NCBI RefSeq assembly: GCF_963675165.1
Contig: NC_087381.1
Span: 2,604,001 to 2,668,000, forward strand
Length of the DNA stretch: 64,000 nucleotides
Reading direction: 5' to 3'
From: Halichondria panicea
Lineage: Eukaryota > Porifera > Demospongiae > Suberitida > Halichondriidae
Part shown: positions 1 through 64,000 of the stretch, piece by piece
Position numbering within the stretch: position 1 is the stretch's first letter
How the letters are laid out: each line of letters opens with the position of its first letter
Notes under the pieces: generated by a model
Told to the model about the DNA's origin: nothing
Databases searched by the model: none
What the model saw: only the letters and a program-made list of their open reading frames with translations
Translations under genes and position numbers: made by a program

Positions 1-3000
1 CTTTGGCAGTGAGTGGTCCCTGCAGCTTCTGACCATCGAGCATTTCAGCTTCCAGCACCTCGAATGACTGTAAACAGTGTATTATAGCACTGTACGTGTA
101 TAGTATATAATTTATGAGTACATGCTGGTATGATATGATACTGTAGTGCAGGGCAACATGTATTTTAAATGACAGTGATACTCAATGTACAATGTACAAA
201 CTCTATACTACTATATATATCCTCTAACCATTTAACTCAAGTATTGCAGAAGTACACACATACAGTATACATCATACGTACACACACAGGTACAGTATAA
301 TTTACGCTATAAAGGCAATTAACGCACTCAAGTAACAAACGAACAGAAAAGATCAATGCAGAGCTGTATGATTCATACCTTCCCACTTGTGACAAAAGCT
401 TCAGACACTCGTCTATTCCTACCTCCGAAACAAGTAGCAATGAGGTCAGCCACTCCACAGCTCTCCAAGAGGGAAATGGAGTCCTGGCCACCAAATATCT
501 TAATGAATTGCCACATCTCACCGAGGCCAATACGTAGCACTGCTGCCTTTGTGCTAGTGCCGTACCTGATGAGAGTACATGCTTGATGTAAGATAATTAC
601 ATAGATATCAGGTATGTGCCCTGACCTGCCCACACTGGTTAGTGGTGGTTGGTACTAACCACCTATACACAAAATAACCATGCACTTCTTAGGTCTTTAC
701 CACATGATAGGCTATAAAAGAAATTTGTGAGATTGCGTGAGGATTGAAAATATTCACTACTTCAAGCATTCTAGCTGGGCACATTACTTAATTGTCAAGA
801 GGAAAGCATAGTAATATCTATATCACTGTCGTGCATGTATCATACAGCAAGTGCTTGAAGTACTTACTGCAGGCCGTCACAAAATCCAGCTGCAACTGCA
901 ACAATATTCTGCGGGAAAGAAGATCGAAACCATGCATCAAACAGTGTGACATCTCACCGGTACAAAGAAACCTTCTTGAGCCTCTAACGCACTTAATTAT
1001 AGTGGAACCCTTTACCTATATAAGGGCAAAACGAGGGCTTCTTTCACCATGAGGAGGTGACCTTATAAATATTTAGGTACCTGTTTACAGTAGTGCCCAC
1101 AAAAAGGGATTCCATAATTATTATGTGTACACACTAACATAATAATGCTTAAATATTAATTAATTTTTGCCTGCATACATTTTACCTTGAGTGCTCCACA
1201 CAGCTCCACGGTAATCAGATCTGGTATGATTCTGATTTGAAAAGTTGGCGAGTGGAACAACTTCTTCAGCAAATCACCTTGCTCAGTCGAGCGGCACCCT
1301 ATGGGAAGTGATATCACACACGTTAAACACTGTAGACTGTAATGTCCATTGCGAATGCTTGAAAGAGATTTATTGATGAATACAATTTTCCCAGTACAAT
1401 ACATTATAGCAATAGAACGTACGGGGCGGGCATGAGGAGAGAAGAAGAACGTATGCATGACTAATGCAGATGCCTATAGGAGAAGCAACTACATGTACAC
1501 TGTAAACGGGACATCATTAAAATTGAGCTGGGATTAGGGTTTGTAACTTTTCAAGTGAGAGTTACAAGAACATAATTATGTGCTAGCTCACCTATGGTAG
1601 ATTCACAGAAATCTTCCTGGGCCACGTCTTTGGCTACATTGGCCCCCATTAGGACAGACATATCGATGCTCAGTGCGTTACTGATGACCTCAGATATCAG
1701 GCGAATGTTACCATCCTTCACGTCCATTCCCTGAGCAGAAAATATATAATGGTAAAGTGAATGAACTGGAGTGGGTAAGTACTGCACTGTGCATTGAATA
1801 AAGGAACAAAACGTACCCTCAGAGAGAGAAGCTAAAAACATACAGTTATGGTGCCATGCAATATGGAGAAGAAAATTAATGCATCGTGTATAGGAGGTTC
1901 CACTAGTCTAACCCTAACCCTAACCCTAAGCCATGCATATACAACTAAGAGTACAAGCTAGTATACAATTAGGACATTATTTATTACATGCATGTACATG
2001 TACATGTACACAGGCAGTGAGAGTCCACTGTGCTAATGAACTGTATAATTACGTGTATGGAACTCATTGCCATGTACATGTACATGTACATGCATGTATT
2101 ATTAGTGATTACTGGTCAAGGGTCATTCTGCATAATTATAGCCTGGCCTACATGTACAGGACCTCACCTTTATCAGCGAGATACCAAAAACACCAGGTTT
2201 GATATGGTCTTTAATTTGTTCACATATCCGTGCGATGAACTGCAATTAATGAGGGACACAATTATAATTATGGTAAGAGGCACAGTCATGGTCATCTTCT
2301 CTGTGAGGGTTTTCTGTGCAATCTAATCGCAATCGAGTGATTACATGTGCCCAGTATGGTATATAATATACAGTACATGTAACAAGGTAACTGCAATGAG
2401 GGACACATAATATTATGGTAACTCAGAAAGGCCTCACAGAGAAGATGGCTATGACTGTCCCATCTTATGGTAAAATGGTGCAGTCGTAGCCATCTTCTCT
2501 GTGAGGGTTTTCTGTGCAATCTAATCGCGATCGAGTGATTACATGTGCCCAGTATGGTATATAATATACAGTACATGTAACAAGGTACAGAGGAGACCAA
2601 GTGTTGTATTGAATTCTCATACTATATGAGGTTGGTTATATATCGCGAGGACCTTACCAAATTATACCTCGAGGCTACATTATACGTGCCAATAATTATG
2701 ATAATTAACACGGATAGGACTCAGTATGGATTTTTATTACATAATTGTTACCTTGACAATGTGATGACATAATGATATACCTCAAAAATTTATTACAGAG
2801 CAATTAATGAGGTACCTACAGCAGCTGGTAACATGTTCATAGCACATGTTGTGTGGGAATAACCGTATAGCGGGTAATTTTTGTGGGGGTAAAAAATTGG
2901 AAAACGGTGGTTTTCGTGAGTCGTTTAGTCTCGTTGCCTGCACTGCATTCATACGTTCCGGTAAGCCACGCCTACGTTAAAATTTTGTGGAGGTCAGCTT

Positions 3001-4097
3001 GCCCACGAAAATAATGAATTTTTTACCCCACGAAAATTACCCGCTATACGGCACTACTTAAACCAGGAGTGCATGAATTCAGTCCTTTAAACACACAGAG
3101 CTAGTCTAAGAGAGTGGTTGGTCACCTGATGTGGCACTACAAAGATGAGAATGTCTGCACCCTTGATTGTTTCAATCACATCAGGACAGGCAACCTGCAT
3201 ATGTCAGAGACAACAAAGGACACACACTACACATGACCAGCAATAAATGCAACAATACTGACTGGGAGGGGAGGAAAACAAAACAGAATTTGCTTTTTTG
3301 CTCGCTTATAGTTATCAGATGCAACCAGGAGCGTGTAATAATTATTGTACATGCATGTATGCAATACATTCCACCATAAAATATGTACGTGCAATATTCA
3401 AGCACTCCTGCCACTAGAGCTTCCTCTAAACGAACTCACTTACTCACAACGTTCTTATACATGTACACACACAGTAGGGTTGATGCTTCATATATATACC
3501 CCTCAAAAATAATATGCTGAGTTAGCAGTCCTACTACAGTGTATAACTGTACGTGTATGTGCATATTGTTCCTACTGTTCCAAGCGTTCCATGGTTCCTA
3601 CTGTCCCATATAGTGTACCATAACAGAATCCGTGTATGTGCAATGCTTATAGCAGCCTGCCACTATACAGAGCTTCTACTAAAATATTAAACCAACTCAC
3701 GACGTTCTCAGGGATTTTAAAGCCAGGCAGATACTTGACATTCTCATGTTCGGTATTAATGATATCCCCGAGATCTCTCCCGTTCACCTTCTCAGGAAAC
3801 ACCCACATCTTGACCTCGGACTGGAAATCAGGAAGGTCCCTAGTGGTCGCACCAACTATACGAGCTATAGCCGAGCCCCTGAGGGATACAAATACGGGTG
3901 AATCAAAACGTATTTATGTCGTGCTTAGTAGTCAGTAAATAGCTGTAGTCGTAGTTGGCTGTACAGTGTTATTATTAAAACCATGTACTGCATAATTATA
4001 ATTATAAACATTGATTTTGTAATCAAGTTTCAGGCAACGAATACACTCACCAGTTTCCAGACCCTATGAGAGCTGCTTTCTTCCCAGCTTGAGCCAT
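1..4097 (-). CDS. GPD1: NAD-dependent glycerol-3-phosphate dehydrogenase, cytosolic (3' end outside window)
   Basis: Converts dihydroxyacetone phosphate and NADH to glycerol 3-phosphate, linking glycolysis to lipid synthesis and the glycerol-phosphate shuttle. Exons read on the minus strand: 4051-4097, 3701-3878, 3126-3194, 2168-2239, 1592-1730, 1186-1298, 868-908, 379-565 and 1-67 (partial); all junctions are GT-AG and keep frame. The product starts [20 protein letters not shown] (Rossmann GxGNWG loop), then [64 protein letters not shown] and [19 protein letters not shown], all landmarks of animal GPD1 in the expected order. The NAD-binding domain and most of the substrate domain are present; the last exon or exons lie beyond base 1. 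One oddity is [14 protein letters not shown], where the family usually has GLGFGDNTKAAV. Identity is secure; exon edges are hand-set. Confidence 0.96.
1908..1929. repeat. Interstitial telomere-type repeat (CCCTAA)3
   Basis: About three and a half tandem CTAACC units lie in the GPD1 intron between exons 4 and 5. This is the TTAGGG-type animal telomere motif read from the C-rich strand. Intact gene sequence on both sides shows it is internal, not a chromosome end. Confidence 0.85.
2293..2587. repeat. 97-bp direct duplication with an internal hairpin
   Basis: Bases 2293-2389 recur at 2491-2587 with about one mismatch. Between them, 2432-2458 is the inverse complement of 2481-2506, so the block can also fold into a hairpin. 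It sits in a GPD1 intron just upstream (in gene sense) of the exon at 2168-2239 and has no coding content. It looks like a small local duplication or a degenerate foldback element. Confidence 0.75.
2863..3051. mobile_element. MITE with CCGTATAGCGGG termini (family C)
   Basis: The block begins CCGTATAGCGGGTAATTTT and ends with its inverse complement ACCCGCTATACGG; inside are the subterminal inverted motifs TTTTACCCCACGAAAATTA. It is about 190 bp, non-coding and lies in a GPD1 intron. Related copies are at 45979-46405 and 49394-49575, with diverged relatives near 45522 and 51720. Terminal inverted repeats, small size and several copies indicate a non-autonomous DNA transposon. Confidence 0.8.
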
Positions 4098-4684
4098 TCT
4101 TGAAGACAGGTAGCCTACAGTGTACAGAGAAGGTGGCTACTTTTTATAGTTGGTCGGCTAGGAATTACTTTAATATTGCAACTGTGTTTCAATGTCTCTT
4201 TGGTTACTCCCACGGTCATATGCAATTTAATACATGTAGGTCTACATGTACTGTACTAGATATCCATTTTATCTTTACCTTAAAATTCACATAATTTATA
4301 TCGTAGTCTACTGGTGGCAGTGTGTGTGTGTGTGTATGTATATGTGTGTGTGTTGAATATATCTCATGCCCATTTACATAATAGTTGCATAAAATCTCTC
4401 ACAACCAATTGAATCTACCAGCAAGGAGAGTAAGCAGGAGAGTAAGCACTCACAAATTTGAAGAGCTTTGCAATGATCAGAGAAAGGTGCAATCAGCCTC
4501 AATGGTCTTGAGAATACTAAATTTATGGTGTGTGCAGAAACTCCCCATGTAAAATTGTGCTTCATCTAGAGGCCTCACGTGACAGCCTCCTTGCTCAACA
4601 TGGTGAAGATCCAAGATGTCTACTAGATCGTCTCTTCTAGCTAGTATAGAAGTGTAGGCTACTGCTAGAGGTCCCGTCTCTAAG
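4098..4684. promoter_or_regulatory. Divergent intergenic region between GPD1 and MASK
   Basis: The GPD1 start codon (4097, minus) and the MASK start codon (4685, plus) are head-to-head, 587 bp apart. The gap must hold both 5' UTRs and probably a shared or adjacent promoter pair. I see a GT-rich microsatellite at about 4319-4353 and no convincing TATA box. A 63-codon minus-strand ORF here looks fortuitous. Confidence 0.6.
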
Positions 4685-7600
4685 ATGGAGAGCCCGAAGA
4701 AAGCTGAGACAAGACGGCCTGTTCATACAAGTCATAGAAAAGATAGTCAAAATGACAGTGAAGACGAACTCCTACCACCGAGCCCTATAGACATCGCTAC
4801 GGAGCCAGCATTGTCACCGGATTTCAACTTCCCCGATGCCCAAGAGCTAAGAAGGATTGAGTCAGATACTCACAACCGTCTCAAAGCTATCCTAGAGGTA
4901 GCTGGAGTCACTGGACTCTCCCAGATAGATGCTAGGACCTTCCAAGATCCGGAAATTCTCAGGAAATTGACTAATAGGTTAGTAAATTTCTCTTCTTCCA
5001 CTGGTCCCCTCAGGCATAATCTCCCCAAGCACTTAGTTACCTTGCCCTCACACCTGAGCATTCAAAACTAAGCACAAAGGCCAAAAGCTACTAAAGAGCC
5101 AGCTTATTGCTACCTTTGTACATATGGGAAACAAGATAAGAAAGCCTAAATCAAAGCATGACAGCTCCGATGATGATCCTGATATTGAGAGCTATAGTGG
5201 GTCATTGTCTGATTCTGCATCTAGTGACCTCTCTGGGTACGGTTTGTATCATTAGTTGGCATAATACCACAGTATACATGCATGTCTTTATGTTTCTAGG
5301 TCTGTATAGAACTGAGTCATTTTGAGCCCATTGTAGTCCATTTGTTAGTACATACGGGTATTTTGATTGCTTTGTGTAGTGGTTTTTAGGTGTGTTACAT
5401 GAACAATTGACCTCCTTGTACTTGTAGGCATTGATAGTCTGAATTCCAACAGTGAATCAGTGTGTTGCAGATTGGAGCTTTAGACTATTGTATACAGTAT
5501 ACTATAGTATTGATATAGATCTATACATGCAGTCATGCTCTTTTATCCTTACAGTGTTAGCACTGCCTTGGACGAAGCTGCAACTGCTCTGACTCGTATG
5601 AAATCAGAGAAGCAATCGTACGAGGCATTCCTAAGAGGAGCAAATCAAGCTCCCTCCCCGAGTCAGCAGGAACCTACCAGCAATGCTCAAACTAGGTACA
5701 AAACCAACAGTGCCCCCTCAACCAAACAACCTAAACCTCCACAGTCTTCAGTCGATCCAAGAGCTGAAACACCGCCATTATCAATGCAGGCTGTTCCGAC
5801 AAGACAATCTTCAAAATTGGTACCTCAAAATCAACCCAAACCTGGTTCTCAGATATTTGCGGATCCTAGAGCTGAAACGCCACCCTTATCACCTGGTCTT
5901 GCTAAGACGACTGGTTCTGCACGACAGACATCAAAGCCTCAACCACACCCTGTAGCAGTGGAGAGCGGTGATGACACGCCGCCATTGGTGTCCCCTTCAC
6001 ACCAGACGCAGAGTCTACAACAACAAGCCTCTGACAGTATGCAGAGCCTACAGAGACTGCTCACTCAAGGTGTGTGTGGGTACATGCATGGGGTGTTATA
6101 AGGACATTGTGGGGCCACTATTCTAATGTGAGCACTGCCTTGTTGGAAGCTATATTAAGACCGTGTGTTGAATTATTACATTTAGGTACTCCGATGCTTT
6201 ACTGTGTGTTGTGTATATACAGGGCTTGTTAGACAAACAGTGAGGGTAGGAAATACATGTACTGCTTGGTTCACATGTACTGACACAAAGCTTGGTTCCT
6301 CGATGAGTACAAGCTGCTGTGGTTGTAGGTTATCAGGTGTGGTTCTTATCAGTATCAATGTTATGCAACACAGCTGATGAGGTGGTTATCAATGTGTTCT
6401 CTACTGATGAAAAATAAGCTTCCTTTCCTCATATCTTCTGCATGACACTCGATTACCTATACACGTATATGTTTGAGTATATATAAATAAACAGTGACCT
6501 ATAATTGTAGACTGCCTCTGCATTTATTTATTAGCCGAGGGATGATCTACGTGTACAGTAGCTGTGAGATATAACACTACTAATTAAACCCACCTTCAAA
6601 AACAATTAAAAAGCTGCATACTTTCACACTACTCTGACTGCACCCCACACTTGATGGTGTAGTACACCTGTACAATGAGTTATAGTTGCCCTTTACATGA
6701 ATGTGTATACAGCCAGATCAACGGTCGTCCCCACAGCATGTACTGTAAACCTTGTAGGAAAGGGTACATTTTATCATTTAAGGGAGCCGAATGATCAATA
6801 ATTTCCAAAAATAAATCCCTAGCACGACCAGATTTCCTGCATCTTTCGGTGTAAGAGAGGCTCGCTGGCTTAGTCAGTGTAGCGCTACATGTAGCCCGGA
6901 CATATAAGGGCATCACAGACCTGTTAATTAAGAGGGGCTCCATTAGTTGTGATACTATGGTCAACTGGGTTAATTTTCTGAACTGCTCAGTCTATTGCTT
7001 AACTCCCCCAGGCCACACTATCCAAGATGCCACAGAGGATGGTGAGAGCCTCCTGTCTCTGGCCTGCTCTGCTGGCTACTATGAGCTCGCCGAGGTCTTG
7101 CTCAGAATGAGAGCCAGTGTAGAGGATAGAGGTGTCAAAGGTCAGTGCACTGTGTTGAGGAAGTTGTTTCCTTTCCAATAGTTTTTGCATAACTGATGCC
7201 AAGACGTTTCTGAACTTAGAACTACATAACGAGGGCACATGTACTACTGTACACATGCAATTTAGTCATGGCGTCCTTATAGAGCAGTTTTCATGCATTT
7301 TCGTGCTCTCTTTGTCATTCCTAGCAACTGTACCATGTCCTGTAGTCTAGTGTACCGTGTTTTGCTGTATGCACAAGGGTCAGAGGTTATTTCTGTAAAA
7401 CACTACAGTTACTACATGCATGGGTGTAAAGGTCAATCCTATAGAGGTTTAATACGGTTGTGCACATTACAGAAACGGTCAGATACACTCGTTACTGAAC
7501 CACAAAATTGTTCTGTAAATTACCTACCCTAACCCCCACGTTTGTTCCATATGTTCCATCTCTCCAGGTGACTCCACTCCACTCATGGAGGCTGCCTCCG

Positions 7601-10600
7601 GAGGCTACTCAGATATTGTCAAGCTCCTGATCGATCATGGAGCCAATGTCAACGCCAAATCCAGTGTGGGTAACACGGCTCTCACGTATGCCTGTTGTGG
7701 AGGCTATGAGGAGGTGGTGAGGATACTACTAGAGGCTGGGGCTGACGTGGAACATCAGAATGAGAATGGACACACACCGCTCATGGAGGCTGCATCTTGT
7801 GGGCATGTCGGTAAGTGCTTGTATATATAATATTGTATAAGTAATCAATGAGAAGCATTTCTATGTAGTTTTTTTAGAAATGCATCCTTTGGGGGTGCAG
7901 ATACAATTTTGGAAGTTTATGCTGAACTGCACTATTATACTGCTTGCATTGTCATGTATTGTCACCGTGGTAAATATTAATTACTGAGTCTATTGTACCC
8001 ATACATGTGCTTAACACCACTGCCAGTGGGTACCATGTGACTTTTGAATTCATGATGAGGTTGCCCTGCACTGTATGTACGTATGTGTACATGTACTGTA
8101 GATTTAGAGCATTGATTGACTGGCATGAATACACACTGTACATGTAAACAAGAGCTCACAGCTAGCTACAGGAAAACCTTAATTCCCTTCGTCAGTACTG
8201 TGTGGTCATTGCTGGATTTCCTGTTTATCACGTATATGTCAATATTAGGTAAATAAATCATTATCCACTCAAACACACACATGCTTACAGGAGTTGCCAA
8301 GCAGTTATTAGATCATGGAGCCAACATCAATACTCATTCCAACGAGTTCAAAGAGAGTGCCCTCACCCTGGCCTGCTACAAAGGCCACCTAGAGATGGTC
8401 AAGTTCCTGCTCAGTGCTGGTGAGAGCTAGGTCTTGATTGTGTTAGCTTGATCAAATACACACTAGTACATGTATAATTATGCTCCCTTCATACATGTAT
8501 GCATGTATAAAGAGGGGCCACTAATGGAGACTGATTTGTACAATGTGACATACAGTCTGTACTTTAGCTACATGTACTGTACATGTATATCAGTATTGCT
8601 GTAACTGATCGAAGCATAGGCATTCCCCAAAGCTACTATTCCTAGCCCTAACTAATAGTGGCTCTTTAATTGGCTTGTTTGTAGGCTTGTAGGCTTGGTT
8701 ATGCTTGAACAGATGTACTTGTAGGTAGATAGTTCTATAGTGATACAATAAGTACACTGTTACAGTAATACAATTATGCAATTGATTTGTTCCTTGCTGT
8801 ACATTTATAGTACATGACCCCACCTCTCTCCCCACCCCTCTAGGAGCTGACCAGGAGCACAAGACTGATGAGATGCACACCGCACTCATGGAGGCTTCCA
8901 TGGACGGCCATGTCGATGTGGCCAGACTCCTGCTAGATCACGGAGCACAGGTAGAAACACACAATATTACTAAGCTGCACAATATGCATCCTTGCTGTAC
9001 ATTTATAGTACATGACCCCACCCCTCTCCCCACCTTGTTCCAACAAACTTGGTCGTCGTACATGCATGTAGTACGCATTTCACCACCTACTGACACCACT
9101 ACATGTATCCTTCGTGTGGGGCCAGGTTTTGCTTACTGCTATAGACAGGAGCACATGAAGACATCTCCTCATGTACTCCTGTCTATAGATGATAAGAACT
9201 GTCTAGTAATTGTGCCATTCACTACTCTATGAACACCACAATCTTCACACTTCTATAAGCTACAATACCCTATCTTATTGATAAGATAGAACACATTGTC
9301 CTCTGTATAGTCACTATCCCATAATCCCCGTCCCTCCCTGTGCAGGTCAACATGCCAGTGGACAGTTTTGAGTCTCCCCTCACCCTGGCTGCTTGTGGCG
9401 GCCATTATGAGCTGGCTGCATTGCTTATATCAAGGGGCGCTGATCTGGAGGAGGTCAACGATGAAGGGTGAGCACTACACTGCTGTATAGTTCTACAATG
9501 CTGTTATTAAGGCCCTTGGTGATGGGTGCATGACTGAGGTGTAAGGTTGTTGCAGAATGAACTAGATTTGTTTGCTCTGCATTGTTATTGTGAGTGATAG
9601 TAAACTGATATGGTAGGCGGAGAAATGTTCTTGTGACATGTTCTCGTAGCCTTGGTGATTTCCCGATTGAGTATGCTATAACTTTATGCCTTCCAGTATG
9701 TAGTTTTATATTTTTCCGTATTTCATACTGTACGTACAGCATAATGAACTGCTTCGTTAGCTAAATCCATCACTCAGGCATGCAGTTAGCATACACCTAA
9801 TCAGAGTTCTGTCTGTAATCATAGTGTGTGGGTGGGCATGCCTTGAGTTACTACCCCTTCTCTCTGTACAGTTACACTCCGCTAATGGAGGCAGCTCGTG
9901 AGGGTCATGAGGACGTGGTACAGCTACTAGTGGAGCACGGGGCCAATGTCAATGCCCAGACTGAGGAGACTCAGGAGACAGCTCTCACTCTGGCAGCATG
10001 TGGGGGCTTCATAGAGGTGGCACAATACCTCATCGAGCATGGTGAGTATGGACTAATAGTACATACATGTACATCTATACATGTGTATCTGTCTTCCTGT
10101 ATGTATACTGTCGTGTTAATGCCCATGTTGTGGTAGGCCGGTTACAGTATGTTTTTAAACAATATTGTGTTTTTTAGTACTGCAATGTACACTGCACTTG
10201 TGTTTAGGCTCGTTGCTGTATTACTGTTCTTGTGTATAGTCTGTGACAGTCCTTTCTGTTTTCACATACTGTATGCACAGTGTAGCTTACTGCTAACTAC
10301 TGTATGCACAGTGTAGCTTACTGCTAACTACTGTATGCACAGTGTAGCTTACTGCTAACTACTGTACGCACAGTGTAGCTTACTGCTAACTACTGTATGT
10401 GTCTTGATAATTATTGTTTCGTTTGTTGAAAGTAAACCTTGACTATATTATGTCTCGTGTGCTATGTACTGTATGGCTTTTTCGACCTCCAACATACAAT
10501 ATAATGGTGTGTACTTCAATGAATCATGATTACATCAAGTTTTCAATCCTCCCCCCTTCTAGGAGCTGACATAGAGCTGGGAGCGTCCACTCCTTTAATG

Positions 10601-13600
10601 GAGGCCTCTCAAGAGGGCCATGTGAACATTGTCAAGTTCCTCGTGGATAAGGGTGCCCTCATCAATGCTGAGACCAACACTGGGGACACTGCCCTCACCT
10701 ACGCCTGTGCCAATGGACACACACACATTGCTGACATCCTACTCCAGTGCGGTGCTGAATTGGTGAGTGTTGTCTACAATGTAGCTTTGAGTATTAGTGT
10801 GTTTTGAGAGGTGTCCTGTAGGTGTAGGTGTACATGTACATGTACTTGTTCTGCTTACATTGTGTGTGAGTCCACAATGGTGTCCTAACTTTGTTTGTCG
10901 ATTGTCATGATTGTGTTTGTGGACTGTGTGTATGTGTACAAGATGCTGTCACCTTTAGACCAATGGAGGAAGGTTGTCCTGGTTAATTTGTATGTTGTTT
11001 AGTGTGTACATAATCTATATCAGCTGTATTTTGAGTCCACAATGACATTCAGATTGTAATAAAAAGGTGGCCTATTAACACGTGTGTACACACATGTATA
11101 TGCGTTAGTAGGGTCGTTAACCTGGCTGTTACACAGGGTGACTACTGGTATTAAACAGTACATGCTTTGCCTCCAATTATACAATGTGTACCGTACACTG
11201 TATGTACCTTATTAATAATTATCTCTGTATAGAGACCTCACTGCATTGAACTTGTCTCCCCCCACAGGAGCATGAGAGTGAGGGTGGGCGTACTCCACTC
11301 ATGAAGGCAGCTCGGGCTGGTCACCTCCAGACAGTGCAGTTCCTGGTCTCAAAGGGAGCAGAAGTCAATCGCCACACATCCAACAATGACCACACTGTGC
11401 TCTCCCTGGCCAGTGCAGGCGGGCATATCAGCGTGGTGCAGTACCTCTTGATTAAAGGGGCTCTCCCTTCACACATGCTCAGAGTAAGTAGATGTAGTAC
11501 ATGTACAGTATTTGTTTTCATGTACAAAATGTGTGTGTATGAAAACCTTTACCATAAATTATCTGTACTGTATGGTAATTCATGTAATTACAGCACCACT
11601 CTAACTTGAATACGTTGGCCATGTTCAGTAGCACCAAGCATTTTTTGTACATACATGTACATGTAGACTTGCCCCCAAAATTAGCACTGTAATTACCAAT
11701 TACAGTGCCAGTGATGCAACCTCACTGTAGGCTACAGTATGTCATATGCATGTACTGAGTTTTCTTCTCCAAATAGCGTTTACCTTCAATAGTTCTAATG
11801 TACAAGTACATGCAATCATTATTTTTGTCCCCTCCAGGACAACTCTACGATGCTCATAGAGGCATCTCGTGGTGGCCATGCCAACGTAGCCAACCTCCTG
11901 CTGAGACAACCTCGGCACATGCCTCGTAAACTACCGTCCCCTGAGCCAGCACCACAGGTCACCTCCACCAGTCGAGAGTATGGGCCTGGCGAGAGGAAGG
12001 GGCTGATAAGAAAGGCTGAAGTCAACCGGCCAGCCACTAAAGATCAGGTAGGGAAATTTGGTAGTGTGCATTAAATTGTGTTGATCTGCTTTATACATGT
12101 ACATGTAGATGAGAAGTCTTGTACATATATACATGTATGTATCTGTGGTACATTGATTGCACACTGTATGTGTTCTTTGTCATTTCTGACGGTGTATGTG
12201 CATGTAGATGGTTTTGTGTGTGCTGTATTATGCATTTCTGTGTGCTCCTTGCCATAAGCATACTACTGTGACCACAGTCTTGTCTCTGTCTCCAGGTGGT
12301 ACCCAAGAGTGGGATCAAGAGTCTAGCCAGGGACAGCGGGAATGCTGGTCTGGGCGTCAAGCGATTGAAAATGGCCGAACCCGAGTCTTCTGTACGACAG
12401 CAAGCAACCTCTCTACCGAATACAGGTGTTTCTAAAAGTGTTTCAAAACCTAGCACACCTCCTGTGCCTGTACCTGAACGAGGATCAAGTGTCGATTTGC
12501 CAATATCACAACCACCGTTAATCCAAGGCTTACCCACTCAGCTCCTCAGTCATCTACCGCCTCCGTCACAAGTGACACACCCACCTGGTTGTCACATGAC
12601 AGGAAGTGATGTCATCAATGAGCACCCCACTGCTGATACAATCATCGAAGAGTATTGGAAACAGAGAAAAATCTTGGAACCTGGCTCGCAAAAACCACCA
12701 ACCTCCATAATGCCCGTTGGTTTTGATAACGCAGATAGTGTTTTCTCAGCCGGTAACTTCAGTTCTTTACCTATCCCAAGTGGTACAGGGCCAGGCAGAG
12801 GGGACCCAATAGCACCAAGCTCTGTTGACGAACAACATTCACTTGCCAATGTTAATCTGAGTCGAATCATTCCCACCCTCGAGGCTCTAGCGGGTTCGTT
12901 ACAAGACCCTAACTCACTGGAAAGCCGATACTTGGCTGCACTAGCCACACACACTCAACTGGGCGCGACCTCTGACCCTGCTTTAGGGGAAACCCCTCCC
13001 TTGCTCTCAAATGGGCTTGATGCTCTACCACACATGATGGAAGGTGGTCCTATACCCATGGCTGGATTAGACACACCTGCCCTGCTTTCGAGTGCAGATA
13101 TCGCTTCACTACTGCCAAGTTTGGCAAATTTCGATCCTTCAGCTACTGATTTTCTCTCGCGGCAACTCGATGAGGGGAGTCTGACTGACACACAGCAACC
13201 AATCTATCCTTCTAGTTATTTTCAGACCATGAAGCAGCTGTCTGATCGGATGCATTTGATAGCAGCGTCTGTGGGTCGAGGTGATGTGGAGGAACCACTC
13301 GGAGTCAAGTCAGGTCAACAGCCATCGTCATCACTGCTCCTGGATAGCAACTTCTCCATGGATGATATTCCACCTCCTGACAACTTCATCCCAGCTGAAC
13401 ACGTGAGTCTGTGTGTTTGTTACTCATGTAGGTAGTGTACATGTACCTCCATCTAGACAAGGATATCATACATGTACTGTAAATGTGTAGTAGCACAGCG
13501 GGAGCTTGCAACATTCGTTTATGTTGGTGTACAAGACCCAACAATCTACACATGTATATGCAACCCCATACATGCATGTACAGTGTTTATTGTCTAAACT

Positions 13601-16600
13601 TGTGTAATTTGCTCGTTCAAAGAATATGATCTGTTTAGTACTGTATATTCCTATCCTGGGAAGTGTTGTAGCATATCGAATTGACTGTTTTATACTTATA
13701 ATAAAGATGTACATGTATTTCTATGGAAGGTTAGCTACTCTTGCTTCCTGTATCTCGGCTCACTCACATCTTTTACTTTCAAGGTTTAAGGAATATTAGT
13801 CTTCTCAAAATTCTTGATTATTTTCCTCTGGAATAGTTATTTTCATCAAAGCAGGTAGCTTACACTGTATATGTATGTTTTTATGTATAGCCTTTTTTCT
13901 GAATGAAGTACAGGTTGGAAAGCTTCCTTTCATTGTTGGTCAAAATAGGATCCTAGTCAGTATCACATATAGTTTGTGAGAATTTAGAAAACTGTGTTTC
14001 GTACACAGAGGCTCAGAGTATAAATAGCATGGCCTGTGTGCCTTAGAGTCAGTCAACCTTTCTCCTTACAACACTACAAGAGAACCTTCTGAATCGATCA
14101 CTCTCGACTGTCAAAGATGAACAAATTGATTCTTATCTCAGCCCTACTGGTGGCCACATTGAGTGCAGTGTATGCTTCCCCCTATAGCAGTCAAGAGAGG
14201 CTTCTATCCCTCTTGGAAAATGCCCGTCAAGAGCAAGCTGATGAACAGGACGAAATCGCTCGCATAGTTCTGAAAAACAAGGGAAAAAAGCAGCTTAAGA
14301 AAATAAGAAGGCAGCAAATTGAGCGTATTTGCGCTCATGCCACTCTTGTGTACAATATTTGCTCTGATGATGTGGAAGAAGCCCCAGAAGAAGTACCAGA
14401 GGAGCCAGTCATGGTTCAAGGTCGTTGCAAGAAGCATTGTAATCTGAAACAAAAGATTCGTGAGGGAGAAATTATGGAAGCTGCTCTTAATATGTTTGTA
14501 AATGACGCAGAACCAACCCTTTGTGTGTACCATGAGGCTATACAACAGCTGTGTGGAGTCCCAGAGCCTGTGTAAGAGGATGAGGATTATAGTTACTAGA
14601 ATCATGGAACATTTATTAATGAGAATTGCTTGTAGATCTGTAGTAAATCAGTAGTTGGTAGTTTTGCATGTACATGTAGATAGCCGTAGGATAGAGCTCT
14701 GAGACTAACACTGTACATGTATGTACTGTATGAATTGATGATCAGTTATGTTGACAAGTTTGCCCTAGTTGAACACCCGAGTCTTTGTTACGTACTGTAT
14801 TTATCTTGCAGTGACTGTGTGAATGTTGTACCTGTGTACTTCTCTCAAGGCCATATGTATACGTAGGTGCCCTAAAGTTTTAAGCCTGAGCAGGCAGCCA
14901 AGTAAGAATCTTCCTATTAATATAGCTAAAGATACTTTCTTTAAAGTTTATTCAACTGATATACAACATCTAAGCTAAATTGCAATAGAGTGTTTTCACG
15001 AGCAAGTCATGTTACAGTATTTTGATACATGTGCTGTATCGTTGTAGTGAGTAATTTTCAAGGCACGAAAGTTTATAAGACACGGGTGTTCAATATTTTA
15101 TCATAAAGATGCTCTCGGCAAAACTAACAAAATACCAATTTACATGTACACATGTTACATGTATAGTTGTCGAAAATACACGCTACATGTATATGGTTAT
15201 AGTCTCGGGGCCAGATCTAATCAGCTCAGGGGAAAGATCAAGTAGAGCTAGGATTAGGTCTGGGGGCTCTTGCAGCATTTTCGTGTGCTCTAGCAGAATG
15301 TGGCCAGAGCCAATGAAATGCTATGTCATGTGATTTTTAACCCAATGAAATGAATATCGTATGTCATGTGATTTTGAAATATGCGAGTGTTGCCTCTGTA
15401 AAATTTAAATAGAGCCATTGAAATGAGAGTATTGCTGCATCTACTCCTTCTTTAAACCTCCAATGTGACAAGTCTCGTACTAATTGGAGCATAGTATACT
15501 GTATGATAGTGTATTAAAGGAATTTAGATTATCTTGGATCCCGTCAATAAAGTATACTATACAGTTTGCTTTATAGCTTTCAATTAAAACTGGAAGCCTG
15601 TTGTAGCCTTCTGGAACTATGTTGAAACCTTCCTTTCACGATGAGCATAATAGGATCTTATGCACCTTTCCCTCTATCAAGCCAGGGTGGCTATTTGTTG
15701 CCTATGCAGGAGGGTAATGACCTTAATTATGAAAGTGTAGTATGTAAGTTTTATATCAATGCTCGTTGTATATTTACTGTACATGAATTTGCTTTATGAA
15801 GTTGTTCAAAGAATATTCTACGTACATGTAGATTAGTACTGTCTGTGCCTATCCTTGAAAGTGTTGTCTCATATCGAATTGACTGTTTTATACTTAATGT
15901 ATCGATTGAAGGTTAGCTACTCTTGCTTCCCGTATCTCGGCTCTCTCACATCTTTTACTTTCAAAGTTTAAGGAATATTAGTCTTCTCAGAATTCTTGAA
16001 ATACATGTACTGTCTGTTAGAAACCATTTTGTCATCGAATCAGGCAGCTTTTCTTTTCTGAATATAAAGTACAGGTTATTATGTTGGAAAGCTTCCTTTC
16101 ATTGTTGGTCAAAATAGGATCCTAGTCAGTATCACGTATAGTTCGTGAGAATTTAGAAAAGTGTGTTTCGTACACAGAGGCTCAGAGTATAAATAGCATG
16201 GCCTTGTGTGTCTTAGAGTCAGTCAACCTTTCTCCTTACAACACTACAAAAGAAAACTTTCTGAATCGATCACTCTCGACTGTCAAAGATGAACAAATTG
16301 ATTCTTATCTCAGCCCTACTGGTGGCCACATTGAGTGCAGTGTATGCTTCGCCCTATAGCAGTCAAGAGAGGCTTCTATCCCTCTTGGAAAATGCCCGTC
16401 AAGAACAAGCTGATAAACAGGAGGAAATCGGTGCTCTAGCTCGCACAGCATGGTGGGGAAATAAAACTACTCCAAAGGAAAAGGACTGTAAATCAGTTAG
16501 GATAAGGCTGGAGAAAGAAAAAGACCAACTGAAAGTACAGATTTGTACTCATTCCACTTTTGTGTACCATATTTGCTCTGGTTATGTGGAGGAAGTACCA

Positions 16601-19600
16601 GAGGAGCCAGTCACTGTTCAACGTCGTCGTTGCAAGGGGCTTGCTAGTTTAAGAGACACGATTCGTGGACATAAGGATATCAACTCTGCCCTCGAGATGT
16701 TTGTGTCTGACTCGCAACCGTCCATTTGTGCATACCTCGAGACTGTACAACAGCTATGTGGAGTCCCAGAGCCCGTGGAGGGAGACGAGGACCAGGATTA
16801 TTAGAATCATGGAAATTGACTTTTGAACTCAAAGAGAATTGCCTGTAGATCAGTTAGTTGGTTAGTTAGTCTGTGCATGGTCTTAGTAGATAGCCCTAGG
16901 AGCTGTGAGACGAATTAATGATCAATGTACATTAATTTTGGTGTTGGCATTTGATGATTTGTGGATAATTATTAGTTTCATTTCTATGTTACTACAGTGT
17001 AACGTCCGAATAAAGGACAGTTTGGGAACAGAGCTTTTGTCCTCTGGTGGGGGAGGTTCAAATTACACATGTATTATGTATAGCCATGTACAGTAGCAGC
17101 CAATAATTTTTTATAAAGTACTCGTTTCGCTTACGTAGTTCGTCTGTAGTACGCTGGTACGTTTCAAAATAAACGCTAAAAGTACGCTCAAGATACGCTA
17201 CGTACCGTTGTGTTTTTTTTTTAGAATCAACCGTTGTTAAAATTTACCTTCCGCCCCACCCATGCAGCTCTGCATGCAGCTAGCTAGCTAGAACTTTTGC
17301 AGCTGTTAGATATTATACATGTAGCTAGCATTTTCTAACCTTGTAGAACGGAGATAGAACTCATATACACTGCAGACATCCTGAGAAAGTTCAAGAACCT
17401 GTGCATGGTTCGTTTTATGTCTTCGTTGTAGATCTAAAGCTAAGCTTACAGCTAGACATAGCCATAGCATAGGTAAGTAACTAGTCTAGCTACAATACTT
17501 GAGATGACTAGGATTGTCTCTTCGTTTGTTTTCTAAAACTTTTCTGCAAAACGTACTTGCAATGTGCAATGGTACGGTAAATTCAACGCTTTTAATACGG
17601 TGTCAAAACGGAAATGTTACGGACATACTACGTAAACGGAACGGGTACTTATATTAACCGCTACTGTATCAAAGTATCAAAGACTTCTACATGTACATGT
17701 ATATACACGTGTATATGATCCTATTTCTTGTTCAAGAAGCTAAGGAATTTTCTAAATCAAAGATATGCATACAGAATGCAGTACATTACAAACGACCTCT
17801 ACCATACATGTATTAGACATAACATGTGGGTGTTGTTTCCTGTTGTTCGTAATAAGAGGCAGTTTTGTGTACGAATTTAGTCAGTTGGGAGTACGAAGCT
17901 TGTCCTCTGTCCGGAATCAAGAAGGTCCGCTTGTGGGAGGTTGTTTCTGTGTACTTGATATTGATTTCAATCCGTGCCATAGCCCTTTATAGAGAGATTG
18001 TAGGAGGTTCCACTGTATATATATGTTTTCAGTAAGTCTGTTGTAGCCTTCTGGAATTATGTTGAAACCTTCCTTTGCACCTTTCCCTCTATCAAGCCAG
18101 GGTGGCTATTTGTTGCCTATGCAGGAGGGTAATGATGATTACAACCATTATTTTGCAATGTCAGTATACAAACCATGTCATGTACAGTGTTCGCTGTATG
18201 TTTACTGTACATGGATTTGCTTTACAAAGGTGTTCAAAGAATATTCTGGATTAGTACTGTCTTTTCCTATACTGGAAAAGTGTTGTCTCATATCGAATTG
18301 ACTGTTTTATACTTAAAGATGTATCTATGGAAGGTTAGCTACTCTTGCTTCCTGTACCTAAGCTCACTCACATCTTTTACTTTCAAAGTTAAGGAATATT
18401 ATAGTTTTCTCAGAATTCTTGAAATACTCTCTGTTTATTTTTATCGAGAAAGCATTTTGTCATCGAATCAGGCACCTTACTGTTTTTATATTGTAGCTTT
18501 TCTTTTCTGAATACATGTACAGAAAGGCTTCCTTTCATTGAGCAAAATACAAAATAGGATCCTAGTCAGTATCACGTATAGTTCACGAGAATTTAGAAAA
18601 GTATGTGTTTCGTACACAGATGCTCAGAGTATAAATAGCATGGCCTGTGTGCCTTAGAGTCACAACCTTTCTCCTACAACACTACAAGAGAACCTTCTGA
18701 ATCGATCACTCTCGACTGTCAAAGATGAACAAATTGATTCTTATCTCAGCCCTACTGGTGGCCACATTGAGTGCAGTGTATGCTTCCCCCTATAGCAGTC
18801 AAGAGAGGCTTCTATCCCTCCTGGAAAATGCCCGTCAAGAACAAGCTGATGAACAGGAGGAAATCGGTGCCGTAGCTCGCACAGCATGGTGGAAACCGAA
18901 ACCGAAACCTCCTCCAACGAAAAACTGTAAATCAGTTAGGAGAGGGCTGGAGAAAGAAAAAGACCAACTGAAAGTACAGATTTGCACTTATTCCACTTTT
19001 GTGTACGATATTTGCTCTGGTTATGTGGAGGAAGTACCAGAGGAGCCAGTCACTGTTCAAGGTCATTGCAAGAATTATGCTGGTTTAAGAAACACGATTC
19101 TTGAATATAAGGGTATCAACTCTGCCCTCGAGATGTTTGTGTCTGACTCGCAACCGTCCATTTGTGCACACCTCGAGGCTGTACAACAGCTATGTGGAGT
19201 CCCAGAGCTCATGGAGGGAGACGAGGACCAGGATTATTAGAATCATGGAAATTGACTTTTGAACTCAAAGAGAATTGCCTGTAGATCAGTTAGTTGGTTA
19301 GTTAGTCTGTGCATGGTCTTAGTAGATAGCCCTAGGAGCTGTGAGACTAGTAGTATGAATTAATGATCAATGTAATGTTGGTACATTAATTTTGGTGTTG
19401 GCAATTTATAATGTTTATGGACAATCATTGGTTTTATTTCTAATAGAAGGTGTACATGTTACTACAGTGGAACCTCCATAAAGGACTGTTTGGGAGCAGG
19501 GCTTTTGTCCTCTTTCCAGAGGTAGTCCTCTTGTGGGCAATTCATTCAAATAGTCATATCATGTATCTACTGTATATAAGTAATATATTATGTAACATCT

Positions 19601-22600
19601 GCATGGACCCGATTTCTAATTCAAGAAGCTAAAGAACTAGTATGATTGGCAATAACATTACAAACGACCTCTACCATAATCTTATTAGACATAAAAGGTG
19701 GGTGTGGAGGTGGGTGTGGTCTCCTGTTTTTCCGTAATAAGAGGCAGTTTTACACAGATTTAGTCCAGAGGAGGGAGGACACGATTAACCTTAGCTAATA
19801 ATTAGCTAATTATCGCGACCTTTTCTTTGAACGATTCATCTTTTTCTTCTTATAACCTCTACATATTGGACACAAGAGCTCATGGATATGTCATGGAGCT
19901 AGAGCAAAGTAAGCGTATATCGTAGAAGTTCTCCTACTGGAGGTACCCCTATGGCCAAGTTGTCAGGACCTGAGGGTAATAGGACCCCTGTAAGAAGCAC
20001 CTCAAGTACTCCTATCTCTAAGATCTCTGTGAGAGGCACTCTAATCTTGAAGCACTCTTGATCCTGTCTCCAGGATCCTTATTAGGAGCACTCCTGTCTC
20101 CAAGATCCTTGTGAGAAGCACCCCAGCCTGGGGTGCTTCCCAGGTATACTCCTGTCTCTGTGATAAAGCTGCAACATGGAATTGTATTATAGTTCAGAGC
20201 GTCTCCAACATGAAGAACATCAATAAGACTGTTAGTCTCAGCTTCTAGCACTCCTTTATTTTTGTAGTTTGCTCTGTGCCTGCAAGAATTGCCTGTCACT
20301 CATACTACAGTACTGTTCTGTGTGTCCCAATATGTAGAGGTTATAAAGAGAGAAAAGACGAATCGTTCAAAGAATTTCATTAAAAGGTCGTAATAATTAG
20401 CTAATTATTAGCTAAGGTTAGTCGTGTCCTCCCTCCTCTGGATTTAGTCAGTTGGGAGCACAAAGCTTGTCTGCTGTCCGGAATCAAGAAGGTTCGCTCG
20501 TTGGAGGTTGCTTTTGTGTACTTACAATACATATAATTATCAATCCGTGTCATAGCTAGTGTCCTTTATAGAGAGGTTGTCCTCTAGTGGGTGGGCCGTT
20601 ATGGGAGGTTCCACTGTAATTATTGTCACACACACATTTGCACACACACAGCTATCTGGCTACGATGGCTCTGGTTACGAGGAGTCTCTCGACAATGAGA
20701 CATGTGCCTATCCTACCTCAGACGAGGAGGCAGGAAATGACGAAGATGACGATGGCTTGGATGGTGATGAGTCGGGTAAAACTTAAATATGTGCTCTTAT
20801 ACATGTAGTTACCCTCTCTCTATACAGTCGCATAAAAGTGCAATTAGCATTGTTTGGATATGTGTTGGCAGACCATGCACCTCTGTATTACAGCCACTAT
20901 AACTAGTCCACTGTGTCACAAGCATTCTGTACCTGTGTGTACACTGTCCTTGGTAGTCTACCTTTACGCTCTTAATTTGGCATCTCTAATCAAGTGCAGG
21001 AACACATGTTCCTATTATGTATACTGTATGTACAACCTTAGCCGCATGTACTCATAAAGACCTTTATTGCAGACACGAGCTATATTGTGCCCGACCTCAG
21101 TGTTCTGCCACCGGGCACCTTTGACCCTGCCATAGACATTGAGCAGGAGACAGAGTCCAATCATGACACTGCACTCACACTCGCTGCAGCAGGTACATTG
21201 TGTATCTTAAAGATAGTGTACCTTCGTGTAGTTCTCTTACTATACATGTACATGTATTGCAGCTTGTTGTTGCAATGGTATGTACAAATGTACATGTAGG
21301 TGTAATGACCCTTTACCTAACACCCAATGATAGCCAGTTATATGTAAATGTATGTACATGTTGTAATGCATTGAATTGCAGACCAACTACAATGTACAGT
21401 ATGCGACTTTATTTTTGAGGTTTAAAAACACCTTTACCAAATCAACACATCCTAAAGTTTCATGTCATTGAACACACAGCCATGCACAGCCACTGACTGA
21501 CTACATGTGCCCCATGCAGGTGGTCATGATGAGCTGGTAGAGCTACTGCTGGCTCACGGGGCCAACATAGAGCATCGGGACAAGAAGGGCTGTACATCTC
21601 TTATCCTAGCTGCCAGTGCTGGTCATGCACTCACTGTGGCAATACTACTCGACCACAGTGCCAATATTGAGGCCCAGTCTGATCGTACCAAGGACACTGC
21701 TCTATCACTGGCCTGTACTGGGGGAAGGCAGGAGGTAATGTATGTGTCACAAATAATTATAAGAGAGTGTACATGTACATTAGTTTTCTTCGCCAGCGTT
21801 GAAAGCCAGTATACATGGCTTGAATTTGGAGCATCCACTTTTAATAAGAAAGTTGTATTTTTAGCTCTGTGTGCTTTGGTTAAATTTCTGTGATGAGCTA
21901 AAATGCATGAGAAGTACCCTCGTTTAGGTAGTCACTGTTGATAGTGCATTAGCTTCAGCATCCAATGAATGTCAAAAAGAAACAGCGAGTTTGTAGTGTT
22001 CTACAGTATTGTACATACATTGTACATGGATCAAAATGTACATGGATTAAAACTTCCACTGACAGGTTGTGGAGCTGTTATTGGCCAAGGGGGCCAACTT
22101 TGAGCACCGCAATGTCTCAGACTACACCCCTCTCTCCCTGGCAGCCTCGGGAGGCTATGTCAACATCATCAAACTGCTGCTACGTGCTGGAGCAGACATC
22201 AACTCAAGGTGATTTATATTGTGCATTACCGTAAGCGTTCTAATTATAGAATCAGCCTCGGTGAGGACGCCCTCTTTTATAACGCCCATAATTATACTAC
22301 CATATAAAATCAATTTTTTTTGTACATTGTTTCTAGAAAAATAATTATTTTTTACTGGTTCTATAATTAGAACGATTACGGTACCTGAAGTTACTACATG
22401 TATTCTTGCAGTAACTTTTAAGGGCTTAATTGCTCATACTATTGGCTGTGTGATTAATACATGTACATATAGCTCAATTGAAGGCTTACTTTTTAGCTCA
22501 ATTGTTGAGCCTTCATCTGAAGCTTGTCCCCTTTGCTAACTGTTGTGTGATGCTCCCCCAGGACTGGTAGTAAGCTGGGCATCTCTCCTCTGATGCTGGC

Positions 22601-25600
22601 TGCTATGAATGGCCACACCTCCACTGTCAAGCTGCTACTGGATATGGGCAGTGATATCAACGCTCAGGTGAGCACAGTGGTCCCTGTAGCATGCTTAGTG
22701 TCTTGTAATACTATGAAGCTGATTAGGTAAAGAGTGTTAACTAAACATTTGCCTATCTTACAATCTGGACAAGGGTTGTCTCACCACGGGGTCTTACTAC
22801 TGGTTGACTTATGTTTTCTCCAGTAAGGTTTGCATTTGGTAAGCTACATGTAGGTGAGAAGGATTTCTATTGACCATTGTACACTACATGTACATGTACA
22901 TGTACAGTGTACGCAGGATATATTGTGTTAAAATATTGTCTGACTAGGAATGTGTATTTATCCTTTAATGCCTGCACTGTACAATATACATTTTTCAGTA
23001 TGTGAGCATCAGCAGTACTGGTGATATTTTCAGAGTATTTTCCCCCAATTATGAATAGTACTATTATACTCCCTCCTCAGATTGAGACCAATCGTAACAC
23101 AGCTCTAACGCTCGCCTGTTTCCAAGGCCGTCACGAGGTGGTCACTCTGCTAGTTGAACGACAAGCCAACGTTGAGCATCGAGCTAAGACTGGTCTCACC
23201 CCTCTCATGGAGGCAGCCTCTGGGGGATATCACGAGGTCGGCAAAGTCCTAATCTCAAAGGGTGCAGATGTGAATGCCTCCCCAGTGCCTAGCTCTAAGG
23301 ATACGGCTCTGACTATTTCTGCTGACAAAGGTCACTTCAAGTTTGTGGAGCTCATTTTGAGACACGGGTCTTTCGTAGATGTCAAGAACAAGAAGGGAAA
23401 CTCCCCTCTGTGGCTCACTTGCAATGGTACGAGTGTGTTTGTACTGTGATACATGCACGTGTGTGTGGGGCCTGTGTGCGCAGTTAATAAATGTTTAGCG
23501 TTAGACCTGTGATATTCATACTGTACATGTAGCTATACCACATGTATGTGTGTACATGTAGTTCCCCAGCTGCCTCTCATGTTGACTATTCTGTCACTGT
23601 AGGTGGTCATCTTGATGTGGTTCGCCTACTGGTTCAGTACGGGGCAGATGTGGACAGTCAGGACAACAGAAAGATCACCAGCCTTATGATTGCTTTCAAA
23701 CGGGTAAGCTTTAGGAGTATATATGTAGCCAAAATTTATCGTTAAACAGCCACCACCAACCTACGCCTTGTTTGCGTCCTGTTTAGTGTCAAAGTCGATC
23801 CTACTTTTCCACAGTTTTTGTTTTGCTTGTACAGTGTACATTGTGTGCAGTTACATGTAGTACTTTTTTTGTCCCTCTCTCTTGCACATTCTGAATGTGT
23901 GCTTTTCGCATTCCAGCTCTACATTTAGAGTATCTGAAGTACAGTGTAGCACTTGCAACTTTGCCTGTGTGTGATTGTGTGTTTCTCCTCATGTTTGTAG
24001 GGTCACCTGAAGGTGGTCAAGTACCTGGTGGAGCATGTGACTCAGTTCCCCTCTGATTCTGAGCTCACCAGATTCATCTCTAACATCACTGACAAGGTAC
24101 GTATATACAATCACTGGCATTGCTCATACATGTACTTGTACTTGAGAATCTTATTCTAGTCTTGGTATATTTATTGTTAGGTTGCTGCTAGAAAATTAAT
24201 TATTAGTACAGTATAGTAATCTGATGTGCAGTACAGTACAATCGTCATGTATGTGTAGTGTAATAGATGGTACCAAGGGCGTAAAAAGAGAAGAGGGCAT
24301 GCATTACACCAGCTGCATTACACACTTGTACACTGTAGTGTATTACTTGCTCCCTCACCCATAGGATCTGCTCAAGAAGTGTCAGCGTTGCATGGAGGTC
24401 ATCATCGATGCCAAGGAGAGACAGGCGGCAGAGGCTAACAAAAATGCCACCAGTCTACTAATGGAAATTGACCAGGAGAAGGTATACTGATTTGTGTGTA
24501 CTGTACCTCTCTAAGGGTTTATGTACTGTAGTTCTCTTAGTTTGATAATGTGCATAATTTTACATGTATGCTAAGCACTGTAAACCAGTGAAGATTTTAT
24601 ATTGTCTGCTGATCTCAGAGCTTCATGCTTTTTATGCTTTCCACACAGAAACACGAGGAGGATCGGAAGGCTGCAGCTGCTCGCAAGAGGGCTAAGAAGA
24701 AGAGGCAGAAGGAAAAGAAACAGGCTGCAATCAAGTGAGCAGACCCTTATACTTTATCATTTCTTTTCCATAAGTGAAGTTTATACACTTCAGCTGCATT
24801 TTATAAAGTACATGTACCGTGTGCAGTCTGTATTATGTGCTGTATATTGGGCTTGACATTTTGTCACTTGGTCTACAGGGCTCAGAAGGATACATCTGAT
24901 GACAAATGTGATGATGGTGGGAGTGGGGATTCCCCTCAGGAGAACGAGCCAGGTAAGGGAATTTCCCCTGGTGATTCTCTTCTCAATATCCTCTTACACT
25001 GACACAATATCATGTTCATGTACATTTGTACATGTAGCTTGAAAATGTGAAAAAAAAGTGCCAAAAGATTTACTGATAAATGCAATCCTGATAGTACGTA
25101 CCTACAATAATCCCTTACTCCCTCCAATAGGTGAACCTGATGATTTTGTAGAAGAGGATCTCCCTGAGCCGGTGGTGCCATCTCAGAACAGCAGACTGCC
25201 TCTCCAGGACACCCAAATCACACCTCCGTCTAAACCAGACACAACTGACACCTCCTATCGGCAAAACAAGAGAAATACGAGCGTCTCCAGTGATCCAGGA
25301 AACAACAAGAAGTCAGGAGGGCAGAATAAAACAATCGAAACCAACAAACCACTCCGTATTCAAGACATTTCAAAGGAGACTGAAAATCGAGTTATTCTCA
25401 GTAAATCTCCATCTCTCAAAAATATGGAACGGCCAGTCTCGATTCTGCCCCCCAAGAGAGAGCTGAGTGATCAGAGCTTGGGTGCCAGGTCGACCAATAG
25501 GAAGACTCGTACTACAGCGTTGAAACCTCAGGGGATGACCACACCCACTAGCAGCCCTCGTAAGGGGAGGAGGGAAGAGGGATGGAAGGAAGTAGGGAGA

Positions 25601-26666
25601 AGGTGCGTTGTGTGTGTGCTACTGTACATTCAGTGCTAATTGTCGTTTCAAGGTGACCCTTTACCAGATATAATTATGCAAAGGTTATTTGTTTAGGTGT
25701 GTTTTTTGTGCAGACCAATATGATACTGCTAAAAATGTTTTGCTTATTATAAACAAAAGCTTAAATTCAGGAACTTGATTTACTGCCAGTTATTTTATTC
25801 TAGCTGTCGTTTTTAATCTTTTATTGTGTCCTCTCTCCGTATATACAGGACCAAAAAGATCAGTATTCCTCTGAGTGTGTTTGGTCAGATTGTGGGCAAG
25901 AGCAGTGCCAACCTCAACGCCATCAAGCAGGGCACCAACACAGCCATTGAGATTGACAAGGTCTCCAAACAGTCTACCAACAGATCCCTCACCATCAGGT
26001 ATGCTAATTTGAAATTTGTCTTGAAACATGGATACTCAAGATGCACCCATTAATTCATAATTATTCCCAGTATCACATACATGTACATGTAGTGGGGATA
26101 TACCGTAAGCGTTCCAATTATAGAACCAGCCTCGGTTAGGACGCCCTCTTTTATAATGCCTATAATTATACCATATAAAATCATTTTTTTTGGTACATTG
26201 TTTCTAGAAAAATGAAAGCACTGCGGTGCTGATGCCTCGGTGGAGATGCCAAAGCAAGCTACTAATAGCTTTTATGCACATGATAAACAATTTAGTTTTG
26301 CATGCAAAAACTCAGAGAGTGGGTAATGATCGACCATGATTGTTGTTAAAAACGATCGATGCCAAAAGTTCAAGTATAAAATTTAATGGCTGCATTAGCA
26401 GAGCCTTGCAGCTCTCTTCTCACTCTTGCAGCTACCAATAGCTAGCGTTCTAGTACAGAGCTAACTACTAAGTAGAGTAGCAACACTCGGTATACAATTT
26501 TGACTACGTGCTCTTCTGAAAAGGCATTCCAAGTAAGCAAAACTAGGCATAACTCGAGAACGAAGCATTATTTTGCAAATCCACGAATTAAAATCCAAGA
26601 AAGCATGACTAGAAGCCTATAGAAACTCTTACTTGCACTTGATTCATCCTTGAGCAGCTGTACCAG

Positions 26667-26708
<42 letters not shown>

Positions 26709-29700
26709 GACACACAAACACACTACCGTATACCTCGCTTGCGCATGCGCACCGAGGCATAATAATTATTTTTACTGGTTCTATAATTAGAACGTTTACG
26801 GCACACTGTATACCGTAGCGTAACTGATGACATGTACAGTGTACAGTGTGATTTCTAACTGCTTATACTTTTGTATACCCCACTACTACGAGGCTCAGAC
26901 TGTTTATTGCTCAAACTGTGTTGTTGGATCACCTCTCATTGTACACATACATGTACATGTAGCACTACAGTACTGACTTGTGTTCTCCTCCTCATAGGGG
27001 CTCTACTGACGCTGTGAAGCTAGCACATCAGTGTATAACCTCCCTCACCAAAGACCCCAGCCAAGAGCTACCACAGCTCATCCGTAGGATCACTGGAACA
27101 CCACCTATTACCACAGCCGCTCAGAAACGCTATGTACCTCCGTCAAGCGATCCTAATCCAACTCTGTACCCCTACGATGAGTTACCGGGTGCTCCACCAG
27201 CTACTGGGAACGCTACAGCACATGCGTACACTTCTGTGTCTTCTCCCATCACTGTGACAGCAAGCATCAGCAACCCTGCTAGATCACTACAGAAGAAATC
27301 GAGTAGTTCTCAGATTGTGCCTAGTGGAGTCACACCCGTGGCTGGTAGCAATAAGAGTAAGGCTAATACTACAGTTATTATGGCCTCACACGAGAAGGCT
27401 GTCATTGACACAAAGCCCACGTTTGTTACGAACGTTGTACCAACATCTCGTGCCTCGGTTATCGGCACTACAATGTCTGCTCAAGGTCTACCCTCAGGTC
27501 CTGCTCCTGTACTAGCGAGGAGCTCTTCAGCTGGGAGTACCGTACAGCCAGCCACTTCTGGTGCTGTACGTAAGCTCTTTGTTACATCCACTCAACCTGT
27601 GAAGCCACCACCAGCATCGAGGGCTCCATTTTCAAACAGCTCCAAGACGATTCTATCTCGTTCAAATTCAAAACCTATCATAACTCAAGATACTAGTACT
27701 GTCGTGAAATCTAGCAGCACTGAGTCAAATTGTAAACCTACTAACAATACGTATCCTCAACAAGTCCCTGTTAGTACAGCTAGCAAGACCATGTCCTACT
27801 CTCGAATTATAGCCCCTCAAGAAAGCATCAGAGGTCAGCCTAATGAAGTGATTGAACAGCCAGTCCAACAGATCATGAAATCACCCACCTTCTTTCAAGA
27901 AGCTGCCACACAGATCTCAAAACCAAAGAAAATCTCGACGTATTCGGATGCAGTTGGAAAGAAGTACCAATCAGCCATGGCTAGTGGAGTGAGCTGCAAT
28001 AACTTTGGTAACGAGAACGCTCGCATGATGGGATCAACTGGAAGTGTGTATCCACCATCTTCTAGTGTTGGTGGAGTCTCTCCAGCTCAGACCCAGTCAA
28101 CTAAGATGAACCTAGCTCCTGGAACTAGGCCTGTGGGTGACAATGATAAGGTGAGTGGTGATTGTCTTGTTTACAAGAGCCAGAATTCATGTACATACTG
28201 TACTTAAGAGCTGTATGTGCACATGATATGATTTCAGAAGTGTTACGTTATTGCTTCACTGCAGCTTACTTCTTGCATTCTTATTAAAGCATACTTCATT
28301 ATACATACATGTATGTAAGCCTCCTTTCATTAACAAAAGTACATCACTCACATTTATACATTGTATATCAGTTTTTCCTTTTAAGACCCTTTACCAATCT
28401 GTCTGGTAAGGGGTCATTAAGATAGGAAATCAAATATTACATGTACCTGTCACATTACTTTTATTAATTTTTCCTCTCCTGTTTTGTAGCCTGTAACCTC
28501 CCTTGCTGACAAGCGTAATGGCAGTAACACTCGTAGTGTCCCCTGGGGTGATCTGGTGGACAAGACCTCACCAGACTATCACCAACAAGGCTTTGAGGAT
28601 GAGAACAAAGACAAGCTCTCTCCACCTTCCTCTGGCCTTGGACCTATAGGACCACCCAGCAAGTGAGTTGTACTAGTGATTTTGAATCACCATAATCCAA
28701 TATTAATTGCACGGGTTGGTCCCACAAAAATCCAATCTCTCTTGTTGTACCTGTAAATCATAATAATTATACGTGCATGTTATGTACAGTGTATCTCTAC
28801 TCCCTTAGTCACATCAGTGCTTGTTGTACAGTAAAGTATTACATTGTTATGCTGGTGTAAAACTCTGCATTTAGTACACAGTGTTTGTATAGTGTTATTT
28901 GGTTTGTCCCTCTTCTAATTTAAGCATTCTCTCTATTTCCTCCAGGTCATGCAAGCCACTGAGCACTACCCCAGTATCAGCGGTCAAGAGTGGCCCTCGT
29001 AGCTACAGCCCCAGCTCTAGCAGACCCAGTCCAGCCGGTGTGAGCGCCTCTCCTCAAAGAGCTGAGTTATCCCCGGCAGCCAAGAGCCCTCTACTGGGAC
29101 CAGCCCCTCCAGGCCTACTACCGCCGCCTGATAAAGGTCAGTGTCATGAATTATCCAACAAATTCTGAGCCACACATGATAATGATAATAGGTGTGGGGA
29201 TAGATAGTATAGTTACACCTTCATAACTCCGTTAAAAGTTGAAACCCTGTGTGATCCATACCCTACCTGTGGTCAGGTCAAAGTGTTTTCCCTTCCGTTG
29301 TTTGTAGCTACAATGTAGCATTTACAATCATACTTAATGTATCCATTTCGTGAAGTTTTCACATGTACACTGTACATGTGAATAATTATACAGGCTGTAC
29401 TAAAAAGTCATTTTCCACAGTACCCTGTACATGATTTGTACATGTGCAGTGTGTATTGTGCCACAGTCTTAGTGTAGACTGTGTGTATTATTGATGATAT
29501 CTTACTGTACAGGCTATGGCAGCTCATTTCGACCTATCCATGGAGTGGAGTACTCGTCCCAGGCTGACACTCCTGGGTCCTCGAGTAATAACAGCTTTCA
29601 GACTCTTGTACCCACCCCTGTACGAAACCAACGCCCACCACTTCTAGCCACACCCCCTGGACTATCCATGTTACAGCAAGGTAAGCACAGGGGGGTTTTG

Positions 29701-32700
29701 TATGGACAGGAGTACCTTTAGTTCGATTTCTCATTCGTACTTTTCTTCAAGTTATACACGTTTTTTGACTTTTAAACAGATGTGGCCTTCTTTGTTAAGG
29801 GGTTGTTTGCACACAAACTGTTCATTTAGAATCGGTGCTGACAACCTTTGTGGTACAATATACAATATAGTTCGCCCTTCTTTAATGGTGACCATTGAGG
29901 AGTCTTCTACTCTATAGTGCTTGTCATAATAATTATTCCTAAAGAGAGTGTGTATTGCGATGTAGTCTGAGTACATTGTACATGTATTATTGAGGTCCCG
30001 CTAATCTAATAATCCAGTGTATCGTCCCTTCACAGGTGTTCGCCCTGGTTCAATCACACCCTTAGCATCACCAGACAAGATCTCTCCAAATAAGAGTCCT
30101 CCTCACCCATCCATGAACAAGGGCTTCAATCCAAATGCTCCTTCGTTTGTCCCCATGGCTCTTCAGCCAGGCCCAAGACCATCTGTGGTACGTTGGTTCT
30201 CTTCAGAGTGTATTATTTTGAATACACATACAGTGTACAATGTACATGTACATACATTTTTGTATCTCTAAATTGTTACATGTACACTCCGCATGTTGTT
30301 TAATTTTGAATATCCCCTTGGCAAACCTACATGTACATGTACCAGGAGCACATTAACAACTACATCTCATTTTGTGTGCTCTCTATTCACTTATACAGGT
30401 AACGACCAGTTCTATCCTAGGGGCTCCCCCTACTGTCAAGTACCATAGTTTTGGTCCACCCACTGCCGTTGCTGGGGGCAACTCGATCCTCGGTGCCCCT
30501 CAAATGCCTCCAATGTACGGTAACGCAAACACGCAGCCTAGAATGGTCTCACCCGTGCCGTCAATTTTCCCTAATCAACCCCCACCCCCTAATGTGATTC
30601 AAGCCCCTGGGCCCCCTCAAGGAACCCAACAACAACCACAGCCTGCTGGGGGGCAAACGTCAATTTTAGGACAGCCTCCCCCGATATTTGGGGGGACTAT
30701 GTTACCTCAAGGATTTTCACCAGCATTACAAAATCAGCCTCCAAGTGGTATTTTCGGTGGACCTCAAATTGAAAACAACCAAGCTCCACCCCAATCTCTA
30801 CAGCACCCTCCTCCTCCGTTTGGCATTAATTTGATACCATTTCAGGTCAATGGTCAACAACAACCATCTCAGAATTTCGTCGGAGTTCAGCCAACACAGG
30901 TTTTAGTTTCGACCCCTCTCGCTGACGGATTCCAAGTTCAATCTGACGCACAGCAAGTTGGTCATGCAGTGATTGTATCAGCCAACAACATGGACTTCTC
31001 TGCCAAAATGGTAGGCTCTGCGATGTATCCGAATAAATCTGGCGAAGCAGTCATCGATCTTCGTCAAATGTCAGCCAACACTGGACTCAGTATTGGTGTT
31101 CCCGGGCCTGTGTTGTTTTCGGCCACCACACACTCTCCCAATCTCCCCATTACGTCCCCTGGTGTGTCAGGAGTGAGAACCAACGATTCTCTGTTCAACT
31201 TGAGCATGGACAGTTTCTCTGGCCTCTACCCAAACACTCAGACAGTGTCTGTGGTAAAGGACCCCAAAGCAGCAGTGGACGCTCTCTACGCCAAGGGCTC
31301 TAAAAGTAAGTGAATATTTCTGTTTCTTTGTAGATACCCAAATTCATTATTGTATGGCTGCATGTCTCTTGTACGTGTACAGCTAGTGCATGTAACACAC
31401 ATTTACGGTACTCAGTGTTAAAAAATGTTTGTTCTTCCTACCCAAACAAGTTGTGAGTAATGTTACACATGTATAAGCTGTACTGGTAGAAATCATCGGG
31501 AGTTGTTCAGGCGTATTTTCACTTTTCATTGTGTTCCTGCAGTGGCCATGTCAGGGGAGGGTGTGATGGCTGATGGTCTGCTACCCATTGGTACTGAGCG
31601 TGCCCAGAAGAGCTCTGCCATGCCCTCATTCACTGTGCTAACTCCAGGTGTGTACACTGCGATATTTTTTTGTAGTACAGTGCACACACACCAGCCCATG
31701 CATGTACGTATTATACATGTAGATTAGTGCTGTGTAAAGTTGACTAGTACATATATGTACAATGTATGTACTTTAGTCTTGGTGTTATGCTCTAACACCA
31801 CCGTCTATATGATTATAGAATAGTGCTGGGTAAATATTGTGTTGAACTTTTGTCCTTTGTTGATTGTACAGGTATTCTGCCATCCAATGTTTGGAGTTAC
31901 TCAGGAAGTACTGGTACGTTAGCTACATGTGTCATCAGTATACGTGTACTGTACATACGATTATACATACATGTACGTGCCCATGCACATACTAATGTAG
32001 CATTTTGTGTAGCCTACGTACAGAGAGTAACTGTACAAGGCAATTTTCTTCCAAATTTTGTTTTTACCCCCAATGTCTCCTTCTCTCTACCCCCAGAAGA
32101 CAGTGACTGGTCCAAGGTGGGGCCGGTGGAGACCAGTTGGCCTAGCCTGCCTGACTCCACACTCAGCCCTCATGACACCCTCGAGTCTGTGCTGGGCAGA
32201 CTGGGCCTGCTTGACTACTATCATCTGTTACAGGTGATTAGACACAGTACTTGAATGAGCACTTCACAGTACAGTACAGTACAGTACAGTACAGTACAGT
32301 ACAGACATGTAATTGTATGATGTGCTATTAGTGACTGAAGCAATTAATCCCATATACATCCGGTCCAGTAATTGCACGTTGTCATTGCACTCGTGCTATT
32401 AATCCCATATTAACCAATTGTTCACATGTATGCTTATAGCTATTAATCATGTACAGTTTATAAAATCTTAGCTAGCTCACAGTTTTATATTTTACAGCGT
32501 AATGAAATTGATCTGAACGCCCTCATGCTAATGAGTGAACAGGACTTTGCTGAAATTGGACTACCTCCTGTAAGTTCCTAAAATTGCATATAGTGTGCAT
32601 AATTATACATGTACATGTACATGGATGTGTACGTAGTTTACAACGTTGTAAACGTCATGTAATTCCCTTGTGTGTAGAAGCTGTGTTATTAGAGTCTATT

Positions 32701-32879
32701 CCTTGCAGGGCCCGAGACAAACCCTTCTCCTCGGTATAGGTCGTGTCCCTACCCTCAACAGCCTGGACAGGCCAGTGTCTAAAGGCAACTCTGATGGTGG
32801 TGGTGTAGGCTCACCTCCCATCACTCACGACCAAGGCCCACCCTCCAACACACTCGGGCCTGCCTCTGCTTCTCAATAA
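4685..32879 (+). CDS. ANKHD1: MASK: multiple ankyrin repeats single KH domain protein (ANKHD1/ANKRD17 orthologue), complete
   Basis: Cytoplasmic/nuclear ankyrin-KH scaffold; in flies and mammals MASK is a Yorkie/YAP cofactor and acts in receptor tyrosine kinase and JAK/STAT signalling (family knowledge). I join 36 exons: 4685-4977, 5555-6069, 7012-7140, 7568-7810, 8291-8419, 8844-8950, 9346-9467, 9872-10041, 10563-10762, 11268-11483, 11838-12047, 12296-13402, 20652-20775, 21073-21192, 21520-21734, 22066-22208, 22562-22667, 23081-23426, 23603-23703, 24001-24096, 24365-24481, 24649-24734, 24879-24952, 25131-25602, 25849-25998, 26998-28150, 28490-28662, 28946-29136, 29513-29680, 30036-30187, 30399-31305, 31543-31647, 31872-31913, 32097-32233, 32498-32569, 32709-32879. 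All phases agree, giving about 2953 residues (human about 2550-2600). N-terminal ARTFQDPEILRKLTNSVSTA matches the family; then come the ankyrin blocks, a Lys/Arg/Glu-rich helix (about 1565-1631), KH (about 1810-1880), long Ser/Pro/Gln-rich linkers and a SAM-like end. Intron 12 (13403-20651) contains three other genes. Confidence 0.95.
5124..5236 (+). other. Candidate alternative first exon of MASK
   Basis: Inside MASK intron 1 is a 37-codon open stretch starting ATG and reading MGNKIRKPKSKHDSSDDDPD, then Ser/Asp-rich residues, up to a possible donor GG|GTACGG at 5236/5237. It ends in phase 2, the phase that exon 2 (5555) needs, so splicing would give ...DLSG-VSTALDE in frame. The acidic Ser/Asp character resembles the N-terminal acidic part of vertebrate MASK proteins. 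Without splicing it stops after five more codons (stop TAG). A non-coding intron stretch that is open by chance remains possible. Confidence 0.35.
8990..9188. repeat. Duplicated 3'-splice-site tract and hairpin in MASK intron 6
   Basis: Bases about 8992-9032 repeat the polypyrimidine tract before exon 6 (about 8790-8838, containing GTACATTTATAGTACATGAC), but without the terminal AG. Just downstream, 9139-9188 forms a hairpin whose outer arm is CTATAGACAGGAG, with few mismatches. Neither is coding. Confidence 0.6.
10267..10400. repeat. 31-bp tandem repeat, four copies, in MASK intron 8
   Basis: Four nearly identical 31-bp units containing GCACAGTGTAGCTTACTGCT run from 10267 to about 10390, followed by a partial unit. 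One unit has a T-to-C change. This is an intronic minisatellite with no evident function. Confidence 0.85.
14029..14036 (+). promoter_or_regulatory. TATA box of nested gene 1
   Basis: TATAAATA lies 88 bp before the ATG at 14117, in a block of about 170 bp (CGTACACAGAGGCTCAGAGT...GCATGGCC) that is nearly identical ahead of all three nested genes. Conservation to the start codon argues that each gene has its own promoter and does not depend on MASK transcription. Confidence 0.75.
14117..14575 (+). CDS. Nested small secreted six-cysteine protein, copy 1
   Basis: Single-exon gene of 152 codons. Residues 1-20 (MNKLILISALLVATLSAVYA) form a textbook signal peptide ending at A-S-P. The mature part has a helical, charged segment (SSQERLLSLLENARQEQADE), a Lys-rich stretch, an acidic Glu/Pro linker (VEEAPEEVPEEPV) and a C-terminal helical part ending QLCGVPEPV. 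Six cysteines (ERIC, YNIC, GRC, KHC, TLC, QLC) suggest disulfides outside the cell. No known family recognised. It stops TAA at 14573-14575, but the frame stays open for seven acidic/Tyr codons to TAG at 14597, matching the longer tails of copies 2 and 3. It is also the most diverged copy in its middle part. Confidence 0.85.
   Translation: MNKLILISALLVATLSAVYASPYSSQERLLSLLENARQEQADEQDEIARIVLKNKGKKQLKKIRRQQIERICAHATLVYNICSDDVEEAPEEVPEEPVMVQGRCKKHCNLKQKIREGEIMEAALNMFVNDAEPTLCVYHEAIQQLCGVPEPV
16188..16195 (+). promoter_or_regulatory. TATA box of nested gene 2
   Basis: TATAAATA 101 bp before the ATG at 16289, in the same conserved promoter block as the other two copies. Confidence 0.75.
16289..16804 (+). 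CDS. Nested small secreted six-cysteine protein, copy 2
   Basis: Single-exon gene of 171 codons with the same signal peptide as copy 1 and an almost identical first 45 residues. It then reads ALARTAWWGNKTTPKEKDC, a Lys/Glu-rich helix, QICTHSTFVYHICSGYVEE, VPEEPVTVQRRRC and ends VQQLCGVPEPVEGDEDQDY. Six cysteines follow a six-residue pattern shared with copy 3 (DC/NC, QIC, HIC/DIC, RC/HC, SIC, QLC). The product is probably a small disulfide-stabilised secreted protein with an acidic tail; function unknown. It shares upstream and downstream flanks with copy 3 more closely than with copy 1, so copies 2 and 3 look like the younger pair. Confidence 0.87.
   Translation: MNKLILISALLVATLSAVYASPYSSQERLLSLLENARQEQADKQEEIGALARTAWWGNKTTPKEKDCKSVRIRLEKEKDQLKVQICTHSTFVYHICSGYVEEVPEEPVTVQRRRCKGLASLRDTIRGHKDINSALEMFVSDSQPSICAYLETVQQLCGVPEPVEGDEDQDY
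18630..18637 (+). promoter_or_regulatory. TATA box of nested gene 3
   Basis: TATAAATA 95 bp before the ATG at 18725; the surrounding GCTCAGAG...GCATGGCCTG block is shared with copies 1 and 2. Confidence 0.75.
18725..19240 (+). CDS. Nested small secreted six-cysteine protein, copy 3
   Basis: Single-exon gene of 171 codons: signal peptide (1-20), conserved SSQERLLSLLENARQEQADE segment, then AVARTAWWKPKPKPPPTKNC (a Lys-Pro run replacing the GNKTTPKEK of copy 2), the QICTYSTFVYDICSGYVEE core and the tail QLCGVPELMEGDEDQDY. The six cysteines align with copy 2. Differences cluster in the WW-to-first-Cys loop and around the fourth Cys (GHCKNYAGLRNTI versus RRCKGLASLRDTI), while signal peptide and flanks are nearly unchanged. 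This suggests the mature loops evolve fastest, although a formal test is needed. No known family recognised. Confidence 0.87.
   Translation: MNKLILISALLVATLSAVYASPYSSQERLLSLLENARQEQADEQEEIGAVARTAWWKPKPKPPPTKNCKSVRRGLEKEKDQLKVQICTYSTFVYDICSGYVEEVPEEPVTVQGHCKNYAGLRNTILEYKGINSALEMFVSDSQPSICAHLEAVQQLCGVPELMEGDEDQDY
19765..20441. mobile_element. 677-bp foldback DNA transposon with 7-bp target duplication
   Basis: It begins CCAGAGGAGGGAGGACACGA and ends with the inverse complement; the inverted arms extend about 115 bp (including TTAGCTAATAATTAGCTAAT and ATAACCTCTACATATTG). ATTTAGT stands directly on both sides (19758-19764 and 20442-20448). The paralogous unit at about 17876 has an uninterrupted ATTTAGTCAGTTGGGAG, which is the empty site. 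The interior carries short repeats around AAGCACTC/AGATCCTT and no long ORF, so it is non-autonomous. It inserted after the tandem duplication that made this unit. Confidence 0.85.
21073..24096 (+). other. MASK ankyrin block 2 (10 repeats), exons 14-20
   Basis: Ten ankyrin repeats run from SNHDTALTLAAAGGHDELVE to KRGHLKVVKYLVEHVTQFPS, roughly residues 1215-1560. Family landmarks include IEHRDKKGCTSLILAASAGH, IEAQSDRTKDTALSLACTGG, GSKLGISPLMLAAMNGH, IETNRNTALTLACFQGRHE, VEHRAKTGLTPLMEAASGGY and DNRKITSLMIAFKRGH, each in the same order as vertebrate MASK. The following exons (24365-24734) encode the conserved CMEVIIDAKERQAAEANKNA helix and a Lys/Arg-rich coiled segment. Confidence 0.93.
22228..22382. 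mobile_element. MITE with CCGTAAGCGTTCTAATTATAG termini (family B), intact copy
   Basis: A 155-bp element in MASK intron 16. Its left end CCGTAAGCGTTCTAATTATA is mirrored at the right end by TATAATTAGAACGATTACGG. The inside carries AGGACGCCCTCTTTTATAA and an AT-rich middle. The second copy at 26101-26801 has the same ends, which defines the family. Confidence 0.85.
25849..27080 (+). other. MASK KH domain, exons 25-26, with atypical GXXG loop
   Basis: KH domains bind single-stranded RNA or DNA through an I-G-X-X-G loop. Here exon 24 ends with the family motif EEGWKEVGRR, and exon 25 reads TKKISIPLSVFGQIVGKSSA, then NLNAIKQGTNTAIEIDKV and SLTIR, continuing in exon 26 with GSTDAVKLAHQCITSLTKDP. 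Position and flanks match the single KH of MASK. The loop is GKSS (residues about 1830-1833, bases 25895-25906), whereas the family usually has a Gly at the fourth place. The fold is recognisable; nucleic-acid binding may be weakened. Confidence 0.88.
26101..26801. mobile_element. Family B MITE interrupted by a nested element (26212-26760)
   Basis: Left part 26101-26211 (ACCGTAAGCGTTCCAATTAT...TTTCTAGAAAAA) and right part 26761-26801 (AATAATTATTTTTACTGG...AACGTTTACGG) together match the 155-bp copy at 22228-22382. The 549 bp between them carry short inverted ends (ATGCCTCGGTG near 26234 and CACCGAGGCA at the right), a (CA)n microsatellite at about 26669-26704 and AGTTAGCTCTG-type sequence. 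An inverted relative is at 38330-38760 and a fragment near 52450-52540. This is a nested insertion: family D element into family B element, in MASK intron 25. Confidence 0.8.
32097..32879 (+). other. C-terminal SAM-like domain of MASK, exons 34-36
   Basis: The last three exons encode DTLESVLGRLGLLDYYHLLQ, RNEIDLNALMLMSEQDFAEI and GLPPGPRQTLLLGIGRV (residues about 2854-2910). This is a SAM pattern: an L..LGL..Y...F/L core, N/EIDL..L..L.E.D..E.G and G.R..LL..I. It resembles the SAM of BICC1/ANKS-type proteins, where SAM domains polymerise or bind partners. Exons 34-36 are in frame with the rest of MASK and end at a TAA at 32877, after a Ser/Pro/Gly-rich tail. Vertebrate and fly MASK, as I know them, carry no annotated SAM here. 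Confidence 0.78.
32266..32304. repeat. (ACAGT)n microsatellite
   Basis: About eight perfect ACAGT units just after the donor of MASK exon 34. Confidence 0.95.
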
Positions 32880-34497
32880 CAGGTGAGAAAATTCAAACAT
32901 AGATGTGAGGTGCGGTCATGTGACATCGTACAGCAGTCCCTATGTACACAGGATTGCATGACCATGCATGATAACTTTTGTGTAGATGTCCTCTAATATG
33001 ATAGTTGTCAGTCAGCTGCATGTTCAATGTACAGTGCAGTACGTCTTGAATTGTCTGGTATAGCGTGTACTATTCTCGTACGCCACTGTAACATGTTATG
33101 TAAAGGCCAGGTTCACACCATAGACACGTGCATGGATTGTAGGAGAGTTGAAAAATTCCGCATGTACATGTTGGTTTTTACCACTTTTCTTTGTATGGGT
33201 TTGTTTTCAAACTGTCAGTGTACGCAATGATTGACTGTGGTCTTGTTCTTGTCTTGCAGGATGTATGGATTGGACGTACGTACAGTACTGTATACCAATA
33301 GAAACTTAATGCTGAACGGAATTGATTGTCGATTGTGTACAACTGAATCGATCCAACTTCTGAACAATCCATTATTGAGATTGCTATGTTTATTATTGAT
33401 TAGTGTATAGTCTATGCATCACTATTTGAGGTGTACGATTCATGCTGTGTGTCCTTATGGCTTGTGAATGTAGCACTTTACCTCTATTGTTATTGTATTG
33501 TATTGTGAATACTTTCTTCTCTTGAAACTTCTGATAATTATATGACTTAATCAACTGTGTGCATGAACCGTATAGCACTTAATTTTTACCCGCTGTTTTA
33601 ATTAGGTATAGCAATTCTCCACGTAAATTAAGTCCATGAAATACTTAGCTAACGGAAAAGACGCAATGTCATTTGACCAAAAATGAATATAGCATGCATG
33701 TCAACAGAATGTTTTTAGAGGCACTTCCACGAAAAGTTTGCACTATATAATAGTTAGACACTGTTTTGGAGGTGTCCATGTGATTTAGAAGCCCTCAGCC
33801 ACTTTAGTACCCTCGCTATGCTCGGAATACTAATCAGTGCCTTTGGGCTTCTAAATCCCATGCATAGACACCTCCAAAACAGTGTCTAGATATTAGTGCA
33901 CATGCGCAAATCGCTTGACTACAATACAATTACTTGACAACGGAATACTAGGTTAGACACTATTATGTAGCTGACTTTGATCACATCTCTGTATGACAAT
34001 ATAATTATTACGCATGCATGTACAATTAATGTAGCTACGTAGGTAAACAAACAGACATACAATTGCAAATTATAAACCAACTTTAATTGGTTTGCTATAA
34101 GGATTAATTTTATGGCAATGTAAACCACTGCGCCCATGCCATTGGATAAATCCCTAGAACCAGTATTACACAATGTTGTATAACTATAACTTGATTCTTT
34201 CAGACTCATAAAAATTTTATCGTTAATGCATTTTGGAGTCTCGTGGTGTTCCAACAGTGAAAAAATAATAATGAAAAGTGGTACATGTATAAGACAAACG
34301 ATAAATGAGGATAAGAATCAAGTACTATATATATATATACATGACATTGTATACATGCATGACTTATTTAGCGTTCCAACAGACTCAGTGAAAATAATAA
34401 TGAAAAGTGGTAACGCAAACGATAAATATGAGAATCAAGTACACTACATGACATTGCATAATACTTGTACTGGGTGGCATAATTATAAGGTTTTTGA
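32880..34497. other. Intergenic region between convergent MASK and ankyrin genes
   Basis: The two genes converge here, so it holds both 3' UTRs. A possible 3'-UTR donor follows the MASK stop (AACAG|GTGAGA at 32884). A hairpin MITE lies at 33752-33890 and a degraded family C-like tract at about 33568-33660. An imperfect tandem duplication occurs at 34243-34355 and 34371-34470 (shared AATAATAATGAAAAGTGGTA). I see no further gene. Confidence 0.6.
33752..33890. mobile_element. Hairpin MITE with GACACTGTTT termini (family A)
   Basis: Inverted arms AGACACTGTTTTGGAGGTGTC at 33755 and GACACCTCCAAAACAGTGTCT ending near 33888, with inner arms ATTTAGAAGCCC / GGGCTTCTAAAT. Relatives at 52862-52996 and 53818-53954 form part of the large foldback element there. 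Confidence 0.8.
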
Positions 34498-37400
34498 TCA
34501 ATAACAGCTAGGTAAGTCACCTTTTTGTTTTTTTGTTGGTGGTCCATTCTCCTCACTCTCTTCAGTCACAGCAGCTGTATATAGCGAGAGTATAGCTGTA
34601 TTGAACCACACTGTATATTTATGATCGTAGTGAGCTTACGTTGTTGTGGCAGAGGCTTTAGGAAGTCAGTAATTTCAGTGTAACCCCGCTGTGTAGCAAT
34701 GTCACGAGGAGTATCGCCATTTTTGTCAGTTGCACCTGAACAAGAATGGTGGTGTAAAGCAAAAGTATAACACTGGGAGCTAGTACTCACTGATATCACA
34801 GTTGGCCTTTTCCACTAAGTACTGCACCACATCTTTGTGTCCCCGAGCGCATGCATTGTGGAGTGGGGTCCTGTTGATATTATCCCTCACATCTGCACAT
34901 ATATATAACACACCATGGTACTATTAGTAAAACCAGTAGGTTTTACATAGGATTGGCAGTGGGTTTGCCCGTGTTTAGCAATATTTCAATTATTTTGACT
35001 CGTGTTCAAACTGTTCTATCTCTGCAGGGAAAGGCCACATCAAGAAACTGGCTGAACAGATAGTTTATTTAGCCTTTTCTCTCTTTGTATCTCTCATTTC
35101 ATAATCCATGAACATTTTAATGAATGAATATTTTCATTTTAAAAATTGCACTATTTCGACGTTTCACCGCTCTTTGTCTGACTGACTAAGTAAGTAAGTG
35201 AGTAAGTAAGTAAGTTTCTTGCCCAGCATTTACTCCAAGTACAGCCATCTCCAGGACATTCTGCACAGGGTTTCCAAACGACTACAACCTGGATTACAAA
35301 GCGCTTCTTCAGATTTGCGATTGCTTCCACGAGGCAGATGACCTCTCAGTCTCTATTTCTCTTACCTAGACAATTCCGCCATCTTTAATGACTCAGCAAT
35401 TGCGTTGTGGCCAATAATAATAGATAGGCGTGGCTAATAAACCGTGTGCCTAAAATCAGTGCAGCAGTGCTTTTCCAGAGCCTGAGGTGTTCCTTTTCTT
35501 CACACTGTTCAGCTCTAGCTCCCTTTCTCTGACAGGCATGCTATATGCACTGGCTAGATATCATGCTCTTAAAATGGCTGTCATTTAATACTGATTCGCA
35601 AATTCAACATAATTATCAAGCAATAAATTATTACTCATTATACTATAATTATTAGTCCAGAGATATTCTAGAAGATATCTGATTAGTCCTGTCTTCTCTT
35701 CTTGTACTGCCTCTTGACGTTCCACTTATGCATGTCATGATACGTAAACTGTACTGAAAAAGAAAGGGAATCCGACTAGAAAAACATTTGCAATGTGAAA
35801 AATTGCTAGGATTGGCCAGGGGAACCACAAAAAAGCGTGGGAACAAGAAATCAGACGAGAGCATAACTCCAATCCGTTACAACGTCATGAACATGTACAA
35901 TACATAGTATATTAAATAATAGACTGTGTTCCAGATCCACCTATCAGCTTCCATCCACCACATCATTCCATGCAGTCACCAGTACGGTCCGTGCATGTTA
36001 CTACGCATGGATGGACTGTGTGTACCTGTGCTCAACACTGCATGTATTAGGAACATCAATTCATCACAAATCATCATGATTATGTGCCCCACATTCTAAA
36101 ATGGATGTATAATAAATATATATAGGGATTGGTCATCACTCCACCAGTAAAAATTGCGTGGCATATTGGCTGGGAAAACATGGGAAAACTACCAGTATAT
36201 ACATGTGATTGACGTTGTAACGGATTGGAGTTATGCTCTCGTCTGATTTCTTGTTCCCACGCTTTTTTGTGGTTCCCCTGGCCAATCCTAGCAATTTTTC
36301 ACATTGCAAATGTTTTTCTAGTCGGATATACATAAGGATTGACAGTGCAAGTGTGTGTTTTCAATTATTGCACACATTTTGACTCGTGTTTAGACTGCTC
36401 TATTCTGCAGGGAAAGGCCACACCAAGAAACACACTGGACTGATAGCTTAGTTAGCCTTTTATCTGTCTAAATGTGTTAAGCATGCATAATAGATTATCA
36501 AACTCACTCTTGGGGTCAACCTTGTCTTGCTCAACCAGTTGTTTCACCACACCCAGCTTGCCCCACCAACATGCTGCACACAGTAACTTGACCTTGTGCT
36601 CATCACCACCACAGCCACGGCTCATTAGGTAGAGAGCAACATCCATGCAACCATCATCCAGACAGCCATACAGGTAGTCAGAATTCAGAGCTATGTTCAG
36701 TGGTGATTGTTCCCAATCATCCGTTACATCTGCAAGACAGTAAATTAGCATGGTTATGAGTGCGACAAACAGTCACAGGGTATACTATAGCCAGTCAGTC
36801 TGTCTGTCGTTCTGTGTATTCTGAGTCTGCTCATCTGGATGCGATAGCACTGTGTTTGTACTATGGATAGCCTCAACACAACAAGGTAGTATAGTTTTAA
36901 ATTTGGCATATTTTGATGTTAAAGCTTCGTTGTCGAATAAAAGCGAACAAAAGCTAAGAAGCTCTAACCTGCACGTTGGTCTAGATGTTTACATGCGGCC
37001 AAATTATAACGCCGAGGTTTGCACTTCAGTGCTCCAGTTGGCACAGTAGTAATTAACTAGTGCCAATAATTATAATTTTAATTTCTAGAAACCATGCAGA
37101 CAGGTTGAGCTTGGACATATAATTATAAAGTCTGTATTGCCACCATAATCAAATACTGGCATTCCTTTTAAAAGCACAGTAGCTAGGTCATCATACTCAC
37201 TCTTGGGGTCAACTTTGTGTTGCTCTATCAGTTCCTTCACCACACCCAGCTTGCCACATCGACTTGCTGCACACAGTAACTTTTCCTCGTGCATACTCCA
37301 TCCACAGCCACGGTTGATCAGGTAGAGGGCAACATCCACACGGCCTTCTTCATTATCGCACTCATGATAATCAGGGCCTAGAGCTTTGTCCAGTGGTAAC

Positions 37401-40400
37401 TGTAACTCATCCTCATCCTCATCTTCTTCATCAAAACCCTCCTCATCGCTCCACATATAGTCTCGTTTGTTCCATTCATTGACAGGCAGTTCTAAAACAC
37501 CCCAAATGTTATCAGACATAGTGTTACCAGAGCTTTATGAATACCATAATTATAGCGAGTAATTCAGGGAGAGGGGGGAGGGGTTAAAACATTCAGAGCA
37601 CTACTTTTGTGGTTGCTACTTGCATCCAGAGCCCAAGGTCAATAGGGTCACTTTTTAACGAAAACAATAATATCTTGTCCTGGATTATTGACCTGGATTA
37701 TTGACCTTAGCTTGGATATAACAGCTATATATACTGCTTCTGTTGTTTTTGATCGTTTATTTGCCTATCCAGCGCATGCAGCAAACCAGTACATCAAAAT
37801 TTATACCATAGCTAAAGAAGGCATATCTTGTAATCTCTTTTCTCTAGCTGGTTCGTCTGGGGCTCAACTGATTTCTGTTGTGATGAAGCTAGTAGTGGTG
37901 AGGGTGAGCTCAGTTATATATGTAAACGTCTGCATAAGGCTACGTGGTGTAAACTATTGACATTGGCGTACCCCTCTGGCTTGGACCCAGATAAAGGTGG
38001 TCAATGATTATAGGCCTTGCCCAATTATGCTCAAAATGTTGCCTATTAACTCATGTTTTTACCTATAATATTATAGTCTTCGATTTTTACAACATTACGG
38101 AATCTTCTACCATAATCTTTTGAGGTACTATTGTTGGTGTTCGGCTGCCTGTAATCGGTGTACTGGAACACTGGACTGGACTGGACTTTGACGCAACACC
38201 ATGCATGCAATTACATTCCTTTTCCTCATCAGTAACAAGACCACAATGACAATACTATAGTAAACATGAAAGCAGCGCGGGTGCTGATGCCTTGGTGTAC
38301 GCATGCAGTATACTAGCACTTCAGTCTATTATTATGCATCGGTGCACATGCGCAAGCAATGTATACGGTGTGTTTTTGAGTCTGTCTGTCTGTCTGTGTG
38401 TGTATAGACTGCTACAGCTGCTCAAGGATCAATGAAGTGCAAGTAAGAGTTTCATAGGCTTTTATAGTCATAGATTCTAATTTGTGGATTTGCAAAATAA
38501 TGCTTCGTTCTCGAGATATGCCTTACTTGGAATGCCATTGCAGCCTTTTTAGAAGAGTGCGTAACAAAACTTGTTCACCGAGTGTTGCTACTCTACTTAG
38601 TAGTTAGCTCTGCACTAGAACGCTAGCTATTGGTAGCTGCAACAGTGAGAAGAGAGCTGCAAGGCTCTGCTGATGGAGCTAGACTTGAACTTTTGGCATA
38701 GATCGTTTTTAACAACAATCGTGGTTGATCATTACCCACTCTTTAATAATAATACAAAAAATATTCATCATGTAGTTTAATGGAGTTAAATAAACGTAGT
38801 TAACGAAGTAATACACTAACCGCGGCCTTACCTCGAATCACACAGTCGTAGGTGTGGCTTCCAGTCACATGCATGCCTATCGCACATGCGCATCCATGGT
38901 TCCACGTGCTAAAGTACAGCCGCTGTCAGCGAGCCACAGACAAATTGGCTGCTCAAATCTTATGCCTCCCACCCTCCCATTCACGGAGGTTAAGACCTAC
39001 TTTCCATCCGACGATGTTGATATACTGGTTGGGGGGCTGAATAAGGGCCCCCAACACTTACGTGCTTAATGCTAATCGCAGGGGCTCCTCTCTCAGTACT
39101 CCCCCAAAACATTACCGCAGTCACGTGACCCCTAACCTCTAGCGTGACAGGGCACGTGACATCTGCTTAGACCGGTACTTCCAAAAGATAGTAATATCCT
39201 CACCTAGGATATGACGCATTCCTAGATCGCAGTCATTTACTACAATCTGTATGACCATAGTTAAATGATATTATGTGTGTAGCTTTATATTATCATTGTT
39301 ATGTAGCTTTGCACCTCCACCGGGCTAGAAGCTTGTGCGTACAAGTTGCTCACTAGATTACCGTTCTATCTACTTCCTTCAATCTACTTCTTTCTGTCTT
39401 GACGTCATTGTTTTACAGAACATTTACGCTGTTATTTGTAGCCTCCAGATACTGGGGTAAGATTGGGGCATGCGCAGGCAGTCGTTACCAAGTAGTGAAC
39501 AGTATATGATACTACAGAGAACATTCAAAGGCACAATAGAATTAACACTCACTTTCGGGGTCAACTTTGTGTTGCTCAACCAGTTCTTTCACTATATCCA
39601 GCTTGCCCCACCAACATGCTGCATGCAGTAAGTTGTCTTTGTCCTTATCACTACCACAGCCACGGCATATCAGGTAGAGGGCAACATCCAAACAGCCTTC
39701 CTTCTCTCGCAGAGTGTCAGGATCCATAGCTATATCCAGTGGGGACTGTCTCTCATCATCCCTCACATCTGTAATTTAACATAATTATAGATAGTCAGTT
39801 ACACGAAATCTGATTTAACACTAGAGCACTAAAGTGCAAACCCTCGGCTGGTGACATGACATGATTATAAAGAAACCATATAATGCAGTGCATGTAGTGA
39901 TGAATATCATGTATGACTTATTAAACTGTCTAGGCAAGCAACTCAGGAAGCTAACCAGACTGGAGGCATGCTGAAACATTTGAGAACAGAGTTTTATATA
40001 CACTGTGGACTAGGATCACAGCAAAGAAGCCTGGAGTCTCATGCATAGAAGTGAAGTAGGATCCCAGAGTCTAGTCTCGAATACCCGCCTCAACCTAAAA
40101 GCTTTTAGGTTGAGGCGGGTATTCAAGACTACCCAGAGTCAGCTAACAGAACTGAACCAGACACAACTGTGATTGAATTCTAAATACTTATCTCACAGAC
40201 TACTGCTTTGAAGGGTTTGCTCCCACTGTTAGGATTGACTGTGGACACCCCTTTCTTGTGAAACAATCAAAGCACATTGCAAATTATTTACCTCTTCAGT
40301 AACACTCTAATACTTTTGAGCGAAAGCAAAAACATGGTGAGAGGCACAAATAGTAACGACTGCTTACCAGTGCTGCAGTTGACCTCCTTGATCAAGTACT

Positions 40401-40782
40401 GCACCACCTCGATATGACCTCCCGAGCATGCCCAGTGAAGTGGAGCTCTGTTAGCCTCCCCACCACCGTCATCAGTAAAACAGGTACAAGCTCCATGGCC
40501 GGATAAATGGGTAACAAGCATCTTTACAATCTCAAGGTGGCCGTCACAACAAGCTCTGTGTAATGGAGGCAACCTTGTTCCCCACTCCTTACTCCAGTAG
40601 AGCTGGTGGTTGGGGCATGCCCCGCATGCCAACAGAGATTTCACTTTCGTGACATATTTGTTACGAACAGCCTGTATTAAGCTCTTGGCTAGCTTTTTCT
40701 TCAGCGTGGCTAGCTTCTCTACCTTGGCTAACTCATAGTTAGAAGAGGAATGCTTACGAGCTGTCTGCTTAGTACGGGCCAT
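34498..40782 (-). CDS. Ankyrin-like protein with histone H3-identical N-terminus
   Basis: Minus-strand exons: 40368-40782, 39553-39768, 37201-37491, 36508-36729, 34791-34892, 34640-34735, 34498-34574, giving about 472 residues; all introns are GT-AG and phase 1. Exon 1 encodes MARTKQTARKHSSSNYELAK, a Lys-rich helix, then ankyrin repeats (LPPLHRACCDGHLEIVKMLV, APLHWACSGGHIEVVQYLI). Exons 2-4 encode three related modules of 72-97 residues with the theme DVALYLI.RGCG...LL.AA..GKL.VVKELVEQHKVDP; exon 3 adds an acidic insert. Exons 5-6 give ordinary ankyrin repeats (RTPLHNACARGHKDVVQYLV; DTPRDIATQRGYTEITDFL). The tail has NGPPTKKQKG, an NLS-like run, so a nuclear role is plausible (inference). An in-frame ATG at 40815 would add 11 residues (MILLLGAAGTC) before the H3-like start. 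Precise function unknown. Confidence 0.82.
35005..36475. repeat. Duplicated intron segment beside ankyrin modules
   Basis: A tract at about 35000-35095 (TTTTGACTCGTGTT...GCAGGGAAAGGCCACA) recurs at about 36370-36465. It lies next to exon 4 in the second case, so the module duplications appear to have carried flanking intron DNA with them. Confidence 0.6.
35771..36326. repeat. 117-bp inverted repeat in ankyrin-gene intron 4
   Basis: Arms 35771-35887 and 36210-36326 are inverse complements of equal length (start TCCGACTAGAAAAACATTTG). The 322-bp spacer has no coding content. The arms share the motif TTCTTGTTCCCACGC...CCAATC with scattered repeats near 45790, 46870, 54735 and 57310, so this is probably a foldback element of a local family. 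Confidence 0.85.
38330..38760. mobile_element. Family D element, inverted copy
   Basis: This is the inverse complement of the nested element at 26212-26760: it begins TGCATCGGTGCACATGCGCA and continues with the TGAAGTGCAAGTAAGAGTTTC, AATAATGCTTCGTTCTCGAG and TACTTAGTAGTTAGCTCTG tracts. A partial end of another copy (TGAAAGCAGCGCGGGTGCTG) abuts it at 38269. It lies in ankyrin-gene intron 2 and is non-coding. Confidence 0.75.
40073..40130. repeat. 58-bp near-perfect palindrome
   Basis: Two 29-base arms meet without a loop at AAAAGCTTTT; the arms (AGTCTCGAATACCCGCCTCA...) have a single mismatch. It lies in intron 1 of the ankyrin gene. Such zero-loop palindromes can extrude as cruciforms and are usually unstable. 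Confidence 0.9.
40753..40782 (-). other. Segment coding MARTKQTARK (histone H3 tail mimic)
   Basis: Ten codons ATG GCC CGT ACT AAG CAG ACA GCT CGT AAG. After methionine removal the protein would start A-R-T-K-Q-T-A-R-K, identical to H3 residues 1-9, with the K4 and K9 equivalents. Identity ends at residue 10 (His instead of Ser). What follows (HSSSNYELAKVEKLATLKKK) is basic but not H3. Confidence 0.85.
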
Positions 40783-40815
40783 GCATGTGCCTGCCGCGCC
40801 AAGCAAGAGGATCAT

Positions 40816-42378
40816 GAGAGATGGATCATGAGGAAGAGACTAGCCTCGAATCCAAAGCAGCCAAAAGCTTAGCCTCCATTCTAGGCCGATTAAATGCGGC
40901 CATGAATCGAGGCTACCAAAACAAAAGAGTGCCATTAATGGGTGTGGCTTTGCAACGACCCGGCGCGCGCCGAGGTTGGACACGTCACGTGCAACAAAAT
41001 TACTTTACGCTTCCAGATGCCGTAGAGGGATAGTTTTAGTTGCTGTAGTGAGCTAGCTCAGGTTAAAATAATTGTCTCGCTGGTGGATGCAATGAATGAT
41101 ACAAGCCCTACACTTTAAAAAATAGTGTGTGGTTTGCATGCTTAATTTTGGCAAATATCAGGTAAAAACGCACATTTGTACAAGTTACGCAGCTTGCATT
41201 AAAACCACACATCATGTTTTTACAGTGTATAAACAGAAGATGGTGTATATCCCTTTCCTTGGCAATCTGTTGTAGAAATTACAACAATGGGTAAGGAATC
41301 GTTATGATGAATTAGATGAAGTTTTATGTGAGCTCCTCCCTGACAAACAAAGTGTAGTCTAGGTAACGGCCTTATCAGTCAAGTAGGCTAAAAATCTGTG
41401 TCCTTTGATGTAAGCTTTGATGTCTCTTTGTGCATATGTATATGTAGTTATAAAAAAAAAGAAACCTTTGACTAGCTAGGAAGAGTAGCAGCAGTAGTAG
41501 TAGGAAGAGTAGCAGTAGTAGTAGAAGCAGTGCAAGCAGGACTAGACTAGATTAAAAAGTTGGTGGAACGAATAACTGACCGTTTGGACGTCACCTGGCT
41601 GCCAGACTTTCATCTGGACTCTTCCCCCTGAGTAGCTGGCCTTTCTCTAAGCCACAAAACTGAGCAAGAAGCTGAAGAAGCAGCTAGACAGAGACATGTA
41701 CCTAGCCTTGAGAATTGGGAGGAGTGGCTCAACTAGTTAGCCCAGCCCAGAGGAATTGTTACCGTGGGTACTGAACAACCGTAGAAGTAGGGCTACCCCT
41801 GGCTTTACTGAATTAACTAGCTGTGTCTGCTGTCTAGTTGGACCAGATTTAGCTAGATAATGGGGTAGAGAATAGTTGAGCGGTGCTGTGTGTAGCTTGA
41901 ACTGTACTGGCTGGCAAGAATCTAGTAAGCACCCTATGCACTGATAACTCGTCAGAATGGAGGGTATGTTCTAGGGATCTGAACAGCTGTACATCCAAAG
42001 GAGCCAGGGAGTGCCAATCATCTTCTCCCAGTCTCTGACACGCTAAACAAAAGGAGCTAGAACTGGGAGTCCCAGCTAGAATTGCTAGCCTGATCTAGAA
42101 TGACATGGAGGCGTGGTGAGGTGGGATCCATACTAATTGATCGACCTAAAGACGCTCCTGTTCCAGATTTCACGAATGGCAAGGAAAGGGTTATACACCA
42201 TTCTCACACTGCTATTATTCAAATTGTAAAAAAGATTGATATTCTGGAATATTTGGCACAGGCGTAGCCTCGAATCCATGCCGATTAATCGAGGATGAGG
42301 GGAGCCCCATATCGCTTCTATACACTGTATTCCTCCTGCGGCTACACCTTGGGGCATAATTAATATAGGGTATATAAA
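40816..42378. other. Intergenic region upstream of the ankyrin gene
   Basis: It holds a small palindromic tract with AGCCTCGAATCC / AATCGAGGCT at about 40846-40916 and the GC palindrome GGCGCGCGCC near 40961. A 121-bp MITE lies at 41109-41229, a (AGT/AGC)n-like tract at 41481-41535 and another TAGCCTCGAATCC piece at 42266. A 70-codon plus-strand ORF at 40821 overlaps the palindromic tract and looks fortuitous. The segment 41560-42120 is open in no long frame and I recognise nothing in it. Confidence 0.5.
41109..41229. mobile_element. 121-bp MITE
   Basis: Ends TACACTTTAAAAAATAGTGT and the inverted TGTTTTTACAGTGTA, with inner inverted motifs GTGTGGTTTGCATGC / GCATTAAAACCACAC. Only one copy is seen in this window. 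Confidence 0.6.
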
Positions 42379-43850
42379 TTATTCATGTGGCACACCGAGT
42401 TCATTTGATATGTTGAGAATTCTCTTGTGACTGTCTCCTTCTTCTGGGAAAAGATGGTAGTAAAAGTCTATGTCTTGTGATAGCTTTTGGAGTACGCAAA
42501 CTTTTTGCTTTTTTGTTAGTTGAGCATAGACTTCTTTTTGGAATGTTGCTGTGTCCGTACCATTTTTTCCTTCATAATACCCTCGTAGTAGTAGGCTCGA
42601 GTTTCCATGGATCTTGTCCAAAAGCACCTTTGCATCTCGGTTAAATGACTTGAAGTTACCATAATAGTCATATCTTATTGCACAAGGTGAACAGAGGTCA
42701 AATATTGGCAAAAAATGTTTATCTTCTCTTGCACCCGTGTCTAACCAGTATGTAACAAAATCAAAAAATGATATAGCAACTTCTTTTTGTCCTCCTGCTG
42801 CATACCATTGCTTGTACTCTTGTGGATGTGTGTGTTGGTAAATTTCTTTCTTGATCCAGTTGTAGTGAGGTGTGTTTCGTTTAAATCCTTTCAGTGGATA
42901 CTTGTGAACTTTGTCTCTGTAAGCGCTGACAAGCCTTTCCAATGGATTTCGATACATGATAAATTTGTAATAATCGTTCAACGCTTTGTTGCGCTCTTTA
43001 AAACTGAGAGCCTTAAGTGCTGTACTGAAAACTGTTGAGATAAACACAGGGTCAGTTCTTGTCTGCTGATACACATTTGGTGACCAATTTTTTAGCAAGC
43101 CTTGACTTTGAAGGAACGCAATCTTGAGGTGTGTACAGCCCACCTTCAGGTGAATAGAAAGTATAGTTATTTTTGGCTAATATAGGGTTTATTCTATCAC
43201 GCTCAATCTACAATGGAACCTGTAACGAATTGGGGAACAGAGTGTTGGCAATTGTACAGATTGAGGTGACCTTTGTTGAGTTGTATATATACATGCACAC
43301 ACACTGTTCATTTGTGATCTGAGTGCCTGGCCTTCATATCGTATAGTTGGCCTTTCTACTGTATACACGTACGTAGATGAAAGCAATTGCATATTGTACA
43401 CTAGTTCTCTTTAGGTATTAGTTAGTATGGTGGCACAAATGTACTATCTACAGCATTTGATTACAGACCCCCTTACTTTTGGAGCAAAACAGTACAGTAC
43501 TTTGGAATCTTGGTTAACAAGTATCTGGCGAAGAAACCTTTCTTCTGGTGCCCTATGACCATAGTTCGATTCTTTTGTTAAGTTGTACTTCTGACAAAAC
43601 CTTTCCACTTGTATCTGTATCATAATATCTCTGATTCTGCCATGTGTCAGGACAAAGTGTATATATTCAATTTCACATGTTTAATTGTAGAAACTATAGA
43701 GACATATATATAACTATAACAAAATTAAACAGTAACTTACTGTACATTGTCTTGTAAAAGAGTTCCTCTCTGTAGATGTAGATAGTTAGTCACAGCTAGT
43801 ATCAGTAAAATAAGTATGACTAGAATCTTAAGTTTTGTCCTTGGGCACAT
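42379..43850 (-). CDS. Carbohydrate sulfotransferase (HNK-1/chondroitin 4-O-sulfotransferase family), type II Golgi membrane protein
   Basis: Transfers sulfate from PAPS to sugars of proteoglycans or glycoproteins in the Golgi. Exons on the minus strand: 43741-43850, 43477-43636, 42379-43143; 344 residues, close to the family's usual 340-430. Exon 1 gives MCPRTKLK, a membrane anchor (ILVILILLILAV) and a short stem. The 5'-PAPS loop CFAPKVGCTHLK spans the exon 2/3 junction, and the 3'-phosphate motif is FIMYRNPLERLVSAYRDK, both hallmarks of the Sulfotransfer_2 family. Further family-like pieces are DFVTYWLD and HFLPIFDLCSPCAIRYDYYG. N-glycosylation sequons (NSS, NGT) are present. The open frame of exon 3 could look like a gene starting at a GTG (43143), but that GTG is the internal Val of PKVGCT. 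The precise sugar acceptor cannot be told. Confidence 0.9.
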
Positions 43851-45978
43851 TGTGTTGATCTGTGTTGATCCATATGTACAAAGCTATAATTCTGTAGCAC
43901 ATTATTCGGCTGTGTAAAACATGTTACCAGGTAGATCACTAATGCAATTTCCTTAGTGTTAATTGCCAATCTTGTAACTGCTGTTACACTCACTGTGCTT
44001 GCATTGTATAGATCTAGTTTCAGACACTTGAATTAAAAATTCTGTACATGATTCTAAACATGCAAGTATTCGAAGTATTTAGCAGTAGAATGTTCTGGTT
44101 AGAAATGAAATACATAAATCGTGTAAGTGATGAATACTAGGCATGCACATATTAGATCTATACACTTAACATCAAACAGGCGTCATTACTCCTTAATCAC
44201 ACTTTATTTAACAAATTTTCCTGTTCTTCCATGTTCAAAGTACGGTATCTAAAACTGTATACACGTAAAACTGTTTCCACTTCATTTCAGGTCAAGGTCC
44301 TGTCTTCACATCAGTTTTACGGCCTCAATGGCTCCGGTTTAGCAGACATTGGACACGTCGTAGTTACACCAACCAGTACAGCTTGCTTTATACATCTTCC
44401 CAGATATTTGTTAAGGCCAATTAAAACATCTTCAATCATATTCAGGCTGTGAGACTTATTTGAGTGTAATTTAAGTCTATACCAGCTAGCCCCACCTATA
44501 CCTACCCCACTCCACTAGACTACATGCTTGCACTAGATCCAGACCTCAAGAATCAGGTCTTTCCACAACATGGTGTAACAAGGATTTCAGCACAATAAAA
44601 AGCACAATACTATTTATAAGGTGAGAGAATATTTTATACTTAGCTAGATTCCAAGCGAACAAGCTATATTATTATGAACCAACCATGTTTTTATAGTATA
44701 TAAACCGATGATCACGAGCAGAAAAATGATTAAACTATATATGTTGTATTATTTTTATACATGGTAACAGGAGTTCTTTATGAACTCCTGATGCATGGTA
44801 ATCATTATAATAATATGCACATGGATCACTGTGAAGTTGTGGAGAGCTCGCATTGGGTTGTTCAGTGGTGAGAGGCCAGGGGATCGCGACAACAAAGAAG
44901 TAAAGCTCCCTCAGTGATATACTGACTATAGTGGGTATACTACTGCAAAAGTGGTTCAAGGTGGATTGCATGCATAATCTCAAGTTTCTGAGCTTTCAAG
45001 ATAAAACTGAACACACAAGGAATGTTAGTCTCCTGGTAATATCGATAGTTGTGTTACTCGATCCACTCTCTTGTCCATACACCTTTTGTTCTTAGCTGCA
45101 TGGAGACGTTGAGAGCAATCCTGAGCCTCGAATGAGTAAATTTACCTTTTGACCTCTGAGATCAAAGGAAATTAATGCAGTTGCCAATATATGCGCTGTG
45201 CATGGTGAGTGCCATTATTATGTCAATATAGAATATTGCACTGTGAGTAAAGTGACCTTTGAAGACCTGAGTCCACCCTCCAACCAAAATAGCAAAACAT
45301 ATTGCAACACTCTCTCTCAACTGTTTGTGCATGGTGTCTGAGGATCGAGTATACACCTCAACCAGACAACCAACAATTCAAAACCACTCCACATATTTGG
45401 TTACGTACCAACTGGAGTCTTCTGTGGGCTCATCATACGCTCGACTATAGTTTCCCAAGGCCCCACGGAATTCTAAGCCAATATCATCCCATGTGGCACT
45501 GTGGCTGTGTCACAATATACCGTATAGCGGGAAATTTTCGTGGGTGCAAAATACTGTCTATTTGGCTCCAAAGCCCTCAGCAGAAATGTTTGTGGTTTCT
45601 AGTATTCGCTTTTAATGCCAGGAAATCACACCCACCAATAGCTTAGCTTTGTATGTGAAATACCGGTACGTGGGAGCTTATCCCAATTTTAATTTTCGCG
45701 TTAACTATACTCTGCCCTCACAAAACGTGAAATTTTGCATTTCCTATACTGTATTACATATTATACTATAGGCCTTCTTTTCTCGTAAGAACTCTCTCCC
45801 ACTTTCTTGTTTCCACGCGTTTCCCCATGCCAATTGATAATAGCACATTCTATGTTTCACTTGTTTGACATAGCTATACAAAACTAATGTGTCTATACGT
45901 ATAATTTTTATACATGCAGTGACATTGTGTACAGTGAAAATACAATTAGTCTACAAGCACATTAATAACAATTCTATA

Positions 45979-46405
45979 CCGTATATATGGAGCAAAATTT
46001 TCGACGGGCTTAATTTTCGCTGTTTTCGTGGGTTAGCAATCCTACACGAAAATTAGTTGCACATTGTTCTTTAGAAATATTTGCTATAACATGCAAAGAT
46101 AGGCGTGGCTTCCGGTAAGCAGTCAACCCACGAAAATTATATTTTTAGAGGCCACTCCACAAAATTTAAGGTGCCTCGAAAAGTTCACCCTAACGGTACT
46201 ATAATAATTAATTATGATAGCTGCAAATACTGCATGTATGTATAGCATGTATATTTCTAGGGTGTAAATGTTCGCGGTTTTTCTGATCAAGCATGCATGT
46301 ACTGCGAACATTTATACTCACAAATTTCATATCGCATACATGCATGCTGCAGAAAGGCTGCTATTCCACGAAAGTTTATACCCTCGAAATATACCCGCTA
46401 TACGG
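45979..46405. mobile_element. Family C MITE, 427-bp copy
   Basis: Left end CCGTATATATGGAGCAAAATT, right end TACCCGCTATACGG. Inside are repeated CACGAAAATTA / TTTTCGTGGG blocks in both orientations. It is larger than the copies at 2863-3051 and 49394-49575, probably by internal duplication. Confidence 0.7.
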
Positions 46406-46445
46406 TACTTTATAGCTAATAGGATATAGGTCAAGTCTGTAAAGC

Positions 46446-46605
46446 ATGCAGTCTAGAAGTATTCCTTGTAAGTCTCTTAACACCAATCCACGTGCTTCTT
46501 GGTGTACTCACAAAGGTTGCCCATGCAGATCATTGCCGTTCATAATACAGCCAGCTTGAGAAGAAGTACAGGTCTTGCAGTTGGCATTTTTAGCAGTTTC
46601 CCTTA
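46446..46605 (-). pseudogene. Decayed 3' end of the metalloprotease family, fragment 1
   Basis: Reads on the minus strand as KNANCKTCTSSQAGCIMNGND, matching the C-terminal Cys-rich end of the intact gene at 47129. It then shifts frame before the CEYTKKHV part, and nothing upstream (HEVGH, prodomain) is present. The flank after it matches the flanks of the other family 3' ends. Confidence 0.8.
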
Positions 46606-47128
46606 AATTTCCATACAGTTAGAGAGTGGCTGCTGTTCCTGAGAGATTGCTTTACATTGGAGTCATTGTAGTTCAATCCGGACCTGAGCTATTGGCCGTT
46701 ATATAATGTGTGGTTGCTCTTTGGAGGTGGGTTCGTTAATGGGGTTCTACTGTGCATGTATGTATGTCGATCATCCAGATTTCGGGTGATTGAGTGCGTG
46801 TGCCAACAATGGATACCAGGCGTTATTTTCTCATAAGTGGTCTGGATTTGAGGCTAGGCTCTCTCACTTTCTTGTTAATACACTCTCTTTGGTGCTTCCC
46901 CAGGCCAATCGGATACTGTAGTATATTGTACCGTAAACCAAAACTTATTATTAATAAGGTGTAATGTCAATCACATTAATAAGAATTCTATTATACATAT
47001 AGATCTAATTGCAGCTGCAAATAACTATACTCAACTGTTTATGTATTATAGCTAAACTTTAATACACAGCACACTATAATTATAGGGTCAAGTCCGTAAG
47101 CAGTTTACAAGTATTCCTTGTAAGTCTC

Positions 47129-48791
47129 TTAGCACCAACCCACGTGCTTCTTGGTGTACTCGCAAAGATGCTTCAGATCATTGCCGTCCATAATGCAGCC
47201 ACCTTGAGAAGAAGTGCAGGTCTTGCAGTTGGAATTTTTAGCAGTGCAGCTTCCCTTGCCATAATATTGGTAGCAATTACACTTTGTGTATTCGTCAGGA
47301 GCATTAAAAACATGTCCAACTTCATGAGCGAAAACCCTGTCAATCTGATCGGAACCCCAACCGTCATTGCTGTACTGCATGTATAGAGGTCCGCCACCAA
47401 AATAGGCATACGCAAAATGACTTTGCTTGTACTTAGAGAAGAAACCAATGAAAGCACCATCAGCACTAACGGCATTTTTGAAAGTTTGTGCTAATTTGTC
47501 CCTTCCAGTTTTACCAGTTGGGTAACCACAAGCTTGGAGTGTAGGATTAGCAAACACGTCATGGCAAGATGCATAATTATAGCTAGAGCAATAGGTTGGG
47601 TTGGAAGCAGAGATTATTGCCATCCCATAATACATCACAAACGACAACCTAACCCCATTTTTCTGAGCTTGGTTTGCCCAGAATTTAAGCCCTGCTAGAC
47701 ATTCGCTTATAATCTTCTGTTTCTCACTATTGCTTATTGCTAAGCTACCAGGACCGGAAGCAATAAGAATAAGAGCGACAATCTTTCCAGTCATGGTTTG
47801 GCGATATGGTGAATCTCCCTGAAAACCTTCGTCTGAATCTTCTCGTTTAAAGGCCATTGGAGCTGTTTTTTCGGTCCACTTTTGAACCGTTGGTTGTGGT
47901 CTCAGCTCATCTTCTCGTGCCATCCAGTAGGCATTAGCATGGTTCAAAGTTTCCGCCGATGCTGAGCTCGAAATATGGGCTGAAGCTTGACTGAAGCTAT
48001 TCTGCTTGGCTACATGAGAAGGGAATTTTGCAACCAAGAGGTTGTGACCAAGTTGGAGTAGAACATGGCCCCCAGCAGCTTCCACTTCAGCAGTTGCCTC
48101 GTCAATGTTCTCAGTGTGAAGCAACATCTCCTCCATGGCGGCAGGACTCCTGCATGTATATAGAGCAGATAACATCAAGTATAGCTATTATATAGATACT
48201 GTTGCATAATTATTACATGTATGATCATTTCTGGAATCTGGCAGCAATTTACCCTTCTGATTCTTGTTTGTGGGATGGCTTTGGTGAAATATCTCCCTCG
48301 ATCACTGCTCCACTCAAAACTGCCTGAGATTCACTATAATTACATGCAAGTAATAAAAAAAACTTTTTAAAAGACACATTGCATGCATGCATTGTATATG
48401 TGTGGCACATGGAGGTAATCACAATTTATAATGGGTCAGCATAAACTCTAATATTATACCGATCATTGATCATCGATTCAAGTTCTTGTATGTCTCCTAG
48501 TGGTTCGGGATGAGGCGAATCATCATCAGCTTTCAGGTCTTGCAATATCTCTTCAACTTCACTGATGAAACAAAGCAAAAAGGCATTCATGCATAAATAT
48601 ATAGTATAGGTGCATGTGGAAGCTGGTAATAAAAGGCTGCATGCATGCATGCTGGTATGAAACATAAAGGTATATAATCTCAGGTCATATATAACTCACT
48701 TGAGCACTGTTTCCAGTTTAGCCTCTTTGTCAATCAGACCAGCAAGTGATGCGGAAATCATACAGCAAATCACAAGCAGCAGCAACTTCAT
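47129..48791 (-). CDS. Secreted zinc metalloprotease (HEVGH...APDEY type), copy 1
   Basis: Exons on the minus strand: 48700-48791, 48460-48561, 48253-48333, 47129-48149; all junctions agree in phase 2, giving 431 residues. Exon 1 is a signal peptide (MKLLLLVICCMISASLAG). Exons 2-3 are an acidic linker. Exon 4 begins with a prodomain-like part (AEVEAAGGHVLLQLGHNLLV), then MTGKIVALILIASGPGSLAI, KFWANQAQKNGVRLSF, and FAYAYFGGGPLYMQYSNDGW, which leads into the active site HEVGHVFNAPDEY (His367, Glu368, His371; the Asp/Glu after APD is the likely third ligand). It ends with a Cys-rich domain (CNCYQ, GSC, NCKTC, GGCIMDGNDL, HLC, GWC). The layout resembles bacterial secreted zincins I recall more than the usual animal astacins, ADAMs or MMPs. 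Substrate unknown. Confidence 0.88.
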
Positions 48792-49393
48792 TTCGTTCTG
48801 TTGGTTGGCTTTTCTTATCCTTTGTTGTTGAAAATGTCTTGAGAGTAAAGTAAGCTCCAAAGAGTGTGCTTTTATACCATCCATGCATGACTTTATAGTT
48901 CAGGAAATTCATAGTGAGTTGCACACTCACCAATACTGTACTGTAGGCAAAATTCTTGACCACAGTGAACATAGTGTAGCCACTCCCTTTGCCAGAATGT
49001 GCTCACACCGGTCCGCGCGTGGGTATACCTATGTACTCAGCTAACATTCTTGAGCCATGACTTCCTCAAAACGTAACCTGGATTAAAGGAAAGCTTAAGA
49101 ATTTCACAGTTATTCACACTCCATCTATTGTGCTAACACTTCGTGAACACGACCACATGTATATAGTAACACGACCACATATATATATAGTGACAAGTAT
49201 AGGGTTAGACCCTATATAACCTTAACGCCCTCGTAGTCGGGAGGTTTACTGTCATAAACCCCTCTATACACTGTACATTAACTAATACTTAACCGACTGT
49301 GCAGAACACGACTGACAGTATAAGTTTGACCAAACTGTAATTAATAGTCCAACAACGTTCACATGCATGCAGAACATTTTATCTGCGTTATTA

Positions 49394-49575
49394 CCGTATA
49401 GCGGGTAATTTTCAGGGGTCAAAATATTCGTGGTTTAGCAATATTTAGCCTTTCGTGGTTTTTTTTCGTGGTTGCTACTTGCACTGTAGGTAAGGTCGCT
49501 TCATTCGTGGGTAAAATATTCATGGTCCAGTATTAAACCACGAAAACCACGAATATTTTGCCCCACGAAAATTCG
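49394..49575. mobile_element. Family C MITE, 182-bp copy
   Basis: Left CCGTATAGCGGGTAATTTTC; subterminal AATATTCGTGGTTTAG and inverted AACCACGAATATTTTGCCCC near the right end. The right terminus is worn after CCCCACGAAAATTCG. Confidence 0.75.
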
Positions 49576-49820
49576 TCATGCAAAACATGCATGCATATAA
49601 TTATACAATAATTATAGGATACACAAATTAATTGTACTGTGAAGATATTAGTAAGTTAATGCTATTTTTTTTATTAAAAGGTTTAGCAATTAATGCAAGG
49701 ATACAACAAATAGCTATAAAGCTAGGGTGAAGAGTGTCCTATAATATAAAAGTTAAAACATTAAAACCCATACGTTTTAATAGCTACAACATGTCAACTA
49801 AGTGAGAATACAAATATGAC

Positions 49821-50490
49821 TTAAATGAACAGAATTATACTAGCACAGTCTACTAGAGGAAATTCCTTCTGGCTAACCAGCTTATTCCATACTGCGATTG
49901 CATGAGGAAAAAATGAGAATTTGTACAACGATGTTCTACATTTGTAGGGGACCAGAGAGAAACAGTTAACTGTTCTGCTGCTGTACATCATATTTCTTTT
50001 AGTTGTTGGATTGTTTGGGAAGTCAGTCAGATTGTGAAGTATTTTGAACAGGTGGCAGAGCACAGCAGCAAGGCGCCTCAGCTGCAGAGAAGGAAGCCTG
50101 GTCAAGGTGAGCAATTCTTCACTTCTTACTTTAAACAGACTCTCACAGCGAATCTCTGGACTTTTTCTAGATTGTTGATTTCCGACTTCTGAAATGGGTT
50201 CCACACAGAGGAAGCGTATTCAAGATGTGGTCTCACAAAGGATGTATACAACTTTAATAGTGTTGTTGGAGAAGAATTGCCTGAACCGGCGATGTAGTAG
50301 TCCTATTAACTTCCTTGTTTTATTGCAGATGGTATTGATGTGATTGTGCCAGCTCAAGTCAGCCGATATGGTAATTCCTAGGTACTTGTAGTCAAAAACC
50401 TGCTGCAGTACATAACCATTTAAAAGTAGAGTTGGAGCCTTCAATGAGCGTGATGTTGTCTCAGTATAATGATATAATAAACACATAATT
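49821..50490 (-). pseudogene. 5'-truncated LINE reverse transcriptase remnant
   Basis: The minus strand reads LLNGYVLQQVFDYKYLGITI and SADLSWHNHINTICNKTRKL; then in a shifted frame RPHLEYASSVWNPFQKSEIN and LEKVQRFAVRVCL; and in a third frame RLPSLQLRRLAAVLCHLFKI and ending HAIAVWNKL. This order (thumb region YKYLG, RPHLEYAS.VWNP, LEKVQR, LPSL..RR, WN.L) is the 3' end of non-LTR ORF2 in CR1/L2/jockey-type elements. At least two frameshifts and a missing polymerase core make it dead. Confidence 0.85.
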
Positions 50491-51057
50491 ATTTATACCA
50501 GAGCTAATTTTTATAATCATATATATATATATACATGCATGTATAGTTGATTACTATTAATAGGCCTTGGTAAATTATGCTTTTTACTTTGCCTATATAT
50601 TATTCTTTTTGACTATAATTATATATATTCTCAGAAAGTCAGCCCGCTATTATTCCAGTTTGGTGTACCCATTATATTCCAGTTTAAAGACATCAATGAA
50701 AAGATAATTATTTGTAGTTGTATTGATAGCACTACCTGAGGTAGCCTCGTTCCCAGCCTCGTTGTCTCTAGCTATAGTATTTTTCATCTTAAAAAAAAAA
50801 TCGGCCCAGGACCGAGGCTATACCAGAGGTATATATAGCATTACAGAAAGTGAAATAATTGTAATCCTCTGTGCTGAAAGAGAAAATACTCCTCCATGCC
50901 TGCCTATAATAGTGGCTATATAGTGCTTACAGTACAGTAATAGATGTCTATCTATATAGCTACATTATAAGATGTGAAATTAGCCCTATATATATCTCTT
51001 GCCCGACTGCATGTGCACGTTTCGTTTGTTCTATATACTTCTTGAACAATGATTCTT

Positions 51058-51660
51058 TTGCTTGCATGCTTGTTCTGGCTGCTTGCATGCACGGTGATTG
51101 TATCGCTTGCATGCTTGTTCAGACTACTTGTATGATGATTCTATCGCTTGCATGTTTGTTCTGACAGCTTGTACAATGATTCCGCTTGCATGCTTGTTCT
51201 GACTACTTGTATGATGATTCTATATCGCTTGCATGTTTGTTCTGACTACTTGTATGATGATTCTATATCGCTTGCATGTTTGTTCTGACAGCTTGTACAA
51301 TGATTCCGCTTGCATGCTTGTTCTGACTACTTGTATGATGATTCTATGTCGCTTGCATGTTTGTTCTGACAGCTTGTACAATGATTCCGCTTGCATGCTT
51401 GTTCTGACTACTTGTATGATGATTCTATGTCGCTTGCATGTTTGTTCTGACAGCTTGTACAATGATTCCGCTTGCATGCTTGTTCTGACTATACTTGCAT
51501 AATGATTCTATTGCTTGCATGTTTGTTTGATTGCTTGCACAATGATTCCGCTTGTATGCTTGTTCTGACTATAATAATTGTACAGCTATACTTGTATGAT
51601 GATTCTATTGCTTGCATGTTTGTTCTGATCGCATGCATGCATGATGATTCATTCATTTTG
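51058..51660. repeat. Dimeric 81-bp minisatellite
   Basis: Units of about 43 bp (GCTTGCATGCTTGTTCTGAC...) and 38 bp (GCTTGCATGTTTGTTCTGAC AGC...) alternate to make an 81-bp higher-order repeat, best preserved at 51170-51490 and looser on both sides. As 81 is a multiple of three, both strands stay open for over 250 bp with a 27-residue periodicity. There is no sign of expression. Confidence 0.9.
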
Positions 51661-52146
51661 GCACTCATATATATAGTTTAGCTACACCAGTATTTTGCTA
51701 TTCAATTGGTTTCCTCATTCGGAAACGCGAATATTAGAACCCACAAACATATTTTGGCTGAGGGCTCTGGAGCCAAATAGCGAAAATGTTCCGCTATATA
51801 CAGTAGTCTTATTGACCAATCTGCTAAGCCACTATTTGTATTCCATCGTACGGCCACAATGCCACATGCCACATGGTACTTGCAATTGCCTCGCTCATTT
51901 TCTGCTGTGAGACTGTATATAGTCTATACGCCCTTGCATGGGCTTTAGAACACTATATATATAACACATAACACATGCTGTATCATGATCATGTCACGTG
52001 ATATAATTACCCGAGGTGCCTGCTCACCTGGCTAGGCCCTGATAAATTATGCTCGGAATAATTTTAGCATAATAAGGTAAATGTTGGTATAATGAGTCAC
52101 CTAAATATATAAGGTAAATGTTGGTATAATGAGTCACCTAAATATA

Positions 52147-52291
52147 GGTTATAGGCTGAGTCCAAGGTCTCTATGGGGTTTTGAGAACCGAAGGCCCGAG
52201 GCTGTATATAGCATCTCGAGCGTAGCGAGGGTGCTACTAAGGGCCTAAGGGTCTCAAAACTCCATAGTGACCATTGGACGAGGCCTATAAC
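52147..52291. mobile_element. 145-bp hairpin element
   Basis: Inverted arms GGTTATAGGCTGAGTCCAAGG... and ...CCATTGGACGAGGCCTATAAC, with inner arms CTATGGGGTTTTGAGA / TCTCAAAACTCCATAG and a further CGAGCGTAGCGAGGGTGCTA tract. It is preceded by a 37-40-bp direct repeat (GGTAAATGTTGGTATAATGA at 52077 and 52117). Confidence 0.75.
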
Positions 52292-52676
52292 TGATTTAGA
52301 ATAGTGCTAAGCAAGCTAAGCTATTATTAACACAAAGAAGACTCTGTTTCTAGCAACATTAAAGCTTTGCCTGGCTAGTCTACATAAAAAAAACTCACAT
52401 TGAAGGCAGTTTCCGTCTCTTGCATAGTAAAAACGGTTAATAGAAAGTTGTTATTCTACTTAGTAGTTAGCTCTGCACTAGAGCACTAGCTATTGGTAAC
52501 TGCAAGAGGGAGATAAAAGCTACAAAGCGGCACTGCAGAACACAAAGACTTTTAAAAATTAGTTTTTAATGATGCACTGCATCATGGTTACTATGACTTC
52601 GGTGTACTTGTGCATGTATAAAATAGATGTTGCTAAGCATTCCATGTATGATTGTGTAAAAAATGTTAAATGCATT

Positions 52677-54125
52677 TAGATCATGTTTGCCATAAATACT
52701 GCAATCTGATTGGTTAGAGGAAATGTTCTATCCAATTTAGAAAATCATGTACTTCAATAGAAAATCATGTACTTCACTTAGAAAATCATGTAGCAAAGAT
52801 TAGATAAGAACATTCAAATCTGATTGGCTAAATACTCATGGTTGCTATGATCTAAAATGCTTAGACACTGTTTAGGAAGTTTCCACATGATTTAGAAGTC
52901 CTCAGGGCTAGTAGAACCCTCACTGCGTTCGGGATACTACAACCAGCCCTTTGGGCTTCTAAATCATGTAGAAACTTCCTAAACAGTGTCTAACTATTAT
53001 GTAGTGAACATATAATGGACCTCCATAGAAGACCTCTGAATGACTGAGAGGTATCTATGAGAAATAAAGGACCTCCAAGTAACCAATCAGATTGCACCAT
53101 TTGTGACAAGCATTTTCTAAGCTTAATTATAAATTTCTCTGGAGATAATCGTTGGAAAAATGTAAAATTTACGCTATAATACAATTATGGTGATTATGAA
53201 AATCAGGTTATCTTTTAATTATGTCACTTAAATCGTAATTTAATTGTAACGATGTACTAAATGCAAATTTTGGGAAATGATGGTATTATGGGTCACTAAA
53301 AAAAAAGGTGTAGAGGCTTGTACTACAAAAGCATGAACTACCGTAGAAAGTATAAATGAATACTCAAATTAACCACTAATTGACCACAACCATGCATTCT
53401 CAACAACTTAAGGTAAATGTTGGTATAATGAGTCACCTAAGCTTAATTATAAATTCTCTGGAGATAATCGTTGAAATTTACGTTATAAAAATCAGGTTAT
53501 CTTTTAAAAATTTAAAGAATATACTGAAACTTTGGAAGCATTTTATCAAAGAGACCCATATACCCCCTGACTAATAATACAGGTATCTACCTTAGGTGTC
53601 TAAAGAATAATTGTCCATTTTTGGTAAAGATCCTCACATTAAGTTTTACATAACCACGTTTTCATGACAAAAAATTAATGCTGAAGTTGAGGATCAGTTC
53701 AAGTCAGCAAGATAACACTAAGAATCATGATTATATTAATTATGTCGTGTGTCAGTTGCATGTGTGCATGTGCTGTGTTTATAATTATGTCTACGTTTTA
53801 ATTTTGTCTATATAATAGTTAGACACTGTAGGAAGTTTCTACATGATTTAGAAGCCCGGCCAAAGGGCTTTTTATAGTATCCCGAACGCAGTGAGAGTTC
53901 TACTAGGCCTGAGGGGCTTCTAAATCATGTGGAAACTTCCTAAACAGTGTCTAAGCATTTTAGATCATAGCAACTATGAGTATTTAGCCAATCAGATTTG
54001 AATGTTCTTATCGCTACATGATTTTCTAAGTACATGATTTTCTAAATAAGTACATGATTTTCTAAGTTGGATAGAACACTTCCTTTAGCCAATCAAATTG
54101 CAGTATTTATGGCAAACATGATCTA
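52677..54125. mobile_element. 1.45-kb foldback element with about 320-bp inverted arms
   Basis: Left arm 52677-53001 (TAGATCATGTTTGCCATAAA...) and right arm 53812-54125 (...GGCAAACATGATCTA) are imperfect inverse complements. Each arm contains a family A hairpin (GACACTGT...AGTGTC) and repeated AAAATCATGTACTT units. The 810-bp core has partial direct repeats (CTTAATTATAAATTCTCTGG at about 53120 and 53440; GGTAAATGTTGGTATAATGA at 53411) and no transposase-like ORF. A CGAATCCAGCGAGGCT tract follows at 54257. Confidence 0.82.
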
Positions 54126-54330
54126 ATATGTCGCATTTTTTTGCACTTTTATGAAGCACATTTTTCAAGAATAATAATTATAGAATAATGGGTGGGAAAA
54201 AAGGATGACTTATCAGGGCCTATTTGTATACCCCCTCCCCTATAGGGTACTTATCAGCCTCGAATCCAGCGAGGCTAGGTACTTATACACATAATTATAG
54301 CTAACAATAATTTATTATAGGTGTGATATA

Positions 54331-54501
54331 GTAAAGCAGTCAAGAAGTATTCTTTGTAAGTCTCTTAGCACCAACCCAATGTGCTTCTTGGTGTACTCAC
54401 AAAGATTTCTCAGATTATTGCCGGCCATAATAATTCAGCCAGTTGAGAAGAAGTGTAGGTCTTGCAGTTGGCATTTTTAGCAGTGCAGCTTCCCTTGCCA
54501 T
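54331..54501 (-). pseudogene. Decayed 3' end of the metalloprotease family, fragment 2
   Basis: Matches the last exon end of the intact genes (CTAAAAATGCCAACTGCAAG, then the CIM region) on the minus strand, broken by small indels around the Cys-Ile-Met codons. Only the Cys-rich tail is present. Downstream flanks resemble those of fragments 1 and 3. Confidence 0.75.
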
Positions 54502-56937
54502 GCATATACAGATATATAGAGTGGTGCATCGCCGTTCCTGGGAGGCTGCTTTACATATTGGAGTCATTGTTATTTCATCCGGACCTGAGCCTTGGCCGTT
54601 ATATAACGTGTGGTTGCTAGAGGTGATCATTAATGGAGGTTCTATATATACTGTACATGTATATGTCGATCATCCAGATACCAGGCGTTCTTTTCTCATA
54701 AAAAGTATATGGATTCTAGGCTAAGCTCTCTCACTTTCTTGTTTACACGCTCTTTGATTCCCCCGCCCAATCGGATACTGTAGTCGGTATAACTGTAAAA
54801 AAACCTTAAAGTGTAATGTCAATCATAATTATCTATTTATACAAGTGTCTGTAATTAATTTATACCAAGTATAGCTATATTGTATATGCAGGTTCAGTCT
54901 CCTCATTTTTATATTGCAAATGTTCATTGTTTATACGTCCTTTGACATAATTATAGCTACAAGTGTAATGTTAATATTTATATAGCTGCAAATTATTTAT
55001 TAACCACAGCACACTATAAGCCCCGTTTACACGAGGATTATTAGGTTTATGCCCCAAAAGAGAAATGTAGCTTTACAGGTTTTTTTCTGCCTTCGTGATA
55101 AAATTAAACTATAATGTACAATTATAGACCCATGCATGCATGCATATGCATGTCATACTGTTTTGTAAAGTTCAACAGACATGCAGTGCTTACTTCCAGT
55201 GTACAAATGTGTTTTGCTAGTATTATAATTATGTAAAGGAGATCAGTATATATATATACTTGTTGTGAGACTGCATGCATGTATGTTATTCCTAATAGTG
55301 ACACTGCATGGAAGTGAAACAAAAGCCTATGATCCTGTGTATATAATTATAGGCTATAGCCAGGATTTTGTTTGAATTTTATTGAACAATGTTATCCAAA
55401 AGGAATTGTACTTATAGGTATAGTCACGTAGCTATATAATCCTATAAATGTACTTCTCAATAATTATATAAAAGTATAAGAGTATTGAGCTAAAACGTGA
55501 GGTTGTGAGCTAGCTGTGTTTCACAATAATTATAATTATGCATGGGAATTAAAACAGCACGTTTAAAAAAATTTAAATTTAAAGTTGTATGATGCACTAT
55601 ATACAGCATATACTGAGAGAGGCAGATTGTGTTCCACAAGAAATTTAGGTATTCTAATAAGAAAGAGTGCCTATTATTATATGTATGAATTTATTCTAGA
55701 ACTCTTGCACGGTGCTGCTATGGTTATTGTATCTACCATGCAGTCAGATTGTTTCGTGTTCTTTTTGCTTTTAGGTAAGCCCTGCAGGGTGCTTGCCCTT
55801 GTGTCTGATCATCATCATCACTCGTACCGTTTCTTGGGCTAACCCGGTATATATACTTGTTTGTGAGAGTGAGCTTATAGGGATGCATTATATAGTCCGC
55901 TGACATCAGCAGCAGGTATTTGAACTTCATCCAGGCATCGCTCGGAAATAAACCATATATTTCATGGAATATAATTCTCAGCATTCCTTGGAATTTGACA
56001 AAGTCCCCTCTCGAAGTAAAACACATAGGAATGTTGGGTCTTGTGGATTTTAGGACAAGATACAGCTTCGTGATCACTCCCATGGATTCTTTCAGTTACC
56101 ATAACTTGAAATGTTGCCGTTGAGCACTAAGTCGAGTATGTTTTTTTGTCTTGTCGGAGCTGTTACAATTTGGTGGAGGGAGTATAAATATGCACTGACC
56201 GGAGTTGTCATTCACTATACAGTGCATCCAATCTAAAGAGTTAGAATATACCACAAATTAATGTGTGAGTATAGTGGTACTTAAGTATAAATATGGAATA
56301 TTTCTGAGAAAGTCGACTGATCCCATTGTGTAGGTAAATGAATAAACTGTGGTGATTTAGTAAGACGAATGCCTTACAACAAGATCAACTTTCATAAGAC
56401 CAACTCCCACGAAATTCTTTTTCTTACAAGAGCAACTTTGTATGACGTTAACTACATGTCAGTAGATCAACTCTCATAGAATCAACTCGTAACAGTACAC
56501 TTATAAAGAGTGTGATGGTAAATGTACCTTACTATAATGACAATGTGACATTTGAGAAGCAGGAAACTTGTTACATAATTATGGTCACAGTCAGTTAATA
56601 CAAAATGCAGTGCAAATAGTTGTTGAGCAACACACGAGATAAACTTTCCTAAGATCATTTCAACTGCATGTCAGTAGATCAACTCGGATACTGTAGTCAG
56701 TATAATTAGTAAAAAACCTTGAAGTGTAATGTCAATCACTATACAAGTGTCTGTAATTAATTTGTACTGTGCATATGCAGGTTCAGTCTCCTCAATTGCA
56801 TTGTTTATACGTCCTTTGACATAGCTACAAAACCAAAATGTATAATGTCAATATTTATAGCTGCAAGTTATTTATTAACTGTATATAATTTATATCTCTA
56901 ACTGACTATACACAGCACACTATAATTATAGGATAGG
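54502..56937. other. Intergenic, no gene recognised
   Basis: AT-rich sequence. A flank shared with the other metalloprotease 3' ends (TCGGATACTGTAGTCGGTAT, GTGTAATGTCAATCA) occurs at about 54765-54830 and again at about 56682-56735, showing that segments including flanking DNA were duplicated. A 116-codon minus-strand ORF at 55733-56083 has no recognisable motif. Confidence 0.5.
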
Positions 56938-57056
56938 TTGAGTCTGTAAAACATTCCAAAGGTATTCTAAGTCTCTTATAGCACCAATCCGCGTGCTTCT
57001 TGCTGCTCTGGCAAAGGTTGCCCAGATCATTCTTGTCCATAATGCAGCTATACCTT
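56938..57056 (-). pseudogene. Decayed 3' end of the metalloprotease family, fragment 3
   Basis: The minus strand reads CIMDKNDLGNLCQSSKKHAD, closely matching the end of the intact gene at 57645, but it runs upstream into unrelated AT-rich and CGCATAGCACATAG-type sequence. It is an isolated Cys-rich tail only 590 bp from the intact gene's stop. Confidence 0.8.
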
Positions 57057-57644
57057 CGGCGGAGTCCAACCAACACATTGTCGCATAGCGCATAGCACAT
57101 CGCGTATGACGCATAGGAAATTGTCGCATAGCACATAGCACATAGCGTGACCTTCAGGGCCACCGTAGTTTGCACTGTACATGTAGAATCTATGTCGATC
57201 ATCCAGATTTTCGGGTGATTGAGCGCGTGTGCTAACAATGGATACCAGGCGTTCTTTTCTCATAAAAGGTTTGGATTCAAGGCTCTCAGGCTTACTTACA
57301 CTTGCTCTTTTACACGCTTTTTGGTGCTTCCCCCGGCCAATCGGATACTGTAGTCGGTATAATTGTACTGTAAACCTTAAAGTATAATGTCAATCACAAT
57401 TCTATTATACAAGTGTAGATCTAATTTGTACCGTGTACAAGTTTAGACTTCTCATTTCACATTGCAAATGTTCATGTTTATACGTCATTGACATAATAGC
57501 TACAAAATAAACATTTCTATAATACTACAAGAGTCTATATTTATAGCTGCAAAATATTTATTAACTGTTTATAGCTCTAAAAACTATACACAGCACACTA
57601 TAAAGGTCAAGTCCGTAAAGCAGTCCAAAAGTATTATAAGTCTC

Positions 57645-59457
57645 TTAGCACCAACCCACGTGCTTCTTGGTGCTCTGGCAAAGGTTGCCCAGATCATTCT
57701 TGTCCATAATGCAGCTACCTTGAGAATAAGTGCAATCCTTGCAGTTGGAATTTTTAGCAGTGCAGCTTCCCTTGCCGTAATTTGTGTAGCACTTACATTT
57801 TGTGTATTCGTCAGGAGCGTTAAAAACATGTCCAACTTCATGAGCGAAAACCCTGTCAATCTGATCGGAGCCCCAACCGTCATTGCTGTACTGCATGTAT
57901 AGAGGTCCGCCACCAAAATAGGCATACGCGAAATGACTTTGTCTGTACTTGGAGAAGAAAGCAAGGAAAGCACCATCAGCCTTAGCACCGTCTTTCATAT
58001 ATTGTGCTACTTGGTCTTTTCCAGCTTGACCAGTCGAGAATTTAAAAGCTTGGAGTGTAGCATCAGCAAACACGTTGTGGCAAGATGCATAGCTAGAGCA
58101 ATAGGTTGGGTTGGGAGCACTGATTGTTGCCTTCCCATAATACATCACAAACGACAAACTAACCCCGTTTTTCTGAGCTTGTTCTGACCAGAATTTAAGC
58201 CCTGTTATGCATTCACTTTTAATCTTCTGAAACTCACTATCGCTTATTGCTAAGTTACCAGGACCGGAAGCAGCAAGAATAGCATACGCAATCTTCCCAG
58301 TCATGGTTTGGCGGTATGGTGAATCTCCCTGAAAACTTTCGTCTGAATCTTCTCGTTTAAAGGCCATTGGAGCCGTTCTTTCTGTCCACTTTTGAATTAT
58401 CGGTTGTGGTTTCAGCTCATCTTCTCGTGCCATCCAGTAGGCATTAGCATGGCTCAAAGTTTCCACTGATGCTGAGCTCGAAATATGGACTGAAGCATGA
58501 CTGAAGCTATTCTGCTTGGCTACACGAGATGGGACTTTTGCAACCAAGAGGTTGTGACCAAGTTGAAGTAGAACGTAGCCCCCAGCAGCTTCCACTTCAG
58601 CAGTTGCCTCGTCAATGTTCTCAGTGTGAAGCAACATCTCCTCCATGGCAGCAGGACTCCTGTAGAGCAAATAACATGAAGTACTAAACAATTTTTAAAT
58701 CTAGCAGCAATTTACTCTTGTGAGTCTTGTTTGTGAGATGGCTTTGGTGAAATATCTCCCTCGATCACTGCTCCATTCTGAAGTTCACTATACAGTAGTT
58801 CAACATAAGACACAATGCATTGTCAGTGGCATATTGTGTTGGTAAATAATCATACCTTAATGTTCTATTTAACGAATTTTAGTGAATTTGTAGTTAACTC
58901 TAAATTATGTCCGTGATAAAATAATCAATGAAAATGTACTTGCGAGAGTGCTAAGCAAAATAGCCCTATTTTCATCTGACTCCAAACTTTCTGTTCAACC
59001 TCCTTCTTAGACAATTATTGTGCTAATGAATTTGCTGCAAATCCACCAAAATGAGTATACCCTAAAAGCAGCTAGAGAAAAATCTGAAAACATCAGCATG
59101 CTCGTTTAAGGTAATTATAATGTCAGCATAAATCATACCGATCATTGATCAGCGACTCAAGTTTTTGAATGTCTCCAATTGGTTCGGGATGAGGCTTATC
59201 ATCATCAGCTTTCAGGTCTTGCAATATCTCTTCAACTTCACTGATATGAAACAAAGCATTCATGCATCATTATGGTATCAGTAAGTATAGGTAAATGCAT
59301 GCATGCTAATGAGAATTATAAGAAAAGGTATAATCTCAGGTCATAACTGTATGCATGAGTCTCACTTGAGCACAGTTTCCAGTTTAGCCTCTTTGTCAAT
59401 CAGACCAGCTAGTGATGTGGAAATCATACAGCAAACCACAAGCAGCAGCAACTTCAT
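57645..59457 (-). CDS. Secreted zinc metalloprotease (HEVGH...APDEY type), copy 2
   Basis: Exons on the minus strand: 59366-59457, 59139-59240, 58716-58787, 57645-58659; 426 residues, same phases and exon borders as the gene at 47129. Signal peptide MKLLLLVVCCMISTSLAG; acidic linker; prodomain-like AEVEAAGGYVLLQLGHNLLV; catalytic FAYAYFGGGPLYMQYSNDGW and HEVGHVFNAPDEY unchanged; Cys-rich end CKCYTNYGKGSC, NCKDC, GSCIMDKNDL, NLC, GWC. The region from FFSKY to HEVGHVFNAPDEY is practically identical between copies, while KIAYAILAASGPGNL and AFKFSTGQAGKDQVAQYMKD differ. This suggests recent duplication with divergence outside the active site. Substrate unknown. Confidence 0.88.
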
Positions 59458-61344
59458 TTCGTTCTGTTGGCTTTTCTTGTCCTTTGTTGTTGAAGATATC
59501 TTGAAATCTCTGAGAGTGAAGAAAGCTCCAAAGAGCGTACTTTATATAGTCAGGTACAGCAGAGAAGTCTCATGAATCAGCCGCCTTTCCTCACATCGCT
59601 ATAGGACGGAATTCCGATCTGACCAATCAGATCAAAAGATTGACCAATAAAGAAAGACAAGAAGTAAATACATTCTGCACTGGGATGCATTTTTATAGCT
59701 AGCCTAACTGTATGACTGTTATAGTCAGTCTATATTAAAGCAAGTTGCATTCTTCTGGTTTATGACACTAATGCATGCAATGAACAATTGACATACCATT
59801 GTGCAATGACCTTCATACTTAAGTGCTCCTCCAGGAAAGGTGGCTCACAGGCTAATTCATGAGATGACAATTGACATTCCATTGTGCAGTGATCAGGAAA
59901 GGTGGCTGACAGGCTAATTTATGAGACTCATGCATATTCATACATCATGATCTACTTGACTATATAGTGCGTAAAAGATCGAGTCTTATAAGTTATACTT
60001 GCATTTCAATTAATGTGTATTTGCTCAGTAGAATGTCAAATGGATGGATATATTCCAACTTACAATATGGAATAGCCAAGTGAGATTTACTATAAATTAT
60101 GTTATAGTGGTTGACTGGTAATTATGGCTTATAAACAACCAATGCCGAGGGCGTAGCCTGAGGCTGAAGCTTCTCAAAATAATGTCTCATTGTCATTAAT
60201 GAGCAAAGTACATTTACTATCACACTCTCGATTCCAGGCCGCTTGAACAAGGCGGCCTGGTATACCTTGTATGCGCATGTGTGTACATTACCCCAAAAAG
60301 GGGGTAATCCGTGTATTTGTGGATACTGTCAGTAAAATAAACCGTATACTATTTGTATTCTGATTTTACAGTCGGTTACATAGAAGTATTGTGCAACTTT
60401 AGATGACTGAGTTCTTATGCCCTTTATTGTATCAAGCCAAGTCTCTACTTAACGACACCCTACACTGTAAGGCTACAGATGTTATAGGAAAGGCATGATG
60501 TGTTCCTGTGGGTCCCCTGATGAGGCTGTGGTAATATAGACCAGGCAAGTGTTCTGCTACTAAATCTTGCCTTTATGTTCGACAAGAAGTCATTGCTGAA
60601 GATAAAGAAGCTAATGATTACTCCTGAAAGCTTTTAATAAGCTTTAATAACTCGACACTCAGGAAGTTATTTACTCAAGATCTACTGATGTATTAAAGAG
60701 TCCACCACTGTTCCTAGCTGGCATGTCTGGGAGGCTTTCTTAAACTGTCTCTTTGATAAACAGAGCTAGAAGAAGCAACACTGCTGCAGCATAATTATTC
60801 TACTTTGATCAGTGATTAGTGTCTCTGAAAGCTGCCATTGTGGTCACATTGTCATACGTATTATTCCCTTTTGTAACTTTGTCCGTTTTTTACAATTTGT
60901 ATGATGAAATTGTTGTCAATTATTTCGCGCATGCGCATGTAGGACCAGAAAGCCAGAAATCGGAAAAAGCGGAAGTGAAGAGTAAATGAGTGGGCGTAGC
61001 AGGGCAATGCATTCCAAGGTTAACCCTTGACTTTGTGCAGATGTAATGAGATGCTCTTGCCTGATCACTCTACTAGTATCAGTGTAAGTAAGTAGAAAGC
61101 TGGCCAGCCTAGTTTTAAGAGTCAGGTAAGTAGACTCTTCATTCTCTTCATTGTCTGCAGTATAGACTCGATAATATGGCTAGCTACTTGTACATGTCTG
61201 CAGTAGACTCTAGCTAGCTACATGCACAATGACTGAATGAATTATGTCTGTACACAGAGCTAGATTTTGTGTGAATTTAACATTATCATTTTTTAAGGTG
61301 TGTTAATTCAGCCAGTCACCTAACTCCTACTTATACTCCCCAAT
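59458..61344. other. Intergenic, no gene recognised
   Basis: Contents: a direct repeat at about 59777-59870 and 59868-59930 (ACAATTGACAT.CCATTGTGCA, GGAAAGGTGGCT); a small hairpin AGGCCGCTTGAACAAGGCGGCCT near 60236; and a stretch near 60930-61135 that ends CAG|GTAAGT and could be a non-coding first exon of a plus-strand gene, though nothing coding follows within the window. Confidence 0.4.
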
Positions 61345-62560
61345 TTATTGTCCTGAGGTTATTTGGCTCTACTGAAACACGCCGAGCCACTTTTCTGACT
61401 TTCTGAGAGCCATGATTCGAGAACGGGAACTGGAATAATTATGTTCAGTCCTGATATAATATAGACAAGCACGTATCAGCCAATAAGTTATGTTGAAATA
61501 CTCAAGTTACTTTAATCGACTGGAACTTGCTAAGAAGCTTTTCTGACTTTCCGAGAGCACTGATTCGTTAACAGGAACCCTGAAAATAATATATTCAGTG
61601 CTGGACTAGACATGCATGCAGATATCAGCCAGTATTTGATATAAATTATACTCAATTCTGAGGTTACTTTAATCGACTGGAACTTGCTGAGCAACTTTTC
61701 TGACTTTCTGAGAGCAGTGGTTCATTAACGGGAACCCTGAAAAATAATATATTCAGTGCTGGTCTAGACATGCATGCATGCAGATATCAGCCAGTATGTT
61801 GATATATACTCTTCTGAGGTTACTTTAATCGACTGGAAGTTGCTGAGAAACTTTTCTGACTTTCCGAGAGCAGTGCTTAGTAAACGGAAACCTAGAAAAT
61901 ATATTTAATGCTGGTCTTAGACAAGCAGGTAGCAGCCAATACGTTGATACACTCTTCTGAGGTTACGTTGATACACTCAATTCTGAGGTTACTTTAATCG
62001 ACTGGGAACTTGCTGAGCAACTTTTCTGACTTTCCGAGAGCTATGGTTTGTTAACGGGAACCCTGAAAAATAACATATTCAGTGCAGGTCTAGACATGCA
62101 TGCAGATATCATACAGCCAGTATTTGATATAATTATACTCAAGTTTACAATTCTGAGGTTACTTTAATCGACTGGAACTTGCTGAGCAAGAACTAGCTGA
62201 GAAACTTTTCAGACTTTCCGAGAGCAGTGCTTCGTAAACGGAAACCCAGAAAGTATATTTAGTGCTGGTTTTAGACCAGCAGGTATCAACCAATACGTTG
62301 ATACACTCTTCTCGGGTTAATTTAATCGACTGGGAACTTACTGAGCAACTTTTTAGACTTTCCAAGAGCATGCAGTGATTCGTAAACGGAACTTGACCCT
62401 GACAATGTTCAGTATACTGTTCTTAGACAAGCATGTATCAACTAATACCTATAATTATAATTATACCAAGTTTACAATTCTGAGGTTACTTTAATTGACT
62501 AGAACTTATTGACTTTCCAAGAGCAGTGATTCGTAAACAGAAACCCTGAAAATTAATTTT
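61345..62560. repeat. Satellite of about eight 150-170-bp tandem units
   Basis: Units contain GAGGTTACTTTAATCGACTG, AACTTTTCTGACTTTCCGAG and ATATCAGCCAGTAT. They recur near 61352, 61505, 61660, 61815, 61982, 62154, 62318 and 62482, at intervals of about 153-170 bp and with 10-20 percent divergence by eye. A 70-codon minus-strand ORF inside is incidental. Confidence 0.88.
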
Positions 62561-64000
62561 GGAAACACCCCTTAATAATAAAATTATAAGGTAAATTCTA
62601 TACCAGGATCCAACACAGTATAATGATACACAAACAGTCTACAGCTATACAATATAGATGTAGGTATATGGATAAGCAGGACGATATCATGAAGTAGGCA
62701 GATGATGCTGCAATACTAGAGATTGAAGAAGATATGAGAGTGAGCGAGGAATACTCATAATGTGCTGAATCAGAGGTATACAGGCATATATAGTTACAAC
62801 ATAAACTGTCGATGTGTACAATGTGTTAATTACGTAATGGTTATGCAATGTTTACTACGTTTATAGTTTTAGTTTTGTGGTAATACGTGCCAGGCCAGTT
62901 TTCTTAAAATAATCGTCCCCATATTGGAAGGCAAGCATATCCCTACCAACGATCGGAGCGCCCCAATGATAAAGGCTTACTACCATACACATATACCGTG
63001 ACAATCTGTCAGTGGGTGAAATTGAAACCCATTAACCAACCAGAAAGAAAAGCGCATGTGTTACGTACAGAAGAAAAAGGATGCCATCGAAGGGAGATTA
63101 AAAAGAAATTCGAGCATTAGAGGTGCAAAAATAATTATATCAATAGTTCCTGACTCAACCAGAAAATCAAATTAAAGGAAGATTTGAGAAAACCATGCTT
63201 TAAAAATTACGTCCAGTGCAATCCTTAGCGTCAAGTTCTAATGAGCATGATAGACTATCCTGCATGTAGACATTATAATTTAGGTACAATTGCAAGTGGA
63301 TAATGTCTTGCGCATTGATGTCTTTTCGGAGTATCTTATTTTGCACAAAGCAACAAAGCAATCAGCAGTTGCGTCTCCAGATTTTTTTTGCTGATTTTCA
63401 ATTTTTGTTGATTTTGGATTTCTGGTTCGGCTTGAGTGTGAAAGACGTTCTGAGTTGTGTATGTCACTATGACGCTGAAAGTGAAAATTATTCGAAGCAG
63501 TGCTATATAATTATACTGAGACATCTCAATCCCAGCTAGGGCAAGGTAACTGCATGCATAAATTGTTTTATGCTGTAATAATTAACAATGTGCATTCTAT
63601 ATATATAATTATATAGATCTGCTATAACTGCGAGGTCAGTTGGTATCTGTACACATTTTAATTTAGGAACCAATAGATTCTGTGAGGTCAGTTGGTATCT
63701 GTACACATTGATGGTGTCCTGCATGCATGTGTCCTATGAGCATTATTTATAGAAGAATAGAGTTTGATAATGTCTTCGTTCTTAATGTAATCTGCTGAAG
63801 ATGTCATGATCAGGTCATTTATGCATATTATATGGGAACATGCAGATAAAAAATTTCAGTAGTTTTAAGCATCTAATAGTGTCATACAATTTGTCTCACT
63901 TTTTTCAAAACTCAGCTAGTGTATTTAAATAATTATATAGGGCTTACTCTTTCAAACTGGAAAAGCTCTGTTACCTGTACTGTGTGTATGCATGTGAATA
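62561..64000. other. Terminal stretch, no gene recognised
   Basis: AT-rich. A 30-bp direct repeat (GAGGTCAGTTGGTATCTGTA) occurs at about 63632 and 63682. ORFs of about 60-78 codons at 63303-63724 on both strands show no family features. Confidence 0.45.

Follow-up and report, generated by a model that had tools for sequence, protein, structure and literature searches.

Exon structure of the predicted gene

The window, a stretch of 64,000 nucleotides from the genome of Halichondria panicea, contains on its minus strand a predicted ankyrin gene whose first exon opens with ten codons, MARTKQTARK, corresponding to the initiator methionine and residues 1–9 of histone H3. The model comprises seven exons running from 40782 down to 34498; they add up to 1,419 bases when the stop is counted, and the frame stays open for 472 codons. 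Exons 2–7 have AG acceptors, phase-1 junctions and GT donors, and the final exon ends in a stop. As a prediction from genomic DNA, the model is weakest at the exon 3 acceptor, which was selected for frame. The features of the locus are as follows.

40368..40782, minus strand: exon 1, with H3-like tail, basic linker and ankyrin repeats; ATG at 40782, donor GTAAGC 3' of 40368
40753..40782, minus strand: MARTKQTARK codons, equal to the histone H3 initiator Met and residues 1–9
40681..40782, minus strand: N-terminal module, residues 1–34; in five degenerate copies, missing from three 96–97% identical body copies
39553..39768, minus strand: exon 2, ankyrin; phase 1 at both ends
37201..37491, minus strand: exon 3, acidic insert and weak ankyrin; acceptor picked by reading frame, the least certain junction
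36508..36729, minus strand: exon 4, ankyrin (weak)
34791..34892, minus strand: exon 5, ankyrin
34640..34735, minus strand: exon 6, ankyrin-like by eye, with no Pfam hit for the frame tested
34498..34574, minus strand: exon 7, terminating PPTKKQKGDLPSCY and a stop; a C-terminus of this kind also occurs in three further stretches of the family
40813..40815, minus strand: upstream in-frame ATG, which would yield MILLLGAAGTC-MARTK and conceal the tail
40784..40786, minus strand: out-of-frame ATG, four bases ahead of the MARTK ATG, reading MHGPY and a stop
40870..40915, strand not given: high-copy palindromic repeat of 46 bases, about 90 bases 5' of the start codon

Exon 1 (minus strand, 40782–40368) begins MARTKQTARKHSSSNYELAK and leads into ankyrin repeats; a longer reading of its start gives MARTKQTARKHSSSNYELAKVEKLATLKKKLAKSLIQAV, followed by the same repeats. 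The first-pass annotation had placed here, at 40368–40782, an ankyrin protein with an N-terminus identical to H3 residues 1–9. These coordinates equal the exon exactly, and the minus strand, which the annotation did not give, can now be added. That MARTKQTARK stands in frame with ankyrin repeats is confirmed by the sequence and by a Pfam Ank_2 match (4.4e-15, residues 35–135). The identity covers A1–K9 and the initiator Met, after which the gene continues HSSSNY where H3 has STGGK. A free tail peptide of the window gene would read ARTKQTARKHSSSNYE, and another version of the tail peptide would read VRTKQTVRRHSSS.

The top-scoring solved chains for exon 1 are designed ankyrin proteins, most matches starting at residues 17–31. 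No histone family was found among the Pfam matches of the frames scanned, and the PAF domain (PF15715) is absent from the seven exon 1 matches at E ≤ 10. An AlphaFold2 model of exon 1, from one run that used no alignment, was unusable (mean pLDDT 50.9). Upstream of the gene, 41248–41500 holds a repeat that occurs at 39 or more other places, and among 40 scored candidates out of 50 the stretch 40784–41012 has no long copy elsewhere besides the 46-base palindromic repeat.

The PPTKKQKG end, previously proposed to fit nuclear entry, is real but lies on another exon (34574–34498). Its KKQK fits a nuclear-entry consensus. Members of the ankyrin family on C2, C4 and C11 end alike, with SEENRPPPTKKQKGD, SEENRSPPPTKNRKGD and SEENGPPPTKNQNG (SEEN..PPTK type); since the C-terminus is common to relatives, the nuclear signal is not specific evidence, and we set it aside as such. 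This type of end was not seen in the single C1 stretch examined (L029), and some relatives have a degenerate form of this basic end.

Copies of the module and the gene body

The ankyrin family is large, with 151 matches at E ≤ 0.001, with the window exon counted, from 150 of 1128 first-look candidates that were scored. Its members are located on C1, C2, C4, C6, C11 and others. Among the matches listed, most start at residues 22–37 and a few at 5–17, and residues 1–4 are covered only by the window locus. Of the 13 stretches searched, many with little upstream DNA, two contain a short first exon, MDT(DT)SQQDSELE, ahead of a GT donor. The window gene resembles this family in its ankyrin exons and in the C-terminal end of the C2, C4 and C11 members, but differs in carrying an H3-like module instead of the MDT-type exon.

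Three copies of the gene body, at C8:3778519, C2:4627537 and C2:2652261, are 96.7–96.8% identical over 1.8 kb; matching ends at residue 35, and the module is missing from all three. One of the C2 copies matches onward in blocks through exons 3–7. The N-terminal stretch has 13 other matching places, eight of which cover just 41 bases past the module, while the remaining five include the module, always in degenerate form. Four of these five are nearly identical (three on C2 and one at C1:8218534; 88% over 122 bases) and read MVRTKQTVRRHSSS then stop, or in a fuller reading MVRTKQTVRRHSSSSMS then stop. The fifth, at C1:4174016, is missing 11 bases and reads QTVRRHSSSNYE then stop. What is left of the tail in the five is VRTKQTVRR or QTVRR. 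A search allowing three mismatches returned five places, the window and the same four copies; the gapped copy at C1:4174016 cannot match such a pattern. The relatives within the genome thus give a mixed picture, with five degenerate copies that retain part of the tail and three close body copies that lack the module. Only one intact copy with the tail exists, which counts against reading it as an H3 mimic.

The RTKQT core is common to the window gene and the four dispersed copies and therefore predates their split. Further, an alignment read by eye indicates that the broken copies share changes missing from the window and from the ankyrin outgroups. On the same inspection, C1:4174016 falls with the dispersed copies by shared changes, and the window has a change in common with the C2 body copy. 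The module is therefore older than this split, and a loss in C1:4174016 would be the simplest account of the 11-base gap. As far as they are preserved, the degenerate copies have V, V and R where H3 has A, A and K (positions 1, 7 and 9), position 1 being missing in C1:4174016. No outgroup with the module was found, and the ancestral tail at these positions may have been either A, A, K or V, V, R.

Comparison of the exons with close copies revealed 9 silent and 13 replacement differences, with a pooled pN/pS of 0.39 (one-sided Fisher P = 0.027), a figure that covers the gene body and not the tail. For the pooled value, exon 2 and exon 1 from residue 35 onward were compared with the C8 copy (pN/pS 0.46), and exons 3–7 with the C2 copy (0.35). 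Against the other two body copies, exons 1–2 have values of 0.55 and 0.64. Read in the window frame, the C2 copy has one stop in exon 7.

Chance, copying and presentation of the tail

All codings of MARTKQTARK occur at four places in the 131-Mb genome, namely the three H3 genes and the window gene, and the reversed-pattern control gave none. The relaxed pattern M[A/V]RTKQT occurs at eight, consisting of the window gene, the four module copies and the three H3 genes. The number of exact matches expected after an ATG is 8.6e-6 from window six-frame composition (about 9e-6 over all ATGs), and the expectation for an exact nine-residue match is 2e-7 per 30,000 assumed starts. A rougher, empirical rate comes from prokaryote DNA. 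Over 257 billion bases, the ARTKQTARK pattern hit 20 contigs, 18 exactly and 2 not, and Met directly precedes the motif in 9 of the 18. Seven of these nine start MARTKQTARKSTGGK, which resembles eukaryotic H3, and are therefore probably contamination of the prokaryote bins. The other two, L030 and L037, are not H3-like and have frames of 56 and 25 residues. Two per 257 billion bases corresponds to about 0.001 per 131 Mb, a rate that counts any frame, anywhere, without requiring an open gene behind the motif. These two matches exceed the composition prediction, which counts against the H3-mimic reading. No ankyrin-like sequence was seen by eye within the stretches of up to 75 residues from the prokaryote motifs, and viral contigs gave no match to the MARTKQTARK pattern.

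A chance origin, in which a basic N-terminus drifted into the H3 sequence, could draw on these Met-preceded prokaryote matches and on the four dispersed copies, where six of nine tail residues agree with H3. Such a 6/9 match is not rare, being expected at some gene start about 0.08 times per 30,000 starts under assumed amino-acid frequencies. Very many other famous peptides could also have attracted notice, and the chance figures leave these uncounted. In simulations that started from a V/R version with six of nine residues, like that of the degenerate copies, the exact H3 tail was reached in 1–3 of 60,000 trials after 3–8 random changes, so that drift from such a version to the exact tail is improbable. 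The match also heads a gene model with several exons and an open frame. An H3-tail match by chance is unlikely, given also the small expectations above, and we consider coincidence a quite improbable account of the locus.

The possibility proposed in the first-pass annotation, that the 5' end of a histone gene was captured, would explain why the identity starts at the start codon and ends sharply after K9. As a full rival account, the 5' end of an H3 gene would have become joined to an ankyrin exon, leaving the tail as a functionless relic. The nucleotides, however, carry no such signature. The 30 tail bases match the three H3 genes of the genome at 24, 22 and 23 positions, no better than random re-encoding of the peptide, which gave a mean best of 24.7–25.0 and reached at least 24 in 78–83% of trials; against the seven H3-like prokaryote-bin copies, 22–25 bases match. 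Past residue 10, the gene resembles H3 no more than shuffled sequences do (P = 0.33 for residues 11–34, P = 0.20 for 11–27). This includes an extension of the resemblance to LAT..KS (H3 20–28), tempting by eye and rejected on the same two P values; the KKLAK part of it is common to the ankyrin relatives. No DNA match to the H3 loci was obtained at E 1e-3 over 1,400 bases. Codon re-encoding, the prokaryote-bin H3 comparison, the extended alignment and the DNA comparison thus all speak against histone capture, which is not supported, and the bases show no trace of a recent H3 copy. In a relic, replacement changes would also be expected to accumulate at the rate of silent ones. The donor codons could have been lost through concerted evolution of the H3 genes, and on balance capture seems to us quite improbable. 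An origin from the PAF15 gene was also considered and rejected, its first exon MVRTRANPAAARK not being similar to the module DNA (comparison by eye).

The synonymous sites of the tail are as unlike H3 as a random re-encoding while 10 of 10 residues agree, which suggests either convergence or an old origin followed by selection that preserved the peptide. Both routes, an old origin with silent turnover and convergence, would need selection, unless concerted H3 evolution hid the donor. Selection for the peptide, either retained or convergent, fits best.

A further alternative accepts the tail as real but unpresented: translation would begin in a different exon or at 40815, or nothing would be expressed from the locus, and the gene would be one further ankyrin paralogue within a set of segmental copies. 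The caveat raised earlier, an in-frame ATG lying 33 bases upstream, holds, this ATG being at 40815. In addition, an overlapping out-of-frame ATG (40786–40784), absent from the earlier account, opens a five-codon reading frame across the MARTK start, and the two ATGs could conceal or reduce the tail. A 5' exon is possible because an acceptor-like CAG ends at 40791, eight bases ahead of the ATG; a separate short first exon is present in two other family members. Stops also occur within some family exons, and all other module copies carry stops or gaps. On the other side, homology to the four dispersed copies starts one base 5' of the MARTK ATG, so that the upstream ATG and its codons are outside the shared module. 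The best match to an MDT..SQQDSELE exon in 40783–44000 is no better than E 0.25, and the frame remains open across seven predicted exons. We regard an unpresented tail as somewhat unlikely.

Candidate readers and relation to known histone mimics

The genome contains candidate partners for an H3-like N-terminus. There are 12 SRA matches, 8 of them above the curated cut-off, at seven or more UHRF1-like places on one contig. By eye, one of these loci contains reading frames of UBL, PHD (CDECD) and SRA type. A homologue of PAF15, scoring 62 bits, starts MVRTR. As UHRF1-like and PAF15-like genes are both present, suitable partners are available, and a nuclear protein with an ART end would be expected to meet readers in this genome.

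An initiator Met that precedes Ala is generally removed. In the reading that we favour, a member of the ankyrin family would carry the H3-tail module in place of the short MDT(DT)SQQDSELE first exon, and Met removal would leave a free ARTKQTARK end and a basic stretch on an ankyrin scaffold. The tail could then serve nuclear readers of the H3 N-terminus as a decoy or a docking handle. The likeliest partner would be a UHRF1-type PHD finger, by analogy with the ART or VRT ends of H3, PAF15 and DPPA3. The ankyrin repeats may bind a second protein and bring it to the reader, or the whole protein may titrate the reader. We infer translation from 40782, Met removal, nuclear location, reader binding and selection for the tail, and hold this decoy or docking role to be quite possible but tentative. 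The larger proposition is unlikely as a whole: that an ankyrin scaffold evolved an exact nine-residue H3 N-terminus without detectable copying of H3 DNA, the peptide and not the DNA having been selected, as the re-encoded silent sites may indicate, and that it acts as a decoy or recruiter of PHD readers, its K4 and K9 equivalents perhaps methylated, in a genome with several UHRF1-like loci. The first-pass interpretation, an H3 mimic that could recruit or titrate H3K4/K9 readers, writers or demethylases and perhaps arose by histone capture, is supported in part, namely in that the match to the H3 tail is probably not accidental and heads an otherwise open ankyrin gene model.

Were the gene translated, its product could compete with H3 for tail-reading proteins. 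If the proposal is true, the H3K4 and H3K9 machinery could act through its readers, writers and erasers on a cellular protein with all of A1–K9, and cross-reaction with H3-tail antibodies would be possible. Such a protein would also be an example of a histone tail re-invented on a scaffold of repeats, and in an organism with several UHRF1-like loci decoy action could be tested directly.

N-terminal H3 mimics are known as a kind. In a limited literature search, an H3 mimic on an ankyrin protein, or one with nine identical residues, was not found. PMC11187062 and PMC7060239 describe binding of the UHRF1 PHD finger to the H3 ART end and to the VRT motifs of PAF15 and DPPA3, as well as a strengthening of mouse DPPA3 binding by helices that follow VRT. 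H3 affinity, as given in part of PMC11187062, is a KD of about 1.6–1.7 μM for the mouse and human UHRF1 PHD.

PAF15 (PCLAF) is the nearest known N-terminal mimic and, in the portion of PMC11187062 that describes it, is H3-like at the first few residues only, with VRT versus ART. Passages of PMC7060239 and PMC11187062 present it as a non-histone protein with an H3-like start, a free N-terminal [A/V]RT right after the initiator Met. If the 40782 start is used, the window gene shares this feature of PAF15-type mimics, Met then A/V-R-T at the N-terminus. It differs in its nine-residue H3 identity and ankyrin body, and no PAF domain match is listed for exon 1. DPPA3 (Stella) has a VRT motif followed by helices and competes for the UHRF1 PHD in a decoy model, as passages of PMC11187062 describe. 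Its motif is internal, those passages mention no ankyrin repeats, and its function is experimental, whereas that of the window gene is proposed. The viral histone mimics influenza A NS1 and SARS-CoV-2 ORF8 likewise place a short H3-like motif in a non-histone protein (parts of PMC11980394). The viral proteins, in that account, have an H3-like sequence or an ARKS motif, whereas the window gene has the full nine residues at a predicted cellular N-terminus.

Neighbouring features and copied DNA in the window

Repeats and a copied segment lie upstream of the predicted ankyrin gene whose start resembles histone H3, and other reading frames lie on both sides of this gene.

Features of the window
26963-28207, plus strand: long open frame of 414 codons, proline and serine rich by eye
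30357-31313, plus strand: long open frame of 318 codons, proline and serine rich by eye
40870-40915: high-copy palindromic repeat of 46 bases, with the start codon about 90 bases downstream
41013-41200: segment with a copy about 50 kb distant (C5:2695274-2695452; 82% identity)
41248-41500: repeat of about 250 bases, with at least 39 further copies scored at 93-97% identity; candidates at first look, 283
42379-43143, minus strand: sulfotransferase-family reading frame (PF03567, 1.2e-20), on the same strand as the ankyrin gene and upstream of it

Arrangement of the C2 copy

In the gene-body copy on contig C2 (L024), the block that matches exon 3 is separated from the one that matches exon 4 by the end of a second family gene (PPPTKKQKGD) and a further ankyrin exon of the exon-1 type (2338-2987). 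Because of these additional elements, the block looks like a tandem array in this copy.

UHRF1-like and PAF15 loci

SRA-domain matches (n = 12, eight above the cut-off) fall in at least seven places on a single contig (G000:C4:637547-1309529; L050, L052), an apparent expansion of UHRF1-like genes. Reading frames of UBL, PHD and SRA type were identified by eye in L052. A homologue of PAF15/PCLAF, a known H3 mimic, is located on C2 (L051, G000:C2:8296540-8296935) and starts MVRTRANPAAARK; its short first exon is probably followed by an intron, within which an in-frame TAG appears to lie.
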